64,000 nt of DNA from an uncultured Mycoplasmatota bacterium. Its GTDB lineage: Bacteria; Bacillota_I; Bacilli_A; RF39; UBA660. Below the pieces are notes generated by a model that was not told where the DNA came from, ran no database searches, and saw nothing but the letters and a program-made list of their open reading frames with translations. The stretch is taken from positions 1-64,000 of the forward strand of contig URZL01000001.1 in the NCBI GenBank assembly GCA_900552335.1, given 5' to 3'. Position 1 is the stretch's first letter, and the number at the start of each line of letters is the position of its first letter. Position numbers and translations under genes: made by a program. Positions 1-64,000 of the stretch are shown here, piece by piece.

Positions 1-47
1 GGTTTGGGACCAAGGGGTTGCAGGTTCAAATCCTGTTTTCCCGACCA
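1..47 (+). tRNA. tRNA-Pro (anticodon UGG), 3' part
   Basis: The window opens inside a tRNA. The visible part holds the anticodon loop TTTGGGA (anticodon TGG), the 3' side of the anticodon stem, a T arm with loop TTCAAAT between GCAGG and CCTGT, and the acceptor strand TTTCCCG followed by discriminator A and an encoded CCA. The implied 5' acceptor strand (CGGGAAA-like) is typical of tRNA-Pro. The 5' half lies outside the window. Confidence 0.93.
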
Positions 48-57
48 TTTAGATTTT

Positions 58-83
58 AAAGGAACTATGTAGTTCTTTTTTTT
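58..83 (+). terminator. Intrinsic terminator after tRNA-Pro
   Basis: GAACT / AGTTC hairpin with loop ATGT followed by eight T, 11 bases after the tRNA CCA end. Confidence 0.8.
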
Positions 84-126
84 ATACCCCTTGGCCACAA
101 AGCATTTTCTATTGATAGTTGAGCCA

Positions 127-867
127 TTATAAATATTGGTCATATAGTTTATATAGATTTTTTTCTTCTATGTCAAAACCTGTGCCATGATCGTGAATTT
201 TTCCTTTTTTGTCTCCTGATCTAAACACCCCAATTTTAAATGTCACACGGATAATCCCTGCTTTTAATAAATTGATAAATGTATCAAAACTTTTTAGTTT
301 ATAAATTTCTAATTTGTAATATTTAAAATATTCTTTACCATTTTCAATCTTTCTCATGGCACTAACGAATGCCATGTTTTTAAGTTTTCTATATAATTTT
401 TCTTTTAACAAATCGAAAGTCCAATACATAGTGTCTTCTATAACATTTCCAAATCGATCTATAACTTTTAAATATAATTTTTCTTCAATTTCACTAACAT
501 GTAATTGAAAATAATAAGAATCATTAATTTTTACTTTTTGATTGCAATAGACAGAATTGTGTAGAATTTTTGCTTCTTTTAGTACTTTATCCGGATAACC
601 ATATTTTTCTTTTATTCTTTCTATTTCACAGTAATGCGGTCCTTCTGGTGTACAATTAAAAAGGGTAGTAAATGAGTTACTATGGCTTCTTTTAACTTTA
701 ATTTCAATACCATTATAATCTGGTATTTCTAAATTATTTTCTTCAATTCCTAATAATTTTTCAAATGTTCTGCCACTTCCTGTACTGCCTTTTCTAACAC
801 TTTCTACCCAATTCATGTTTTTAATCTCTGCAAATTTCTTTTTTAAATTTTCAAATTCTATATTCAT
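127..867 (-). CDS. MvaI/BcnI-family type II restriction endonuclease (solitary)
   Basis: This 246-residue protein has the core of the MvaI/BcnI (MutH-like fold) restriction endonucleases: a GRTFEKLLGIEEN helix at residues 32-44 followed by PDYNGIEIKVKR at 49-60. Glu36, Asp50, Glu55 and Lys57 occupy the positions expected of the metal-binding D...ExK site of MvaI, and the length matches that family. Family members cleave short CC(W or S)GG-type sites as monomers; the target here cannot be read from sequence. No DNA methyltransferase lies beside it or elsewhere in the window, so it may be orphan, may act on unmethylated or mismatched DNA, or the methylase may be encoded further away. The start is preceded by a GAGG ribosome site, and an inverted repeat sits over its likely -10 box. 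Confidence 0.85.
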   Translation of the reverse strand: MNIEFENLKKKFAEIKNMNWVESVRKGSTGSGRTFEKLLGIEENNLEIPDYNGIEIKVKRSHSNSFTTLFNCTPEGPHYCEIERIKEKYGYPDKVLKEAKILHNSVYCNQKVKINDSYYFQLHVSEIEEKLYLKVIDRFGNVIEDTMYWTFDLLKEKLYRKLKNMAFVSAMRKIENGKEYFKYYKLEIYKLKSFDTFINLLKAGIIRVTFKIGVFRSGDKKGKIHDHGTGFDIEEKNLYKLYDQYL

Positions 868-881
868 AATTGCCTCACTTT

Positions 882-901
882 CTATCTATCATTATAGATA
901 G
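882..901 (-). promoter_or_regulatory. Inverted repeat over the -10 box of the endonuclease gene
   Basis: Seven-base arms CTATCTA (882-888) and TAGATAG (895-901) flank a centre that reads TATAAT on the minus strand, directly upstream of the GAGG site of the endonuclease gene. A DNA-binding protein at the repeat would block the -10 box. No good -35 box was found, so the promoter reading is tentative. Confidence 0.45.
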
Positions 902-996
902 TAAAATTAAAAATACCTAAAAGAATTGAAAAAAAAATTAAAAAGTTTTATAATAATTAAGAGAAATAGTGGAATACTATTTATGGAGTTGTTATT

Positions 997-2301
997 ATGA
1001 AAGTGAAAGTACTCATACCATTATTTATATCTATAGCTATTTTTACTATATCATTATTTGTTTATGTAAAAAATGATAATAAAAAGCAGAATAGAGTATT
1101 GAAATTAGATAACTATACAATCAGTATTGAAAACGTTCCTAAGACCGATAATCCTTTTTTGAATAATGAAATTAAGGAATTCGTAAAAAAGGCGCAAAAA
1201 CAATTTTTTTCGCAAAATGATTTTTTGCAAGAAGAAGCTGTTCAATTTTCAATTTATGGTGATGTGGAAAATAGTGATAATATTAGAATTCTTTCATTGC
1301 ATGCTGAATATAAGAAAGGCATTTATAATAAATTGAATGAAAAAAATATTTATTATGATACAAATCAAAATAAAGAAGTTTTACTTAATGATTATTTACA
1401 AAACACCGATGACACTAGTGCATTATCTGAATTAATTTGTTTAGAATTACAAAAAATATTATTAGAAAAAAATATTTCTATTTCTGAAGAAGAATTAAAA
1501 ATAATGTCAGATTTAAATAATTTTCAGTATGTGGATTATAAATTGAATGAAGCTGGATTAGAATTGAGTTATATAATAAAACAACCACAAGATTTAAAAA
1601 CCTCAATCCATCTTTCTTACGATCAAATAAATTCCTATTTAAAGAGTGAATATCAGAAAAAAGTGGACTATTCTATAAAACGTGATTTAACCCCTTTTGC
1701 TGGAAAAAAATTAATTGCTTTTACATTTGATGATGGCCCTAATACCGCAACCACTGAAGTTTTACTAAATGGATTGTCAAAGTACAATGCAAAAGTTACT
1801 TTTTTTGTACTAGGAAATAAGGTAAATAGTAATAGTACTATTTTAAAAAGGGCATATGACGAGGGAAACCAAATTGGGAGTCATACTTACAATCATAAAA
1901 ACTTAATTAAATTAAATGAGGCTCAAATAAAGGCTGAAATTGATAATACGGCTTCAGTAGTTAAAAACATTATTGGTGTAGAACCAACTGCACTAAGACC
2001 ACCATATGGTAATACAAATGCCTATGTTAGAAATAATGTTAATGTACCCATCATACTGTGGAACATTGATCCATTAGATTGGAAATACCGTGATAAAAAT
2101 ATTGTGAAGGAAAATATAGTAAAAAATGCAAAAGATGGTGATATTGTATTAGTACATGACATCTATATGAGTTCTGTAGAAGGAGCTTTATTAGCAATGG
2201 AAGAGTTATATAAGAATGGATTTGCCTTTGTAACGATTGATGAGATGATGCAGTTAAAGGGAATTACTTGGCAAAAAGGAAAATATTATTATAGCTTTTA
2301 A
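997..2301 (+). CDS. Membrane-anchored polysaccharide deacetylase, PdaC-like
   Basis: This 434-residue protein has an N-terminal membrane anchor (about residues 5-24), an extracytoplasmic region (about 30-215) resembling the DUF4163/DUF3298 module of PdaC-type enzymes, and a C-terminal NodB deacetylase domain. NodB motifs are intact: TFDDGP with Asp245 (base) and Asp246 (metal), SHTYNH with His296 and His300 (metal), RPPYGN, and a late LVHD histidine. It should remove acetyl groups from peptidoglycan or another surface glycan outside the membrane. The start follows a GGAG site; a small AAATAGT/ACTATTT hairpin (964-982) lies just upstream. Substrate is inferred from family only. Confidence 0.85.
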   Translation: MKVKVLIPLFISIAIFTISLFVYVKNDNKKQNRVLKLDNYTISIENVPKTDNPFLNNEIKEFVKKAQKQFFSQNDFLQEEAVQFSIYGDVENSDNIRILSLHAEYKKGIYNKLNEKNIYYDTNQNKEVLLNDYLQNTDDTSALSELICLELQKILLEKNISISEEELKIMSDLNNFQYVDYKLNEAGLELSYIIKQPQDLKTSIHLSYDQINSYLKSEYQKKVDYSIKRDLTPFAGKKLIAFTFDDGPNTATTEVLLNGLSKYNAKVTFFVLGNKVNSNSTILKRAYDEGNQIGSHTYNHKNLIKLNEAQIKAEIDNTASVVKNIIGVEPTALRPPYGNTNAYVRNNVNVPIILWNIDPLDWKYRDKNIVKENIVKNAKDGDIVLVHDIYMSSVEGALLAMEELYKNGFAFVTIDEMMQLKGITWQKGKYYYSF

Positions 2302-2369
2302 AAAAATTAGTAATTTTTTGAGACCTTTTAGTTTCATGCGATACATGATATAATGTTAATGGTGATAAT

Positions 2370-3281
2370 ATGAATAATAAAGTAGTAATTATAGGTTGTG
2401 GAAATGTAGGTATGAGTTATGCTTATGCACTATTAAATCAAAGAACCTATGTTAATGAATTAGTGTTAATCGATTTAAATAAAGATCGTATTGTAGGGGA
2501 AGTGATGGATTTAAATCATTGCCTTGCCTTTGCCCCTTCAAAAGTAGCAATAAAAGTTGGAGACTATAGTGATTGTAAAGATGCTCAAATTGTTTGTATA
2601 GCTGCTGGTGCGAATCAAAATCCTGGTGAAACAAGAATGGACTTGATTAATAAAAATAGTAAAATATTTAAGGACATAGTCACTCAAGTGATGAATAGTG
2701 GCTTTCAAGGAATTTTTTTAGTAGCTACTAATCCACTAGATGTTATGACTTATTTAACGTATAAATATTCTAATATGCCACCTTCTAAAGTAATAGGCTC
2801 TGGTACAACATTAGATACAGCGCGTCTAAGATATTTAATTAGTGATCGCATTGGAATAAATCCTAAAAATATTCACGCTTATGTTATTGGAGAACATGGT
2901 GATTCAGAATTTGTACCTTGGAGTAATGTAAATGTAGGACTACAGAATATCAATCAGTTTTTATCTGAAAAAGATTTGAACGATATTTGTGAAGAAGTAA
3001 AAAATGCAGCTTATGAAATTATTAATAGAAAAGGTGCTACTTATTATGGCATAGGAATGTGTTTAGTAAGAATCACTAATGCCATTTTAGGTGATGAAAA
3101 AAACATTATGACAGTATCGGGTTATGATGTAAATAATGATATTTTTGTTGGAATGCCTTATGTTATAGATAAAAATGGTATAAGCAATAAAGTTTATATT
3201 AATTTAAACAAAGAAGAAACAGAACAATTGAATCATTCTATTCAAATCATCAAAAAAGCAATTGAAAATATTGAAGAATAA
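2370..3281 (+). CDS. ldh: L-lactate dehydrogenase
   Basis: At 303 residues this is a full-length LDH/MDH-family enzyme. It has the N-terminal NAD-binding glycine motif (IIGCGNVGMS), the substrate-binding ETRMDL arginine on the mobile loop, NPLDVMTY, LDTARLR, and the catalytic histidine in GEHGDSE. The Gln-Asn pair before the loop arginine (ANQNPGETR) fits lactate rather than malate dehydrogenase. It reduces pyruvate to lactate and regenerates NAD+, which points to a fermentative lifestyle. A TATAAT box lies at 2349-2354 and a GGTGAT ribosome site precedes the ATG. It appears monocistronic, ending at a strong hairpin. Confidence 0.95.
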   Translation: MNNKVVIIGCGNVGMSYAYALLNQRTYVNELVLIDLNKDRIVGEVMDLNHCLAFAPSKVAIKVGDYSDCKDAQIVCIAAGANQNPGETRMDLINKNSKIFKDIVTQVMNSGFQGIFLVATNPLDVMTYLTYKYSNMPPSKVIGSGTTLDTARLRYLISDRIGINPKNIHAYVIGEHGDSEFVPWSNVNVGLQNINQFLSEKDLNDICEEVKNAAYEIINRKGATYYGIGMCLVRITNAILGDEKNIMTVSGYDVNNDIFVGMPYVIDKNGISNKVYINLNKEETEQLNHSIQIIKKAIENIEE

Positions 3282-3303
3282 AAAACTATTTAGAGGAAAA
3301 ATT

Positions 3304-3367
3304 AAAAAACGTTAGAATAAATGAACTGCTCCTATTAGAGTAGGCATCATAAATCTAGCGTTTTTTT
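3304..3367. terminator. Long bidirectional terminator hairpin
   Basis: The outer stem AAAAACGTTAGA pairs with TCTAGCGTTTTT (one G-U pair). Inside it a second interrupted stem joins ATGA/TCAT and CCTA/TAGG. Runs of A before and T after let it serve both the plus-strand ldh gene and the convergent minus-strand gene that follows. It is longer than most terminators in the window. Confidence 0.75.
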
Positions 3368-3387
3368 CAAACTATTTGAGTTTTAGT

Positions 3388-4377
3388 TCAATTTAAGTTT
3401 TTTTTGTATCCTTCTACTATTTTTCGGTATTCCTTTAAATTTTTTTGATTATATCCAATTAAAGCAATATCATCAAAATAGTGTGTATCTTTTTCTTCTT
3501 TCATATGAATAGCAAATGAATCACCATCTTTGAAGCATAACATATAACATTTATCCACAGTGATGCCATATTGTTTTGTGATTTTAGGATAAATCCATAC
3601 TAATAAATTTTTTTCTTTAAATTTAGTGCTCCATGGGCTAGAGTAGATTATGTAACTTGGTGTTAAATAAAATTCCTTGTTTTGAAATAATATTTTTTCT
3701 TCTAATTCTAAATTTAATTGTTCTTTATCTTTGATTTTTTGATAGGATTTATTTTTATTTGGATAAATGATAAGATAAATGCTTTTTCCAAATATCCATA
3801 GCAATACAATATCAATAATACCAAAAACTGCTAATAAGATAATATTTTCTGATTTTACATTTTTATAAGCATTTATTTGAAACGGAACAAATGTGTCATC
3901 GATATCTTCTTTTGTCCAGTCCTCTCCAAATTGCTCTAAATAATCTTTTTTGATGGAATTCATAACCCCCCTGTGACTTTTCTCTTCATCAAATAGAGTA
4001 ATAAATCCATCAATAAATTCTATTTTTTCCTTCTTATCAAATATTTTTTCGCCCAATCCTTTATTAACAATCGTAATTAAACTATATCCATCTATATCGA
4101 TATCAATGTAATAGGCAAGCAAATTGTCATTTTTATAATATCCATATTCTGTAGTATAAACATCATTTAGATAAATTCTAACATATGAGTTGTTACTATA
4201 GCATTTCTTTAAATCCTCTTTTGTATGCACTTCACAGATTGGTTTAAACATATCCATCATAGTTTTGTCACCTTTTATAATAAAGTATAAAAAACCATTT
4301 ATCACAATTAGTAAGGCAACACTCAAAATAGTTAAATTTTTTGCTTTTTTTTGAATTAATTTTAAAACTTTTTCCAT
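3388..4377 (-). CDS. Two-pass membrane protein of unknown function
   Basis: This 329-residue protein has a basic N-terminus, a membrane segment at about 15-34, an outside region of about 145 residues, a second membrane segment at about 180-203 and a cytoplasmic tail rich in aromatic and charged residues. The outer region contains the pair CEVHTKEDLKKC. It may belong to a DUF6709-like family of Bacillota membrane proteins, but that link is from memory and weak. It is transcribed divergently from the next gene. No function can be given. Confidence 0.7.
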   Translation of the reverse strand: MEKVLKLIQKKAKNLTILSVALLIVINGFLYFIIKGDKTMMDMFKPICEVHTKEDLKKCYSNNSYVRIYLNDVYTTEYGYYKNDNLLAYYIDIDIDGYSLITIVNKGLGEKIFDKKEKIEFIDGFITLFDEEKSHRGVMNSIKKDYLEQFGEDWTKEDIDDTFVPFQINAYKNVKSENIILLAVFGIIDIVLLWIFGKSIYLIIYPNKNKSYQKIKDKEQLNLELEEKILFQNKEFYLTPSYIIYSSPWSTKFKEKNLLVWIYPKITKQYGITVDKCYMLCFKDGDSFAIHMKEEKDTHYFDDIALIGYNQKNLKEYRKIVEGYKKNLN

Positions 4378-4516
4378 AAGCCTCCTCCTATAATAAGTTT
4401 ATCATATTTATAGTAAAAATAACACTAAATATGGTATAATAACTATGACATAAAAAATAGATTGATTTATAATTCATGATTTGATATTATGATGTAAGAT
4501 ATATGAGGTGAAATAA

Positions 4517-5209
4517 ATGAAAGTAAAAATTGAATTGATTGTTTTAGTTGTTATATTTTTATTGTCTAGTTATTTAATCTACACATATGTAGATAGTGAT
4601 ACAAAGAATATTGTAACAAATAGTGAAATTAGATTTAAGGAAGAATATGAAAAGCTAAATGGTGTATATAATGAACAAACAAACCATCATTATAAAGCAA
4701 TTGAAATATTAGAAAATAGCAATGTAGAATATAAAAGTGCCAATGAAATAATTGATATTTTAAAAAATGGAACAGGAGTTATTTATTTTGGTTTTCCAGA
4801 ATGCCCTTGGTGTCGTAATTTAGTTCCTTTATTGGTCGAGGCAATCCAGGAATACAATGTTTCTTTCTATTATTATAATGCACGTGAAATTCGTGATACA
4901 AAGCATATGGATGAAGATGGACAAGTTGTAATAGATAAAGAAGGAACTGCCGAATATTATGAAATTTTATCTTTATTGGGAAATTATGCTAGTGAATATA
5001 GCGGGATAACAGATTCTTCAAAAAGGTTGTATTTTCCAACTGTTGTATTTGTAAGAAATGGACAAATTATTGATGTCCATGAAGGAACATTAGATGATCA
5101 AGAAGATCCGTATACAGAATTAACAGAAGAACAAAAAAGTAAATTATTAACAATTCTAGAAAAAGATATTGTAAAAACATATGATTTAGTTTGTGATGAA
5201 AATTGTTAA
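4517..5209 (+). CDS. Membrane-anchored thioredoxin-fold protein (CPWC)
   Basis: This 230-residue protein has an N-terminal membrane anchor (about residues 5-24) and a thioredoxin-like domain with the active-site motif CPWC (Cys96, Cys99) after a VIYFGFPE strand, plus a late YFPTVVFV cis-proline-type segment. The fold and location suggest a thiol-disulfide oxidoreductase outside the membrane. It resembles bacteriocin-accessory or PedC-like thioredoxin proteins, but no bacteriocin gene is nearby. A GAGGTGA ribosome site precedes the start. The gene is closed by its own terminator. A second thioredoxin-like protein, with CSHC, lies at 56 kb. Confidence 0.75.
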   Translation: MKVKIELIVLVVIFLLSSYLIYTYVDSDTKNIVTNSEIRFKEEYEKLNGVYNEQTNHHYKAIEILENSNVEYKSANEIIDILKNGTGVIYFGFPECPWCRNLVPLLVEAIQEYNVSFYYYNAREIRDTKHMDEDGQVVIDKEGTAEYYEILSLLGNYASEYSGITDSSKRLYFPTVVFVRNGQIIDVHEGTLDDQEDPYTELTEEQKSKLLTILEKDIVKTYDLVCDENC

Positions 5210-5229
5210 AGAGAGAATCTCTCTTTTTT
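5208..5229 (+). terminator. Intrinsic terminator after the thioredoxin-like gene
   Basis: GAGAG / CTCTC hairpin with a three-base loop followed by a run of T; it starts in the stop codon. Confidence 0.8.
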
Positions 5230-5281
5230 CATTGCTTAATAAAGAACAATTGAGATATAATGATAATACAGAGGTGATGCC

Positions 5282-7588
5282 ATGGAAACACTAATTTTAA
5301 CTTATCCGGAAACAAAAAAACAACTATTAAAGGATAGGAAACAACTAAGCAGTACTCAAATTATGAGCATGCAAGAATTTTTAAATAAATTACTTTTTCA
5401 TTATGATGAAAAGGCTATTTATTATATGATGAAGACATACCATTTGAAATATGATGTAGCTGTTGTATATTTAAAAAACTTTGTGATTTTGTTGGAAACA
5501 GATTCTACTTTATATCAAGACAAAATTCATGATTTATTACAGAAAAAGTTATTAAAAAAAGATACACTTTTTGTTCAAAATATAAAAAATAAAAAACTAA
5601 AAATTTATGATTATCCTTTAAGCATTTTTGAAAAATACATATTAAAAAAATATCAATGTAATTATGAATTAGAATTAAATCCAATTCAACAAAAAGACTA
5701 TAATATTCATGTGTTTGATACAGTAGAAGAAGAAATAAATTTTGTAGCAATTTCTATTATAGAATTATTAAAACAGGGAGTAGATGTGAACCGAATAAAA
5801 TTGATGAATGTCTCAGATGAATATCAAACTTGTTTAAAAAGGGTATTTAAATTTTATCATTTACCATTAGAGGAAAAGTATACCTTATATGGTAAAAAAG
5901 AAGTGATTGATTTTGTTACAAAGTTAAAAAACAGCAAAGATATTTCTCTTTCTTTAAACCAAATTGAAGAAAAGAGTATTCAAAAAAAAGTAATTAAAAT
6001 ATTAAATCAATATTCGTTTGTAAAACAAGGAGATGATTTATTGATTGAAATAATCGTGTCAGAGTTGAAAAAAGAGCAAATATGTGACAATAAATTGGTA
6101 AATAAAGTAGAAATTACGGAACAACCATCTAATAATGACATTGTTTTTTTGTTAGGGTTCAACGATGCTTTTCCAAGATATTTTAAAGATGAAGAGTTTT
6201 TATCTGATCGAATGAAAAAAGACTATAATATAGATACAAGTGTTGAAAAAAATGTTTTATTAGAAGAACAAAATTTAAGAAAAATGAGTAAACCGGGAAA
6301 AATTTATCTTACCTATAGTAAAAAAATAAAAAACGATGTTTTTCAATTGTCACCTTTATCAGAAAAAATAAATTATACATTAAAAAGTGATTTCCAAGAT
6401 TCGTTTTATTATTCTAATTTATATAATAAAATAAAATTAGCGAAGATGTTAGATGAAAAAAATAAGTTTAATATAACTTCTCCGCATCTTTCCATTTTAT
6501 ACCATCATTATCCTGCTATTGATTATCAAAAGTATAATAATGAATTTACAGGAATACCTGCCTTAAAGTTATATCAATATTTAGATAATAAGTTAATACT
6601 ATCTTATTCGAGTATTGATAACTTTTACAAATGTAAATTTAAATTTTATTTAAACAATATTTTAAAAATAACGCCATTTGAAGAAACATTTGCTATTAAG
6701 ATTGGGAACATTTTTCATCATATTTTAGAGAAATGTAATCGAGAGAATTTTAATTATGAACAATCTTTTATAGAAGAACTATCCAACATGGAGTTTAATT
6801 CGATGGAGAGAGTTTTTTTGAAAAAGTTAAAAAGTGATTTGAAATTTATTATTGATGTCATTCAAAAACAAAATCATTTTTCTCGGTTGACGGAAGAGGA
6901 ACATGAAAAAAGAATATACGTTAATAAAGATAAAACAATTTCCATTACTTTTATGGGTGTCATTGATAAAGTAAAATACACTGAACAAGATGGTAATATC
7001 TATTTAGCAATCATCGATTATAAAACTGGTAACCCTATTACAAATTTAACAAAAACATTTTATGGATTAGATATGCAATTGCCAATTTATTTGTATTTGC
7101 TACACAATAGTAATCAATTTAAAAATGCAGAAGTAGTAGGTATTTATTTACAAAAAATATTGAATAATGAATTAGCGTACAACCCGAAAAAAGATTATTG
7201 GAAACAAAAAGAAGAACAATTAAAGCTAGAAGGGTATTCCATTGATAATCCAGAACTTATTTCACTATTTGACACAACTTATCAAGATAGTGAAATAATA
7301 AAAGGAATGAAAACTTCTAAAAATGGCTTTTATGCCTATACAAAAATAATTACAAAAAAACAGATGGAAAATTTATACAGATTGGTGGAAAAAAATATTG
7401 ATACTGCTATTGATGATATATTAAAAGCAGATTTTAAAATTAACCCTAAAAAATTTGATATGGAAAATACTTGTAAATTTTGCCCATATAGTGATATTTG
7501 TTATAAAAAAGAAGAAAATTATGAAGAAATTAAAATACCAAAAAATCTTGACTTTTTAAATGAGGTGAAACATGCCAAAGTGGACTAG
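5282..7588 (+). CDS. addB: AddB-like helicase-nuclease subunit, short form
   Basis: This 768-residue protein lies immediately upstream of addA and overlaps it by 17 bases. Its C-terminal third is a RecB-type PD-(D/E)XK nuclease: SYSSIDNFYKCKF (about 441-453), a conserved His in GNIFHHILEKC, an IDKV acidic motif and IDYKTG near residue 580. The lone cysteine near 451 and the three in CKFCPYSDIC (about 730-740) match the four ligands of the AddB iron-sulfur cluster. The N-terminal part is short and shows no Walker A motif; usual AddB proteins are near 1,150 residues. It probably forms the second nuclease and Chi-recognition partner in an AddAB complex for double-strand break repair. The nuclease appears intact. 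Confidence 0.85.
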   Translation: METLILTYPETKKQLLKDRKQLSSTQIMSMQEFLNKLLFHYDEKAIYYMMKTYHLKYDVAVVYLKNFVILLETDSTLYQDKIHDLLQKKLLKKDTLFVQNIKNKKLKIYDYPLSIFEKYILKKYQCNYELELNPIQQKDYNIHVFDTVEEEINFVAISIIELLKQGVDVNRIKLMNVSDEYQTCLKRVFKFYHLPLEEKYTLYGKKEVIDFVTKLKNSKDISLSLNQIEEKSIQKKVIKILNQYSFVKQGDDLLIEIIVSELKKEQICDNKLVNKVEITEQPSNNDIVFLLGFNDAFPRYFKDEEFLSDRMKKDYNIDTSVEKNVLLEEQNLRKMSKPGKIYLTYSKKIKNDVFQLSPLSEKINYTLKSDFQDSFYYSNLYNKIKLAKMLDEKNKFNITSPHLSILYHHYPAIDYQKYNNEFTGIPALKLYQYLDNKLILSYSSIDNFYKCKFKFYLNNILKITPFEETFAIKIGNIFHHILEKCNRENFNYEQSFIEELSNMEFNSMERVFLKKLKSDLKFIIDVIQKQNHFSRLTEEEHEKRIYVNKDKTISITFMGVIDKVKYTEQDGNIYLAIIDYKTGNPITNLTKTFYGLDMQLPIYLYLLHNSNQFKNAEVVGIYLQKILNNELAYNPKKDYWKQKEEQLKLEGYSIDNPELISLFDTTYQDSEIIKGMKTSKNGFYAYTKIITKKQMENLYRLVEKNIDTAIDDILKADFKINPKKFDMENTCKFCPYSDICYKKEENYEEIKIPKNLDFLNEVKHAKVD

Positions 7589-10500
7589 TGAACAATTAAC
7601 AGCAATTAATCAAGAAAATTCAAATATTATTGTCAGTGCTTCAGCTGGAAGTGGTAAAACAGCCGTTTTAACCAGTCGTGTTATACGTAAATTACAAAGT
7701 GGTATATCTATCGATCAATTGCTTATTTTGACTTTTACGAAAGCAGCAGCAAAGGAAATGAAGGAAAGAATTAAATCTGGAATAGAAAAAGAAAATTTAA
7801 CAGAAAATTTAAAATTGTTAAATAAGGCATACATTACTACTTTTGATAGTTATGCTTTATCCATTGTAAAAAGATATCATTATCTACTTCAGATTTCACC
7901 AAGAATTTCTATAGAGGAAGGCGGTATTTTAAAAATCCAAACAAAAAAAATTTTAGATGCTATATTTGAAGAAATGTATGAAAAAGAAGAATCTAATTTT
8001 GTTTCTTTTATCAATGATTTTTGTGTAAAAGATGATACAGAAATCCGAAAACTATTATTAAATATTTATGATAAGTTAGATTTAAGAATGGATAAAAACT
8101 TTTATTTACAAAATTATATAGAGACTTATTATCAGGATTCTGTGATAGAAAAAGATGTAGAATCTTATTTGCAATTGATAAAAGAAAAAATCACTGATTT
8201 GAAAGCTTTTACAAATATACTAGTATCTTATGCAGAGACGGATTATCAAGAAGCCATTTTAGAAATATTAGAGCCTTTATTTCACGCAAATACATATGAA
8301 GAAATTAAAAATCTTTCTATTATTGCGATTCCATCTTTACCTCGAAATTCAGAACCAGAACTAAAGGAATTAAAAGATAAAATATCTAAAAAATTATTGG
8401 AAATTCAAGAATTATGTAATTATGATGATGTAGATCAAATTGCTTATCTGATTCAAGAAACTAAAAAAAATACCAAAGTAATTGTATCTTTGCTGCAGGA
8501 ACTAGATAAAAGATTACTTCGATTTAAAAAGGAAAATGAATTATATAGTTTTAATGACATTGCTAAAATGGCTATTCAGGTATTACAAGAAAATCCATCT
8601 ATTAAAGAAGAATTAAAAAATTCATTTAATGAAATTATGATTGACGAGTACCAAGATACTAGTGATATTCAAGAAGAATTTATTCATTTAATTGAAAATA
8701 ATAATGTTTATATGGTGGGAGATATTAAACAGTCTATTTATCGTTTTCGTAATGCAAATCCTTATATTTTTAAAAATAAATATGATTCTTATAAAAATCA
8801 TCAGGGTGGAGAAAAGATAGATTTGAGCAAAAACTTTCGTTCTAGGGATGAAGTAATTGAAGATATTAATCTTTTATTTTCAGATATTATGGATGATCAT
8901 ATTGGTGGAGCTGACTATTTAAAAGAACATGCTATGATTTTTGGAAATCAAGCATATTTAGAAAATATGACACCAAATAATCATTTAGAAATATATGATT
9001 ATTCTAATATACTAGACAGTGGTTATACAAAGGAAGAAATTGAAATTTTTACAATAGCAAATGATATCAAACAAAAAATGGAAAGTAATTATCAAGTAAT
9101 GGATAAAAAAATGAATCAATTAAGAAAAGCAAAATATAGTGATTTTGTTATATTAATAAATAAAAGTAAAAATTTTCTACTTTATAAAAAAATATTTGAG
9201 TATTTAGGACTTCCTCTTACAATAGAAAGAGATTCTGATTTACTAAATAACATTAATATTAATATTATCAAGAATATTTGTGAGTTAATTGTTCTGGAAA
9301 AAAATAAAACTTGGGATGCAAATTATGATTTTGATTTTTTATCAATTGGAAGATCTTATTTGTTTGAATATGATGATGTCACTTTATTTCAAATGGTAAC
9401 TAGTAAAAACTATACATCAACATTAAAAGATATCGTAGAACAAATGGTTCCTTATTTAAAAGAAAATATTCATGTTTTTTTAGAAAAGTTGTTTGATTTG
9501 TTAAACATATATGAAAAAATCATCAAAATAGGAAATGTAGAAGAAAATATATTAGTGATTGATTATTTAAAAACAATGGCAGAATCTTTAGAAAATTTAG
9601 GATACGGAATAGAAGAGTTTATTGAATATCTAGCCAATTTAAAAGAGCAAGGTTTAAATTTAAAATACACGGTTTCTGATCATTTTGAAGATAGCGTTAA
9701 AATTATGACCATTCATGGCTCAAAAGGGTTAGAATATCCAATTTGTTATTATTCTGGACTATATTCTAAGTTCAATATTAGAGAATTGAATGAGAAAATT
9801 TTGCTATCTGATCGAATTATTATTCCTTATATAGATGGTTATTATAGGAAAACAATTTATTATTATTTATTAAAAGACAAGTATATGAAAGAAGAAATTT
9901 CAGAACAAATACGTTTATTTTATGTTGCTCTAACAAGAGCGAGAGAAAAAATGATTATTGTTGGTGAGATGGAAGATAAAAACACTTTAAAAGAAAATCA
10001 CCTTGTGTTAGATCGTTTAAATTATAGATCTTTTAAAGATATCTTATGTTCTATTAAACCTATACTAGAACCATATATTCAGTTAATAGATTTAAATAAT
10101 ATTCCAATTACTAAAAACTATCAATTCGTAAAGAAAAATGAATATCAAAACGAATCAGCACCTTCTTTTGAAGTAACTGAACTTCCTATTCAAAATTCCG
10201 AATTAAATGAAATCCACTTTTCAAAAGAGCAAGTGAAAGTTATTACAGAAAAAGAATATGATTTATACCATTTTGGTAATTATGTTCATTCTATTTTAGA
10301 ACAATTAGATTTCAAAAAACCAGATTTTTCTTCTGTAGATTTACCAAATTTATATATAGAAAAAATAAAAACATTTTTAAATTGTGATTTGTTTTTAGAA
10401 CCAATTGAAACAATTTATAAAGAATATGAATTTATTGATCAAGATCAATTAGGAAAAATAGATTTGATTTTAGAAACGAAAAATACATTAAAAATTGTAG

Positions 10501-10643
10501 ATTATAAATTAAAAAACATTGATGATCCAATGTATGAAGAACAATTAAGAGGATATCAAAATTATTTACAAACAATAAGTAACAAAAAAATAGAATTATA
10601 TTTGTATTCTATTTTAAATAGTGAACTAAAAAAAATAGAATAA
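7572..10643 (+). CDS. addA: ATP-dependent helicase/nuclease subunit A (AddA)
   Basis: This 1023-residue UvrD/Rep-type helicase has Walker A SAGSGKT near residues 23-29, the QSIYRFRNA motif, helicase motif II IDEYQDTSD, motif V HGSKGLEYP, motif VI VALTRAREK, and a C-terminal RecB-like nuclease with GKIDLILE and IVDYKLKN (about 960-980). With AddB it would resect double-strand breaks for RecA loading. It is shorter than B. subtilis AddA (about 1,230) but every catalytic motif seen is present. Its GAGGTGAA ribosome site lies inside the end of addB, which indicates translational coupling. Confidence 0.95.
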   Translation: MPKWTSEQLTAINQENSNIIVSASAGSGKTAVLTSRVIRKLQSGISIDQLLILTFTKAAAKEMKERIKSGIEKENLTENLKLLNKAYITTFDSYALSIVKRYHYLLQISPRISIEEGGILKIQTKKILDAIFEEMYEKEESNFVSFINDFCVKDDTEIRKLLLNIYDKLDLRMDKNFYLQNYIETYYQDSVIEKDVESYLQLIKEKITDLKAFTNILVSYAETDYQEAILEILEPLFHANTYEEIKNLSIIAIPSLPRNSEPELKELKDKISKKLLEIQELCNYDDVDQIAYLIQETKKNTKVIVSLLQELDKRLLRFKKENELYSFNDIAKMAIQVLQENPSIKEELKNSFNEIMIDEYQDTSDIQEEFIHLIENNNVYMVGDIKQSIYRFRNANPYIFKNKYDSYKNHQGGEKIDLSKNFRSRDEVIEDINLLFSDIMDDHIGGADYLKEHAMIFGNQAYLENMTPNNHLEIYDYSNILDSGYTKEEIEIFTIANDIKQKMESNYQVMDKKMNQLRKAKYSDFVILINKSKNFLLYKKIFEYLGLPLTIERDSDLLNNININIIKNICELIVLEKNKTWDANYDFDFLSIGRSYLFEYDDVTLFQMVTSKNYTSTLKDIVEQMVPYLKENIHVFLEKLFDLLNIYEKIIKIGNVEENILVIDYLKTMAESLENLGYGIEEFIEYLANLKEQGLNLKYTVSDHFEDSVKIMTIHGSKGLEYPICYYSGLYSKFNIRELNEKILLSDRIIIPYIDGYYRKTIYYYLLKDKYMKEEISEQIRLFYVALTRAREKMIIVGEMEDKNTLKENHLVLDRLNYRSFKDILCSIKPILEPYIQLIDLNNIPITKNYQFVKKNEYQNESAPSFEVTELPIQNSELNEIHFSKEQVKVITEKEYDLYHFGNYVHSILEQLDFKKPDFSSVDLPNLYIEKIKTFLNCDLFLEPIETIYKEYEFIDQDQLGKIDLILETKNTLKIVDYKLKNIDDPMYEEQLRGYQNYLQTISNKKIELYLYSILNSELKKIE

Positions 10644-10662
10644 TCATCATTCTATTTTTTTT
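10628..10662. terminator. Bidirectional terminator between addA and ferredoxin
   Basis: AAAAATAGAAT pairs with ATTCTATTTTT around loop AATCATC. A-rich and T-rich flanks serve both convergent genes. It includes the addA stop codon. Confidence 0.85.
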
Positions 10663-10870
10663 ATTTATCTTCAGAATCTACTATTTCAATTGCGCCGACA
10701 GGACAATTTTCTAAGGCATCTGTTACATTTTCTTTTGTTTCTTCATCCATATTATCAATGATATTATCAACAGTAGTTGCTAATCCTTCATCATTAAATT
10801 GAAATACTTCGCTAAAACTAGTGCAAGCTCCACATCCAATACATCTATCGTTTACAATTACTTTTTTCAT
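10661..10870 (-). CDS. Single-cluster 4Fe-4S ferredoxin
   Basis: This 69-residue protein has CIGCGAC (three ligands, C-x2-C-x2-C) near the N-terminus and the fourth cysteine in ENCPVGAIEI, the pattern of a single [4Fe-4S] ferredoxin of the Fer type. The protein is acidic, as expected for an electron carrier. The reading frame continues upstream to 10918, but the ATG at 10870 is preceded by a strong GAGGAGGG ribosome site and gives the canonical MKKVIVNDRC start, so the shorter form was chosen. Partner enzymes cannot be named from context. Confidence 0.92.
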   Translation of the reverse strand: MKKVIVNDRCIGCGACTSFSEVFQFNDEGLATTVDNIIDNMDEETKENVTDALENCPVGAIEIVDSEDK

Positions 10871-10978
10871 GTTATCCCTCCTCAAAGCATTATACAAAAA
10901 AATCAAGATTATTTGCAAGTAAATCTATGCATTTTTTCAGTTTTATGATATCATTATGATAGCGAGGTGGATATGGAT

Positions 10979-11764
10979 ATGGCTAGTCGTATGGAACGAT
11001 ATTATGAAACACCAACTGCGACAAAAAAACGCAGTGATAGAAATAAAGATTTATATAGAGATATGTATGAAACAAATGACTATAGTAATATTGAAGGGGT
11101 AGCCACCATAGATAAAGGTAGTGAAATTGATATTAATAAAGTCAAAGAAATGCTAAAAAATAGAGAACAATATTTAAAACAACAAGAAAAAGGCATTGCT
11201 ATAAAACCGATTGAAAAACCAAAATATGAAGAGGAAGAAGAAAAAAACTACGATATTAGAGAAATTTTAAATAATGCCAAAAATAATCGAACAAATGTAG
11301 ATCAGCATAAATCTATGAATAATACTAGTTATGATATCTTTAAAGATTTGCGTGATAAAAGAAGAAAAGAAATGGAAATTGGAACTGATGAAAACACATT
11401 AAAAGAATTAATTAATACAATATCCAATACTAGTATGTTAAATTCTATGACAGATAAAGAATTAAGCTTAGACTTATTAGACGACTTAAAATCTAATGAA
11501 AATACTGTTTCTAGTGGAAGTGAATCCATTAAAAAATTATTGGAAGAGGCTAAAAAATCGGAAAGCAAAAAAGAGGAGAAAACGGAGATTGATAAGTCTT
11601 TTTATACATCCAGCTTAGGATTTAAAGAGGAGGATTTTGAAGAATTAACAGATATCAAAAATCATTTAAAAACAAATAACATATTGATAAAAATATTAGT
11701 ATCCATTTTAACTATTTCTTTTTTAATAGGTGCAGTAGTTTTAATTTTCAATATATTGAAATAA
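10979..11764 (+). CDS. Acidic coiled protein with C-terminal membrane anchor, unknown
   Basis: This protein of about 261 residues is highly charged and predicted to be largely helical or disordered, with one hydrophobic segment at the extreme C-terminus (ILVSILTISFLIGAVVLIF). It would be tail-anchored with its bulk in the cytoplasm. Possible starts are GTG 10967, ATG 10973 and ATG 10979; the last sits eight bases after GAGGTGG and was chosen. No family was recognised. Two other proteins here (32827 and 58254) share the design of a low-complexity acidic cytoplasmic part plus one membrane segment. It may be cotranscribed into the prepilin leader. Confidence 0.75.
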   Translation: MASRMERYYETPTATKKRSDRNKDLYRDMYETNDYSNIEGVATIDKGSEIDINKVKEMLKNREQYLKQQEKGIAIKPIEKPKYEEEEEKNYDIREILNNAKNNRTNVDQHKSMNNTSYDIFKDLRDKRRKEMEIGTDENTLKELINTISNTSMLNSMTDKELSLDLLDDLKSNENTVSSGSESIKKLLEEAKKSESKKEEKTEIDKSFYTSSLGFKEEDFEELTDIKNHLKTNNILIKILVSILTISFLIGAVVLIFNILK

Positions 11765-11793
11765 GTATTAAAAAAGATATATGTTTTGATATA

Positions 11794-11821
11794 TTGAATC
11801 TGGCAATAAAAATAGTAATAT
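11794..11821 (+). promoter_or_regulatory. Candidate promoter for the prepilin-like gene
   Basis: TTGAAT (11794-11799) and TAATAT (11816-11821) are separated by 16 bases. A transcript from here would carry the hairpins and G tract that follow. Confidence 0.4.
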
Positions 11822-11830
11822 AGTTTGTAG

Positions 11831-11864
11831 ATAGCAAATTTTCCAATGTTTGCTATATGCAAAC
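11831..11864 (+). promoter_or_regulatory. Two mutually exclusive hairpins in the prepilin leader
   Basis: Arm ATAGCAAA (11831-11838) pairs perfectly with TTTGCTAT (11849-11856). The overlapping arm GTTTGC (11848-11853) also pairs perfectly with GCAAAC (11859-11864). Only one can form at a time. The second ends directly against the G tract. Confidence 0.5.
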
Positions 11865-11874
11865 GGGGGGGGGG
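11865..11874 (+). repeat. Homopolymer of ten G
   Basis: Ten consecutive G in otherwise very AT-rich DNA, in the noncoding region 51 bases before the prepilin-like start. G runs of this length are classic slipped-strand phase-variation tracts in other bacteria. An assembly or sequencing artefact cannot be excluded from sequence alone. Confidence 0.85.
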
Positions 11875-11895
11875 TATTTTACATACCTCTTTTTT
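11871..11895 (+). terminator. Terminator-like hairpin using the end of the G tract
   Basis: GGGGTAT (11871-11877) pairs with ATACCTC (11883-11889, one G-U) around TTTAC and is followed by six T. It could end the upstream transcript or attenuate transcription into the prepilin-like gene. Confidence 0.5.
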
Positions 11896-11924
11896 CGTTG
11901 CTATAAAAAGGAAGGATGAAGAAC

Positions 11925-13046
11925 ATGAAAAAAGGATTTACATTAATTGAACTATTAGCTGTGATTGTTATATTATCAGTGATTATCTTAATCACCGTAC
12001 CGATGATAACAAATGTAATTGAAGAAAGTAAAAAGCAAGCACTAGCGTCTAGTGTACAAGGAATATTAGATTCGACTAATTATTTTACAATGAGTCATGA
12101 TACAGGAGTCTATGAATTTTTGTTTGACGAAGAACATCAAGGAAGTACCATAAAGGGAGAAAAACTAGAATATAAAGGAAATATAGATGGAGAAGGGAAA
12201 CTTTATTTAGATAAAGAAGGAAATACAAGCGTTTGTATCTCAAATGATACCTATTATGTATATAAAAACTATAATAGTGGAATTATCGTAGGAGAAAGAA
12301 AAGCTGGAAATTGTATCATAGGATTTGATGCTTTAACCAATAAATATGTAGCAATGTTAGATAATGGAACAGGTAATGTTAGTAATGTTTATTCCAAAGA
12401 TGAGGTTGATAATTTAGTAGGTAATTTGCAAGATCAAATTAATGTAATAAATACCAATATGGAAAACTTATCTAGCATACTAAAAGAAAATTCGGAAAAA
12501 ATAAATGTTTTAAGTAGAAATGAAATCAATTTTGATTATTCTAGTAATTCTAAAGTTACTAGTACCTCAGAAGCTTTACAGGCCATGTGGGATAGATTAT
12601 TTCCAAAAGCGATAAATTTTATTAATACAGACGAAGTTTCAAACTGGAATGCTACTGGTCAGACATACAATTCAAAAAAAATATCAGATGAAAATCGCTT
12701 ATACTTATCAACTGCTGATACCGGTACTTATAGTGATGCTACAATAAAAAGTTTAGTCTATACAAGAAATGCAATTGATTTAACTTATTATAAAACTTTA
12801 CGTATTATTGGAACAGCAAGTGGTTTTGGATCAACTAGTCAAGCAGTTCCAATCAATATTCAATTAATTTCGGAGAGTGGAGTGACTACTACATTATATA
12901 GTGCATCATATACTGGTGGTAGTTTGTCGGTTAATATTACAAAAGATATTTCAGCATTGCAAGGAAAATATACACTTAGAGTAACATTAAGTAAATATGG
13001 AAACTGGCACACATATTATAATTTTACAACTTTTCAAATATATTAA
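11925..13046 (+). CDS. Type IV prepilin-like protein with adhesin-like C-terminus
   Basis: This 373-residue protein starts with a textbook class III (type IV pilin/pseudopilin) leader: MKKG/FTLIELLAVIVILSVI, with the cleavage glycine at residue 4 and Glu at position 5 of the mature form. A small pilin-like region follows, then a heptad-rich coiled coil (about 158-200) and a Ser/Thr/Tyr-rich, probably all-beta C-terminal domain (about 225-373) resembling phage tail or carbohydrate-binding domains more than a pilin head. No prepilin peptidase, assembly ATPase or platform protein is in the window. ATG 11916 is also possible, but ATG 11925 is spaced well from AAGGAAGG and gives the usual short leader. 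A surface adhesin role is inferred. Confidence 0.82.
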   Translation: MKKGFTLIELLAVIVILSVIILITVPMITNVIEESKKQALASSVQGILDSTNYFTMSHDTGVYEFLFDEEHQGSTIKGEKLEYKGNIDGEGKLYLDKEGNTSVCISNDTYYVYKNYNSGIIVGERKAGNCIIGFDALTNKYVAMLDNGTGNVSNVYSKDEVDNLVGNLQDQINVINTNMENLSSILKENSEKINVLSRNEINFDYSSNSKVTSTSEALQAMWDRLFPKAINFINTDEVSNWNATGQTYNSKKISDENRLYLSTADTGTYSDATIKSLVYTRNAIDLTYYKTLRIIGTASGFGSTSQAVPINIQLISESGVTTTLYSASYTGGSLSVNITKDISALQGKYTLRVTLSKYGNWHTYYNFTTFQIY

Positions 13047-13089
13047 AAAAACTGATATATACCAAAAGTCGGTATTATATCAGTTTTTT
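13045..13089. terminator. Bidirectional terminator between prepilin and germination operon
   Basis: A long stem AAAAACTGATATA...TATATCAGTTTTT with an inner TACC/GGTA pairing lies between two convergent genes, with A and T runs on both sides. It overlaps the stop codons. Confidence 0.9.
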
Positions 13090-14179
13090 ATTGCTTTTTC
13101 CTAATTTTTATTATGATTAAAAGAAAACATGGAATGAAAAAGAAGAATACGCTTAATAATACAGGGTAAAACGATAATAACATATGATTTACAAACGTAT
13201 TATTTGGAAAAATAAAAATACTTGTAAATAGAATAACACATAGAATTATAAAGATAATTCCATTTGTCACTTTACCCTCTTGCCAAGAAAATACTTGAAA
13301 AAAAGTCTTTTTAATATAATAACATCCCATTGTGCAAGTGACGTATAAAAATAGAATCCACATAATTGCAACAATACTTTCAATCCTGTCAAAAATTGAT
13401 AAAAGAGAAATTCTTTTTAAAATATTATAGGTTGGATATTGATATAAAAGAGATAATTCAATTCCAAATACAGATAAAACAACATAAGTAATGGTACAAA
13501 CAACAAAAGAAGATAAAAGATAGGTAATAATCATTCTTTTAGTAAGTTTTTCATTATTTCGAATATCTTTTTTTGGAATAATGGTAAGCAAAAAAAGAGG
13601 AAGTGTAATGTAACAAACATCGTAAAAGCTGGCATGTATCGATGGACCAATTCCATTGACTAAAAGTGGCATAATATTTTCTGGCATAGTTTGAATTGAT
13701 AAACCAATCAGTCCTACAATAAATAGGAAAAAGGAAATATATCCAAATATTATAATGCTTCTTGTGAATGTTTGAAACGGATGAATTAATGCATATAAAA
13801 TAGGAATGACAAACATAATAGCAATGAAAAATTTAGGTGTACTATAAAGATACTCTGAACTTATAAAGTTTGTTAAATTATAAAAATTGACAATGATATA
13901 AAATGATATCATTCCACATATAAATAAACTAATGATTTTACCAAAAATCCCAAATTGTTCATACAATATGTCATTGATATTAGAATCATTTTTATAATTC
14001 ATCAATTTAATAAAAATAATTAATGGAACAAAGCCAATAATTATACCGATAATAGGCGCAATGCAAGCATCTTGTTTTGCTACACTAATGAGTGTATTAA
14101 AAGTTATTCCAATTACACCAGAGCTCATCAAAAACCACATTAAGACGTTTATTTCCATATTTTTAATTTGTGACTTCAT
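13088..14179 (-). CDS. gerAB: Spore germination permease subunit, GerAB type
   Basis: This 363-residue protein has about ten hydrophobic helices in the pattern of the endospore germination permease family (APC superfamily), starting with EINVLMWFLMSSGVIGI and ending in a basic tail. GerAB-type subunits sense germinants such as amino acids in the spore inner membrane with the A and C subunits. It is the last gene of a three-gene minus-strand operon and overlaps the C-subunit gene by 17 bases. The germinant cannot be predicted. Confidence 0.92.
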   Translation of the reverse strand: MKSQIKNMEINVLMWFLMSSGVIGITFNTLISVAKQDACIAPIIGIIIGFVPLIIFIKLMNYKNDSNINDILYEQFGIFGKIISLFICGMISFYIIVNFYNLTNFISSEYLYSTPKFFIAIMFVIPILYALIHPFQTFTRSIIIFGYISFFLFIVGLIGLSIQTMPENIMPLLVNGIGPSIHASFYDVCYITLPLFLLTIIPKKDIRNNEKLTKRMIITYLLSSFVVCTITYVVLSVFGIELSLLYQYPTYNILKRISLLSIFDRIESIVAIMWILFLYVTCTMGCYYIKKTFFQVFSWQEGKVTNGIIFIILCVILFTSIFIFPNNTFVNHMLLSFYPVLLSVFFFFIPCFLLIIIKIRKKQ

Positions 14180-15371
14180 CTTGTAATCCTCCTATCGATT
14201 GTTCTAATGACCCTTTTGTTTGTAAATTTACCTTTACTTCATGATTAATTTTTAAATTTGGAAATACATCATGACTCCAATCTTGATGAATATTTAAAAA
14301 ATAATGAGGGAACTTTTTATAGATTAGATTCCCAAATCCAAAAATATCAGATTTGTATTTTTTTTGTGCACAGTCAATTGCTTGATTTAGAATACTTTTG
14401 ACATTATCTTCAATAGCAGATTCAATATCTTGAATTGTATCAACTTCATCTATGTTAAGAGAACTAGATAACTCCCTAATGGCAGCATCTGCTTTGTAAT
14501 TAACAGTAATAACTGGTGTATTATCCACCATATTGACTTCATTAGAAACAGAAATATTAGTTAAGTTAACAGTAATGTAATGACTTTTATATTCAAATGT
14601 TGCTGTAGTACTAGTAACATTATGATTGATAACATTAATCCCTCTACTTTCTTTTTCATTAGCATATCCAACTAAGACATCGTCATCAAAAATGGCAACA
14701 TTTCCTAATTTTAGAACCGCTTCTGGTACAGATTGTTGTAAACTATCACTACTTTGTGCTTCCTCCGCATTTCCTAAAATTAGAATAGAAGGTGCAGTAG
14801 CTTCTGCTCCTGGTTTTACGATATTTTCAATAAATTTACTGTAGGTTATACTAGGAGATACAGCCTGTGAATTAGTAGCAGATTTTAAATTAAAATAAAT
14901 GTTTTGAGATGGAAAAGTTTCTAATGGAGATAATGTAGAAATAACATCGGATGCCTTTGCTTCATGAGAAATTATGATAAAAAAACGTTTAACAGATTCG
15001 GGATCGCGTAGAAAGTAATCTAGTATCGGATATAATCCATCTTTTGCTACTTCTTCATTAATAACAATTACAGTCAAATGTCCAATATAAATGTCTTTAG
15101 AAAGTTGTAAATTGATATTACGAATAGCTTCAGAAATGGTATTTCCTTTATCTGAATATACGATAGTTTGACTTTCACCTTCTTTAGAACTAACTTGTGA
15201 TTTTTTAGCATTTGAAATTAAGACGCTTACCTCATATTTACCATCTTCCGATTTATCTACGGCAATTCCGGTAGAAATTGCTAGTTGATTTAATTCTCTA
15301 TAGTTCCAGCATCCAGTTAGCAAGAAAAGAAAAAAGAAAGGGAAAATAAATTTAATTTTCATGAGAATCAC
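14163..15371 (-). CDS. gerAC: Spore germination lipoprotein, Ger(x)C type
   Basis: This protein of about 402 residues (399 if it starts at the internal MKIKF) has a lipoprotein signal ending in LLTGC, followed by the WNYRELNQLAISTGIAVDK motif characteristic of Ger(x)C proteins. It is exported and lipid-anchored at the spore inner membrane, where it forms the germinant receptor with the A and B subunits. It overlaps both neighbours (20 bases with gerAA, 17 with gerAB), so the three are translationally coupled. Full length for the family. Confidence 0.93.
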   Translation of the reverse strand: MILMKIKFIFPFFFLFLLTGCWNYRELNQLAISTGIAVDKSEDGKYEVSVLISNAKKSQVSSKEGESQTIVYSDKGNTISEAIRNINLQLSKDIYIGHLTVIVINEEVAKDGLYPILDYFLRDPESVKRFFIIISHEAKASDVISTLSPLETFPSQNIYFNLKSATNSQAVSPSITYSKFIENIVKPGAEATAPSILILGNAEEAQSSDSLQQSVPEAVLKLGNVAIFDDDVLVGYANEKESRGINVINHNVTSTTATFEYKSHYITVNLTNISVSNEVNMVDNTPVITVNYKADAAIRELSSSLNIDEVDTIQDIESAIEDNVKSILNQAIDCAQKKYKSDIFGFGNLIYKKFPHYFLNIHQDWSHDVFPNLKINHEVKVNLQTKGSLEQSIGGLQDEVTN

Positions 15372-16821
15372 CTAATCTTCTAATATTTTTTTTGGTTAAA
15401 TAAGTTGGCCTAAAGAACATTTTATTTCTTGGAATTCTTCTAATAGCATCATCTTGATCTTTTAAATAAAGTGGTGAAAAAGGAGTTAAATATGGCAACC
15501 CATTTTCTTCCATACTACACAATTTAAGTGTCAAAATGATACAACAAGAAACAAATCCAATTAATCCTGCAAAAGCAGAAAAGAAAATGAAAATAATTCG
15601 CCAAGTTCTAAGAGCATTAACAAAATCGATATCTGTAAATAATAATCCGCTAATCGAAGTAATAGCTACAATAATAATTACGATAGGGGATACAACACCG
15701 GCACTTACAGCAGCTTCCCCTAATATCAAAGCCCCAACGATACTAACGGCAGCTCCCATAGCATTTGGAATTCTAATATCACTTTCTCTTAAGATTTCAA
15801 AAGCTATAATCATAATTAGAATTTCAAAAGCGGTAGGAAATGGCACTCCACTTTGTTGAATCGCTATTGAAATTAAAAGGTCATTAGGAATAATTTCTGG
15901 ATTAAAGGTAGTTAAAGCTATATAAAAGCCTGGTGTTAGCAATGTCATAAAAAAAGCAATTATTCTTAGTAGGCGTGTTACGTTAACGTTTAATGCTTTT
16001 TGATAATAATCATCTGGATTATGAATAAAATCGACAAATAAAGACGGAGTAATTAAAACGAAGGGACTATTTTCTACTAAAATAACAATTTTGCCGTCTA
16101 AAAGAGAAGTACAAGCTAAATCAGGTCTTTCTGTGCTTTGAAATTTTGGAAAACAAGACTTTTGAACAGGTTCCAAAAAGCTTCTTAAATATCCACTATC
16201 TATGATTCCATCAATATCAATTTTTTCAAGCTTCTGTACAATATTATTTACTTTATCTTGTTCTACAATGTCATCAATATAGATAACATTAACTTTAGAC
16301 TGTGTTCTTCTTCCAATCATTAATTCTTTAAATATTAAATTGGGATCCTTAATTCTTTTTCGAATTAATCCAATATTAATAGAATTATTTTCTGTAAAAC
16401 TATCTTTTGGACCACGAATAACAGTTTCTGAGGTAGCTTCACTAACGCCTCTATCAAGTTTTGTTTTTGTTTCTATTAGGATAGCTTCTTTACAGCCTTC
16501 TACTAAAATACAAGTAAAACCGCTTGCTAGTTTAGAAAAGATATCTTCTATGGAATCACTCGTTAATAAATGACTGTTATAAATTGTATTTTTTAAAGTA
16601 GCATACACATCATCAAAAATACTTTTTTTATTTTTAATGATTAAACTGATATTTTGAACTAGAAAATCACTAATTTTATCATCACTACTTACACTTTCCA
16701 AATAAATATAACCTATTTTTTTGCCATCCCAATCTAAAATACGATCTACAAAATCGCTACTATTTTGATTATAATTTTTAATTGTTTCAATATTTTTTTG
16801 TATATTTTTTTGTAATTTCAT
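15352..16821 (-). CDS. gerAA: Spore germination protein, GerAA type
   Basis: This 489-residue protein has the GerA architecture: a soluble N-terminal part of about 270 residues, including the FTCILVEGCKEAILIETKT and VRGPKDSF segments, then several membrane helices from about residue 285 and a short cytoplasmic tail. It is the A subunit of a germinant receptor and the first gene of the A-C-B operon. A forespore-type promoter candidate lies upstream (16838-16866). It is intact and of normal length, which supports a sporulating host. Confidence 0.94.
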   Translation of the reverse strand: MKLQKNIQKNIETIKNYNQNSSDFVDRILDWDGKKIGYIYLESVSSDDKISDFLVQNISLIIKNKKSIFDDVYATLKNTIYNSHLLTSDSIEDIFSKLASGFTCILVEGCKEAILIETKTKLDRGVSEATSETVIRGPKDSFTENNSINIGLIRKRIKDPNLIFKELMIGRRTQSKVNVIYIDDIVEQDKVNNIVQKLEKIDIDGIIDSGYLRSFLEPVQKSCFPKFQSTERPDLACTSLLDGKIVILVENSPFVLITPSLFVDFIHNPDDYYQKALNVNVTRLLRIIAFFMTLLTPGFYIALTTFNPEIIPNDLLISIAIQQSGVPFPTAFEILIMIIAFEILRESDIRIPNAMGAAVSIVGALILGEAAVSAGVVSPIVIIIVAITSISGLLFTDIDFVNALRTWRIIFIFFSAFAGLIGFVSCCIILTLKLCSMEENGLPYLTPFSPLYLKDQDDAIRRIPRNKMFFRPTYLTKKNIRRLGDSHEN

Positions 16822-16837
16822 ATAAATCCCTCGATAT

Positions 16838-16866
16838 TAATATTCTTTTTATTTTTTAAAATATAC
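16838..16866 (-). promoter_or_regulatory. Candidate forespore (sigma-G-like) promoter for the ger operon
   Basis: On the minus strand GTATA is followed after 17 bases by AATATTA, near the sigma-G pattern (G-A/T-AT-A, then xATnnTA). It lies 16 bases before the gerAA start and its GAGGG site. AT-rich DNA makes chance matches likely. Confidence 0.3.
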
Positions 16867-16912
16867 ATTTTCGTTCTTAAAAAGTCATGATATAATGAGT
16901 ATGGTGAAGTGT

Positions 16913-18151
16913 ATGAATCAATGGATACAAAAAAACATGATAAAAATTATTTCTTGCTTTTTAATACTAGGACCTATTTTTGATTTGATTACAAGTTTGT
17001 CTTTAAATTTATTTCATGTTAATATGTCCATTATCATGATAATTAAAGTATTATTTATGTTATTGCTAATGTACTATATCTTAGTTATTTATAACCAAAA
17101 AAACAAAAAAAAGATTATTTTTTATGGAATTTTATTAGGAATTTATTTTTTAATATATATTTTTTTAATTGCTATAAATAAATCGGTTAATGCATTAAGT
17201 TATGAAATTCCTTATTTATTTCGAACCTATTTCTTTTCTATTACTTTATTAGGAATTTACTCTGTTTATCAAAAAGAACAAATTAAAATATCCAATAAAA
17301 TTTTAGTGATTTCTCTTTTAGAATATTTGGTTTTACTATTACTTCCTTTTTTAACCAAAACAGGATTTGATAGTTATGCCTATAGTAAAGTAGGATCAAT
17401 TGGATGGTTTAATTCTACAAATGAAATTGGAGGAATTTTATCTATTTTATTTCCTCTTTCTCTTTCTTATTTTTGGAGTACTAATAAAAAAGTAATACCT
17501 ATTTATTTATTGATTTATTTCTATATTATTTTCAGTATTGGTAGTAAAGTACCAGTTTTGACAACATTCTTTACTTTATTACTATTTTTGTGTTTTTATT
17601 TAAAAAATAATCCTAAAAAAATAAAATTATTTATTTTACCTTTTCTATTCATATTATCTTTTGGTATTTATTTATTTCCGAAAACCAATTTTTATAAAAA
17701 CATTCAAATCCATTTAGACTTTTTAGAAATTCATTCAGTCAATGATCTCATGACAATAGAAAATATAGATCATTTTATCTTTTCTTCTAGATTGAAATTT
17801 TTAAATCAAACCAGAATTAATTATCAAAAATCAAATTTAGCGTCTCATCTATTTGGAATTGGTTATATAGAAAACTATGGAACAGATGAAATAAATTTAA
17901 AAACAATTGAAATGGACTATTTTGATATTTTTTATCGCAATGGTATGATTGGATTTATCTTGTTTTTATTACCATTTATCTGGATTTTATGTAAAAACAA
18001 AGGTGAAGAAGTGGAAAAATATGCTTTATTTTTAGCTCTTTTTTTAGCTTTTTTTCAAGGCCATATTTTAACAGCGCCAAGCGTTAGTATTTATGTAATT
18101 ATCATTTTATTGAATGGAGGAAAATATGAAAAATTGTGTTGTAATAATTAA
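16913..18151 (+). CDS. O-antigen ligase/polymerase-like membrane protein
   Basis: This protein of about 412 residues has roughly ten to eleven membrane helices and a large extracytoplasmic loop late in the sequence (about 270-345), the layout of Wzy/WaaL-type polymerases and ligases. It would polymerise or transfer lipid-linked glycan repeats outside the membrane. It opens a polysaccharide cluster. The frame extends to ATG 16895, but that codon overlaps a TATAAT box (16891-16896), so ATG 16913 after GGTGAAG was chosen. The end overlaps the next gene by 26 bases. Polymerase or ligase function cannot be separated by sequence. Confidence 0.75.
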   Translation: MNQWIQKNMIKIISCFLILGPIFDLITSLSLNLFHVNMSIIMIIKVLFMLLLMYYILVIYNQKNKKKIIFYGILLGIYFLIYIFLIAINKSVNALSYEIPYLFRTYFFSITLLGIYSVYQKEQIKISNKILVISLLEYLVLLLLPFLTKTGFDSYAYSKVGSIGWFNSTNEIGGILSILFPLSLSYFWSTNKKVIPIYLLIYFYIIFSIGSKVPVLTTFFTLLLFLCFYLKNNPKKIKLFILPFLFILSFGIYLFPKTNFYKNIQIHLDFLEIHSVNDLMTIENIDHFIFSSRLKFLNQTRINYQKSNLASHLFGIGYIENYGTDEINLKTIEMDYFDIFYRNGMIGFILFLLPFIWILCKNKGEEVEKYALFLALFLAFFQGHILTAPSVSIYVIIILLNGGKYEKLCCNN

Positions 18152-18968
18152 CTATAATGACTATGAAACAACTTATAATTTAGTCCAAAATATAAAAGAT
18201 TATTCTAATTTAGATGAAATTGTTATTGTGGATAATGCTTCAAAAGATGATTCTTATGAAAAATTATTGAAATTACAAAATAAAAAAATAACCATTTTAA
18301 AAAATAGTTCTAATAAAGGTTATGGTTCTGGAATTAATTTAGGGGCCCGATACTTGATAGATAAATATCACAAATGTAATATTATTGTAAGTAATCCTGA
18401 CATTGTAATTGAAAATGAAGAAGTTATTTCTAAATTGATACAAACATTTTCTTTAGATGTAGCTGTAGTAGCGCCAGTTATTCGTGAACATGTTGGTTAT
18501 AGTAAAGGATGGAAACAACCAACTCCTTGGCAAGATATTTTATCCAATATTGTTTATTTACATAAAAAAATTCGTAATAAATATTTAGTTTATCCAAATA
18601 ATCATTACGTAAATCCTATTACAGAAGTGGATATTGTATCAGGGTGTTTCTTTGCTATTAGAAGTGATGTATTAAAACAGATTGATTTTTTTGATGAGAA
18701 TGTTTTTCTATATTATGAAGAAAATATATTATGCTCTAAATTAAAAAAATTTAATTTGAAAACAGTGATTAATACAGAAGTAGAAGTTTTTCATAATCAT
18801 TCTGTTACAATTGATAAAAGTATTAATCGTATTAATAAATATAAAATTTTGAAAAAAAGTCAAATGTATTTTGAAAAAAATTATAATTCAGCTAATTTAA
18901 TAGAAAGATTTTTGTTATGGTTTACTAGTAAAGTAACCTTAGGTATTTATTATTTATTTTTAAAGTAA
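18126..18968 (+). CDS. Family 2 glycosyltransferase (rhamnosyltransferase-like)
   Basis: This 280-residue protein has a GT2 GT-A fold: VVIINYNDYETTYNLV at the N-terminus, IVDNASKDDS, NKGYGSGINLG, an SNPDI acceptor of DxD type, and a late EENILCSKLKK (ED-type base) followed by a histidine-rich HNHSV segment. This arrangement resembles WbbL/RfbF-type rhamnosyltransferases. The start ATG 18126 follows GGAGG by five bases and overlaps the polymerase-like gene. It likely adds a sugar to a lipid-linked surface glycan on the cytoplasmic face. The sugar is not predictable. Confidence 0.85.
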   Translation: MKNCVVIINYNDYETTYNLVQNIKDYSNLDEIVIVDNASKDDSYEKLLKLQNKKITILKNSSNKGYGSGINLGARYLIDKYHKCNIIVSNPDIVIENEEVISKLIQTFSLDVAVVAPVIREHVGYSKGWKQPTPWQDILSNIVYLHKKIRNKYLVYPNNHYVNPITEVDIVSGCFFAIRSDVLKQIDFFDENVFLYYEENILCSKLKKFNLKTVINTEVEVFHNHSVTIDKSINRINKYKILKKSQMYFEKNYNSANLIERFLLWFTSKVTLGIYYLFLK

Positions 18969-19022
18969 TATTTTAAAAGTGATATCTTTTTGAAAACAAA
19001 GATAAAATTAGGAATTTTTATG

Positions 19023-19211
19023 GAAAGTCAAAGAAGTAAGAGAAATTGATGATGAAAAATATGGGTTTATTGAACATCTGCAACGGTAAGTATGTCTGAA
19101 TCAAACGTTTGGTATATACATAGATATGGTCGCATCTACAGCAATAACGCCCATAACACTACTATTGGTGTACGCCCAGTAATCACGATTCCAGGATCTA
19201 TTATTTCTTAA
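19023..19211 (+). pseudogene. Decayed 3' end of a surface-module gene (RPVI-type domain)
   Basis: The 331-base gap between two polysaccharide genes holds a recognisable gene end. From 19074 one frame reads TSATVSMSESNVWYIHRYGR and ends with IGVRPVITIPGSIIS before TAA (19209-19211). This matches the end of the module in the phosphoglycerate mutase fusion (YYWLMSTSAQN ... YYGIRPVITL). The residues before TSAT read WVY then TGA at 19071, where a Trp (TGG) is expected, and upstream frames are broken. The rest of the gene is gone. It ends with its own terminator. Confidence 0.75.
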
Positions 19212-19227
19212 TAAAATACCTAAAATA

Positions 19228-19249
19228 AGAAAGGCTTAGTGCCTTTTTT
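19228..19249 (+). terminator. Intrinsic terminator
   Basis: AAAGGC / GCCTTT hairpin with loop TTAGT and six T, after the decayed gene and before the ABC exporter genes. Confidence 0.85.
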
Positions 19250-19299
19250 CTTTTTCTATGTTATAATGATATAAGTAATAATGCGCTTGGAGGATTGTT

Positions 19300-20058
19300 A
19301 TGAAAAAAAGTACAAAAAAAAATCAAGATCAAAACTTAGCTATTGTAGTAAAAAATATGAGCAAAAGTTTCAAAATTTATTATGATAAACCAAATACGTT
19401 AAAAGAAAGATTATTATTTTGGAAAAGAAATAATACAGAAATAAGACCAATTTTAACAAATGTTAATCTACAAATAAAAAAAGGTGAAACAGTAGCTTTG
19501 ATTGGAACAAATGGCAGTGGTAAATCCACTTTACTAAAATTAATGACTAAAATTATTTATCCAAATGAAGGAAGTATTCAAACTTATGGAAAATTAACTT
19601 CTTTATTAGAATTAGGAGCAGGATTTCATCCTGATTTTACAGGTAGAGAAAATATTTATTTTAATGCCTCTATCTTTGGATTAACAAAAAAAGAAATTGA
19701 TAAAAGATTAGATAGCATTATTGAATTTTCGGAATTAGGTGAATTCATTGATAATCCTGTTCGAACTTACTCATCCGGTATGTATATGCGTTTAGCATTC
19801 TCAGTAGCTATTAATGTAGATGCTGAAATCTTATTAATTGATGAAATTTTAGCAGTAGGTGATCAACATTTCCAAGAAAAATGTTTTAATAAATTACATG
19901 AATTAAAAAAATCTGGAAAGACAATTGTTATTGTTACTCACGATATGAATTCCGTTAAAAATTTGTGTGATAGAGCAATTTGGATTTATGAAGGAAAAGT
20001 AAAAATGGATGGACCATCTAATACAGTAGTAGATGAGTATCTAAAAATCTGTGGATAG
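19300..20058 (+). CDS. ABC transporter ATPase for surface polysaccharide export (TagH/Wzt-like)
   Basis: This 252-residue ATPase has Walker A GTNGSGKST, the signature YSSGMYMRLAFS, Walker B ILLIDEILAVGD and a switch His in VTHDMN. The N-terminal SFKIYYDKPNTLKERLLFW segment and LLELGAGFHPDFTGRENI are typical of TagH, RfbB and Wzt exporters of teichoic acids or O-antigens. It ends just after the nucleotide-binding domain and has no C-terminal glycan-binding domain. The permease gene follows after eight bases. The pair would flip a finished lipid-linked polymer outward. A GGAGG site precedes the start. Confidence 0.93.
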   Translation: MKKSTKKNQDQNLAIVVKNMSKSFKIYYDKPNTLKERLLFWKRNNTEIRPILTNVNLQIKKGETVALIGTNGSGKSTLLKLMTKIIYPNEGSIQTYGKLTSLLELGAGFHPDFTGRENIYFNASIFGLTKKEIDKRLDSIIEFSELGEFIDNPVRTYSSGMYMRLAFSVAINVDAEILLIDEILAVGDQHFQEKCFNKLHELKKSGKTIVIVTHDMNSVKNLCDRAIWIYEGKVKMDGPSNTVVDEYLKICG

Positions 20059-20066
20059 GTGATAAA

Positions 20067-20843
20067 ATGAAAGTATTTAAAGATTTATATCAGTATAGAG
20101 AATTATTAAAAACAAATGTAAAAAAAGAGATTAGAGGAAAATATAAAGGTTCTTTTCTAGGAGTATTATGGAGTTTTGTCAACCCTCTTTTAATGGTTCT
20201 AGTATATGCAATTGTATTTCCATACATTATGCGTGTTCAACAAGATAATTATTTGATTTTTCTAATTGTAGCTATTATTCCATGGAATTTTTTTACAACT
20301 GTAATTGCACAAGGATCTATTACGGTTAGAACCAATGGAAATATCATAAAAAAAGTATATTTCCCTAGAGAAATTTTACCCATTTCTGTTGTTGTAAGTG
20401 GATTAGTAAACTTTTTAATTTCTTGCCTTATTATTTTTATCTTTTTAATTGGAAGTGGTATTGGATTATCTTGGTATTTATTATTACTTCCTGTAATTGC
20501 TATCATAGAATTTATGCTGTCTTTAGGAATTGTCTTTATCGTAAGTTCTATCAATATCTATGTAAGAGATTTAGAATATATCGTAAATTTTATCATTAGT
20601 TTATTATTTTATGCTACTCCAGTTTTATATAATATTAATATGTTTGAAGGCAGCTGGATTGCTAAATTATTAATGTTAAATCCGATGACTCACATAATTA
20701 ATGCTTATCGTGATATTATGTATTATCAAACTTTACCGAATATGAAATACTTAAGTATTGTTGCATTTGCTAGTTTTATTATCATGATTATTGGATATAA
20801 AATTTTCAAAAAACTAGAAAAAGGATTTGCGGAGGAAGTATAA
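20067..20843 (+). CDS. ABC-2 type polysaccharide export permease (TagG/Wzm-like)
   Basis: This 258-residue protein has six hydrophobic helices and the family segments KKEIRGKYKGSFLGVLWSFVNPLLM and INIYVRDLEYIVNF, plus LLMLNPMTHIINAYRDIMYY near the end. These mark the membrane subunit of TagGH/Wzm-Wzt exporters. It works with the ATPase encoded just upstream. The stop overlaps the next start (position 20843), so the glycosyltransferase that follows is in the same operon. Length is normal for the family. Confidence 0.92.
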   Translation: MKVFKDLYQYRELLKTNVKKEIRGKYKGSFLGVLWSFVNPLLMVLVYAIVFPYIMRVQQDNYLIFLIVAIIPWNFFTTVIAQGSITVRTNGNIIKKVYFPREILPISVVVSGLVNFLISCLIIFIFLIGSGIGLSWYLLLLPVIAIIEFMLSLGIVFIVSSINIYVRDLEYIVNFIISLLFYATPVLYNINMFEGSWIAKLLMLNPMTHIINAYRDIMYYQTLPNMKYLSIVAFASFIIMIIGYKIFKKLEKGFAEEV

Positions 20844-21688
20844 TGATAGCATTCATTATTTTACATTATAAAAATTTAAAAGATACGATAGAGTGTATTG
20901 AATCCATTCAAAAACAAGAAACCGATAAAGAGGTTAAAATTGTAGTAGTGGATAATCATACATTAACAGAAAAAGAAGAAAATAAATTGCAAAAATATAA
21001 TGTAGATTTAATTAAATTAGATGAAAATATAGGATTTGCAAAAGCAAATAATATTGGTTGTAAATATGCTATTAAAAATTATAAGCCAGACTATTTAGTA
21101 GTAAGCAACAATGATATTATTATTAGACAAAAAGGTTTTATCGAAAAGATATATGCAGAAGAAAAATTTGATATATTAGGTCCAATGATATTAACAAAAC
21201 ATGGACAGTCTGTTAATCCTTTTCCTGTGTATAAAACGTTAGAAGAAGTTGAAAACCAAATAAACAAAACTAAAAAATTGATTCAGATATATCAAAGTAT
21301 CATACTTAGAAATTTACTTAAAATATATATAAAGCTAAAATCCAAAATAAAAGGAGAAAGATTGGTAACAAATGGTGTAAAAAAAGAATACAATGTAGCG
21401 CTACATGGATGTTTTCTAATCTTTTCCAAACATTACTATAAAAAATATAAAGATGTTTTTTATAATGAAACATTTCTTTATCATGAGGAAGAATTCTTAT
21501 ATCAAAGAATCATTAAAGATCAATTAATATCCATATATGATCCAAAGTTAAAAGTATTCCATAAAGAGGGTGCTTCTTTAAATAGTGCAATCAAAGAAGA
21601 GTATCCAAAATTAATATTTAGAAATAAAGAAATTTTGAAATCATTAGAATTATTAGAACAACAAATGAAGGAGATGTGTGATGAATGA
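20843..21688 (+). CDS. Family 2 glycosyltransferase
   Basis: This 281-residue protein begins FIILHYKNLKDTIECIESI, has VVVDNHT, NIGFAKANNIG and VSNNDI (DxD-like), and a late YHEEEFLYQRI (base) followed by the HKEGAS segment, all typical of cytoplasmic GT2 enzymes. A basic insertion of about 60 residues (about 135-185) separates the two halves. It overlaps the permease gene by one base and the next glycosyltransferase by four. It likely adds a sugar during assembly of the exported polymer. Confidence 0.83.
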   Translation: MIAFIILHYKNLKDTIECIESIQKQETDKEVKIVVVDNHTLTEKEENKLQKYNVDLIKLDENIGFAKANNIGCKYAIKNYKPDYLVVSNNDIIIRQKGFIEKIYAEEKFDILGPMILTKHGQSVNPFPVYKTLEEVENQINKTKKLIQIYQSIILRNLLKIYIKLKSKIKGERLVTNGVKKEYNVALHGCFLIFSKHYYKKYKDVFYNETFLYHEEEFLYQRIIKDQLISIYDPKLKVFHKEGASLNSAIKEEYPKLIFRNKEILKSLELLEQQMKEMCDE

Positions 21689-23601
21689 AAAATCCAAAAA
21701 TATCAGTAATTGTTAGCGTATATAACACAGAAAAATACATAGAAAAATGTCTAGATAGTTTATTGAATCAAACATATAGCAATATAGAAATTGTAGTGAT
21801 TAATGATTGCTCAACAGATGGAAGTTTAAAAATATTAAAAAAGTACGCAAAAAAATATGATAATATGATTTTGATTGAAAATAAGGAAAATAAAGGTTTA
21901 TCTTATTCTAGAAATGTAGGTTTAGAAAAAGCTACAGGTGAATACATTGGTTACATTGATTCAGATGATTACGTAGATTCTACTTACTATGAACAAATGA
22001 TGAAGGCTATAAAAAAAGAAAAATCGGAAATTGCAATAGCCGATATGAAAATTGTCTATGAAGATGGAAGTTTTCCTGATTATGTAAGTAAAGGGTGCAA
22101 TGGAGAAGTTAATACGCTTAATATCATAAAAAATGGTTTAGCAGCATCCGCTTGTAATAAATTATTTAAAAGAGAAATTATTGAAAAATATAAGTTTTCA
22201 GAAGGAAAATTAAATGAAGATTTAGCCGTTATTTTGCCATCTATTGTAGCAGCTAAAAAGATCTCTTATGTAGAAAACAATAATTATTATTATGTTCAAC
22301 ATACTGGATCTATTCAAAATTCTAGATTTTCTGATCGAAGATTTGATATTTTTTACGGTGTAGAACTAACATTAAAAAGAATAAAAGGTTGTAAAAATTA
22401 TGCAAAAATTTCACAAGCAATCATTTATGAACAATTAATCGTTTTATTAATTTATGTTATTCCAAAAGAAAAAAACTTAATTAGAAGACATCATATTCTA
22501 AAAAAATACAATCAATTATCTAAAAAATACAATATTAGAAAAAATCAATATTTTTGGAAATTTTTAGAAGAACAGGGTAGAAAACATGCTATCTATTACA
22601 AAATTTTATTCAAATTAAATTGCAATGGATTATACATTTTAGCAGATTTATGGATGTTAATGTATGATGTACTACGTTCTTTGTTAAAAGCAAAAAATGT
22701 TAAAACAGATGCTAATATGGATGATTTAATTGAAAAAGCAAAAGAACAAAGCAAATTAAATGAAAAAGTAAGTGTATCTGTTGTCATACCAAACTATAAC
22801 TACAAGAGATTTTTGTATCAAAGATTATATAGTATTTTATCTCAAAAAGAAAAAATTAATGAAATTATTATATTAGATGATTGTTCAACGGATGATAGTC
22901 GTAAAGAAATTGATAAAATTGTAGCTGAACTAGAAAAATATATTGACATTAAAAAAGTTTATAACGAAAAAAATAGTGGTTCTGCTTTTAAACAATGGGA
23001 AAAAGGGTTTAGTTTAGCAAAAAGCGAATATGTTTGGATAGCAGAAGCCGATGATTACTGTTCCGATAAATTATTAAAACAATTAGTAAGACCAGTAGTT
23101 AAAAATAGAGATATTATTATTAGTTATGCAGATACTGCTTTTATTGATACCGTTGGAAATTATTTAGTGAAATCCATTGTTCCAGAAATTGACATTTTAA
23201 ATACTGGACATTGGAATCGTAACTATGTAAACAATGGAAAAGATGAATTTAATCATTACACTTATCTAAATTGTACGATAGCTAATGTTTCATCTTGTAT
23301 CATTAAAAATAATAATTATAGTAGATTTTTTAAAGAATCGGGAAAATTTAAACAATGTGGTGACTGGTTACTGTATGCCAATATCATGCAATTAGGGGAT
23401 GTGGCTTATTCTCGTCAAACATTGAATTATTATCGTATACATGGTTCTAATGTTAGTAGTGTCACTAAAAAACAAGCTCATATGGATGAAATGAAAAGAG
23501 TCCATGGCTATTTTGATGAAACATATGGTTTAAATAAAAAACAAAAAGAAAATATAAATAAAAGATATAAAATTTTAGCAAAAGCATGGAAACTTAAATA
23601 A
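21685..23601 (+). CDS. Bifunctional glycosyltransferase with two GT2 domains
   Basis: This 638-residue protein carries two GT2 domains. The first (about 1-300) has VIVSVYNTEKYIEKCLDSLL, VINDCSTDGS, RNVGLEKATGEYIGYIDSDD and a LNEDLAV base. The second starts near residue 361 with VSVVIPNYNYKRFLYQRLY, LDDCSTDDS and VWIAEADDYCSD. The order resembles two-domain wall teichoic acid or capsule transferases that add alternating sugars. A basic linker joins the halves. It overlaps the previous gene by four bases and ends at a strong terminator, so it closes the exporter operon. Confidence 0.85.
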   Translation: MKNPKISVIVSVYNTEKYIEKCLDSLLNQTYSNIEIVVINDCSTDGSLKILKKYAKKYDNMILIENKENKGLSYSRNVGLEKATGEYIGYIDSDDYVDSTYYEQMMKAIKKEKSEIAIADMKIVYEDGSFPDYVSKGCNGEVNTLNIIKNGLAASACNKLFKREIIEKYKFSEGKLNEDLAVILPSIVAAKKISYVENNNYYYVQHTGSIQNSRFSDRRFDIFYGVELTLKRIKGCKNYAKISQAIIYEQLIVLLIYVIPKEKNLIRRHHILKKYNQLSKKYNIRKNQYFWKFLEEQGRKHAIYYKILFKLNCNGLYILADLWMLMYDVLRSLLKAKNVKTDANMDDLIEKAKEQSKLNEKVSVSVVIPNYNYKRFLYQRLYSILSQKEKINEIIILDDCSTDDSRKEIDKIVAELEKYIDIKKVYNEKNSGSAFKQWEKGFSLAKSEYVWIAEADDYCSDKLLKQLVRPVVKNRDIIISYADTAFIDTVGNYLVKSIVPEIDILNTGHWNRNYVNNGKDEFNHYTYLNCTIANVSSCIIKNNNYSRFFKESGKFKQCGDWLLYANIMQLGDVAYSRQTLNYYRIHGSNVSSVTKKQAHMDEMKRVHGYFDETYGLNKKQKENINKRYKILAKAWKLK

Positions 23602-23630
23602 ATATGACTAGTAAATTAGTCATATTTTTT
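23600..23630 (+). terminator. Intrinsic terminator closing the polysaccharide operon
   Basis: Perfect ten-base stem AATATGACTA / TAGTCATATT, six-base loop, then T run; begins at the stop codon. Confidence 0.9.
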
Positions 23631-23656
23631 GTATAATGGTACAAGAGGTGACTTGT

Positions 23657-24070
23657 ATGAAAAAATTAATCAATCAAATTGCTAAATTCGGTGTAGTTGG
23701 TATTATAGCAACCTTAATTGATTATATATTACTATTTATATTAACGGATGTATTTAAAATTTATTATATGACTTCATCCATTATTTCTTTTTCTGTATCT
23801 TTAATTTTTAACTACATAGCTAGTATAAAGTGGGTGTTTAATGTAGAACATAAGCAAACCTATAAAGATGGATTGTTATTTTTAATCTTTAGTCTAATTG
23901 GATTATGGATTAATCAAGAAGTAATGTATTTAACAGTAGAAAAACTAGGAATTTATTATATGATTAGTAAAATATTTGCTACTGGTATTGTTATGGTTTG
24001 GAACTTTATAACAAGAAAGATATTTATTGAAAATTATGAAAAAGTAGTAGCTTTTTTAAAAAAGTCATAA
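23657..24070 (+). CDS. GtrA-family lipid-linked sugar flippase
   Basis: This 137-residue protein has four hydrophobic helices and the GtrA/DPMS opening KFGVVGIIATLIDYILLFIL, the FNYIASIKWVF segment and the closing NFITRKIFIF-like region (NFITRKIFIEN). GtrA-type proteins are thought to move undecaprenyl-phosphate-linked sugars across the membrane. A GtrB-type synthase and a GT-C transferase follow in the same direction, the set expected of a three-component glycosylation system. ATG 23657 after AGAGGTGA was chosen over the upstream in-frame ATG at 23636, which overlaps a TATAAT box. Confidence 0.9.
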   Translation: MKKLINQIAKFGVVGIIATLIDYILLFILTDVFKIYYMTSSIISFSVSLIFNYIASIKWVFNVEHKQTYKDGLLFLIFSLIGLWINQEVMYLTVEKLGIYYMISKIFATGIVMVWNFITRKIFIENYEKVVAFLKKS

Positions 24071-24094
24071 TCTTGTGTTCTGGGAGGTAAAATC

Positions 24095-25624
24095 ATGCAA
24101 AAAATATGTCAAAATATAACACTAGTAATGTGTAGCATTCTGTTTATCATCGTATTTTTGTTTTCTCTTTTTTATAATTCGAATGTTACCTACGATGACA
24201 AACCATTATTAAGTATTCTATTTTCTATTTTTGTTCTCCTTTTTTGGGGAATCCTTTATTTTTTCCTCAACAAGAAAATAAAAAATATTTCTAAAAAAGG
24301 AACCATCTTTTTTCTTTTCTTTTACTTTTTAATGGTATCACTTCTTCAAATTTTAGTATTAAAGCAATTGTCGGTAAAACCATCTTGGGACTTTGGCGTA
24401 GTATTCAATAATGCTGAAGACTTTGTCTTAACAGGAACCAGAAGTTTAGATTCATATCCGGAATATTTTCAACTATTTCCAAATAATATAATGTTATTTT
24501 CTCTTTTGGTTGTATTTATTAAAGTAGGTTTAATATTAAATATCGCACCATTATATTCTGGATATATTATGAATATTTTGTTTATCGACTTATCTTTATT
24601 TTTATTGTACTTGACCATCAAAAATACAGCAAGTGAAAAAAATGCTATATTTGGTTTAATAGTTATTTCCTTTTTTATTCCCATTTTCTTATATACACCA
24701 ATTATATATTCAGATACTTTGTCTTTATTTATACCAATCCTTTTTGTTTATTTATATTCAAAAGTAAAAGATGAACAAAATAAAAAAAATTGGCTGACAT
24801 TTTTAGGAATTGGAATTACCTTGTTTTTAGGAAAAGAACTAAAAGTTACATCGTGGATTATATTCATTGCCCTAACAATTAAGTATTTTACCGAACACTT
24901 CAAAGTAAAAAAAGTTTTATTTCTTTTTCTAAGTATTTTTATGTTTTTTATCTGTGAAGCAACCTTTCAGACATTGATTGTAAAAAATCAAAAATTTCAA
25001 TTTCAAATAGATGGTTATGAAACAATTCCTGCTACCCACTGGATAATGATGGGAGTAGAAGATATTGATAAGAATAATACAAGTAGAATGAGTTATGGTG
25101 GTTATAATGAGTTAGATTATAAACTAACAGAAAGTTATCATTCAAAAAAAGAAGCAATGATATTTAATATCAAAGAATATGTAAATAGGGTAAATAAAAT
25201 GGGAATGATTGGTTATTCCAATTACTTAATCCATAAAGCCGTTAATACATGGACAGATGGATATTATTATAGTAATATGAAATTATTAAGACAACCATAT
25301 CATCCAGATAGTTTTTTATACAATTTATTATTTGTAAATAACATAACTGTTACTTTATTCAATGCCTATACACAAGGAGTAACTTATGCCTTTATCATGA
25401 TTGTTATGATTGGAAGTTTGATAAAATTACAGACAAAAGATCATTCATTAGACTATTTAAGATTGACTTTGATAGGTTTATTTATCTTTTTCTTGTTGTG
25501 GGAAAATAGAAGTAGATATATATTCAATTACATTCCTATTTTTGTATTAATAATAGTGGAATTCTATATTTTTATCTATCAAAAATATATTAAAAAAGAT
25601 AATCTTAAAAATCAAACTAATTGA
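24095..25624 (+). CDS. GT-C fold membrane glycosyltransferase
   Basis: This 509-residue protein has about eleven to twelve hydrophobic helices. The first outer loop contains KPSWDFGVVFNNAEDFV with acidic residues, and a second large outer loop (about 300-390) is rich in Tyr, Trp and Asn. This is the layout of GT-C enzymes (PMT/ArnT/YfhO-like) that use lipid-phosphate sugars outside the membrane. Its position between GtrA and GtrB genes supports a role as the transferase of a three-component system decorating a surface polymer. The acceptor is unknown. Confidence 0.78.
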   Translation: MQKICQNITLVMCSILFIIVFLFSLFYNSNVTYDDKPLLSILFSIFVLLFWGILYFFLNKKIKNISKKGTIFFLFFYFLMVSLLQILVLKQLSVKPSWDFGVVFNNAEDFVLTGTRSLDSYPEYFQLFPNNIMLFSLLVVFIKVGLILNIAPLYSGYIMNILFIDLSLFLLYLTIKNTASEKNAIFGLIVISFFIPIFLYTPIIYSDTLSLFIPILFVYLYSKVKDEQNKKNWLTFLGIGITLFLGKELKVTSWIIFIALTIKYFTEHFKVKKVLFLFLSIFMFFICEATFQTLIVKNQKFQFQIDGYETIPATHWIMMGVEDIDKNNTSRMSYGGYNELDYKLTESYHSKKEAMIFNIKEYVNRVNKMGMIGYSNYLIHKAVNTWTDGYYYSNMKLLRQPYHPDSFLYNLLFVNNITVTLFNAYTQGVTYAFIMIVMIGSLIKLQTKDHSLDYLRLTLIGLFIFFLLWENRSRYIFNYIPIFVLIIVEFYIFIYQKYIKKDNLKNQTN

Positions 25625-25681
25625 TTCTATTGCAAATAAATGAAAAAAATATTATGATATAAATTAGTAAGGAGAATTTTT

Positions 25682-26629
25682 ATGAATACATTATATGTTG
25701 TAGTACCATGTTATAATGAAGAAGAAGTATTAGAAGAAACAACAAAACGTTTAAAGGAAAAATTAACAAATTTAATTAACCAAAAAAAAATATCCAAAAA
25801 TAGTAAAGTAATGTATGTAAATGATGGTTCTAAAGATAAAACTTGGGAATTAATTAAAAAAATTTCTAAAGATACCATGTTTACAGGTATTTCTTTATCC
25901 CGAAATAGAGGACATCAAAATGCTTTATTAGCAGGACTTATGACAGCAAAAGAAAAAGCAGATATTATTATCAGTATGGATGCAGATCTACAAGATGATA
26001 TTAATGCTATAGATGAAATGATAAAAAAATATGAAGAAGGAAACGAAATTGTTTATGGTGTTAGAAGCAGTAGAAAAAAAGACTCTTGGTTCAAAAAAAC
26101 AACTGCAGAAGCCTTTTATAAATTTATGAAAATAATGGGAGTTGATATTATTTTTAATCATGCAGATTACCGTTTAGCAAGTAAAAAGGTTTTAAATGAA
26201 TTAGAAAAATTTGAAGAAGTAAACCTTTTTCTAAGAGGAATTTTCCCACTTATCGGATACAAATACGATATTGTTTATTATGAGAGAAATGAACGATTTG
26301 CTGGAGAAAGTAAATATCCCCTAAAAAAAATGTTAAATTTTGCTTGGGATGGGATTACGTCTTTTAGTGTGAAACCAATTCGCTTTGTTTTAACATTAGG
26401 TATTATTATTTTTACCATTAGTATTGTTATGATTATTTATTCACTATTATCTAAGTTATTAGGTAATGCTGTAGATGGATGGACTTTTCTATCTTGTTCT
26501 ATATGGTTTGTATCAGGTATTCAAATGCTTTCACTTGGTATTATTGGTGAATACATTGGAAAAAGTTATAATGAGGTAAAAAAGAGACCTAGATATATTA
26601 TTAGTGAAGATTTAAGTAAAAATGTGTAG
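25682..26629 (+). CDS. GtrB/DPM1-type polyprenyl-phosphate glycosyltransferase
   Basis: This 315-residue protein combines a cytoplasmic GT2 domain with two C-terminal membrane helices (about 236-258 and 270-295). Motifs: VVPCYNEEEVLEET, VNDGSKDKT, SRNRGHQNALLAGL, MDADLQDD (about 99-106), FAGESKYPLKKM and GEYIGKSYNEVKKRPRYI near the end, as in GtrB, CsbB and YkcC. It would make undecaprenyl-phosphate-linked sugar for flipping by GtrA and use by the GT-C enzyme. The stop codon lies inside the terminator hairpin. Confidence 0.93.
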   Translation: MNTLYVVVPCYNEEEVLEETTKRLKEKLTNLINQKKISKNSKVMYVNDGSKDKTWELIKKISKDTMFTGISLSRNRGHQNALLAGLMTAKEKADIIISMDADLQDDINAIDEMIKKYEEGNEIVYGVRSSRKKDSWFKKTTAEAFYKFMKIMGVDIIFNHADYRLASKKVLNELEKFEEVNLFLRGIFPLIGYKYDIVYYERNERFAGESKYPLKKMLNFAWDGITSFSVKPIRFVLTLGIIIFTISIVMIIYSLLSKLLGNAVDGWTFLSCSIWFVSGIQMLSLGIIGEYIGKSYNEVKKRPRYIISEDLSKNV

Positions 26630-26643
26630 CAACACATTTTTTT
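26618..26643 (+). terminator. Intrinsic terminator after the GtrB-type gene
   Basis: AAAAATGTGT / ACACATTTTT stem with loop AGCA and T run; includes the TAG stop. Confidence 0.85.
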
Positions 26644-26694
26644 CGTAGATAAAATAGATAAAATAAGTTATAATAATATAGGAGTGTGATAGCA

Positions 26695-29436
26695 ATGAAA
26701 CCACTTGTGCTATGTATATTAGATGGCTTTGGTATTCGAAAAGAAAAAAAAGGGAATGCTTTAGCAAAAGCAAATATGCCAAATTATGACAAATTGGTAA
26801 AAGAATATCCACATAGTTTATTATCAGCTAGTGAAGAAGCAGTAGGATTACCACATGGTCAAATGGGTAACTCAGAAGTTGGACATTTTAATATTGGAGC
26901 CGGAAGAGTAGTTTATCAACCACAAGAACAAATTAATGAAGAAATTAAAAATGGAAAATTTTACGAAAATAAAAATATTTTAGATGTCATTGATTATGTA
27001 AAAGAAAACAAGTCAAAGTTACATATTTTTGGATTATTAAGTGATGGTGGAATTCATTCTGATATTCACCATTTGATGGCACTAATTGATATGTGCAAAA
27101 AAAATGGAATAAAAGAAATTTATTATCATTTATTTTTAGATGGAAGAGATACATTGCCAACAGAAGCACTTTCTTATATTGAACAACTAGAAGAAAAAAT
27201 AAAAGAAGTTGGTTTTGGAAAAATAGCTACTATTTCAGGTAGATACTATGCAATGGATAGAGACAATAGATGGGATAGAGTAGAAAAAGCTTATAAAGTA
27301 ATCATTGGAGAAGGTAAAGTTACAAAAGATTATAAAAAGTATATAAAAGATAGTTATGAAAAGAATATAACAGATGAATTTATAGAACCAATTTTAGTGA
27401 ATAAAGAGGGTAAAGTAGAAGATAAAGATGGTCTCATTGTATTTAACTATAGACCAGATCGCTTGAGAGAGTTATTTAAAGCATTAACCAATCCAAACTT
27501 TAATGAATTTGATCATATTACCTTTAAAAACATTAAACTAGTTACAATGTTTGGCGTAAGTAAAGAAGTCATTTGTACAAATGCTTATCAAAAGGAACCT
27601 TTAGAAAATACACTTGGAGTTTATTTAAGTAAACAAAATTTAAAACAATTAAGAATTGCTGAAACAGAAAAGTATGCGCATGTTACTTATTTCTTTGATG
27701 GAGGAAAAGAATTAGAACTAAAAGGAAAAGATCAAATATTGATTCCATCTCCTAAAGTTGCTACCTACGATTTAAAACCAGAAATGAGTGCGTACGAAAT
27801 AACTGATAAATTAATAGAAGTGATGGGTAATTACGATGTTATTATCCTTAATTTTGCCAATGGAGATATGGTTGGTCATACTGGTAATTTTGATGCAACA
27901 GTACAAGCTTTAGAACATTTAGATGTTTGTTTAGGAAAAATTTATGATAAAGTAGAAGAATTAAAGGGAACTTTAGTGATTACAGCTGATCATGGAAACT
28001 GTGATACCATGATAGATCAGGAAAATAGAGAAGTAACATCCCATTCTATGAGTAAGGTTCCTCTCATTATTACAAATAAAAATATTCGTTTGAAAAATGG
28101 TAAATTAGCTGACATAGCGCCAACTATTTTGAGTTTATTAAAAATGCCTGTTCCAAAAGAAATGACAGGAGAAAATTTAATCCAAAAAAAGAATACGAAA
28201 TCAAACATATTTATTATAGTATCACTTTTATTTCTAAGTTTTTTTACTATTTTTTACAGCGTTCGTTTTATAAAGTATTATAAAGAAGAACATCCTAGTA
28301 CTCAGACAGAATCTAATTTAAGTGATGTACTAAAAGAACAAGTAGTTACAACTGGCAGTGGTTTATACTATCAAAATAAAGAATATATATATAAAGGACA
28401 AGTCGAAAATAATTATGTAAATTATTCTGGCTTTTTATTTCGAATTGTTAAAATCAATGAAGATAATTCCATTAAATTAGTTACAGATACGTCTATTGTT
28501 AATTTAAAATTAAAAAATCATTATAAAACATCAGATATCAGAAATTATTTAAATGATGATGGATTAGAAGATACAGGAATTTTTTATAACCAATTAATCT
28601 ATCCAGAAATGTATTTAAAAAGTACTAGCTTCTGTATTCAAGAAACATTAGAAAATCATAATTGTGTAGAACAAATAAATGATAAAGTTGGCTTATTAAC
28701 GTATAAAGAATATGTTCAAGCTTTAGGAAATGAATCTTATTTAAATAATGGAACTTATTATTGGTTGATGTCAACTTCTGCTCAAAATTATTATGTATTT
28801 ACCGAAGGCGGAGTAAGTAGTGAAACAAATGGTTACTATGGAATTAGACCTGTCATTACTTTAAAAGACAATGTAAAAGTAGTAAGTGGTAATGGCACAA
28901 AAGAAGATCCATACCAAATTGAAAAGAATAATATTACAGTAGGAAGTTATATGAAATATAGTAATTATTTGTGGAAAATTATCGATATTGAAGAAGATGG
29001 ATACAAACTTGCTTTAACAGAACTATTAGAAGAACGTTCTTTTTCTAAAGCATCAAATCAATATAATGCAAATGATAAAGGTTCCATTGCTTATTATCTA
29101 AATCATGATTTTTATGAAAAATTAAATAAAAATAATTTATTAGAAAAAGATTTTTATATAGGAAATTATAGTGACAATTACCAATCCGCTTATGCTGACA
29201 CCGTGAAATCATATGTTGGGTTAATGTCGGTAACAGATAATTTTATCAATGATTTTTCAAATTATTATTTATTAACACCAGATACAGAAGATATGGTATA
29301 TGCAGTAGGAGATAATAGTAAATTAATAGTATCATCCATTGATGAACTAAAAAAAATAAGACCAGTTATTTATGTCAGTAAAAATGTTGTAATGACTGGA
29401 AGTGGTACAATAGCAGATCCATATGTAGTAGAATAG
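26695..29436 (+). CDS. gpmI: Cofactor-independent phosphoglycerate mutase fused to a membrane segment and ectodomain
   Basis: Residues 1 to about 498 are a complete iPGM: CILDGFG, the MGNSEVGH serine that carries the phosphate, DGRDT, SGRYYAMDRDNRWDRVEKAY, NFANGDMVGHTG, TADHGNCD and HSMSKVP all keep the metal and catalytic residues. It interconverts 3- and 2-phosphoglycerate. Where iPGM normally ends (MTGENLI) the frame runs on through an A7 tract into a hydrophobic helix (about 505-523) and about 390 residues forming two related modules, each ending RPVI(T/Y) plus G-x-GT-xx-DPY (near 732-740 and 902-910). With the enzyme inside, the modules would face outside. ATG 26695 follows GGAGTG; GTG 26686 is an alternative. 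The mutase is certain; whether the fusion is real needs checking. Confidence 0.88.
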   Translation: MKPLVLCILDGFGIRKEKKGNALAKANMPNYDKLVKEYPHSLLSASEEAVGLPHGQMGNSEVGHFNIGAGRVVYQPQEQINEEIKNGKFYENKNILDVIDYVKENKSKLHIFGLLSDGGIHSDIHHLMALIDMCKKNGIKEIYYHLFLDGRDTLPTEALSYIEQLEEKIKEVGFGKIATISGRYYAMDRDNRWDRVEKAYKVIIGEGKVTKDYKKYIKDSYEKNITDEFIEPILVNKEGKVEDKDGLIVFNYRPDRLRELFKALTNPNFNEFDHITFKNIKLVTMFGVSKEVICTNAYQKEPLENTLGVYLSKQNLKQLRIAETEKYAHVTYFFDGGKELELKGKDQILIPSPKVATYDLKPEMSAYEITDKLIEVMGNYDVIILNFANGDMVGHTGNFDATVQALEHLDVCLGKIYDKVEELKGTLVITADHGNCDTMIDQENREVTSHSMSKVPLIITNKNIRLKNGKLADIAPTILSLLKMPVPKEMTGENLIQKKNTKSNIFIIVSLLFLSFFTIFYSVRFIKYYKEEHPSTQTESNLSDVLKEQVVTTGSGLYYQNKEYIYKGQVENNYVNYSGFLFRIVKINEDNSIKLVTDTSIVNLKLKNHYKTSDIRNYLNDDGLEDTGIFYNQLIYPEMYLKSTSFCIQETLENHNCVEQINDKVGLLTYKEYVQALGNESYLNNGTYYWLMSTSAQNYYVFTEGGVSSETNGYYGIRPVITLKDNVKVVSGNGTKEDPYQIEKNNITVGSYMKYSNYLWKIIDIEEDGYKLALTELLEERSFSKASNQYNANDKGSIAYYLNHDFYEKLNKNNLLEKDFYIGNYSDNYQSAYADTVKSYVGLMSVTDNFINDFSNYYLLTPDTEDMVYAVGDNSKLIVSSIDELKKIRPVIYVSKNVVMTGSGTIADPYVVE

Positions 29437-29444
29437 GAGTAGTT

Positions 29445-30449
29445 ATGCGTAAAATAGTAGTAACAGTATTGATTATTTTAGATATTTTGGCATGTACATT
29501 TTTGTTTTTTACGTATGGTCCAATTGACTATTTCAGAAATTTATTAGTGACAACAGCAATGACAACAAAATCTCACCACTATTTAGCGAAAACTTTATAT
29601 AGTGATGAAACCATTTATAAAATTATGGATTCCAATTATATGGAAGAAGTAGATGAAAATACCGATTTGACAGCTATTAACATTAGTAAAATAAACGAAC
29701 AGACTAGTTATGACTCTATTTATGAGGAACAAATTTTATCCAGAAAAAAAGAGGATGTGTATAAAATTATTCCATTGTCTGGGACAGGTTATCAAGGATA
29801 TTTAGTGGCTGTTTATGACCCATCTAGAATTCAACTTGTTACCAGTAATTATCTAGGAACTAGAGGAGAATTTCTAGAAAGCATGGCAAAAAGAGAAAAT
29901 GCTCTTATAGCTATTAATGCTGGTGGCTTTGCTGATGCAGGTGGAGTTGGTAATGGTGGTATTCCAACAGGTACCTTAATAAAAAATGCGAAAATTTTAT
30001 ATCAAGGAGTAGATACTGGTTGGGGTGGCGGTATTGTTGGTTTTACAAAAGATAATATTTTAATGCTTTACAAAGGAAGTGCTGAAGGAGCCATACAGGC
30101 CGGAATAGAGAATGCTGTTGAATTTGGACCATTTTTAATTGTCAATGGAAAAAGGTCTATTGCGAAAGGAAATGGTGGATATGGTATTTCTTCTAGAACA
30201 GCTATTGGGCAAAGAAAGGACGGTATTGTCTTGTTTGTTGTAATAGATGGTAGACAACCAGGATATAGTTTAGGTATTAGCATGTCCGAATTAACAGATA
30301 TATTTGTTCGTTATAGGGCTTATAATGCTGTTAATCTAGATGGTGGAGCTTCTAGTAGTTTGGTTGAAAATGGAAATTTAATTAGTAAGCCATGTGCCAT
30401 TAGCGCTACTGGTGAAAGATGGATACCAAGTGCTTGGATGGTAAAATAA
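29445..30449 (+). CDS. Phosphodiester glycosidase family protein (NAGPA domain), membrane-anchored
   Basis: This 334-residue protein has an N-terminal membrane anchor (about 5-25), a linker and a NAGPA-type domain (about 140-334): INAGGFAD, GIPTGTLIKN, FGPFLIVNGK, SSRTAIGQRKDG, VIDGRQPGYSLGISMSEL and NLDGGASSSLV. The domain removes N-acetylglucosamine from phosphodiester-linked glycans in animals; bacterial relatives act on surface or wall polymers outside the cell. It follows the mutase fusion by eight bases and is probably cotranscribed, so both products may sit at the membrane surface. Substrate is unknown; domain assignment is firm. Confidence 0.88.
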   Translation: MRKIVVTVLIILDILACTFLFFTYGPIDYFRNLLVTTAMTTKSHHYLAKTLYSDETIYKIMDSNYMEEVDENTDLTAINISKINEQTSYDSIYEEQILSRKKEDVYKIIPLSGTGYQGYLVAVYDPSRIQLVTSNYLGTRGEFLESMAKRENALIAINAGGFADAGGVGNGGIPTGTLIKNAKILYQGVDTGWGGGIVGFTKDNILMLYKGSAEGAIQAGIENAVEFGPFLIVNGKRSIAKGNGGYGISSRTAIGQRKDGIVLFVVIDGRQPGYSLGISMSELTDIFVRYRAYNAVNLDGGASSSLVENGNLISKPCAISATGERWIPSAWMVK

Positions 30450-30490
30450 AAAAGAACAATTTAGATTGTTATTATCTAATTGTTCTTTTT
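30448..30490. terminator. Bidirectional terminator
   Basis: A long AT-rich stem (AAAAAGAACAATTAGAT-type arm against ATCTAATTGTTCTTTTT, with one unpaired base) lies between convergent genes with T runs on both strands. Confidence 0.85.
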
Positions 30491-30942
30491 CTTTGTTCAT
30501 TTTCCTCTATTGTTTCTTTTTTTATTTGTTCTATCTTTTCTGAATTTAAGGAAACAATTTTTTGATTGTCATAATATATTTTACCACTATCATGAGTACT
30601 AATACATTTAACATATTTTCTAATTGTTTCTACTTGTTCGTGTTTGTTTTGTTCACTACTTATTATGTTTGCTCTAATGTAATATACAATAGTAAATAAA
30701 ACTTCTAAAGAATTTTGGTAGCTTAAGGTAGGAATATTTCTAATTTGAGACTTTTTAATATCCTGCATCAATTCATTATATCCATCACATTGTTTTAATG
30801 GAGCTGGATTTAAAAGAATGCTCTTTAAAGTAATTAAATCCTCTTTAAATTTTTGATTAAAATAGGTACTATTATTTAATATAAAATTACTTTTTTCAAT
30901 TATAATTGCTTTTTTAATATCTTTGATTTCTGAACTTGACAT
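30472..30942 (-). CDS. Small helical protein, unknown
   Basis: This 156-residue protein is hydrophilic and mostly helical, with a hydrophobic patch LEVLFTIVYYIRANII near the middle and a very basic C-terminus (EENEQRKRTIR). No motif or family was recognised. A GGGGTGGTTG-type ribosome site precedes the start on the minus strand. It lies downstream of rnj on the same strand but rnj has its own terminator, so it is probably independently transcribed. Function unknown. Confidence 0.6.
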   Translation of the reverse strand: MSSSEIKDIKKAIIIEKSNFILNNSTYFNQKFKEDLITLKSILLNPAPLKQCDGYNELMQDIKKSQIRNIPTLSYQNSLEVLFTIVYYIRANIISSEQNKHEQVETIRKYVKCISTHDSGKIYYDNQKIVSLNSEKIEQIKKETIEENEQRKRTIR

Positions 30943-30996
30943 ACAACCACCCCTTTGAATAGTTAATAATTTAACATTTTTTTTAAAATTGTCAAA

Positions 30997-31021
30997 TTAA
31001 AAAGGAGATTATCCCCTTTTT
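30997..31021 (-). terminator. Intrinsic terminator after rnj
   Basis: On the minus strand AAAAAGG pairs with CCTTTTT and a T-rich stretch follows; it includes the rnj stop codon. Confidence 0.75.
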
Positions 31022-32682
31022 ATATCCATAATAACTGGAAGTATGATAGGTTTTCTACCAGTTTTGTTGAATACATAACTAGAAACATTTGTTACAATTT
31101 CATTTTTAATGTCTGAATAGCTAATGTGCTTATCTAATTTACTAAGAATTGCCGATTTGGCTACATTTTCAAGTGTTCTTAATAATTCTTCATTTTCATT
31201 GATTTGAACAAATCCTCTAGTAGTAATATTTACTCTTCCAAGAAGAGTATTATTTTTTGTATCAACATTGGCAATTACTACAATAATACCATCATTTGCC
31301 ATTACATTTCTATCTTTAATTACAATAGAGCCAACGTCACCAATCCTGTTACCATCTACATAAATATCCTCTGCTGTAATTTTACCTGCTCTTGTGACTT
31401 TTCCTTTATACATAGACAAAACATCCCCATTTTCAAGGACGAAAGTATTTTCTTTCGGAACATCACAGGAAATGGCTAAATCAGCATGTTGTTTTAACAT
31501 TCTATATTCACCATGAAATGGCATAAAATATTTTGGTTTCATTAAACGAATCATTAGTTTTAATTCTTCCGCATTTCCATGTCCGGAAGAGTGAATATCA
31601 CTTAAAGAAGTATTGGTATAAACTTGTACTCCTTTTAAATATAATTTATTAATTGTTCTAGAAATACTAAGAGCATTTCCAGGAATAGCAGAAGACGAGA
31701 AAACGACAATATCATCTTGTTGTAATTTAATTTGTTTATGACTACCATCTGCAATTCTAGATAAAGCAGCTAATGGTTCTCCTTGTGAACCGGTACAAAG
31801 TAAACATACTTTGTTTGGTGGAAGTGTATTTGCTTCTTCTGGTGTAACAAAAATTTCTTTGTTTTTAATGTATCCACCTTCTATTGATATTTCAATATTA
31901 TTTTCCATACTTCTTCCAAAAGTAGCAATTTTTCTACCATTTTTTTTACAAGTATCTACGATATGTTTTAAACGATAGATATTAGAAGCAAAAGTAGCAA
32001 TAATAATTCTTCCTTTTTCCTTTGCAAATATTTCTTGCAAAGCCATATCTACTTTTGACTCACTTAAGCTAATTCCTTCTGATAAAGCATTTGTAGAATC
32101 ACTAAGTAAAATAGTAACGCCTCTTTTACCAATTTCGGCCATTTTTTGTAAATTTGCCATTGGTCCAATTGGTGTTAAATCGAATTTAAAATCTCCGGTA
32201 GTAACGATTGTTCCGTTAGGTGTTGTGATGCATATTCCGTGTGAATCAGGAATAGAGTGCGTTGTTCTAAAAAACTCTACTTCCATATTTTTAAATTTTA
32301 CTTTTGTTTTTTCATCATATACATATAAGTTATTGTATTGAATTCCACGATCCTCTAACTTTTTTCTAATTAAACCGACTGCTTGATTTGGCGCATATAT
32401 AGCAGGAATGTTGACTGTACTAAGTAAAAAAGGAATTCCACCAATATGATCCTCATGACCGTGTGTAATAAATAAAGCTTTAATTTTAGATTCATTTTTC
32501 TTAAGGAATGAAAAATCTGGAATAACATAATCAATTCCTAGTAATTCTCCTTGTGGAAATAAAATTCCTGCATCCGTTATAATAATTTGATTGTTGTACA
32601 TTATACAGTACATATTTTTTCCAACTTCACCAAGACCACCTAGCGCAAAAATCTTAGTGTCATCGTTGTTAAATAATTTCAA
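31009..32682 (-). CDS. rnj: Ribonuclease J
   Basis: This 557-residue protein has the beta-lactamase/beta-CASP core of RNase J: FALGGLGEVGKNMY, the metal-binding THGHEDHIGG, DSHG, TGDFKFD, LLSDSTNA, and beta-CASP segments CTGSQGEPLAALSRIADG and SSGHGNAEELKLMIRL, followed by FMPFHGEYRML and a C-terminal domain. RNase J is an endo- and 5'-3' exoribonuclease central to RNA turnover in Bacillota. Length is normal (about 555). Only one copy is in the window, so J1 versus J2 cannot be decided. A GGAG-type site precedes the start. Confidence 0.96.
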   Translation of the reverse strand: MKLFNNDDTKIFALGGLGEVGKNMYCIMYNNQIIITDAGILFPQGELLGIDYVIPDFSFLKKNESKIKALFITHGHEDHIGGIPFLLSTVNIPAIYAPNQAVGLIRKKLEDRGIQYNNLYVYDEKTKVKFKNMEVEFFRTTHSIPDSHGICITTPNGTIVTTGDFKFDLTPIGPMANLQKMAEIGKRGVTILLSDSTNALSEGISLSESKVDMALQEIFAKEKGRIIIATFASNIYRLKHIVDTCKKNGRKIATFGRSMENNIEISIEGGYIKNKEIFVTPEEANTLPPNKVCLLCTGSQGEPLAALSRIADGSHKQIKLQQDDIVVFSSSAIPGNALSISRTINKLYLKGVQVYTNTSLSDIHSSGHGNAEELKLMIRLMKPKYFMPFHGEYRMLKQHADLAISCDVPKENTFVLENGDVLSMYKGKVTRAGKITAEDIYVDGNRIGDVGSIVIKDRNVMANDGIIVVIANVDTKNNTLLGRVNITTRGFVQINENEELLRTLENVAKSAILSKLDKHISYSDIKNEIVTNVSSYVFNKTGRKPIILPVIMDIKRG

Positions 32683-32826
32683 ATAAAATTCTCCTTTCTT
32701 TTATTCGTTCAATGAAATCTAACTACATCATTATATCTTTTTTTTTTAAATTTGTCTAGTTTGTTAAAATTGTTCTTTTATTTTTTTATCTTTTTTGTTA
32801 TAATCTAGATAATAGGTGGTGTAATA

Positions 32827-33186
32827 ATGAACGACGAAAAAATAGAAGATTTATTTGCAGAAGCAGTAGTGCCAGAACAACCAGAAGTTTCTTCAACAGC
32901 ATTCGCAGATCTACCTCCTGTAGAACCAGTAGATAGTGAAGCAACAGATAAAAAAGAAGAAAAAAAAGATGCCGAGAATAATACAGTTAGTAAAGAAGTA
33001 TTAGAACATCCAGATGCTAAAGTTACTTTACAACATGAGGAAGAAGAAGTAGTTGATAAAGAAGAAATAGAAGAATTAAAAAATGTTAAATTAATGGATA
33101 ATAGTTCTTTAAAATTTGTTTTAATTTTAGGACTTATCTTTTTAGTTTTCATTTTCTTAATTCCTATTATATCAAAATATTTATAA
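32827..33186 (+). CDS. Acidic tail-anchored membrane protein, unknown
   Basis: This 119-residue protein has an acidic, Glu/Lys-rich and probably disordered N-terminal region of about 90 residues and one hydrophobic helix at the C-terminus (FVLILGLIFLVFIFLIPII). It would be tail-anchored with its bulk in the cytoplasm. An extended -10 box (TGTTATAAT, ending at 32804) and a TAGGTGGTG ribosome site precede the start. No family was recognised; it shares overall design with the proteins at 10979 and 58254. Confidence 0.72.
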   Translation: MNDEKIEDLFAEAVVPEQPEVSSTAFADLPPVEPVDSEATDKKEEKKDAENNTVSKEVLEHPDAKVTLQHEEEEVVDKEEIEELKNVKLMDNSSLKFVLILGLIFLVFIFLIPIISKYL

Positions 33187-33281
33187 TACTGTTTGATAGT
33201 AGTAAAAATTTGAATTCTAGAAAGTTAGAAGCTTGTAAAAAGTTTCTTTTTTCTTTATAATAATTTCAGGAAGTGAATGAT

Positions 33282-34490
33282 ATGAAGGTACAAATTGAAA
33301 GATTAGATCACCAAGGAAGAGGAATCGCAAAAGTAGAAGGAATTACTACTTTTATTCCAAATGCTTTAATTGGTGAGATAGTAGAAATAGAGATCATTCA
33401 AAAAAAGAAAAAATATAATATTGGTAAAGTTGTAAAATACATAGAACAGTCTCCTAAAAGGGTCAAACCAATTTGTCCTTACTTTGAGAAATGTGGTGGT
33501 TGTGATTTGATGCATATGAGTTATCCAGAACAATTACAATTTAAGAAAAATAAAATAGAAAATATTATAGAAAGGTATACTTCTTTAGATAAAAATATTG
33601 TAAAAGATATTTTGTATGGAACAGAATATAATTATCGAAATAAAGTAACTTTTCAGGTAAAAAATCAAATTGGTTTTTATGATAAAAAAAGTAATGATAT
33701 TATTCCAATTACATACTGCTATTTAGCTTCTAAAAATATCAATGAAATATTATCTATTTTCACTACATGCAATTTAAAAAATGTAGATCAAATTATGGTA
33801 AGAAGCAATAATAAAGATAATATGGTAGTTATCCACAGTAAAAAAATAACGAATGAAATTATAGAAAAATTAAAAGAAAAATCTTTTATTTTACAATATG
33901 ATCAAAAATATCAATTAATCAGTGGTCAAAATCACATAGTCGATCAAATAGGAAATTATCAGTTTATAATATCTCCAGATTCTTTTTATCAAGTAAACAG
34001 TAATATGGTGGAAAAATTGTATCAACAAGTATTACAATATTTACAACCCCAAAAAAAGGAAATTGTTTTGGATTTATATTCTGGTACGGGTACTATTGGC
34101 ATTTATATTAGTTCTCATGTAAAAAAGGTGATTTCAGTTGAAATTAATCCATATGCAGTAGAAGATGCTAAAAAAAATAGAGAATTAAATCATGTGGAAA
34201 ACATCGAATTTATTTGTGATGACGTAGCAAATGTAATAGATCAATTTAAACAAAAAATAGACTCTATCATAGTAGATCCACCAAGAAGTGGCTTAGATGA
34301 AAAAACAATTCATTACTTAAAACAAATTAATCCAAATAAAATAGTATATGTATCTTGTGATCCCATTACTTTAGCAAGGGATTTAGAAAGACTAAGTGAT
34401 ATTTATTCTGTTAAAGAAGTAACTCCAGTGGATATGTTTCCAAATACAAGTCATGTTGAATGTGTTTCAGTACTACGTCAAAAAAATTGA
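33282..34490 (+). CDS. rlmCD: 23S rRNA (uracil-C5) methyltransferase, RlmCD/RumA family
   Basis: This 402-residue protein has an N-terminal TRAM domain (about 1-55), three iron-sulfur cysteines in CPYFEKCGGC and a fourth in ITYCYL, a Rossmann SAM-binding motif LDLYSGTGTIGIYI, VDPPRSGLD, and the catalytic cysteine in YVSCDP. It makes 5-methyluridine in 23S rRNA. In-frame GTG 33273 precedes it, but ATG 33282 sits well after AGGAAGTG. The last codons (SHVECVSVLRQKN) are repeated as DNA about 1.2 kb downstream at 35682-35720, as after integration of an element into the gene's 3' end. Confidence 0.94.
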   Translation: MKVQIERLDHQGRGIAKVEGITTFIPNALIGEIVEIEIIQKKKKYNIGKVVKYIEQSPKRVKPICPYFEKCGGCDLMHMSYPEQLQFKKNKIENIIERYTSLDKNIVKDILYGTEYNYRNKVTFQVKNQIGFYDKKSNDIIPITYCYLASKNINEILSIFTTCNLKNVDQIMVRSNNKDNMVVIHSKKITNEIIEKLKEKSFILQYDQKYQLISGQNHIVDQIGNYQFIISPDSFYQVNSNMVEKLYQQVLQYLQPQKKEIVLDLYSGTGTIGIYISSHVKKVISVEINPYAVEDAKKNRELNHVENIEFICDDVANVIDQFKQKIDSIIVDPPRSGLDEKTIHYLKQINPNKIVYVSCDPITLARDLERLSDIYSVKEVTPVDMFPNTSHVECVSVLRQKN

Positions 34491-34499
34491 AAAAATAAA

Positions 34500-34532
34500 A
34501 AATTTTATCAAAATTGATTTTTGATAAAATTT
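34500..34532. repeat. Perfect 14-bp inverted repeat
   Basis: Arm 34500-34513 (AAATTTTATCAAAA) and arm 34519-34532 are perfect complements around a five-base loop, ten bases after the rlmCD stop. There is no good T run after it, so it may be a weak terminator or a binding or recombination site. Confidence 0.7.
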
Positions 34533-34561
34533 ATAAGATTTATTAAGTAGTTTAAAAGAAG

Positions 34562-34608
34562 AGTATATGTTTTCACTTACCGCATACTCATATAAAGAAA
34601 CATATACT
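34562..34608. repeat. 11-bp inverted repeat upstream of the acyltransferase-like gene
   Basis: AGTATATGTTT (34562-34572) and AAACATATACT (34598-34608) are perfect complements separated by 25 bases that include TACCGC, unusually GC-containing for this region. It lies between rlmCD and the acyltransferase-like gene, inside the putative inserted segment. Confidence 0.6.
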
Positions 34609-34668
34609 AACTAGGCAATTTAAATGAATATTTAATTTTTAAATAAAGATGATGGAGTAGGTGAAAAG

Positions 34669-35532
34669 GTGATAAATAAAATAAAATTAGATGAAGCGTT
34701 TGCGTTTTATAATATAGATAAAATATATAAAGAAAAATGTTATAGATGTGTTGAAGAGATAAAACAAAATGAAAATTATAAAAAATCATTTAACGATGTA
34801 TATAAAATTTTATATTGCAGTGATTTCTCTAAAATAGAAGAATTATGGCAAATAAAAGATGTAAATGAATTATTTGTAAATAACATAAATCCATTTGTAA
34901 CAAATTTGATGATAATATTGGGTTATGAAACTCATAAAAATAATATGAATAAATATAGAATTGATATAGAACAAGTTGAAATTCATAAAAATAGAGTAAA
35001 AGAATGCTTTGAAAATGACTTGATATACAGAAAGTATAATAGTGTAAGAATATCGCAAATGCTATGGGCAGTGTATTTCATAAAAGTTAGAATTATAGAA
35101 ATAGGAAGGTTACAATATGAGTATGAAGATACAGAAAACAATGTTTCTACAATAAAGATTCATATACCAAAGGGTAAAAAATTAAATCTAATAGAAGTCA
35201 AAGATTCAATAAAAAAATCAGAAATTGAACTAAAACGTATATTTAAACTAGAAAAAACTAAATATATCTGTGATTCTTGGTTATTAAGTAATCAAATTTA
35301 TAGTATACTTGATAAAAATTCAAATATTGCCTTTTTTCATAATTTATTTGATATTAAAGATGGTGAAGACTGTATTAATGATATTATGAATTTTGTGTAC
35401 GGAGTAAATGTGTGTAATGATTATAATACATTATCTGAACAGACAACATTGCAAAGAATAATAAAGAAAAAAATATTAAAAGGAGAAAAGTTTTATTTAG
35501 GCTTGGGAGTTTTAAAGAAAGAAAATTATTAA
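34669..35532 (+). CDS. GNAT-like acyltransferase domain protein
   Basis: This 287-residue protein resembles the two-part 'acyltransferase domain-containing' family with a GNAT-like C-terminal domain: ARIGRLQYE-like IIEIGRLQYEYE near 143-154, IHIPKGKKLNLIEVKDSI, a helical link, then CDSWLLSNQIY near 205-215. Such proteins are small cytoplasmic enzymes of uncertain substrate, often in gut Firmicutes. The GTG start at 34669 follows AGGTG by five bases. It sits between rlmCD and a duplicated piece of the rlmCD 3' end, so it may be cargo of a reduced genomic island. No terminator follows directly. The family call rests on pattern recognition only. Confidence 0.68.
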   Translation: MINKIKLDEAFAFYNIDKIYKEKCYRCVEEIKQNENYKKSFNDVYKILYCSDFSKIEELWQIKDVNELFVNNINPFVTNLMIILGYETHKNNMNKYRIDIEQVEIHKNRVKECFENDLIYRKYNSVRISQMLWAVYFIKVRIIEIGRLQYEYEDTENNVSTIKIHIPKGKKLNLIEVKDSIKKSEIELKRIFKLEKTKYICDSWLLSNQIYSILDKNSNIAFFHNLFDIKDGEDCINDIMNFVYGVNVCNDYNTLSEQTTLQRIIKKKILKGEKFYLGLGVLKKENY

Positions 35533-35651
35533 AAGAAGAAAAGTGTTGTAATATAAATGTTATGACAGAATAAAAAATAATTTAGTTATTATACTAGTCT
35601 ATATTGAGAGAATGTGGTATATATAATAGGCATGACCAATATACATTTTAA

Positions 35652-35720
35652 AATTCTACTAGTCATAACCATAGTACTTATCATGTGGAGTGTGTTTCAG
35701 TACTACACCGAAAAAAATAA
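35652..35720 (+). pseudogene. Displaced 3' end of rlmCD (att-like direct repeat)
   Basis: From 35682 this segment encodes HVECVSVLHRKK and a stop, nearly the same as the end of RlmCD (HVECVSVLRQKN). The two copies share 16 identical bases (TGTGTTTCAGTACTAC) at 34460-34475 and 35690-35705, with weaker similarity around them. Upstream of the CAT codon similarity stops and a TAA (35649-35651) lies in frame. It does not code for a complete protein. It is either the displaced end left by integration into rlmCD or the stub of a lost paralogue. Confidence 0.7.
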
Positions 35721-35739
35721 AAGAGATATGGAGGATAAT

Positions 35740-36315
35740 ATGAAAGTACCATTAAGATTTCAAAATACGGAATATGATTGTGGAACAACTTCTTTTGTAA
35801 ATGCTCTTGCTTATTTATATGATAGAGAAGATATTCCAGTTGAATTATTAAAAGCAATTTACAGATATACTTTAGATGTAGAGAATGAAGAAGGAATAAA
35901 AGGAAAAGGTGGAACTTCTAGAGAACATGCTGAAAAATTATCAAAATATTTTCAAAATTATGCTAATAATAAAACCTTTGACTTAAAATGTACAACATTA
36001 AAGGAAAAAGATGTTGATATTTTAAAAATAAAACAAGTTACAGATCATGGTGGTGTAGCGGTTGCTAGATGTTTTTTACTGGGGGATGAACATTATGTAC
36101 TCATTACAAAAGTAGATGAGTATTTTGCCTATATATTTGATCCATATTATCTAGAAGAAGAGGCATTTGTGAAGGATAGCGAAATTTCAATTGTATTAAA
36201 CCAATGCTTTACTCATAATAGATTAGTGACATTATCTAGATTAATGAGTACAGAAAGAAAAAATTTTTCTTTGCTTAATTTAAATGATAGGCAAGTCATT
36301 CTTTTAGAAAAATAA
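35740..36315 (+). CDS. C39-like cysteine peptidase family protein
   Basis: From the ATG at 35740 (191 residues) the protein begins MKVPLRFQNTEYDCGTTSFVNALAYL, the catalytic-cysteine motif of papain-like C39 peptidases (Cys14), and has DEHYVLITKVDEYFAYIFDPYY (motif split by a few residues) supplying the likely His (about 117) and Asp. A GGAGG site five bases before the ATG decides this start. The frame continues upstream to 35614, but that part overlaps the rlmCD remnant and is probably not translated. No leader peptide or ABC transporter is nearby, so it is a stand-alone cytoplasmic protein. Substrate unknown. Confidence 0.78.
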   Translation: MKVPLRFQNTEYDCGTTSFVNALAYLYDREDIPVELLKAIYRYTLDVENEEGIKGKGGTSREHAEKLSKYFQNYANNKTFDLKCTTLKEKDVDILKIKQVTDHGGVAVARCFLLGDEHYVLITKVDEYFAYIFDPYYLEEEAFVKDSEISIVLNQCFTHNRLVTLSRLMSTERKNFSLLNLNDRQVILLEK

Positions 36316-36326
36316 GATACATATCG

Positions 36327-36350
36327 AAAAACACTCTGTAAAGAGTGTTT
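36327..36350 (+). terminator. Intrinsic terminator
   Basis: AAACACTCT / AGAGTGTTT hairpin with loop GTAA and a T run, just after the C39-like gene. Confidence 0.85.
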
Positions 36351-36748
36351 TAAATAATCATTCAAAATTTAAATTTTAATCATGAGTACGCTAATAACAA
36401 TCAAAATAGAAGCTATTATTTTTGAATAAATTTATTTTTATTGTGATTCATAAAGTATTCATAAATAGTATTTAAAATAGCAGTTAATGTAAGAAGAGGT
36501 ACTACTAAAGTCACGCTTCCAAGTTGATAAGCTCTTACAGGTTTAATTAACTTTTTATAACAATTTCTTACGTAAAATAGGATATCTGAAAAGATAGTTA
36601 ACCATTGTTTTAACATACTAAAAAGTAATACTAGTCAATCATGATTTATATTTTTTCCTCTTATATTACTGCCATCATCCCTTCATACATTATTTTAACA
36701 AACAATAAAAAACGATAGTCAATGATAATGTGCAAATAAAAAAAAGTT
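36351..36748. other. Noncoding gap of about 400 bases
   Basis: No convincing gene is seen here. A 66-codon minus-strand frame (36416-36616) could encode a small hydrophobic protein but has no ribosome site and no recognisable family. The right end holds the promoter of the collagen-like gene. An AT-rich spacer between unrelated units is the simplest reading. Confidence 0.5.
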
Positions 36749-36757
36749 CATACAATA
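36749..36757 (+). promoter_or_regulatory. Mother-cell (sigma-E-like) -10 box for the collagen-like gene
   Basis: CATACAATA matches the sigma-E -10 consensus (CATACAAT) closely and ends 21 bases before the ATG. The -35 region is weak. Sporulation control would fit a spore-surface collagen-like protein. Confidence 0.4.
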
Positions 36758-36778
36758 ATAATGAAAGGAGAGCTATAA

Positions 36779-37552
36779 ATGAATAACAAATATTCTAAGA
36801 AAATCCAATGTATTTTAGAGGAAGGAAAAAAATGTAAAGAAAAATTAGTGGTAATTGGGCCAACCGGTCCACAAGGACCAACTGGTCCAGCTACCATTAC
36901 AGTAGGACAAACAACTACTGGAAATCCAGGAACTAATGCTTCTGTCACCAATGTAGGTACTAATGAAAATGCCATTTTGAATTTCACAATTCCGGCAGGT
37001 ATGACAGGTCCAACCGGTCCACAAGGTCCAACTGGCCCAATTGGACCACAGGGTCCTCAAGGTATACAAGGATTAACAGGAGAAACTGGTCCAGCAGGTC
37101 CAGCAGGCCCAGCAGGTCCAGCCGGAACTACTCAAATCAGTGCATATGGTAGTAAATACGATAGTGGTGGGAACAATATTACATTAACAGAAAATGTATT
37201 TTCAACAATCCCATTAAATAGTAGTGGTCCACTTACTGGTATGACAGGTGAAACAACAAATGCATTGACAATAACGGAGACTGGCGTATATAAAATTGAT
37301 TATTATTTTCAAGGTTCACCGAATGTGAAATCTACTTTAACATTTGAAGTAATTCAAAATACAAATCCAATCAGCAGTTCAACAATTATTAAAGAAGTAG
37401 AAGCGAATGCAGATGAAAGTTTTAATGGAAGTGTTATTGTTAATTTAACTGCTAATGATAAAATTAATTTAGGGCTAGAATCTAATGTAGCAACTGAAGT
37501 TTCACCATCTACAGGTACTAATGCGTATTTAAATATTGTGAAATTATCTTAA
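36779..37552 (+). CDS. Collagen-like repeat protein, BclA-type spore surface protein
   Basis: This 257-residue protein has a short basic N-terminus, a first G-x-y block ([13 protein letters not shown]), an interruption of about 35 residues, a second longer G-x-y block (about 73-120, with [10 protein letters not shown] and repeated GPA units) and a C-terminal beta domain (about 125-257) like the trimeric head of BclA. Such proteins form hair-like trimers on exosporium or spore coat. No secretion signal is visible, as expected for mother-cell synthesised spore-surface proteins. A strong AGGAG site and a sigma-E-like box precede it. A CotZ-like protein at 44 kb fits the same role. Confidence 0.9.
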
Positions 37553-37561
37553 ATAAACAAC

Positions 37562-37603
37562 AAAAAAAGAAAATTGTCTGAAAAAAAACAATTTCTTTTT
37601 TTT
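37562..37603 (+). terminator. Intrinsic terminator after the collagen-like gene
   Basis: AAATTGT / ACAATTT hairpin extended by A/T pairs with one bulge, then eight T. Confidence 0.8.
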
Positions 37604-37701
37604 GAATTGGTAAATTTTATGAAATAATTTTATTATAAAATTACAGATAAAAATATAAATTTATCTGAATATTATATATAAAAATTAGAAAGGAAATATT
37701 T

Positions 37702-38166
37702 ATGAACAATAAAGAAAGAAAAAGTCAAATTGATGAATTAAATGAAGAGTTAAAAAAAATAAATGAAAAAATAAAAGATTCTGTAGATACTGTCATTATT
37801 TCAGGAATGTATATGAAGGATGATATAGAAGAAAAAAGAAAAAAAACAGCAGAAAATTTAAATGAAGCAGAAAAAGAAATTAAAAAGATCAATCAAAAAG
37901 GAAAAGAAAATGTACAGAAAGATATTTCAAAAATAAAAAATAATTTAAAGGAAATGAAGGAAAAAATATCCTTACGAAAAGAAGACAGAAACAAAGAAAA
38001 ATTAGAAAAGCATATTGAGGATGAATTGGAATATGCTAGATATGCTTTATCAATAGCTATAATAGCAGCAGGAGAAGCAAAATTAGCTTTTTTAGAAGCG
38101 GTAGACTCTCAATTAGAATATGATGAATTATACGAATGTAAGGGAAAAACTCAAGTAGATATGTAA
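37702..38166 (+). CDS. Coiled-coil protein, unknown
   Basis: This 154-residue protein is almost entirely helical: a Lys/Glu-rich heptad region (about 1-112) and a more apolar helix YARYALSIAIIAAGEAKLAFLEAVDSQLEYDELYE near the C-terminus (interrupted by small residues). No signal peptide or motif is visible. It resembles membrane-associated amphipathic proteins in general, but no family was recognised. A GAAAGGAAAT ribosome site precedes the start, and its stop lies next to a terminator hairpin, so it is monocistronic. Confidence 0.7.
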   Translation: MNNKERKSQIDELNEELKKINEKIKDSVDTVIISGMYMKDDIEEKRKKTAENLNEAEKEIKKINQKGKENVQKDISKIKNNLKEMKEKISLRKEDRNKEKLEKHIEDELEYARYALSIAIIAAGEAKLAFLEAVDSQLEYDELYECKGKTQVDM

Positions 38167-38182
38167 AAAATATCTACTTTTG
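38153..38182 (+). terminator. Intrinsic terminator overlapping the stop codon
   Basis: AAGTAGATA (38153-38161) pairs with TATCTACTT (38171-38179); the 5' arm lies in the last codons of the coiled-coil gene. Confidence 0.8.
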
Positions 38183-38214
38183 TGCTATAATAAAAAAGAA
38201 TAGGAGTTAGTGAT

Positions 38215-38937
38215 ATGAATTTAGTTCTAGACTTTATTTTTATATTCTATATTGGTAGTACAATTGGTTGGATATTAGAACTTTTTTTCCGTAGAATTGT
38301 TCATGGATTTTGGGTAAATCCAGGGGCATTAATTGGACCATACTTACCAATTTATGGGTTTGGATTATGTGCATTAACCGCCATATATTTGCTTTTTTAT
38401 AATTTGTCTTTGCCCGCTATTGTAGTAATTCTTTTGATGGGAGTAGCTATGACGATAATTGAATTAATTGGAGGATTAACATTTGTAAATAAACCAGTTA
38501 AATTATGGGATTATAGTGATAGATGGGGCAATTATAAAGGAATTATTTGTCCTCTCTTTTCACTAATATGGACAGTAATAGGTGCTTTATATTATTATTT
38601 CATAGCAGGTTTTGTAATGAGTAAACTAATTTGGTTTAACAATAACTTATCTTTTTCATTTGTGTTAGGATTTTTTTGTGGAATTCTAATAATTGATTTT
38701 ATTTATTCCACTCAAATGTTGTCAAAGATAAAAAAATATGCAAGGGATAATGATATAGAAGTAAGATATGAAGAATTTAAATGTCAAATTAAAGAGTTTC
38801 AAAAAAAACAAGAAGAAAAATATTCCTTTATTTTTGCAGTTAAACCATCAATGGATTTAAAAAAATATATTGATAAATATAAAAGAAAAGTAAAAAAAGA
38901 AAGAAAACATCAAAAAAAGGTTATGTCACAAAAATAA
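38215..38937 (+). CDS. Putative ABC-transporter type IV family membrane protein (CmpB-like)
   Basis: This 240-residue protein has about five to six hydrophobic helices and the signature of the PF06541-type family: FYIGSTIGWILELFFRRIVHG near the start, NPGALIGPYLPIYGFG, ELIGGLTF, KLWDYSDRWGNYKGIICPLFSLIW. The C-terminal tail is very basic (about 190-240). The family is annotated as an ABC permease of unknown substrate, although no partner ATPase is adjacent and the name may be misleading. A TAGGAGT site precedes the start. Confidence 0.8.
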   Translation: MNLVLDFIFIFYIGSTIGWILELFFRRIVHGFWVNPGALIGPYLPIYGFGLCALTAIYLLFYNLSLPAIVVILLMGVAMTIIELIGGLTFVNKPVKLWDYSDRWGNYKGIICPLFSLIWTVIGALYYYFIAGFVMSKLIWFNNNLSFSFVLGFFCGILIIDFIYSTQMLSKIKKYARDNDIEVRYEEFKCQIKEFQKKQEEKYSFIFAVKPSMDLKKYIDKYKRKVKKERKHQKKVMSQK

Positions 38938-38963
38938 AATTATAAGTGAAAATTAAAATTCAT

Positions 38964-38992
38964 AAAAATTGCAATAAAATGCAATTTTTTTC
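38964..38992 (+). terminator. Intrinsic terminator
   Basis: AAATTGC / GCAATTT hairpin with an A-rich loop followed by a T run, 27 bases after the CmpB-like stop. Confidence 0.8.
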
Positions 38993-39044
38993 TATTTGGT
39001 AAAATTAGATTGACTAATTTATTAAAATAGTTGATTCAAATTTT

Positions 39045-39065
39045 TATTTTAGATTATCTAAAATA
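39045..39065. promoter_or_regulatory. Near-perfect 21-bp palindrome upstream of the adhesin gene
   Basis: Ten-base arms TATTTTAGAT and ATCTAAAATA flank a single central base. With no room for an RNA loop it is better read as a protein-binding operator upstream of the thioester adhesin and sortase genes. Confidence 0.5.
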
Positions 39066-39110
39066 GCTTTTTATTCATTTGTAAAATAACAATTAATTCA
39101 TTATATTAAC

Positions 39111-39165
39111 AATTGCAATTTTAAAAAGGAGGGATAAAATGAAGAGAATGATAAAAATTGCAATT
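39111..39165 (+). promoter_or_regulatory. Possible hairpin enclosing the adhesin ribosome site and start codon
   Basis: AATTGCAATTTT (39111-39122) is complementary to AAAATTGCAATT (39154-39165), the second copy lying in codons 6-9. The loop holds the AGGAGGG site and ATG 39139. Both copies are near-palindromic, so pairing is possible but not certain. Confidence 0.35.
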
Positions 39166-41379
39166 TTAATTATATCTTTGGTAAATATTAAAAATGTATC
39201 TGCTATTACTCCAAAAGTTATATACATGGAAAATGTATATTCTAATAGAGTATTAGGAGAACAAAAAATGAATGGTAAATTGGGCTATATTTATATAAAT
39301 GGTCAGATAGCTTTTTGTATCGATCCATTTAGAATAATAGGTAATGAATATTCTACACAAGACGAACTTTATTCAACTCTTTATACTGAAGAAGAAAAGA
39401 GACAGATTTCTTTAATTATTCATTATGGAGCCGGAACACATCCTTCAAATCCATATTATTACATGGCCACGCAAGAACTTATATGGAGAATAAAAGGAGA
39501 AGGGGATTATTATTTTACTACGTCAGATTCTTTTGAAGGAGAAAGAATTAATGTGGAAACATATAAAGAAGAAATTTTAAAAAAAGTATCCAGTCATAAC
39601 TTATTACCAAGTTTTTCAGATACTACAGTAATTGCCCAACTATATGATGATGTTTATTTAAGGGATGAAAACAATGTAATAAATTATTATCAATTATCCA
39701 ATTATAGTAAAAATAAAATTTCAAAAAAAGAAAATGGATTAAGTATTAAATTTTTAGATGAAAATTCTACCGAGTTGGTATTGAATTCCAAAACCGTATC
39801 AGGCTCATCTTCTCATATATATGTTGGTAATGGTCAAAATTTACTTACAGCTTCTCTAGATGAGGAAAAAACAACAGTTGTTCATTTAAAAACAGAAGGA
39901 GTTAGTTATTATTTAAATATTCAATTTCTAGAAAACAATCAATCAATTTTTGGAAAAGTAAAATTTAAAATATATAATTGTAATACTTCTCAATTTATTG
40001 AAAATGGTAAAATCTACGAAAGTAATTATTTTGGTGATTTTCACTCTGATTTTAAATTAGAACTAGGTACTTATGAAATATCATATGTAGAAATTCCCAA
40101 TGGTTATATAGCTCCATTAATGAGTAATAAAATTACATTAGATGAAAATTTAAAAGTAAATAGCAAATATGAATATGAATGGATTCATAATTTAGAAGTA
40201 CCCCAAGGTCATTTAACATTATATAGAACCGCTATCCATACCAATAATAGTGCAATATTATTAAATGACATTGAATATAAAATTTACGCTTCTTCTGATA
40301 TTTATGATGTACATTTTAAAATGATATATAAAAAAGATGAATTAGTAGATATAAGAAAAATTCAAAATGGTCAATTAGATATAGATTTACCATTAGGAAG
40401 TTATTATATTGTAGAAGGAGTTAACTCTTATAATATTCCAACTTTACCAAAACAATTTATTTCCTTTGGTTATAAAGATTCTATCACAGATATTTATTAT
40501 GAAGAATTACATTTAGTTACACCAATGTTAAATCAATATTTTAACATTAATACCAAAATAGAATTATTAGATGGTAATTATATTCCATATAATAATTGCC
40601 AATATGAATTATATGCTAGTGAAGATATTTATTATTTAAATGATCTTGTTTATACAGAGGGTACTTTGATTAGAATACTAACAAGCAATGAAGATGGAAT
40701 GATTCATGAGCGAATAGGATTACCATATGGAAAGTATAGTCTAAGAGAAATAAGAAAAGATATAGATTATGAAGAAATTCCAAATCAATTGATTGAATTT
40801 AATCAAGATAAAACAGAAATTTATTTAAATTATATAAAAAAACTAAAGAGAGGAAATTTAAGCATTACTATAAAAAATCGTAAAGGAAATATGTTAAATA
40901 CTCTAAAATTTTTATATGATAAAGAGTACGATTATGCTATAGAAAATAATCTTATCTTAGAAAGTTTAAAAGTAGGAAATTACACAGTAATTTATGACAA
41001 GGAATATCCTGTTACTATTTTACCGAATAAAACAACTTATTTAGAAATTATATTAAAAAGTAATGAAGAAAATAGAATAGAAGATGTTTCCAAAGAAGAA
41101 GGCAATAAAGATACAGAAAAGGATAATGAAAATAAAAAAGAAGAAATAGACGAAGAATTAAAAAATAATAGTAAAAAAGAAGATCATTTAGAAAATGATG
41201 TAATTCAAAAGGAAGAAATATCAACAAACTATCACAAAAAAGAAAAAAACGGTTCAAATAATGAAATATTAGAATCGGAAGAATTACCAAATACAAGTAA
41301 TTATTTACAAAAATATTATAGATTATTTGTTGGTTTAATGTTAATAGGACTATTACTCCATAAATATGAAAAAATTTAG
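39139..41379 (+). CDS. Sortase-anchored thioester-domain surface adhesin
   Basis: This 746-residue secreted protein has a signal peptide (about 1-22), an N-terminal thioester domain with Cys60 in AFCIDPF and Gln112 in ATQELIW, the pair expected to form an internal Cys-Gln thioester that can bind host amines covalently, several Cna-B/SpaA-like beta domains (about 260-645), a charged Lys/Glu-rich spacer (about 645-710), and a sorting signal LPNTS (716-720) followed by a hydrophobic helix and KYEKI tail. A dedicated sortase gene overlaps its 3' end by 14 bases. An unusually good AGGAGGG ribosome site precedes the start. Host target is unknown. Confidence 0.85.
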   Translation: MKRMIKIAILIISLVNIKNVSAITPKVIYMENVYSNRVLGEQKMNGKLGYIYINGQIAFCIDPFRIIGNEYSTQDELYSTLYTEEEKRQISLIIHYGAGTHPSNPYYYMATQELIWRIKGEGDYYFTTSDSFEGERINVETYKEEILKKVSSHNLLPSFSDTTVIAQLYDDVYLRDENNVINYYQLSNYSKNKISKKENGLSIKFLDENSTELVLNSKTVSGSSSHIYVGNGQNLLTASLDEEKTTVVHLKTEGVSYYLNIQFLENNQSIFGKVKFKIYNCNTSQFIENGKIYESNYFGDFHSDFKLELGTYEISYVEIPNGYIAPLMSNKITLDENLKVNSKYEYEWIHNLEVPQGHLTLYRTAIHTNNSAILLNDIEYKIYASSDIYDVHFKMIYKKDELVDIRKIQNGQLDIDLPLGSYYIVEGVNSYNIPTLPKQFISFGYKDSITDIYYEELHLVTPMLNQYFNINTKIELLDGNYIPYNNCQYELYASEDIYYLNDLVYTEGTLIRILTSNEDGMIHERIGLPYGKYSLREIRKDIDYEEIPNQLIEFNQDKTEIYLNYIKKLKRGNLSITIKNRKGNMLNTLKFLYDKEYDYAIENNLILESLKVGNYTVIYDKEYPVTILPNKTTYLEIILKSNEENRIEDVSKEEGNKDTEKDNENKKEEIDEELKNNSKKEDHLENDVIQKEEISTNYHKKEKNGSNNEILESEELPNTSNYLQKYYRLFVGLMLIGLLLHKYEKI

Positions 41380-41848
41380 TTATTTATTTTTCTTGATAGG
41401 AATGTGTGGAATTTTTTCTTTAATTTTAACGTCATATAATCAAATAAGAAAAAATGATAGGATTATAAACCAAATGCATTTTCAAGAACAAATTCCGGAA
41501 TATTATATAGGCTATATTGAGATAGATACTTTGAAACTTCCTCTAGTTTATGGAGCTACTGAGAAAGAGTTAAATCAAAATTTAGTGGGAATTAGTAAAT
41601 ATTCAACAAAAGATCACTTAATTTTAGCAGGTCATGCTATTCCGGCAGTATTTCAATGTTTATATCATATTTCTATAAATGAAAAAATCATTATTTATAG
41701 AAATAATGATAGTATTACATATTACGTAGATGATTATTATATAACAGATAGTAAAAACTTATCTGTATATCAAAATAATGGTTTAACTTTAATTACATGT
41801 ATTAATCAAGAAAAAAGATTAATTGTTCATGCAAAAACGGCTAATTAA
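41366..41848 (+). CDS. Short sortase, likely dedicated to the upstream adhesin
   Basis: This 160-residue protein has one N-terminal membrane helix (about 5-22) and a sortase domain: IGYIEIDTLKLPLVYG, the catalytic His90 in LAGHAI, Cys145 in LITCI and Arg151 in EKRLIVHA. All three active-site residues are present although the domain is short. It resembles class D or class C-like housekeeping-independent sortases more than SrtA, but class is uncertain. The gene overlaps the LPNTS adhesin gene, so it most likely anchors that protein. Confidence 0.85.
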   Translation: MKKFSYLFFLIGMCGIFSLILTSYNQIRKNDRIINQMHFQEQIPEYYIGYIEIDTLKLPLVYGATEKELNQNLVGISKYSTKDHLILAGHAIPAVFQCLYHISINEKIIIYRNNDSITYYVDDYYITDSKNLSVYQNNGLTLITCINQEKRLIVHAKTAN

Positions 41849-41857
41849 GCCGTTTTT
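41833..41857. terminator. Bidirectional terminator
   Basis: AAAAACGGCT / AGCCGTTTTT perfect ten-base stem with loop AATTA between convergent genes; it contains both stop codons. Confidence 0.92.
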
Positions 41858-42936
41858 ATTTGATAAGGATTTGCTTCTGTTCCATCACCACTTGTTACTA
41901 ATGCATCACCATCTAAATGAATAACAATTTTAATTACACTTAAACTAGATGTAGTAGATGAAATAACAGAAGAAGAAATTTTATAAACTTTATCTGATTT
42001 ATAAGTATCTGCTGTGATAGTCCAAAAAGTTTTATTAAAAGTAGCCATATAATTATAATTTGTACATTCATTTGCAGTTAGATAAGTACAATTAGAATCA
42101 ATACTTGCTAAATTGAACTCATAAGCTTGTAAAAGGGAAATATATTGATTATCTAAAACATCAGAACATTCTGTTTTACCAGTAACATCAAAGCTATCAC
42201 TATCTCTTTTGCCCAAACAAACATTTTGCTTAGCTATATATGATTTCATACTGTCACTAAATTCAGAATCATAAATTTCAGTTAAAGTATCACGCATTCT
42301 ACTGACTCTATAATCATTAATTCCTGTAGAGGTTTGTCTTTCTGAGTTATAACGATCATCCCATACATAAGTGTCATTTCTAGCTGTTTCAATTAATCGA
42401 ATATCCCCGTCTGCCGTTATTTTAATAATTCTCCATAATTTATTATTAAATTTAACATAATTATTGACTTTTTCTCCTCTAAAAACATATTCATTGTTCA
42501 TTTTATATAAACCATAAGAAGAATTAACAATTGTATTATCATTTAAAATAGTATTTCTTAGATTCTTGGATTGGTATTTGTCTCCACAATCTAAAGAAGT
42601 AATAGCTGTATAATGGTCGTTGTTATTTTTAATTTTAATTGTGACTTCACAAGTGGCAGATGCCTCTTTTAAAATATCATTTAATGGTTTTATTTTCTTG
42701 GCATCTACTAATTCTTGATACGATATTGTAGTTTCTTCATCTTTTGCAGGTAAAATATCAACTCTATCTAAAGCATAGCTTAAAGCAACTTTACTGATTT
42801 TGTTTTCAGCAGCATCAAAAGACATTTTTCCACCTACTAGTAAACTAACAATAAATATAACAATTAGGATACCAACCATAATGGCAATTCCTGTTCCAAA
42901 ATATAAATATAATTTTTTATTATTTTTAAAGTTCAT
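41845..42936 (-). CDS. Pilin-like membrane protein with G-x-GT-xx-NPY ectodomain
   Basis: This 363-residue protein has a short basic N-terminus, one membrane helix (about 10-37) and a long outer region. Residues about 45-125 resemble a pilin-type segment with ISYQELVDAKKIKPLNDIL and paired cysteines (CEVTIKI ... LDCGDKY). The rest begins GLYKMNNEYVFRGEKVNNYV and LWRIIKI and ends SGDGTEANPYQI, matching the modules fused to the phosphoglycerate mutase. It has no class III leader. The frame extends to 42987, but ATG 42936 follows GGAGG. Role unknown; surface display is inferred. Confidence 0.8.
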   Translation of the reverse strand: MNFKNNKKLYLYFGTGIAIMVGILIVIFIVSLLVGGKMSFDAAENKISKVALSYALDRVDILPAKDEETTISYQELVDAKKIKPLNDILKEASATCEVTIKIKNNNDHYTAITSLDCGDKYQSKNLRNTILNDNTIVNSSYGLYKMNNEYVFRGEKVNNYVKFNNKLWRIIKITADGDIRLIETARNDTYVWDDRYNSERQTSTGINDYRVSRMRDTLTEIYDSEFSDSMKSYIAKQNVCLGKRDSDSFDVTGKTECSDVLDNQYISLLQAYEFNLASIDSNCTYLTANECTNYNYMATFNKTFWTITADTYKSDKVYKISSSVISSTTSSLSVIKIVIHLDGDALVTSGDGTEANPYQIKTA

Positions 42937-43025
42937 ATGAATCCTCCAAACTACGTCTATTATAACAAAAAAAATATAAATGTACAATCATTTAAAGGAA
43001 AAGCATAAGATTATTAGGGGATAAT

Positions 43026-43820
43026 ATGCTGATAATAAAAGGATTTTTTATTGGAATAGGAAAAATTATTCCAGGTGTTAGTGGAAGTTTAATAGCGATT
43101 AGTTTAGGAGTTTATGAAAAAGCAATTGAAGCAATTGTAACGATGAAAAAGAATTTTAAAGATAACATTTTTTATTTAGGACAATTAGCTTTAGGACTTT
43201 TAATTTCTATTATTGGATTTAGTAATTTAATTGTTTTTTGCTTGGACAGATATTATGGATACACGATGTTTTTGTTTATTGGACTTATGATGGGAAATAT
43301 TCCATCTTCTATAAATGAGATAAAGAAAAATACCAAAAAAAATTATCTTTACTTTTTCATCTCCATTTTATTAGTTATTTTTATTTATCAATTTCAATTT
43401 GAAAAAACATTTTTTCCAGAAAAAAATTTATTAGATTTTTTATTTGTTTTTTTAATTGGAATGTTAGATGCTGTTACCATGATTATTCCAGGTGTTAGTG
43501 GAACGGCTTTGTTTATGATGTTAAATTGCTATTCTTTTGTTATGAAATTGTTTTCCAATATACATCAATTATATTTGTTTGCTTTTATATTTGGATTAGG
43601 AAGTTTTACCGGTATTATTTTGACAAGTATACTCGTTCATTATTTATTCAAAAAACATCATGAGACTATGCAAATGGTTATTTTGGGTTTTACTGTTACA
43701 TCACTTTTTACTTTATTAAAGCCCTTAGTACTACATATGCAAATATATGAAATACCACTTTCTTTTTTATTATGGATTTTAGGCTTTTTTCTTTCATCAA
43801 AGCTAGAAAAACTATCATAA
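43026..43820 (+). CDS. popT: Undecaprenyl-phosphate translocase, DUF368 family (PopT)
   Basis: This 264-residue protein has about eight hydrophobic helices and the duplicated DUF368 signature: GKIIPGVSGSLIAISLGVYEKA near the N-terminus and TMIIPGVSGTALFMMLNCY near residue 155. DUF368 proteins (PopT) return undecaprenyl phosphate to the inner face of the membrane for reuse in wall and surface polymer synthesis. This would serve the polysaccharide and GtrAB systems in this window. Length is near normal for the family. It is transcribed divergently from the pilin-like gene. Confidence 0.88.
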   Translation: MLIIKGFFIGIGKIIPGVSGSLIAISLGVYEKAIEAIVTMKKNFKDNIFYLGQLALGLLISIIGFSNLIVFCLDRYYGYTMFLFIGLMMGNIPSSINEIKKNTKKNYLYFFISILLVIFIYQFQFEKTFFPEKNLLDFLFVFLIGMLDAVTMIIPGVSGTALFMMLNCYSFVMKLFSNIHQLYLFAFIFGLGSFTGIILTSILVHYLFKKHHETMQMVILGFTVTSLFTLLKPLVLHMQIYEIPLSFLLWILGFFLSSKLEKLS

Positions 43821-43858
43821 AAAAAGAAAAAAAACATACTTTTTATTAGAGGTGTGAT

Positions 43859-44185
43859 ATGAAAAAAGAATTACCAGGTTTATTTGCTAACAAAATTAAT
43901 AAACCACTAAATAATAATGAAAAAGTAGCAGTTACAAAAAATGAAGAAAGAGAAGTAGTAGAAGAACGTAAGCCTATTTCATCAGAAAAAAATGTTTTGG
44001 AAAAGATAAAAGAAATTTTTGATTCTCCTAGATATGTCTATAAAGCAGATGTTAAAATTACATTAAAAGATAAAACGATAACAAAGAAAATAGTGGGGAA
44101 AACACAAACACATTTATTGACACTTGAAAATGAATTAATTCCTATTCAAGATATTGTAGATATCCAATTTAACGAACCAAAATAA
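43859..44185 (+). CDS. Small protein, unknown
   Basis: This 108-residue protein has a charged N-terminal half (about 1-52, rich in Glu, Lys and Asn) and a C-terminal segment with alternating pattern VYKADVKITLKDKTITKKI that reads like a small beta-barrel, ending IPIQDIVDIQFNEPK. No motif or family was recognised. An AGAGGTGTGAT ribosome site precedes the start. It follows popT by 38 bases and shares its terminator, so the two may be one operon. Confidence 0.65.
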   Translation: MKKELPGLFANKINKPLNNNEKVAVTKNEEREVVEERKPISSEKNVLEKIKEIFDSPRYVYKADVKITLKDKTITKKIVGKTQTHLLTLENELIPIQDIVDIQFNEPK

Positions 44186-44206
44186 AAAGGCAATTTTGCC
44201 TTTTTT
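44184..44206. terminator. Bidirectional terminator
   Basis: AAAAAGGCA / TGCCTTTTT stem with loop ATTT between convergent genes; it overlaps the stop codons. Confidence 0.88.
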
Positions 44207-44627
44207 ATATACATTCAACAATTGTATCGTTTAAACATCTAATGATACATACACAATTTAAATTGATTGTGAAAAAAGAATTAGTTGCTACATAAGGAAT
44301 TGTTGTAGCTTCTGCTTCATCTGTATTAGGTGCTAATACTCTAAAAGTAGCGCAATTTTCATCAATTTTTTCAATTCTGAAAACATTAGATGTAGTTGTT
44401 TCACTAGGATCTTTACTGATTGGCATTGCTAAGGCAGTATTACCACCACTACAAGTGTAAATCATAACTGGTCTAGTATTGCAACTTAGACTTGTAACAT
44501 TACATCCTAAAAATCCACGATCACAGGTGTCCAAACAATTGTCGCCACAGCAGTTAGCGTTTTGTTGAAGGATACAAATAACAGTAAGTATTTCAGCAAT
44601 GCATTTTCCATCGGTATTATTACACAT
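44205..44627 (-). CDS. Cysteine-rich spore coat protein, CotY/CotZ-like
   Basis: This 140-residue protein opens MCNNTDGKCIAEILTVICIL, then a Cys cluster (CCGDNCLDTC, with CNVTS and CNTRP nearby), a central VFRIEKIDENCATFRVL and a C-terminal FFTINLNCVCIIRCLNDT, in the order seen in CotY/CotZ spore coat and exosporium proteins. These cross-link through disulfides to form the coat outer or exosporium base layer. ATG 44627 after AAGGGGTGG was chosen; a GTG lies at 44636. Upstream DNA has a mother-cell-like AATATGTTA box. With the collagen-like protein it supports a spore with an exosporium-type surface. Confidence 0.87.
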   Translation of the reverse strand: MCNNTDGKCIAEILTVICILQQNANCCGDNCLDTCDRGFLGCNVTSLSCNTRPVMIYTCSGGNTALAMPISKDPSETTTSNVFRIEKIDENCATFRVLAPNTDEAEATTIPYVATNSFFTINLNCVCIIRCLNDTIVECI

Positions 44628-44714
44628 ATAATCCACCCCTTCTTTACTTTCAATATAACATATTCATTCTGTAACGAAAGGTGTCCAGCATTTACCCAAA
44701 AATAAGATAATTAT

Positions 44715-45017
44715 CTACTTTTCCACAGATAATTTAATAATTAAATCCATATCATCATCATCTGCTATGATATTTTTATGAACATTTCCACATTTTTCAC
44801 ATTTATAAATAATTTTATAAGTATTTTTAAATTTTTCTATTCCAATTGGTTTTAATAAACCTTTACAATCATTCATTCTATCACCGGGATTAATATCTAC
44901 ATGTTTAGAATATAAACAATAATTACAGTGATCACGTGCTGTTTTGGCTGCTTTTTTAATTTCTTTTCCACAATTTTCACAAATAAAGTTTTCATTTATC
45001 ATATTAAATCTTTTCAT
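44715..45017 (-). CDS. RNHCP-domain zinc-ribbon-like protein
   Basis: This 100-residue protein has two pairs of cysteines, CENCGKEI and HCNYCLYSKHVD near the N-terminus and CEKCGNVH later, with RMNDCKGLLKPIGI between. This matches the RNHCP domain (named for its conserved residues), a small zinc-binding domain of unknown function. It is cytoplasmic and lies divergently from scpA. A GGTGG-type site precedes the start. No partner is suggested by context. Confidence 0.82.
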   Translation of the reverse strand: MKRFNMINENFICENCGKEIKKAAKTARDHCNYCLYSKHVDINPGDRMNDCKGLLKPIGIEKFKNTYKIIYKCEKCGNVHKNIIADDDDMDLIIKLSVEK

Positions 45018-45044
45018 ATAACCACCATTTTTATTATATCATAT

Positions 45045-45073
45045 TTGTTCAAAGAAAAGTTTTATGTTATAAT
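45045..45073 (+). promoter_or_regulatory. Promoter of scpAB
   Basis: TTGTTC (45045-45050), 17 bases, then TATAAT (45068-45073) with a TGn extension, 21 bases before the scpA ATG and its GGTGG site. Confidence 0.65.
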
Positions 45074-45094
45074 GAAAAAAGCTTAGGTGGTATT

Positions 45095-45817
45095 ATGGAA
45101 TATAAAGTGACAATTAATGATTTTGAAGGTCCAATGGATTTACTTTTACATTTGGTAAAAGAAAACAACATTGATATTATAGAACTTAATGTAGAGGAAA
45201 TTACAGAACAATATTTAAAATATATAGAAAAAGCAGAAGAGTTAAATTTAGATATTGCTAGTGAATATTTAACCTTAGCAGCAGAATTAATTGAAATTAA
45301 GTCAATGAGTTTATTACCTAAAAAGGTGGTAGTAGAAGATGATTATGAAGAGGATCCAAGAGAAAATTTAATTGCTAGATTGGTAGAATATCAAAAGTAT
45401 AAAGAAGTAACAAAAGATCTAAAAGAGTTAGAAGAACAAAGAAAACATTTTTACAGTAAATCACCAAGTAACCTAAAAGAATTTAAAGAAAACGAAGAAA
45501 TAAATTATGGGGATTTGACCATGGATTTATTAATGAATGCTTTTCAAAAGTTTTTAGATAGAAAAGAAGAAGAAAAACCATTGAACACAAAAATCACAAA
45601 AAAAGAATATTCTGTAAGTGCTAGAAGTAGAGAAATTAAGGATGTTTTGAAAAAAAGAAAAAAAGTAGAATTTGAAGAACTATTTGATATTGTTACAAAA
45701 GATTATGTAGTAGTAACATTTCTATCAATATTGTCAATGGCTAAAAAAGGAGAATTAATTATTACACAGAATGATAATTTTAGTAAGATTGTTCTTTCAT
45801 TAAAAGAAGGTGAGTAA
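45095..45817 (+). CDS. scpA: Segregation and condensation protein A
   Basis: This 240-residue protein is a kleisin of the SMC complex. It has the N-terminal ScpA signature FEGPMDLLLHLVKENNIDI, the SEYLTLAAELIEIKS helix, an acidic middle region and a C-terminal winged helix (about 175-240) with FEELFDIVTKDYVVVTFLSILSMAKKGE (broken across elements). It bridges SMC heads and binds ScpB to condense and separate chromosomes. It overlaps scpB by eight bases; ribosome sites are strong. Normal length. Confidence 0.95.
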   Translation: MEYKVTINDFEGPMDLLLHLVKENNIDIIELNVEEITEQYLKYIEKAEELNLDIASEYLTLAAELIEIKSMSLLPKKVVVEDDYEEDPRENLIARLVEYQKYKEVTKDLKELEEQRKHFYSKSPSNLKEFKENEEINYGDLTMDLLMNAFQKFLDRKEEEKPLNTKITKKEYSVSARSREIKDVLKKRKKVEFEELFDIVTKDYVVVTFLSILSMAKKGELIITQNDNFSKIVLSLKEGE

Positions 45818-46379
45818 TTTGGAATTAGTAGGGGTATTAGAAGGTTTGCTATTTTTAAGTGGTGAAGATGGAATTTCAATAGATAAAATTAAAGATATTT
45901 TAGGGGTAGAAGATGAAAAATTTAATGAGATATTAGATAAATTGAATCAAAAATACCAAGAAAAAAGTAGTGGGCTTCGATTGGTGAAGTTTGGAAATTA
46001 TTACAAAATTACTACAAAAGAAGAACATCGTTCTTATTATAAAAAATTGGTAGAAATAGAGGATGAAAACATTTTAAGCCAAGCTTGTCTAGAAACATTA
46101 GCTATTATTGCTTATAATGGACCAATTACTAGAATGAATGTTGATGAGATTAGAGGAATTAATAGTAGTCATATGATTCGTAAGTTAATTTCTAGAAATT
46201 TAGTAGAGGATATTGGAGTTGCTTCTCTTCCGGGAAGACCTCATTTATATCAGGTAACAAAAGACTTTTTGGATTATTTTGGTATTGAAAATACTTCTGA
46301 GTTACCAGTTATAGAAGAAAAACAAGTAGAAGAAACAGAAACTAATTTATTTGAATCAAAATACAAAGAAATGAATTGA
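45810..46379 (+). CDS. scpB: Segregation and condensation protein B
   Basis: This protein of 189 residues has two winged-helix domains: LVGVLEGLLFLSGEDGISI at the N-terminus and QACLETLAIIAYNGPITRMNVDEIRG, then the ISRNLVEDIGVASLPGRPHLYQVT signature in the C-terminal domain. ScpB dimers hold ScpA in the SMC complex. It starts at GTG 45810, or at TTG 45819, which sits seven bases after AGGTG. The two genes are translationally coupled. Tail is acidic. Stop is TGA. Confidence 0.94.
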   Translation: MSNLELVGVLEGLLFLSGEDGISIDKIKDILGVEDEKFNEILDKLNQKYQEKSSGLRLVKFGNYYKITTKEEHRSYYKKLVEIEDENILSQACLETLAIIAYNGPITRMNVDEIRGINSSHMIRKLISRNLVEDIGVASLPGRPHLYQVTKDFLDYFGIENTSELPVIEEKQVEETETNLFESKYKEMN

Positions 46380-46413
46380 TTATATTATTATTTTTTGATA
46401 TAATCTTTTTAAT

Positions 46414-46498
46414 GCTTGTGTGGCGGAATTGGTAGACGCGCACGACTCAAAATCGTGTAACTTATGTTGTGAGGGTTCGATTCCCTCCACAAGCACCA
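46414..46498 (+). tRNA. tRNA-Leu (anticodon CAA)
   Basis: An 85-base cloverleaf: acceptor GCTTGTG pairs with CACAAGC, anticodon stem CACGA/TCGTG with loop CTCAAAA (anticodon CAA), a long variable arm typical of class II tRNA, T arm with GGTTCGATTCC, and encoded CCA at 46496-46498. Confidence 0.96.
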
Positions 46499-46668
46499 TT
46501 GACGAATCTGTTCGAACTATTCGAACTTCATATACATTAATAATCTGAAAATGATTGTTTTTTTCTTTTTCAGCCCATATTTTGATACTTGCATCAAAAT
46601 ACCTAGGAGGTTAAATAGTTATCTAAATTTGGTATAATGATTATATAATTTATTCATGGAGGTAGTAT
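46499..46668 (+). other. tRNA-Leu 3' flank with three small hairpins
   Basis: The region holds GTTCGAA/TTCGAAC, CTGAAAA/TTTTCAG with a T-rich interior (possible tRNA terminator), and TATTTTGAT/ATCAAAATA, the last just before CTAGGAGG. No gene is seen. A GCACCA plus TCGAAC-TTCGA block similar to this flank recurs at 47581-47612, after the EamA gene. Confidence 0.45.
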
Positions 46669-47532
46669 ATGAATAAGAGGGTAACAGCAGTAATTTCTTC
46701 TATTTTTAATTCATTTTGTGATTTTAATTTAGATATTGCTGTAAATAAATATTCTGTTTATAAAGTATTATTATATACAAGTATAATTTCATTCATTTTT
46801 CAAGTTTTATATGCATTTTATGTTGGTATTTCTATAACTGTTCAAGCAATTCCTATTATTTTAATTTATGGTTTGATTGTATTATTAGGTTATTTATGTT
46901 ATGTTAATGCATTAAAGAATATACCAATAGGACTTGCTGCTTTACTTGAAAACTTAGATTTATTTATAATTTTAATAATTGATATATTATTTGGAAATTT
47001 AATTTTAACATCAAAATTTATATTTTTATTCATATTGTTTATTATTTCTATTTTATGGTTTAGCATCGAAACAAATAGAGTTAAAGATGAAATAAAGTTT
47101 AAGAAAATAAGATTTATAGGTGTTGTTTTTATATTATTATCTGTTTTATTTTATGGAATTGAACCATATATAGTAAAATACGCTAATGTACTAGGTGCTA
47201 ATGAAGTGGCTATTAACTTTGGTTATAGTGTTTTTGCAATTCCATTTTTCCTTTTTCAAAGTAAAAAAACAGATGCCCCAGCAAAAGAAAATAGTAATAA
47301 GAGTTTTTACATTTTAGTAGTTTTGATTGGCTTTTTTGAGGCCATTTATTATATATTTGGGACTATTGGGTATATTTATGAAACTCCAATTATAGTTAAT
47401 ATTATTCAAGAAATTAGAGTGTTTTTATTAGTTATATTATCAGCAGTGTTTAAGACAGATAAAATGAACTTGAAAAAAGTAATTGCGATATTACTTGGTA
47501 TGATTTCAATAACAGGAATTTATTTTATTTAG
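46669..47532 (+). CDS. EamA/DMT-family transporter
   Basis: This 287-residue protein has ten hydrophobic helices in two five-helix halves, the pattern of the drug/metabolite transporter superfamily, with YVNALKNIPIGLAALLENL and the repeated-half LVDI-like stretch. Such proteins export metabolites or amino-acid-like compounds; the substrate is unknown. A GGAGGT site precedes the start. It lies alone between tRNA-Leu and a terminator, flanked by short sequence repeats that might reflect insertion at the tRNA. Confidence 0.8.
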   Translation: MNKRVTAVISSIFNSFCDFNLDIAVNKYSVYKVLLYTSIISFIFQVLYAFYVGISITVQAIPIILIYGLIVLLGYLCYVNALKNIPIGLAALLENLDLFIILIIDILFGNLILTSKFIFLFILFIISILWFSIETNRVKDEIKFKKIRFIGVVFILLSVLFYGIEPYIVKYANVLGANEVAINFGYSVFAIPFFLFQSKKTDAPAKENSNKSFYILVVLIGFFEAIYYIFGTIGYIYETPIIVNIIQEIRVFLLVILSAVFKTDKMNLKKVIAILLGMISITGIYFI

Positions 47533-47620
47533 TAGTAATTGTTATATATAGAAAAAAAGTTGTAGATATTTACTATAATTGCACCAGATTGATTGATACT
47601 CGAACTTTTCGAGATAATAT

Positions 47621-47653
47621 AAAAACTACTCTCAAATTGAAAGTAGTTTTTTG
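47621..47653. terminator. Bidirectional terminator
   Basis: AAAACTACT / AGTAGTTTT stem with an 11-base loop and A/T runs on both sides, between convergent genes. Confidence 0.8.
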
Positions 47654-47691
47654 ATAAATTAGAAAGAAAAATGTTATGAATGTCAAAAATT

Positions 47692-48168
47692 TTATTTTCT
47701 ATTAAGTATATCTCTAACTAACTTTTTAACACCTTTTTCTTTACTTAATTCGGTTGGTAACTCAATTCTTTCAGAAAACGTCATTTTGATGTGACCTTGC
47801 TTAAACCATAAAAAATCTCCTAATGAATAAAATTTAAAATCAAGTAATTCACATTGAGATATCATATTCATATCCTTTTTTCTTTGCTCTTGTGTCATAG
47901 AATTAAATTTTTGTGCAATATCATTTCGTTCTTCTGCAATACTTTGCGCTAGTTCTATAATTTCTTTTTCTGATAGCTCTTTTACTTTATTATAATCTAT
48001 CATCCAATCAATAGTTTTAAAAAATTCAATTTCTTTTGGTTCTTTAAACTCTATAAAATGATATCTATTTCTATCGTCAATAATAACAATGCCACTATCA
48101 AAGATTTTCAGAAAGATAGATGCAGGAATTTCTAAACCGCTTTGATTCAAATAAGCAAGATCATTCAT
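47692..48168 (-). CDS. Hypothetical protein
   Basis: This 158-residue protein is soluble and mixed in secondary structure: a beta-rich first part (IPASIFLKIFDSGIVIIDDR), a helical middle (about 65-105) and a final segment with FYSLGDFLWFKQGHIKMTF. No motif or family was recognised. No ribosome site stands out before the start, and codon use looks like the neighbours. It faces the EamA gene and shares its terminator. Function unknown. Confidence 0.6.
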   Translation of the reverse strand: MNDLAYLNQSGLEIPASIFLKIFDSGIVIIDDRNRYHFIEFKEPKEIEFFKTIDWMIDYNKVKELSEKEIIELAQSIAEERNDIAQKFNSMTQEQRKKDMNMISQCELLDFKFYSLGDFLWFKQGHIKMTFSERIELPTELSKEKGVKKLVRDILNRK

Positions 48169-48274
48169 TTGTACAAAAGCCGAATTGCTAGTAATTATTT
48201 TTATATATTAAAACCTCTCTTAATTGAACTATATGATATCATAATTTTATCTAAATTTCTATAATTTTAAATGA

Positions 48275-48311
48275 TAAAAAAACAAATAAGCCATTTATAA
48301 ACTTATTTGTG
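48275..48311 (-). terminator. Intrinsic terminator after the kinase-like gene
   Basis: On the minus strand ACAAATAAG pairs with CTTATTTGT around an 11-base loop, followed by six or more T. Confidence 0.8.
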
Positions 48312-48351
48312 AAGTCTTTTAAAATTAAAAACGATAATTTGTAGATTGAAT

Positions 48352-48981
48352 TTATTTCCTTTGTCTATTAAATAAAATTCTCTTTTCTAGAGTTTTAGTA
48401 TCTAGATTTTCACTATCCACAATATAATCAAAAAATTCATCTGGTAAAATTTGTGGTTTTCTATTTTTGATTTGGTAATACACTTCTTCTGGATAAGAAC
48501 TTAAATATTCCACATTATCTCCAATAACTCCATTATAAATTTTGTCATAATTCATTACTCTAGAAGCAACCCTCTTTAAATTATCTGAATCATTAGAATT
48601 TACCTTAATTTTAATCAAATCCATATTTCTAATTCTTCTAGCAATTTGTAAAAATTTAAATTGTTCTGCGGTATTAAAATCTTTATCATATACGAATGAA
48701 GTACCAGTTAATAATAGTTTTTTGATACGATATAAATTGATTTTTTTAACTTGTTCTTCAATTTTTATTCTATTTTCTTCACTATAATTAGTTGTAAATT
48801 GATAAAAATAATTTCTTACATAATCATTACTCAATAAATAAATTTTTAAATCTTTTGATAGTTCCCTAGCAATTTCTGTTTTTCCACATTCTGGCAATCC
48901 AGAGAAAGTTACAATGAATGGTTTATCATAAGAAGTTGTTTTCTTTATCTCTTCTTTCAAATTACTTTTAAAATCTATCAT
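48352..48981 (-). CDS. P-loop NTPase, small kinase-like (AAA_33/zeta-like)
   Basis: This 209-residue protein has a Walker A loop GLPECGKTEIA (about 28-38) after IVTFSGLP, followed by LLSNDYVRNYF (a switch-like acidic strand), and a later RVASRVMNYDKIYNG segment. This is the layout of small P-loop kinases of the AAA_33 or zeta-toxin-like group, which phosphorylate nucleotides, sugars or antibiotics. No epsilon-type antitoxin lies next to it. A GGGGAATAA site precedes the start. Substrate unknown. Confidence 0.72.
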   Translation of the reverse strand: MIDFKSNLKEEIKKTTSYDKPFIVTFSGLPECGKTEIARELSKDLKIYLLSNDYVRNYFYQFTTNYSEENRIKIEEQVKKINLYRIKKLLLTGTSFVYDKDFNTAEQFKFLQIARRIRNMDLIKIKVNSNDSDNLKRVASRVMNYDKIYNGVIGDNVEYLSSYPEEVYYQIKNRKPQILPDEFFDYIVDSENLDTKTLEKRILFNRQRK

Positions 48982-49055
48982 ATTTATTCCCCATTTCTAG
49001 GAAAGTAGTTTATATTAAAAATAGCAAATTGTCAAATTTTTTTAGAAATAAAATT

Positions 49056-50237
49056 CTAGCATTTATTCATTATTTTAGAACCATCTCTTTTTTCATTTCT
49101 ATGCAATAAAAAATCATTGACTATTCCAGATAAAATTATAGTAATACCAACAAGAATATACATGGAATATAATGGTATATAGTTTAGTAAAAATGACATT
49201 ATAAAACTAAAACATAAACCAAATATTCCTAAAATAAATTGATTGATAGACTCGATTGTAACTCTAGATTTAGAAGAAATTTTGTTGTGAATTTCTGATG
49301 TCATAATAATATTAAAACTTTCAGAAAAAATATAAATGAATAAAATAAAGAATATGCCAACATAATTATTCAACAATCCAACGAGTAATATGCATATTCC
49401 AGAAAGGATGGGATTTATACTTAATAGTAATTTGTAATTTTTAGATTTAATTATACTTCCTATATAACTACCTATGATACAAAATATGAGCATAAAAGCC
49501 GTGTAAATACCAATTATAAATACAGATATACCAATATTAGAGGAATATTCTGGATGACTTTCTTCTACAAGTTTGATACCTGATGCCATAATAGAATTGA
49601 TCAAAATAAGATTTAACATATAGGAATTTTGCTGAATTTCATGAATGCCATTTTTTAAAATAGAGAAATTGCTATCTACTTCTTTATGGTTGGTAGATTT
49701 ATTTGTTTTAATCATAAACAAAATGAAAGAGTCAATGATAAAAGGTATATAAGTAATATAATAAGTGTATATTAGTCCAAACTTTTGGGCAACAAATCCA
49801 CCTACTATCATGGCAATCATATAAGATATATTATAAAAAAGAGAGTTATAAAATAAATATTTATTAAATTTTACTTTGTCTTTAGTATTTTCATATAACA
49901 AAGAATGTACTATTCCGGAGCTAAGAGAGTTATTCATTGCATTAACTATAATCGCCAATAAAAATGTAGAATAATTGTAGGAGTGAATAAAAATAGTAGT
50001 AGATAATATAAATAATAAGTTACTGATTAAAAGCAAAATTTTTTTGTTAGATTTATCCGCTATAATACCAAATGGTATTTCAAAGAGAAGTTTTATAAAA
50101 AAAGCAATACCAACAAAACTAATATATTGACTAGAAGATAAACCCCTTTCTACATAAAAAAGAGTATCACATGTATAAAATAAGATAAAGGTCGATAAGA
50201 AAGTATGTATATTAATAAATAGAATGTTTTTTTTCAT
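49056..50237 (-). CDS. Major facilitator superfamily transporter
   Basis: This 393-residue protein has twelve hydrophobic helices with the MFS loop motif between helices 2 and 3 (GIIADKSNKKILLLISN) and an equivalent position in the second half (SYIGSIIKSKNYKLLLS). It is probably an efflux protein of the drug-transporter type. ATG 50237 was chosen; the upstream GTG at 50249 is close to the GGTG ribosome site. The DNA is AT-rich as elsewhere. Substrate unknown. Confidence 0.82.
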   Translation of the reverse strand: MKKNILFINIHTFLSTFILFYTCDTLFYVERGLSSSQYISFVGIAFFIKLLFEIPFGIIADKSNKKILLLISNLLFILSTTIFIHSYNYSTFLLAIIVNAMNNSLSSGIVHSLLYENTKDKVKFNKYLFYNSLFYNISYMIAMIVGGFVAQKFGLIYTYYITYIPFIIDSFILFMIKTNKSTNHKEVDSNFSILKNGIHEIQQNSYMLNLILINSIMASGIKLVEESHPEYSSNIGISVFIIGIYTAFMLIFCIIGSYIGSIIKSKNYKLLLSINPILSGICILLVGLLNNYVGIFFILFIYIFSESFNIIMTSEIHNKISSKSRVTIESINQFILGIFGLCFSFIMSFLLNYIPLYSMYILVGITIILSGIVNDFLLHRNEKRDGSKIMNKC

Positions 50238-50350
50238 TAAAATCACCAAAAAAATTATATCATAAAAAAATTTAAAATTAGTAAAAAAAGATTACTTAAA
50301 AAATATGAATAACTAAAAAAACGAACCAAATTATAATAGGAGGAAATAAT

Positions 50351-50788
50351 ATGAACGAAAATATAGAATTATTAAATTATATTCACGAAGATAGTCAGAT
50401 GGGGATTACCAGTTTAACAACACTAATAAGAAAATTAAATAATAAAGATAACATAATAAAAAAAATAGTAGAAACAGAGTTAAAAGGATATGAACAGTTC
50501 CAAAAAGATAGTGAAAAATTATTAAAAAAGTATAAAGCAGAAATTATGGATGCTAGTATGATGGCAAAAACAATGTCAACCATGAAATTAAATTTTGAAG
50601 TAATGAAAGACAACAGTGATGCTAAAATAACAGATATTTTAACAAAAAGATTTACAATGGGAACCATTGATATGAATAAAAAAATAGATGCTTACAAAGA
50701 TGATGCGGAAAAAGATATTTTAAAACTAGCTCAAAATTTTTTGAAATTTCAAAATGAAAATATTGAAATTTTAAAAGAATACTTGTAG
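50351..50788 (+). CDS. Four-helix-type small protein, unknown
   Basis: This 145-residue protein is all helical and hydrophilic, with a heptad-like pattern from start to end, resembling a ferritin-like or DUF-type four-helix bundle (LLNYIHEDSQMGITSLTTLIRKL, broken by polar turns). No metal-ligand E-x2-H motif was seen, so a ferritin assignment is not supported. An AGGAGG site precedes the start and its own terminator follows. Some spore-coat proteins of Bacillota are built this way, but that is only a guess. Confidence 0.65.
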   Translation: MNENIELLNYIHEDSQMGITSLTTLIRKLNNKDNIIKKIVETELKGYEQFQKDSEKLLKKYKAEIMDASMMAKTMSTMKLNFEVMKDNSDAKITDILTKRFTMGTIDMNKKIDAYKDDAEKDILKLAQNFLKFQNENIEILKEYL

Positions 50789-50812
50789 AATAGATGAAAA
50801 TCTATTTTTTTT
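50789..50812 (+). terminator. Intrinsic terminator
   Basis: AATAGAT / ATCTATT stem with GAAA tetraloop and a long T run. Confidence 0.9.
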
Positions 50813-50828
50813 CGAAAAGAGGCTTCAT

Positions 50829-51737
50829 ATGGATTATTTAGATAACTATATAAATAAATTATTGATACAAACAAAAGAATTTACAGAATTAGAAAAAGTT
50901 AGATATGTGTATTTAGATTTGGGTAAAATAATGTCTTTTGATCTTTTATTTTATTATGGAAATGAGAAGAACAAAAGAAAAATTTATAAAGAATGTGAAT
51001 CGAAAGAAGAAAAATTGGCTAATGCTTTAAAAAGTGGAATTGGTATTTGTAAGTCAATTGCCTACCTTCTAGAGTACATTCTAACAAAATTAAATATTAA
51101 GACAAAGTCAATTGTAGATTATGGTGATATAGTATACTACCGCCATGTAACAAATATGATTTATTTAACAGATGGAACGAAATTTGAGGTAGATTTACAA
51201 CACGATTTAGAAAATATTCAGGCCCATCAAAAAACAAGATATTTTGGGAAAGGCTTTTTTTCAGAAGAAAAACTAGAGCAATTAGATTTAAAAGTTAACT
51301 ACATTAGTGAAGATAATAGATATACAGAGGAATATTATTATTTACTAGAAAAGTCATTAACAAAAGTGGATAATTTAGAACAAAAGTTAGAATTTGTTTT
51401 ATCTAATATAAATGCTTATACGAATATGAAAAAAGTAAATTACCTAGAAAGAAAATATTATTATATACGTTTTTTATCAAAATTTTTCACCCAAAAAGAA
51501 AAAAATCATATTGCATGGATGGACAGCTACTATATGGGCGAAGGTTTAAAATCATATTCTTTATGCATAATTTTAGAGGGTAAAGAGAACTTTATTTATC
51601 TATTTTCTGAGGATTTACAAAAATTTCAAAAATATACACTAAACGAAATAGCAAATATGGTTCAAAACGGCTTAGTAATACTAGGAAATATTCCAGGACT
51701 AAAAATAGAAGAACAAAAAAAGAAAGTACTAAGTTAA
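50829..51737 (+). CDS. Transglutaminase-like cysteine protease-fold protein
   Basis: This 302-residue protein has a segment KSGIGICKSIAYLLEYIL with Cys74 after a Gly-Ile-Gly turn, YYRHVTNMIYL with His106, and DGTKFEVDLQHD with acidic residues 115 and 122, which fits the Cys-His-Asp triad of the transglutaminase-like superfamily. The rest (about 150-302) is helical. No signal peptide or membrane helix is visible, so it is cytoplasmic, unlike most bacterial family members. It may be a protease, amidase or crosslinker. Assignment is by motif only. Confidence 0.62.
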   Translation: MDYLDNYINKLLIQTKEFTELEKVRYVYLDLGKIMSFDLLFYYGNEKNKRKIYKECESKEEKLANALKSGIGICKSIAYLLEYILTKLNIKTKSIVDYGDIVYYRHVTNMIYLTDGTKFEVDLQHDLENIQAHQKTRYFGKGFFSEEKLEQLDLKVNYISEDNRYTEEYYYLLEKSLTKVDNLEQKLEFVLSNINAYTNMKKVNYLERKYYYIRFLSKFFTQKEKNHIAWMDSYYMGEGLKSYSLCIILEGKENFIYLFSEDLQKFQKYTLNEIANMVQNGLVILGNIPGLKIEEQKKKVLS

Positions 51738-51748
51738 ATACTTTCCTT

Positions 51749-51780
51749 AGAGTGTTGATAAAGTTCAATACTCTTTTTTT
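51749..51780. terminator. Bidirectional terminator
   Basis: AGAGTGTTGA / TCAATACTCT stem (one G-U) with a six-base loop and T run between convergent genes; mutY ends inside it. Confidence 0.85.
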
Positions 51781-52802
51781 ACCCATTCTAAGCATGGTTT
51801 AAAAGCAGTAGGAATGGCAAATTCATTTTCGATTTCCTCTATTGTAAAAAATGGAAAAGAAATAGGTTCTTTTAATATAATAACATAACTATTCATATTC
51901 CATTTTCTATGAGTAAAAATATGAGTATAATTAGGGCCAATTTTGATTTGATCATAAGAGATATTTTCTTCTTTCAAATATTCTTTAAGTTCATTTAAAT
52001 TTTTCTTTTCTATATTAGGAAATTCATATAGATTTTTCAAGATACCGGTACTCTTTCTTTTTTTTACAGCTATTTTTCCACCATAAAAAAATAATAAAAC
52101 AGTATAATTTTCTATCTTTTTTTGCTTTTTGTCCTTTTTTACAGGAATACTATCCCAAATTTTTCTTTTCCTAGTCGCACATTCCATAGAAATAGGACAA
52201 TTTTCACACTTTGGTGTTCCATTAGGTAGACAAATTGTTTCACCAAGTTCCATTAAACCTTGATTAAAATCACCACTTTTTTCTGGAATGATTTTCATGA
52301 GTTCATTTCGCACTTGTTTTTTCACTTTTAAATCATCTACACAATCTTTTTTTCCAAAATATCTCATATAAACACGAAGAACATTACCATCTACGGTTAC
52401 TTCTTTTAAAGAAAAACAAATAGAAGCAATGGCACTTGCTGTATATTCACCAATTCCAGGCAAAGAAAAAATATCTTCATACGTATTTGGAAAAATACCA
52501 TTATAATTTTGTTCTATCATCATGGCAGCCTTTTTTAAATGATGGGCTCTATTATAATAACCCAATCCTTCCCATAATTTTAACAATTTTTCCTCTGAGA
52601 TGGTAGCTAAATCATGAATGGTTGGCACTTGTTCCATAAATCGATTGTAATATTGGATAACCGCTTCAATTCTAGTTTGTTGTAACATAATTTCTGAAAT
52701 CCAAACATGATAAGGATTTTGATCTCTTCTCCATGGCAACATTCGGTAATTTTTTTGATACCAATCTAATAATTCATTTACAGGAAATTTCACATCTATC
52801 AC
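51765..52802 (-). CDS. mutY: A/G-specific adenine DNA glycosylase
   Basis: This 345-residue protein has the MutY core: EIMLQQTRIEAVI with the catalytic Glu, the helix-hairpin-helix LPGIGEYTASAIAS, TVDGNVLRV with the catalytic Asp, and four cluster cysteines in ICLPNGTPKCENCPISMECA (C-x6-C-x2-C-x5-C). A C-terminal NUDIX-like domain (about 225-345) follows for 8-oxoG recognition. It removes adenine opposite 8-oxoguanine. Length is normal. It faces the transglutaminase-like gene, with a shared terminator. Confidence 0.95.
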   Translation of the reverse strand: MIDVKFPVNELLDWYQKNYRMLPWRRDQNPYHVWISEIMLQQTRIEAVIQYYNRFMEQVPTIHDLATISEEKLLKLWEGLGYYNRAHHLKKAAMMIEQNYNGIFPNTYEDIFSLPGIGEYTASAIASICFSLKEVTVDGNVLRVYMRYFGKKDCVDDLKVKKQVRNELMKIIPEKSGDFNQGLMELGETICLPNGTPKCENCPISMECATRKRKIWDSIPVKKDKKQKKIENYTVLLFFYGGKIAVKKRKSTGILKNLYEFPNIEKKNLNELKEYLKEENISYDQIKIGPNYTHIFTHRKWNMNSYVIILKEPISFPFFTIEEIENEFAIPTAFKPCLEWVKKEY

Positions 52803-52892
52803 CTTTCTTTATTATACATGCTGCCGGAAAAGAAAAAAAGAAAAAATTCAAAAAAATTATGATATACTAATAAGTGAAAGATGAGGGATGAT

Positions 52893-54131
52893 ATGAGAGC
52901 AATTGTATTATCTGGTGGAGGATCAAAAGGAGCTTATCAAATGGGAGTATGGGCAGCCTTAAAAAAACTAAACATTCATTATGACATCGTTACAGGAACT
53001 AGTGTAGGAGCTTTAAATGCAGCACTCATGGTTCAAAAAACATTTTATAAGGGACTTTTCTTTTGGTATAATTTAAATTCAAAAATGATTTTTAATGAGG
53101 ATTTAAAACAAGATTATCACACAAAAGAAGGGAAAAAAGAGATTTTAAAATGGTACGCTAAAGGTGCTTTAAATGGTGGAATAGAAGTAAAAGGATTAGA
53201 AGATACCATTCGTCAGGTCATTCAACCTAAAAAAGTTTTAAAATCTAATGTTGATATGGGAATTGTTACTTTTAATATGAAAACTTTAAAACCAAAAATT
53301 GTCAAAAAGAAAGACTTAAATGAGAATAATTTATGTGACTATTTATTAGCGAGTGCTTCTTGTTTTCCTGCTTTTAAAATGAAAACAATTGAAGAAGAAA
53401 ATTATATTGATGGTGGTATTTATGACAATCTTCCTATTAATTTAGCCATTGATTTGGGTGCCACAGAAGTAATTGCCATTGATTTAAAAGAAGTTGGCTT
53501 TAAACAAAAAGTAAAAAATAAAAATATTCCAATTACTTATATAGAACCTAGAAATGATATTGGATCTTTTCTAATCTTTGAAAAAAATATGTCTCGTAGA
53601 GCAATGCGATTAGGTTATAATGATACTTTAAAGGTAATGGATTATTTAGATGGTGTTAAGTATACCTTTAAAAAAAATGATTTAGAGAAAAACTATCAAA
53701 AATATAAAGAACAATATCAACAAAACATAAAAAAAATTTTAACTAGTAAAGCAAATCAAACATTACTAGATAGTATTTTAAAATTGACCATTGTTAAAAG
53801 AATATTATCACCTAATGAAATGAAAAAAGAATATACCAATATTATAGAAAATTTAGGAGAAATATTAGAAATAGAAGATAGTAAAATTTACCCTATTGCA
53901 AAATACAATAAACTTTTAAAAGAAGAGTTTTTAAAAGTAGAAAAAGACCAAACAATTGAAACATTTATTTTACAAAACAAAATAAAAAAATTATTAAATC
54001 AAAAAGAAACAATAAAATATATATATGATTTATTAGATAGCAAAAATAAGAAAAAGTTATATGGAATTATTTTACTTTTTCCAAAAATGTTTTTAGAAGC
54101 TGTATATTTAAAAACAATAATTGAAAAATAG
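52893..54131 (+). CDS. Patatin-like phospholipase
   Basis: This 412-residue protein opens with the oxyanion loop LSGGGSKGAYQMG (about 6-18), the nucleophile elbow GTSVGAL (Ser37) and the DGGIYDN motif with Asp near 173, which together form the patatin Ser-Asp dyad. A long helical C-terminal region (about 240-412) follows. Patatin-like enzymes hydrolyse acyl esters of phospholipids or other lipids; the absence of a signal peptide points to the cytoplasm or inner membrane face. ATG 52893 after GAGGGATG was chosen over ATG 52881. Confidence 0.88.
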   Translation: MRAIVLSGGGSKGAYQMGVWAALKKLNIHYDIVTGTSVGALNAALMVQKTFYKGLFFWYNLNSKMIFNEDLKQDYHTKEGKKEILKWYAKGALNGGIEVKGLEDTIRQVIQPKKVLKSNVDMGIVTFNMKTLKPKIVKKKDLNENNLCDYLLASASCFPAFKMKTIEEENYIDGGIYDNLPINLAIDLGATEVIAIDLKEVGFKQKVKNKNIPITYIEPRNDIGSFLIFEKNMSRRAMRLGYNDTLKVMDYLDGVKYTFKKNDLEKNYQKYKEQYQQNIKKILTSKANQTLLDSILKLTIVKRILSPNEMKKEYTNIIENLGEILEIEDSKIYPIAKYNKLLKEEFLKVEKDQTIETFILQNKIKKLLNQKETIKYIYDLLDSKNKKKLYGIILLFPKMFLEAVYLKTIIEK

Positions 54132-54165
54132 AAAATAAAATGATACTATTAAAGTAGGTGATACT

Positions 54166-55416
54166 ATGAGAAGAATGGCAGGATTGCTAATCGTTCTATG
54201 TTTTATTTATGCAGGAATTCAGATTTTATTTCAATTTATAGATAAAGGACACACAATTGATTATATAGTTACTAGTAATGGAGAAAATTTTGATATAAAA
54301 GAAGTTTTCACCGTCAATACAGAAGAAGATGATAATTATTATCTAGAAGTAATGGTAAATGGACAAATCTTTGATTTTCAAATTTATAATAAATTAAACA
54401 TGGCAAAAAAAATTGTGACAAATGTTTACCATTATAGTAGAGATTATGAATGTGTCCTTCCAATTATAGAAGGTTCTTCTGTAACAGACATGATTTGTAA
54501 ACAAGAAAATACCTATTATGCTTATCAAGATTTAAAAGGAAAAAGTAGTTCTTTAGATTTATTTGTAAGTAGTATAGAAGAGTATAATCAAAGTCGATTT
54601 GAAGATCAAAAGCAAGAAATAAATAGTTTAAATAATATTTCCATTTATAATTTAACCAATAATCATTATTTAGCAATGGAAAATTATAAAGGAATTTATA
54701 CTATAAATAATAAAAATTTATCTACTATTATTAATGTCTCTCTTTTTGAAAAAGATGTTTATCAGAAAAATATTTCTTGTTTTGCAGGAAAATACTATGT
54801 GGTAGCTGATTATTCTAAACAGACTAAATTTAATGAATTTAAAATAGTAGATATAACAAATAATAAAATCAAGACAATTTCTTATGATTATGATATTTCT
54901 TTAGATTCTTACATTTTAGGTACAAAAGGCGAAAAAGTTTACTTATTTGATAATGATGCTAAAAAAGAATATGAATTGGATATCAAAAAAGAAACAATCA
55001 TAGAAATTGGTAATACCAATATAGGTATTAAAATATTAGTAGGAGAAACCTTTGAAACAGTAGATGCTTATCAAGTATATCAAAATAAAATGGTGTTTAC
55101 TCCATATGAAAAATCAGATTTATTTCCAAATATTGATAATCTAAAAATTGGAAAAGAAAAAAGTGGTTATTATTATCTTTTTGAACAAATCGGAAATCGT
55201 TATAAAGTATATCGTTCTAATATTCAAAATGGTCTTAACAAATTATACTTATTTGAAACAGATTCAAAAGAAATGCTTTATGATAAAGACAGCGTTTACT
55301 TTATAGATGGACCATATTTAAAAAAATATGACAATCAAAACGGAATTCAAACTGTTTTAATGAACAAAGAATTAGAATTTAATCACAATATAAAAATAGG
55401 GCTATTTTCAAAATAG
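54166..55416 (+). CDS. Membrane-anchored beta-rich protein, unknown
   Basis: This 416-residue protein has one N-terminal membrane helix (about 5-22) and an outer region of nearly 390 residues with repeated short strands, typical of a beta-propeller or similar fold (units such as NNHYLAMENYKGIYTINN, GEKVYLFDND and SGYYYLFEQIGNRYKVYRS). No catalytic motif was recognised. It follows the patatin-like gene by 34 bases with a GTAGGTG ribosome site and may be cotranscribed with it. Its stop lies in a large bidirectional hairpin. Function unknown. Confidence 0.68.
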   Translation: MRRMAGLLIVLCFIYAGIQILFQFIDKGHTIDYIVTSNGENFDIKEVFTVNTEEDDNYYLEVMVNGQIFDFQIYNKLNMAKKIVTNVYHYSRDYECVLPIIEGSSVTDMICKQENTYYAYQDLKGKSSSLDLFVSSIEEYNQSRFEDQKQEINSLNNISIYNLTNNHYLAMENYKGIYTINNKNLSTIINVSLFEKDVYQKNISCFAGKYYVVADYSKQTKFNEFKIVDITNNKIKTISYDYDISLDSYILGTKGEKVYLFDNDAKKEYELDIKKETIIEIGNTNIGIKILVGETFETVDAYQVYQNKMVFTPYEKSDLFPNIDNLKIGKEKSGYYYLFEQIGNRYKVYRSNIQNGLNKLYLFETDSKEMLYDKDSVYFIDGPYLKKYDNQNGIQTVLMNKELEFNHNIKIGLFSK

Positions 55417-55426
55417 TCCTATTTTA
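55392..55426. terminator. Bidirectional terminator with a 15-bp stem
   Basis: AAAATAGG pairs with CCTATTTT, then one G-U pair, then CTATTT with AAATAG around a three-base loop. It contains the stop codons of both convergent genes. Confidence 0.85.
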
Positions 55427-55601
55427 TTCCTACATCAATTACTTCGATTTCTCCATGCTTCTTTTCATATTCTTTTATGTATTGTTTTATGATAAATTCA
55501 AGCTCACTATTAAAGGAACGCATTTCTTCCTTAGCAATATACTTTAGTTTGCTATGAAGCACTTCATTGATTCTCAGTGTATAATATATTGTTGGCTTCA
55601 T
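55419..55601 (-). CDS. Small ribbon-helix-helix (Arc/MetJ-like) DNA-binding protein
   Basis: This 60-residue protein has a beta strand followed by two helices (YYTLRINEVLHSKLKYIAKEE and FNSELEFIIKQYIKEYEKK), the size and pattern of the Arc-like ribbon-helix-helix repressors, which bind DNA as dimers through the strand. A GGTAGTACC-like ribosome region precedes the ATG. No toxin gene stands next to it. It may control nearby genes or itself; target sites are unknown. Confidence 0.72.
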   Translation of the reverse strand: MKPTIYYTLRINEVLHSKLKYIAKEEMRSFNSELEFIIKQYIKEYEKKHGEIEVIDVGIK

Positions 55602-55732
55602 GGTACTACCTCCTACGATATTATCATACCAAAATGTAACTGCTATGATATAGACTTAAAATAAACACAAAATATGTCTATTAATGGTAAACAACTATTT
55701 TAAAATGCATATAATGTTTTGGAAGGTGAAAT

Positions 55733-56155
55733 ATGTATAAAATTTATCAAGTTGGAAATGAAACTTTAAATGATATTGCTGCAAAATTTAATACCACAAT
55801 TGAAGCATTAGAAAAATTGAATGGAATTCAAAGTGTTATTCCAGGAAGTTATATTATTATTCCAAATACAGAATCATCAGACTATACAACTTATATTGTA
55901 AAACAAGGGGATAATTTATATGCAATTGCAAGAGCCTACCAAGTAGATTATCCAACATTACTAAAAATTAATGGATTAGATGAAAATGATTATATTTATC
56001 CTGATCAAAAAATTATGATTCCGAATAGTAAAATATATGTAACAAATGAGCAAGAAAAAATAAGCGATATTTTAAATAATTTGAATATAAAATTAGACGA
56101 TATCAAAAATTTAGAAGATTTGTATCTAGTAAAAGATCAAATTATTAAATTTTAA
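55733..56155 (+). CDS. Protein with two LysM domains
   Basis: This 140-residue protein has two LysM repeats, residues about 3-45 (IYQVGNETLNDIAAKFN through GSYIIIPN) and about 56-100 (YIVKQGDNLYAIARAYQVD through GQKIMIPN-like DQKIMIPN), then an acidic helical tail. LysM binds GlcNAc-containing glycans such as peptidoglycan. No signal peptide is visible, as in spore coat or cortex-binding proteins (SafA/YaaH type), so a spore location is likely but unproved. A GGAAGGTGAA site precedes the start. Confidence 0.85.
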   Translation: MYKIYQVGNETLNDIAAKFNTTIEALEKLNGIQSVIPGSYIIIPNTESSDYTTYIVKQGDNLYAIARAYQVDYPTLLKINGLDENDYIYPDQKIMIPNSKIYVTNEQEKISDILNNLNIKLDDIKNLEDLYLVKDQIIKF

Positions 56156-56176
56156 AAGATATTATCTTTTTTTTTT
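56154..56176 (+). terminator. Intrinsic terminator in the stop codon
   Basis: AAAAGAT / ATCTTTT hairpin (three-base loop) followed by at least six more T; begins in the stop of the LysM gene. Confidence 0.85.
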
Positions 56177-56210
56177 CACAAAAATAAGTTATAATGAATT
56201 CGGTGATGAT

Positions 56211-56678
56211 ATGAAAAAATTAATAATGATATTACTATCTATTGTATTAGTAACTGGATGTACAAATACAGAATCTGGGATTTTAAAAAACTATAAAGTA
56301 TCTTCTGATACAAAAGTAAGTGATAATTTAAAGGAACCAATTGCGTTATCTTTTGAGGAATATGAACAAAAAATAAATAATAAAGATTCTTTTGTTTTAT
56401 TAATGTGGCAAACAGGATGTTCTCATTGTGAAGATTTTGAGCCAATATTAAACAAAGTAATTTCTTACTATCATTTAGAGGTATATTCGATTAACCTTGC
56501 TGAATTATCAGAAGAGGAATACTCTAAAATTTCAAACAAAACATTTGTTACAGGAACACCTACAACGGTAGTGTTCAAAGAGGGAGTAACACAATCTAAA
56601 AAATTAGTAGGTTCTAAAGATGAACAATCTGTTGTTGATTTCCTAGTTCGTTATAATTATTTAGAGGAAAATAAATAA
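56211..56678 (+). CDS. Thioredoxin-like lipoprotein (CSHC)
   Basis: This 155-residue protein has a lipoprotein signal with the lipobox VTGC near residue 17 and a thioredoxin-fold domain with the active-site motif CSHC in WQTGCSHCEDF, a TGTPTTVVF cis-proline motif and a C-terminal helix. It would sit on the outer face of the membrane as a thiol-disulfide enzyme. Its stop overlaps the start of a ClpC-like ATPase gene (one base shared), which is an uncommon pairing. Function inferred from fold only. Confidence 0.82.
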   Translation: MKKLIMILLSIVLVTGCTNTESGILKNYKVSSDTKVSDNLKEPIALSFEEYEQKINNKDSFVLLMWQTGCSHCEDFEPILNKVISYYHLEVYSINLAELSEEEYSKISNKTFVTGTPTTVVFKEGVTQSKKLVGSKDEQSVVDFLVRYNYLEENK

Positions 56679-57643
56679 TGGAAGAATTATTTCAAACATT
56701 TAGTGTAATTGACACATATGGAGAAGATTTAACTGCTAAAACTTATATTACTAACCCAGCTATTGCAAGAGAAGAAGAAATCAAAAAACTAATTCTCGTT
56801 TTACTTACACCTGAAAAATCAGGATTATTAGTTGGAAAAGCCGGAATTGGTAAAACAGCTATTGTAGAGGGACTTGCGTATTTAATTCAAAAAAATGAAG
56901 TCCCAGTTGCTTTACAAGGATATAAAATAATTAAATTAAACTCAACTTCTCTACAGGGAAAAATAACAATAAATGGGAGAGAAGAAATGGTTATTTCTCT
57001 TTTAATGGAAGAAATTAAAGGATTAGAAAAAATCATTTTATTTATTGATGAAATTCATACGTTAATGGGTCAAACCAAAGAAAATCCAATGGATCTAGCA
57101 AATATTTTAAAACCTGGACTAGATCGTGGAGATATCAAAGCAATTGGAGCAACCACAACAGAAGAATATGAAACTTATGTGATTCGTGATAGAGCGTTTC
57201 TAAGACGTTTTGAACGTATCGAAGTATTAGAGCCAAGCGAAGCGGTAACGGTTCAAATTTTATTAGGAACAATTCCTAAAATAGAAAAACAAACGAACTG
57301 TAAATTTGTTCAGAATGAGTATTTAAGACAATTATTAATAGAATCTATTGTAAGTGCAACTTCTGAATTTAAACGTGTATATGGCTTATCTGCTATGTAT
57401 CCAGATATTTCTTTTTCTGTTTTACAAGCATCTTTTTCAAATGCTCTATTTGAAAATAGAAATGAAGTTACTATATTAGATGTTTATAATGCTATTAAAA
57501 CAAGCAAGAGAATTTATCCAGATAGTATTGTAAAAGAGTTAAACCTATTTAGAGAAAAATTTAAAAAATATACAAATGAACTTGGAATAGAATTACCTGT
57601 TGTAACAGTAGAAGAAATAAAAGGAGCCAGTGAATATTATTAA
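56678..57643 (+). CDS. Single-domain ClpA/C-type AAA+ ATPase
   Basis: This 321-residue protein is one AAA+ domain like D1 of ClpC or ClpA: NPAIAREEEIKKLILVL, Walker A GKAGIGKTAIVEGLAYLI (about 50-67), Walker B IILFIDEIHTLMG, and the RDRAFLRRFERIEV arginine-finger region. It has no N-terminal Clp domain, no D2 domain and no ClpP-docking loop seen, so it is unlikely to be a classical protease partner. It overlaps the CSHC lipoprotein gene by one base. A chaperone or remodelling role is possible; its substrate is unknown. Confidence 0.85.
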   Translation: MEELFQTFSVIDTYGEDLTAKTYITNPAIAREEEIKKLILVLLTPEKSGLLVGKAGIGKTAIVEGLAYLIQKNEVPVALQGYKIIKLNSTSLQGKITINGREEMVISLLMEEIKGLEKIILFIDEIHTLMGQTKENPMDLANILKPGLDRGDIKAIGATTTEEYETYVIRDRAFLRRFERIEVLEPSEAVTVQILLGTIPKIEKQTNCKFVQNEYLRQLLIESIVSATSEFKRVYGLSAMYPDISFSVLQASFSNALFENRNEVTILDVYNAIKTSKRIYPDSIVKELNLFREKFKKYTNELGIELPVVTVEEIKGASEYY

Positions 57644-57665
57644 AACTTATTAATTTAAGTTTTTT
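57642..57665 (+). terminator. Intrinsic terminator
   Basis: AAAACTTA / TAAGTTTT stem with loop TTAATT and a T run, after the AAA+ gene. Confidence 0.75.
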
Positions 57666-57684
57666 CTTTGTAAGGGAGGATATT

Positions 57685-58191
57685 ATGATAAACGTTGTAT
57701 TATTTGAACCAGAAATACCAGCTAATACAGGAAATATTATTCGCACCTGTGTAGCAACTGCCACAAAACTTCATTTAATTAAACCCCTTGGTTTTTCATT
57801 AGAAGAAAAATATTTAAAAAGGTGTGCTGTAAATTATTTTGATAAATGTGATATTACGGTTTATGAAAATTTTGATGATTTTGTGTCTAAAAATAAAGGA
57901 ACTTACTATTATTTAACCAGGTATGGTAAGAAACCACATACTACATTTGATTATAGTAATAAAAAGGAAAACATTTACTTTATTTTTGGAAAAGAAAGTA
58001 CTGGTATTCCAAAAGAAATATTAAAAAAAGATTTAGAACATTGTATGCGTATTCCTATGACATCTAATGTTAGAGCTTTGAACCTGTCGAATACGGTTGC
58101 TATATTGGTCTATGAAGCACTAAGACAACAAGATTATAAAGATTTGCTTAGAGCTGAACCATTTAAAGGTGAAAATTATTTGGAAGAATAA
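57685..58191 (+). CDS. trmL: tRNA (cytidine/uridine-34 2'-O) methyltransferase
   Basis: This 168-residue SPOUT methyltransferase has NVVLFEPEIPANTGNIIRTC at the N-terminus, FIFGKESTGIPKEIL and IPMTSNVRALNLSNTVAILVYEALRQ at the C-terminus, which form the trefoil knot and SAM site of TrmL. It methylates the ribose at the wobble position of tRNA-Leu isoacceptors. Length is near normal. A GGGAGG site precedes the start. It appears as an independent unit between the AAA+ gene and the next membrane protein. Confidence 0.94.
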   Translation: MINVVLFEPEIPANTGNIIRTCVATATKLHLIKPLGFSLEEKYLKRCAVNYFDKCDITVYENFDDFVSKNKGTYYYLTRYGKKPHTTFDYSNKKENIYFIFGKESTGIPKEILKKDLEHCMRIPMTSNVRALNLSNTVAILVYEALRQQDYKDLLRAEPFKGENYLEE

Positions 58192-58253
58192 AAAACTATT
58201 GTAAACAAATCTAAATAATGATAATATATTAATATAAGAATAAGGAGGATTAT

Positions 58254-59003
58254 ATGGAACTATTATTAAATTTTATGGTGGAAAATTATATTTGGATCAT
58301 TATTATTGGCATTGTTGTATTAATGACTATTATCGGTTACATTGCTGATAAAACAGATTTCGGAAAAGAAAGTATCAAAAAACAAAAAAAAGAAAAGGTA
58401 GAACCTGCATTTGATACAGATGAATTCGTAGATGATACAGTAACACCAAACTCTATGGTAGAAGAACCTGAAAAAATAGATAAAAAAGCTTTGAGACAGG
58501 CACAAAAAGAGGAAGCTAGAAAAGCCAAAGAAGAAGCAAAACGTCAAAAAGAAGAAGCAAAAAGAGCAAGAGAAGAAGAAAAAAGACAACAAAAAGAAGC
58601 TTTAGAACAAGAAAAAGCAGAAGTGAATCAACCAGAAGTAGAAACAAGCAGTGAAGATGTGCCATCTAATGAAACATTATCTGCTCCAGAAGAACGATCA
58701 GTTGAACAAAATGTAGTAGAAGAAAATCCTACTTTAGAAGAACAACCAAAATCTGATTTATTTGAACCAATGGAAGAGCCAGCTTTAGAAGTACCAGAAG
58801 AACCAAAAAAAGAAATGGAAGAAAAACCACAAGAAGAATACATATTTGAAACACCGGAGGAAAAGAAAGAATCAGATAAAAAAGAAAAATCAGATAAAAA
58901 AGAAGAATCAGAAGATATTCCTGAAATAGATCTTCCAAGTATTGAAAGTTTAGATAAAGAACTAAATGAAGATACAGAAGATGATGATGTTTGGAAATTT
59001 TAA
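58254..59003 (+). CDS. Membrane-anchored protein with long Glu/Lys-rich tail, unknown
   Basis: This 249-residue protein has one hydrophobic helix near the N-terminus (YIWIIIIGIVVLMTIIGYI) and a long, very charged tail rich in Glu, Lys, Ala and Gln, with a helical stretch (about 85-125) and acidic proline-containing stretches to the end. It would be anchored with the tail in the cytoplasm or outside. No motif was recognised. Low complexity makes database matches misleading. Start follows AAGGAGG. Confidence 0.75.
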   Translation: MELLLNFMVENYIWIIIIGIVVLMTIIGYIADKTDFGKESIKKQKKEKVEPAFDTDEFVDDTVTPNSMVEEPEKIDKKALRQAQKEEARKAKEEAKRQKEEAKRAREEEKRQQKEALEQEKAEVNQPEVETSSEDVPSNETLSAPEERSVEQNVVEENPTLEEQPKSDLFEPMEEPALEVPEEPKKEMEEKPQEEYIFETPEEKKESDKKEKSDKKEESEDIPEIDLPSIESLDKELNEDTEDDDVWKF

Positions 59004-59024
59004 GAGATGAAAAATCTCTTTTTT
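59002..59024 (+). terminator. Intrinsic terminator
   Basis: AAGAGAT / ATCTCTT stem with five-base loop and T run, starting at the stop codon. Confidence 0.88.
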
Positions 59025-59093
59025 CTTTTTAAAACTATGATGAATACAGAAAACATGATATAATAAATAAAAGAATTTGAATGGAGGAATAAC

Positions 59094-59564
59094 ATGAAAA
59101 AGGTATTATTCATTTCTTCAACAGGTGGTCATTTAAACGAATTATTGCAATTAAAACCAATGTTTGAAAAATATGATTCTTATATTATTACAGAAAAGAC
59201 AAAATCGAATTTAAAATTAAAAGAAGAATATGGAAACAAAATTCACTTTTTAGTCTATGGAACAAAACATAAACCGTTTACTTATCCATTCAAATTATTA
59301 TATAATTGCTTTAAAAGTTTATATTATTATTTACTAATTAGACCAGATGTTATTATTACAACAGGAGCCCATACAGCAGGCCCTATGTGCTGTATTGGAA
59401 AGCTAGGTAGAAGTAAAATTATCTATATTGAAACGTTTGCCAATATCAATACAAAAACCATGACAGGAAGGTTAATCTACAAATTTGCAGATTTATTTAT
59501 TGTACAGTGGGAAGAAATGTTAAAATTATATCCAAAAGCTGTTTGTTGGGGGTGGATATTTTGA
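59094..59564 (+). CDS. Alg14-type glycosyltransferase subunit (PssD-like)
   Basis: This 156-residue protein begins VLFISSTGGHLNELLQL and has TTGAHTAGPMCCIGK and the membrane-associated hydrophobic patch typical of Alg14/PssD proteins, the anchor half of a two-part GT1-type UDP-sugar transferase. The other half (Alg13/PssE-like) is encoded right after it and overlaps its TGA stop. The pair would add a sugar to a lipid-linked glycan, probably for surface polymer. The split is normal for this family in bacteria. Confidence 0.9.
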   Translation: MKKVLFISSTGGHLNELLQLKPMFEKYDSYIITEKTKSNLKLKEEYGNKIHFLVYGTKHKPFTYPFKLLYNCFKSLYYYLLIRPDVIITTGAHTAGPMCCIGKLGRSKIIYIETFANINTKTMTGRLIYKFADLFIVQWEEMLKLYPKAVCWGWIF

Positions 59565-60040
59565 TTTTCGTTATATTAGGAACGCAAGATAAACCCTTTA
59601 CTAGATTACTGAAAGCATTAGAAAAAGAAATAAAAAAAGGAAATATAACAGAACAAGTAATTGTACAAGCAGGATCTACGATATTTAAAAGCAAATACAT
59701 GGAAATACATGATTATCTGGATATGAAAACATTTAATGATTACATAAAAAAATGTGACTATGTTATTACTCATGGTGGAGTAGGTTCCATTTTAGATTCA
59801 CTCCAAAAAAACAAAAAAGTTCTAGTAGTACCAAGACAAGCAAAATATGATGAACATGAAAATGATCACCAACTTCAAATAACAGAAAAATTTACTGATA
59901 TGGGTTATATACTTAGTTGTATTGATATAAAAGATTTGAAAGAAAAATGGGAAGAATTAAAAGAATTTAAACCTAAAAAATATATTAGTAATAATAAAAA
60001 AATAATCAAAAATTTAGAAAACTATATTGATAATATATAA
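59561..60040 (+). CDS. Alg13-type glycosyltransferase subunit (PssE-like)
   Basis: This protein of about 159 residues begins IFVILGTQDKPFTRLL and has VITHGGVGSILDSL and VVPRQAKYDEHENDHQLQI, the UDP-sugar binding features of the Alg13/PssE catalytic half. It acts with the Alg14-like protein. The start is taken as TTG 59561, which overlaps the TGA of the upstream gene and sits after GGGGGTGG; a longer frame from 59507 would lack a ribosome site and would add unrelated residues. Translational coupling is likely. Confidence 0.88.
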   Translation: MIFVILGTQDKPFTRLLKALEKEIKKGNITEQVIVQAGSTIFKSKYMEIHDYLDMKTFNDYIKKCDYVITHGGVGSILDSLQKNKKVLVVPRQAKYDEHENDHQLQITEKFTDMGYILSCIDIKDLKEKWEELKEFKPKKYISNNKKIIKNLENYIDNI

Positions 60041-60049
60041 GGAGGAACT

Positions 60050-60247
60050 ATGGATAAATTTAATCAAGCATTAAAAGAAGCAAATGCAAATTCGTCAATT
60101 GATCAAACACCTTTAAATCAAAATGAAGTAGATATTATTAATCAGGCTATTTTAAATGCTAAAATAACAGGAAAAAGTTTTTTTACTAGTTTATATGAAT
60201 TAACAGAACAAATAAAAGATGAAAACCAAAGAGATAAATCCAAGTAA
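60050..60247 (+). CDS. VbhA-like small partner of the Fic protein
   Basis: This 65-residue protein lies directly before a Fic gene and overlaps it by 29 bases, the layout of VbhA/VbhT-type antitoxin-toxin pairs. It has a helix AILNAKITGKSFF (34-46) at the place where VbhA antitoxins carry the inhibitory motif (S/T)xxxE(G/N). Here the stretch reads NAKITG: the small and basic positions and final Gly fit, but the first Ser is Asn and the inhibitory Glu is Thr. Inhibition may be altered or use another residue. A strong AGGAGG site precedes the start. Confidence 0.7.
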   Translation: MDKFNQALKEANANSSIDQTPLNQNEVDIINQAILNAKITGKSFFTSLYELTEQIKDENQRDKSK

Positions 60248-60935
60248 TCAATCTATTTATTGTTATCCAGGTACTTCTGTTTTGATTAATAACAGAAATA
60301 TTATGGATAAAAAAGAATTACTTCAATTAGAAAAAATGCTAGTAAATTACAACTTAACAGAGTTAATTTTAGGAAAAGGAGACTTCAAAAGAGATCTTAC
60401 TTATAACCATTATCTTGCTATTCATCGATATTTATTTGAAAGTTTATATCCATTTGCTGGTAAATTAAGAGAAGAATTTACCAATAAAACAAATGATGAA
60501 ATAGAGGGTGAAGAAGGAATCCGAATATATTGTAATCCAGATTTTATATATGATGCTTTAAATGAACGATTAAAACTTATGAAAAAACAAGCTGTAAAAT
60601 TAAAATCCAAAGACCAATTATTAGATTTTCTAGCAGATAATTATATGGAATTATACTATATTCATCCTTTTCGTGAAGGAAATAGTAGAACATTAAGAGA
60701 ATTTTTAAGAGAATATGTAGAATTAATGGATCAGCTTTTATTTGATTTTGGTCACTATAGATTGGAATATGGCAATTTAACAGATGAATGTCGAGATAAT
60801 TTTACAAGAGCAGTCATTTGGAATACTTCGACGGATTCACAAAAGCAAAAAGATAGTCTACCACTTTTAAGACAAGCTATTGCTCAATGTTTAGTTGAAT
60901 ATGAAAAAGAAAATGGTGAACATCATGTTAGATAA
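60219..60935 (+). CDS. Fic-domain AMP-transferase
   Basis: This 238-residue protein has the Fic motif HPFREGNSRTLREF (about 149-162), which keeps the HxFx(D/E)GNxRxxR catalytic and ATP-binding residues, and the N-terminal IYCYPGTSVLINNRNIMDKKEL typical of VbhT-like Fic proteins. It should transfer AMP (or another nucleotide) to a Tyr, Ser or Thr of a target protein. It is preceded by a VbhA-like gene with 29 bases of overlap. It overlaps the start region of pcrA by 11 bases. Whether it is a toxin or a regulator is unknown. Confidence 0.9.
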   Translation: MKTKEINPSNQSIYCYPGTSVLINNRNIMDKKELLQLEKMLVNYNLTELILGKGDFKRDLTYNHYLAIHRYLFESLYPFAGKLREEFTNKTNDEIEGEEGIRIYCNPDFIYDALNERLKLMKKQAVKLKSKDQLLDFLADNYMELYYIHPFREGNSRTLREFLREYVELMDQLLFDFGHYRLEYGNLTDECRDNFTRAVIWNTSTDSQKQKDSLPLLRQAIAQCLVEYEKENGEHHVR

Positions 60936-63003
60936 TTTAAATGAAAAACAAAAGGAAGCTGTAAAAGAAACAGAAGGTGCGGTTTTAGTACTAGCCGGTG
61001 CTGGAAGTGGTAAAACAAAAGTCCTTACAACAAGGGTAGCTTATTTAATCAATGAAAAAGGGGTTAATCCTAGAAACATTTTAGCCATCACTTTTACCAA
61101 TAAAGCGGCAACTGAAATGAAAGAAAGAATTTCTAAAATGGTGGAGAATTCAAATAAAATTCAAATTTCTACTTATCATTCCTTAGGACTTCTATTTATC
61201 AGAGAAAATTGTGAAAAATTAAATTATCAATCTAATTTTACAATTTTAGATAGTGAAGATGTCTTAACATTAATTAAAAAAATAATGAAAGAAAAAGGAA
61301 TAGATGATAAAGCCTTTAATCCAAGAGCTATTAGAAATGCTATAAGTTCCGCTAAAAACGAATTGATAGACGCAAAATCATATGAAAAATATGCTCTAAC
61401 AGAATTTGAAAAAAAGGTATATGAAGTGTATTTAAATTACGAAAAGAGACTAAAATTAGGAAATTCTTTAGACTTTGATGATTTATTGATGTTACCGATT
61501 ATTTTATTTAAAAATAATCCTGATATCCTATCAAAATATCAAGATAGATTTGAATATATCTTAATTGATGAGTATCAAGATACCAATTATGCTCAATATA
61601 TGTTATCTAAATTATTAAGTGCGAAATATAAAAATATTTTTGTGGTAGGTGATATTGATCAAAGTATTTATGCTTTTAGGGGCGCCAATTACAAGAATAT
61701 ACTAAATTTTGAAAAAGATTATCCAAATAATAAAACAATTTTATTAGAAGAAAATTATCGTTCTACGAAATGCATTTTAAATGTAGCAAATGATATTATT
61801 AAAAATAATAAACAAAGAAAAGAAAAAAATCTATGGACTCAAAATAATGATGGTGAAAAAATAACATATCATAAAGCAGAAAATGAAAAAGATGAAGCAA
61901 ATTATGTTAAAAATGAAATTCAAAAACTGATTGATAATGGAGTAGAAAAAAGTAATATTGCTGTACTATATCGTACGAATGCACAATCTCGTATCATAGA
62001 AGAAGAACTATTACATCATAATATTCCTTATAAAGTGGTAGGAAGTTTTTATTTCTATAATAGAAAAGAAATTAAAGATTTAATATCTTATTTAAAATTA
62101 ATTTATAATCCACATGATGATATTAGTTTACTTCGTATTATTAATACTCCTAAAAGAGGAATTGGTTTAAAAACAATTGAAAATTTGACACTAAAAGCAA
62201 TTAGTGAAAATAAATCGATTTATGAAGCAATTGATAGTGGAAAAGAATTACAATTTAAAAATATTATAGAAAAAATTAAGCAAAAACAAGAAGAATTATC
62301 CCTAACAGAATTGATTGATTACATTTTAAATGAAACAGGTTTAAAACAAGAATTAGAAAACGAAAAAACGATAGAAGCTGAAATAAGACTAGAAAACTTA
62401 AATGAATTTAAAACAGTAGCTAGAAATTTTGAAGATAAATATGGTATCATATCATTAGATGAATTTTTGGATTCTATTAGTTTAGTATCAGATATAGAAG
62501 AACATAAAGATAATAAAGATGTTATTACTTTAATGACAATTCATTCCGCAAAAGGACTAGAATTTGACTATGTTTTCTTAATGGGGATGGAAGAAACTCT
62601 TTTCCCACACCGTAATTCATTATTAGATAGTGAACAAATAGAAGAAGAAAGACGTTTATGCTATGTAGCAGTAACTAGAGCAAAGAAGAAATTGTATTTA
62701 ACAAATGCTAGAAAAAGAATGATTTTTGGGGATATTAGTTATAATCCTCCAAGTCGATTCATCAATGAAATCAATGAAGAATACTTAGAAAAAGAAGAAA
62801 CAAATGCTCCAAAAACGTTTGATAAAAAACAAGTGATTAATAAAAATGAAGAATATCAAATTGGTGAAAAAATTTGTCATGATAAATATGGAGAGGGAAT
62901 TATTATCAGTATGGATTCTAAAATTCTTACGGTAGCTTTTCCACATCCACATGGCATTCAAAAATTAATAAAAGGACATATTTCCATTAGAAAGGTTGAT
63001 TAA
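60925..63003 (+). CDS. pcrA: ATP-dependent DNA helicase PcrA/UvrD
   Basis: This 692-residue superfamily 1A helicase has LNEKQKEAV (Q motif), Walker A AGAGSGKT, TFTNKAATEMKERI, motif II IDEYQDTN, GDIDQSIYAFRGA, motif IV YRTNAQSR, motif V IHSAKGLEFD and motif VI VAVTRAKKKLYL, and a Tudor-like C-terminal tail (about 635-692). It unwinds DNA in repair and in resolving replication-transcription conflicts. ATG 60925 gives the family's usual start (MLDNLNEKQKEAV); earlier in-frame ATGs lie inside the Fic gene. It is followed by ligA, a common pairing. Confidence 0.96.
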   Translation: MLDNLNEKQKEAVKETEGAVLVLAGAGSGKTKVLTTRVAYLINEKGVNPRNILAITFTNKAATEMKERISKMVENSNKIQISTYHSLGLLFIRENCEKLNYQSNFTILDSEDVLTLIKKIMKEKGIDDKAFNPRAIRNAISSAKNELIDAKSYEKYALTEFEKKVYEVYLNYEKRLKLGNSLDFDDLLMLPIILFKNNPDILSKYQDRFEYILIDEYQDTNYAQYMLSKLLSAKYKNIFVVGDIDQSIYAFRGANYKNILNFEKDYPNNKTILLEENYRSTKCILNVANDIIKNNKQRKEKNLWTQNNDGEKITYHKAENEKDEANYVKNEIQKLIDNGVEKSNIAVLYRTNAQSRIIEEELLHHNIPYKVVGSFYFYNRKEIKDLISYLKLIYNPHDDISLLRIINTPKRGIGLKTIENLTLKAISENKSIYEAIDSGKELQFKNIIEKIKQKQEELSLTELIDYILNETGLKQELENEKTIEAEIRLENLNEFKTVARNFEDKYGIISLDEFLDSISLVSDIEEHKDNKDVITLMTIHSAKGLEFDYVFLMGMEETLFPHRNSLLDSEQIEEERRLCYVAVTRAKKKLYLTNARKRMIFGDISYNPPSRFINEINEEYLEKEETNAPKTFDKKQVINKNEEYQIGEKICHDKYGEGIIISMDSKILTVAFPHPHGIQKLIKGHISIRKVD

Positions 63004-63004
63004 A

Positions 63005-64000
<996 letters not shown>

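What the first reader, a model, noticed from the sequence alone, without database searches (positions are those of the whole stretch)
26695..29436. Glycolytic phosphoglycerate mutase fused to a membrane helix and a two-module ectodomain
A complete, apparently active iPGM continues in frame into a hydrophobic helix and about 390 residues made of two related modules ending G-x-GT-xx-DPY. The same module is in a pilin-like membrane protein in this window (41845-42936). If real, a glycolytic enzyme is tethered inside the membrane to a displayed domain, followed by a membrane-anchored phosphodiester glycosidase 8 bases later. iPGM normally ends where this helix begins. I know of no described fusion of this kind, but I could not search.
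Basis: partly seen in the sequence, partly recalled or inferred. Interest (0 to 1): 0.8.

Follow-up and report, generated by a model that had tools for sequence, protein, structure and literature searches.

The report
Membrane-tethered glycolytic mutase with lectin-fold ectodomain
In a group of little-known bacteria, a sugar-breakdown enzyme that normally floats free in the cell is built into one long protein that crosses the cell membrane and carries two lectin-shaped modules on the outside; the fusion is real and kept in many relatives, and its purpose is unknown.

The parts
26695..29436 (+). fusion gene: iPGM - transmembrane helix - two DUF6273-type modules (913 aa)
26680..26684 (+). AGGAG, ribosome-binding-site-like, 10 bases before ATG 26695
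   Evidence: sequence read
26695..28188 (+). iPGM domain, residues 1-498; D10, S60, H121, R151, D152, R183, R189, R253, R256, K326, D391, H395, D432, H433, H450 all present
   Evidence: roles of these residues recalled from the B. stearothermophilus enzyme and mapped through the alignment
28195..28290 (+). single transmembrane helix, residues about 501-532
28360..28926 (+). ectodomain module 1 (DUF6273), residues about 556-744, ends G-N-GT-KE-DPY
   Evidence: Pfam PF19789 33.3 bits against cut-off 23.5; models
28633..28665 (+). codons of the cysteine pair C647/C657, kept as a pair or lost as a pair in relatives
   Evidence: both 41, neither 10, one 0 of 51
28930..29433 (+). ectodomain module 2 (DUF6273-like by structure), residues about 746-913, ends G-S-GT-IA-DPY
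29445..30449 (+). conserved neighbour: NAGPA-family phosphodiester glycosidase, hydrophobic N-terminus by eye
   Evidence: PF09992 127.8 bits
41848..42936 (-). second protein of the window with one related module after a hydrophobic N-terminal segment (by eye)
   Evidence: no Pfam match of its own

Best explanation
The gene makes a real, conserved single-pass membrane protein. Its N-terminal half is a working cofactor-independent phosphoglycerate mutase in the cytosol (3-phosphoglycerate to 2-phosphoglycerate); one helix crosses the membrane; about 370 residues outside form two C-type-lectin-fold DUF6273 modules that most likely bind a glycan or another ligand of the cell envelope and act together with the neighbouring phosphodiester glycosidase. 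The joining most likely serves to fix the place: the mutase is held under the membrane and doubles as the cytosolic anchor of the surface part. Shown by sequence and model: one frame, conserved order, intact active site, helix, fold of the modules, conserved neighbour. Inferred: topology, enzyme activity, ligand type, partnership with the glycosidase, and that location rather than signalling is the point.
Against: No activity, localisation or ligand was measured. P0027 and the iPGM-less forms show that the enzyme is not needed for the outside function, so a benefit of the tether is not demonstrated. No genome of the clade could be opened, so whether the fused enzyme is the only phosphoglycerate mutase of its cell is unknown. 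The glycosidase link rests on contig-length matching; 34 of 49 fused clusters have no such match among the 120 listed glycosidases. The charge bias is small in the window's own protein.
Confidence: 0.55

Rival explanations
1. Receptor-type enzyme: binding of an outside ligand by the lectin-fold modules changes the activity, clustering or metal loading of the mutase, so that lower glycolysis is tuned to the state of the envelope or the surroundings (for example during spore germination, when mutase activity is gating in Bacillus).
For: Order enzyme - helix - binding module in 51 of 51; germination genes GerA, GerAC and a spore permease in the window; in B. subtilis the mutase is held off by low core pH and its substrate store is used at germination (PMC9864370, abstract); PAS- and transmembrane-bearing PGKs are precedents for glycolytic enzymes with sensing parts (PMC7729029, passages).
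Against: A flexible linker and one helix with no confident contact between the halves; dead or absent enzyme in relatives that keep the modules; no such control of iPGM is known to me.
Confidence: 0.17
2. Local supply: the mutase is held next to membrane consumers or makers of phosphoglycerates or PEP, such as the phosphotransferase system or a surface-polymer pathway; in the window it follows a polysaccharide locus.
For: Upstream genes 16.9-26.6 kb include an O-antigen-ligase/Wzy-type protein, an ABC-2 exporter and several glycosyltransferases; conserved phosphodiester glycosidase downstream.
Against: Whether the polysaccharide locus lies beside the fusion in relatives was not tested; no PTS gene among the 45 of 52 window frames of 150 aa or more that were scanned with Pfam; does not explain the ectodomain.
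Confidence: 0.13
3. Neutral accident: a free iPGM gene once read through into a neighbouring membrane-protein gene; each half works alone, the join brings no benefit, and it is being lost lineage by lineage.
For: Fused and free iPGMs are interspersed (8 changes on the tree, at least 4 forced; one fused clade rejected, p-AU 1.9e-54); eroded P0027 and iPGM-less forms.
Against: Kept with full active sites over deep divergence (57-80% iPGM identity to the window's, P0002 aside); helix at nearly the same place in all 50.
Confidence: 0.13
4. Assembly or annotation artefact.
For: The window's own genome is not held, and reads could not be mapped.
Against: Fifty clusters from several source databases carry the same join; one stands for 60 sequences.
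Confidence: 0.01

Closest known systems
Cofactor-independent phosphoglycerate mutase (GpmI/iPGM, TIGR01307; PDB 1ejj)
   Same: Whole enzyme, all 15 checked positions, about the same length to residue 498
   Different: The iPGMs that I know end there; here a helix and an ectodomain of about 370 residues follow
DUF6273 domain (PF19789), e.g. the N-terminal domain of Thomasclavelia ramosa IgA peptidase (PDB 9qa6; PMC12402451, passages) and phage tentaclins (PMC10743442, passages)
   Different: These described ones sit in a secreted peptidase or phage proteins; here two in tandem hang on a cytosolic enzyme
PAS-PGK and transmembrane-domain PGKs of kinetoplastids (PMC7729029, passages)
   Same: A glycolytic enzyme carrying a sensory or membrane part; forms with lost substrate-binding residues occur too
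   Different: Different enzyme, different organisms, no lectin-fold ectodomain mentioned in the passages seen
PGK-TIM of Thermotoga and TPI-GAPDH of eukaryotes (PMC7729029, PMC3527533, passages)
   Same: Glycolytic enzyme in a fusion protein
   Different: Two glycolytic enzymes joined; no membrane helix or surface part
iPGM-less membrane proteins P0031-P0050 and eroded P0027 (this work)
   Same: Homologous helix and two-module ectodomain
   Different: No iPGM, or only a dead remnant

Membership tests
iPGM (TIGR01307) | Score above the curated cut-off over the whole model | tested here: met
   688 bits against 331, model 1-504 of 504
iPGM (TIGR01307) | Catalytic serine, metal ligands and substrate-binding residues | tested here: met
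   15 of 15 in the window and in 50 of 50 fused relatives; roles recalled
iPGM (TIGR01307) | Mutase activity | not testable with these tools
   -
DUF6273 (PF19789), module 1 | Score above Pfam's gathering cut-off | tested here: met
   33.3 bits against 23.5
DUF6273 (PF19789), module 2 | Score above Pfam's gathering cut-off | tested here: not met
C-type-lectin-like fold, module 2 | Fold | tested here: met
C-type-lectin-like fold, module 1 | Fold | tested here: inconclusive
C-type-lectin-like fold | Calcium-dependent sugar binding | not testable with these tools
   -
NAGPA phosphodiester glycosidase (PF09992), neighbour 29445-30449 | Score above gathering cut-off | tested here: met
   127.8 bits against 25; NAGPA chains of the PDB by sequence
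NAGPA phosphodiester glycosidase (PF09992), neighbour 29445-30449 | Catalytic residues and activity | not tested
   -
Sensing glycolytic enzymes (PAS-PGK type) | Extra domain changes enzyme behaviour | not testable with these tools
   -

The most novel reading that the evidence does not exclude
A transmembrane receptor enzyme of central metabolism: lectin-fold modules outside read envelope glycans (trimmed by the partner glycosidase) and thereby set the activity of phosphoglycerate mutase inside, coupling glycolytic flux to wall growth or spore germination.
Probability: 0.15. Interest if true: 0.92.

Novelty: new variant of a known kind. Interest (0 to 1): 0.62.

Why it matters
A core glycolytic enzyme built into a surface protein and kept across many bacterial lineages is unexpected; it offers a natural system in which to ask whether placing a metabolic enzyme at the membrane, or wiring it to an outside binding module, pays. 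The free, fused, eroded and iPGM-less forms among relatives give the controls ready-made. It also gives the poorly understood DUF6273 modules and a conserved NAGPA-family glycosidase a shared context.

Tried and rejected
Artefact (frameshift, chimera): rejected by 50 other fusions. P0121 looked like a free iPGM inside the window's own clade (80% identical), but its tail after the enzyme looks, by eye, unrelated to the family and it is a single sequence, so I treat it as a probable broken copy; it is counted as unfused and was dropped. The fused iPGMs as one clade: rejected (p-AU 1.9e-54, quick tree). Of the same 398, 346 had an iPGM at E 1e-100, and none of the listed hits (a part of them) runs past query residue 530. 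There is no positive control in that set, so this shows little about absence. Viral contigs: 7 iPGM loci; ORF lists of L028 and L030 show plain iPGM ends; the matches in L026, L027, L031 and L032 stop at query residues 495-512; L029 is cut off by its end at residue 370 and cannot tell. Promoters: 62 matches against 55 expected, no claim made. Contig-length matches of free iPGMs to the glycosidase (2 of 77; 0.55 expected, up to 3) are at chance; one of the two pairs is too long for its 2099-base contig. Of 22 rows without a working iPGM, one (P0031/P0271, 3344 bases, different sources) matched a glycosidase; no control was run for that. A second mutase on a fused contig: one length match (P0011/P0202, 6377), no control run. 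Module 1 was not folded alone. Literature: no fusion of iPGM with a membrane or lectin part (0 papers; 5; 60 papers, 20 listed; 1), listings only apart from PMC3527533 (passages); open-licence PMC papers only. PMC11488536 was looked at by passages and not used.

Full report
What is there. The frame from ATG 26695 to the stop ending at 29436 is open throughout and encodes 913 residues. Residues 1-498 are a complete cofactor-independent phosphoglycerate mutase: TIGR01307 at 688 bits against a cut-off of 331, full length of the model, and 565 bits to PDB 1ejj over residues 2-498. Then come a hydrophobic helix (peak 505-523; helix 501-532 in the model of the whole chain), a low-confidence linker (533-538), and two modules. 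Pfam DUF6273 matches module 1 (33.3 bits, cut-off 23.5) and not module 2, but the two are related (hhalign probability 99.7, E 2e-25). Eight bases after the stop begins a 334-residue NAGPA-family protein whose N-terminus is hydrophobic by eye.

It is conserved. A search with residues 490-913 gave 207 proteins at E 0.001, of which 120 are listed: 28 full-length fusions, one truncated copy of the window's own protein (P0001), one eroded fusion (P0027), 21 without the enzyme (P0031-P0051) and 69 more distant module proteins. A search with residues 1-498 scored 8000 candidates and listed 120: 43 fused (22 of them new) and 77 not fused. So 50 fused clusters besides the window were examined; they are 889-952 aa long, 33-99% identical to the window over the added part, and each has a hydrophobic peak that starts at residue 500-521. 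P0002, 99% identical, stands for 60 sequences. Organism names given by sources are 'Bacilli bacterium' or 'Firmicutes bacterium' for close free iPGMs (P0171, P0183, P0195) and 'Bacilli bacterium' for two glycosidase homologues (P0261, P0301); no fused protein bears an organism name.

The enzyme part looks alive. Fifteen positions (window numbering: D10, S60, H121, R151, D152, R183, R189, R253, R256, K326, D391, H395, D432, H433, H450; roles recalled from the B. stearothermophilus enzyme and mapped through the alignment) are identical in 51 of 51 fused proteins and in all 129 rows of the set that includes 78 free ones. Fused domains are about as close to a Clostridia iPGM as free ones are (median 0.509, n=51; 0.514, n=77; p=0.08). 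Median identity to the window's protein over the fused relatives, P0002 left out, is 0.64 for iPGM, 0.42 for the helix region, 0.47 and 0.39 for the modules.

Which side is which. The N-side of the helix carries more net positive charge in 47 of 51, less in 2, equal in 2; in the window's own protein the difference is small (2 against 1); the strongest hydrophobic stretch in the first 60 residues of any row averages 1.31 on the Kyte-Doolittle scale, against 1.64-3.03 for the helix peaks. In the ectodomain a cysteine pair (C647, C657) is present whole in 41, absent whole in 10 and never single, which fits a disulfide outside the cell. This supports enzyme inside, modules outside.

History. In a tree of 129 iPGM domains, fused and free are clustered but interspersed: 8 changes, at least 4 forced by supported branches, 40 in shuffles; holding the fused together is rejected (p-AU 1.9e-54, quick tree, P0121 left out). 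iPGM and ectodomain distances correlate over the 51 fused (Mantel r 0.637, 0 of 2000 permutations reach it), but the fit is not perfect: the nearest neighbour agrees in 33 of 51; P0020, P0021 and P0024 have ectodomains closer to the rest than their iPGM distances predict, and P0122, P0124, P0150, P0160 and P0193 the reverse. The iPGMs of the first three sit with a free one (P0200) in the tree, yet are no further from the Clostridia iPGM than others (0.497-0.511), so replacement of the enzyme part in that lineage is possible. In the ectodomain tree the enzyme-less P0031-P0050 form one long-branched clade, P0051 stands apart on a very long branch, and P0027 sits beside P0024 inside the fused ones. 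P0027 aligns to P0024 at 52% from iPGM residue 362 on, with the metal-binding motifs gone: a fusion that lost its enzyme. The simplest history is one old fusion followed by several losses or splits; several independent joins at the same place are not excluded.

Neighbourhood. Using contig length as a fingerprint, 15 of the 49 fused clusters with a listed length have a glycosidase homologue (120 listed of 7129) on a contig of exactly the same length, and the source labels of each pair overlap; 0.15 is expected and at most 1 was seen in 120 shifted controls. The 15 fall in 6 of the 9 groups of fused rows in the tree. On the smallest of these contigs (5538 bases) the two genes must lie within about 1.7 kb of each other. 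For free iPGMs the count is 2 of 77 against 0.55 expected (maximum 3). A length match is not proof of one contig. In the window the pair follows a surface-polysaccharide region (16.9-26.6 kb), and spore-germination and spore-surface-like genes lie nearby.

How it most likely works. A working mutase is held under the membrane by a helix whose outside part is a two-module lectin-fold binder that works with a phosphodiester glycosidase. The flexible linker and the lack of a confident arrangement of the halves (pTM 0.53), and the relatives in which the enzyme is dead or absent while the outside part stays, favour tether or anchor over transmembrane signalling. Whether the fused enzyme is the only mutase of its cell could not be tested, because no genome of the clade could be opened.

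Against what is known. I found no paper on such a protein (listings, 20 of 60 shown; open-licence PMC only). Fusions of glycolytic enzymes are known (PGK-TIM, TPI-GAPDH; passages), and PGKs with PAS, cyclic-nucleotide-binding or transmembrane parts are described in kinetoplastids (PMC7729029, passages). So the principle has a precedent; this enzyme with this ectodomain in these organisms has none that I could see.

Noticed in passing
window 39139-42987: A sortase gene (41366-41848) follows a large protein with thioester (TED) and SpaA domains (39139-41379), next to the single-module DUF6273-like membrane protein on the other strand: a pilus- or adhesin-like surface cluster.
   Followed up: partly
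window 13088-16821 and 36779-37552: GerA-type germination genes and a collagen/BclA-like protein: the organism probably makes endospores.
   Followed up: no
protein P0027 (581 aa, 90.8-kb contig): A natural dead-enzyme version: helix and both modules kept, iPGM reduced to a remnant without its metal-binding motifs.
   Followed up: partly
proteins P0031-P0050: The same helix and modules without iPGM; the six of 20 printed have a Lys-rich cytosolic tail and a Lys/Glu-rich insert within module 1.
   Followed up: partly
L028 1-2344 and L030 1-1560: Viral-collection contigs that begin with the end of a plain iPGM gene and go on into other genes that look partly phage-like by eye: iPGM may lie at prophage borders.
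   Followed up: no
G001 contigs C44 and C97: A Clostridia genome with two full-length iPGM genes.
   Followed up: no
window 127-867: MvaI/BcnI-family restriction endonuclease near the window edge.
   Followed up: no
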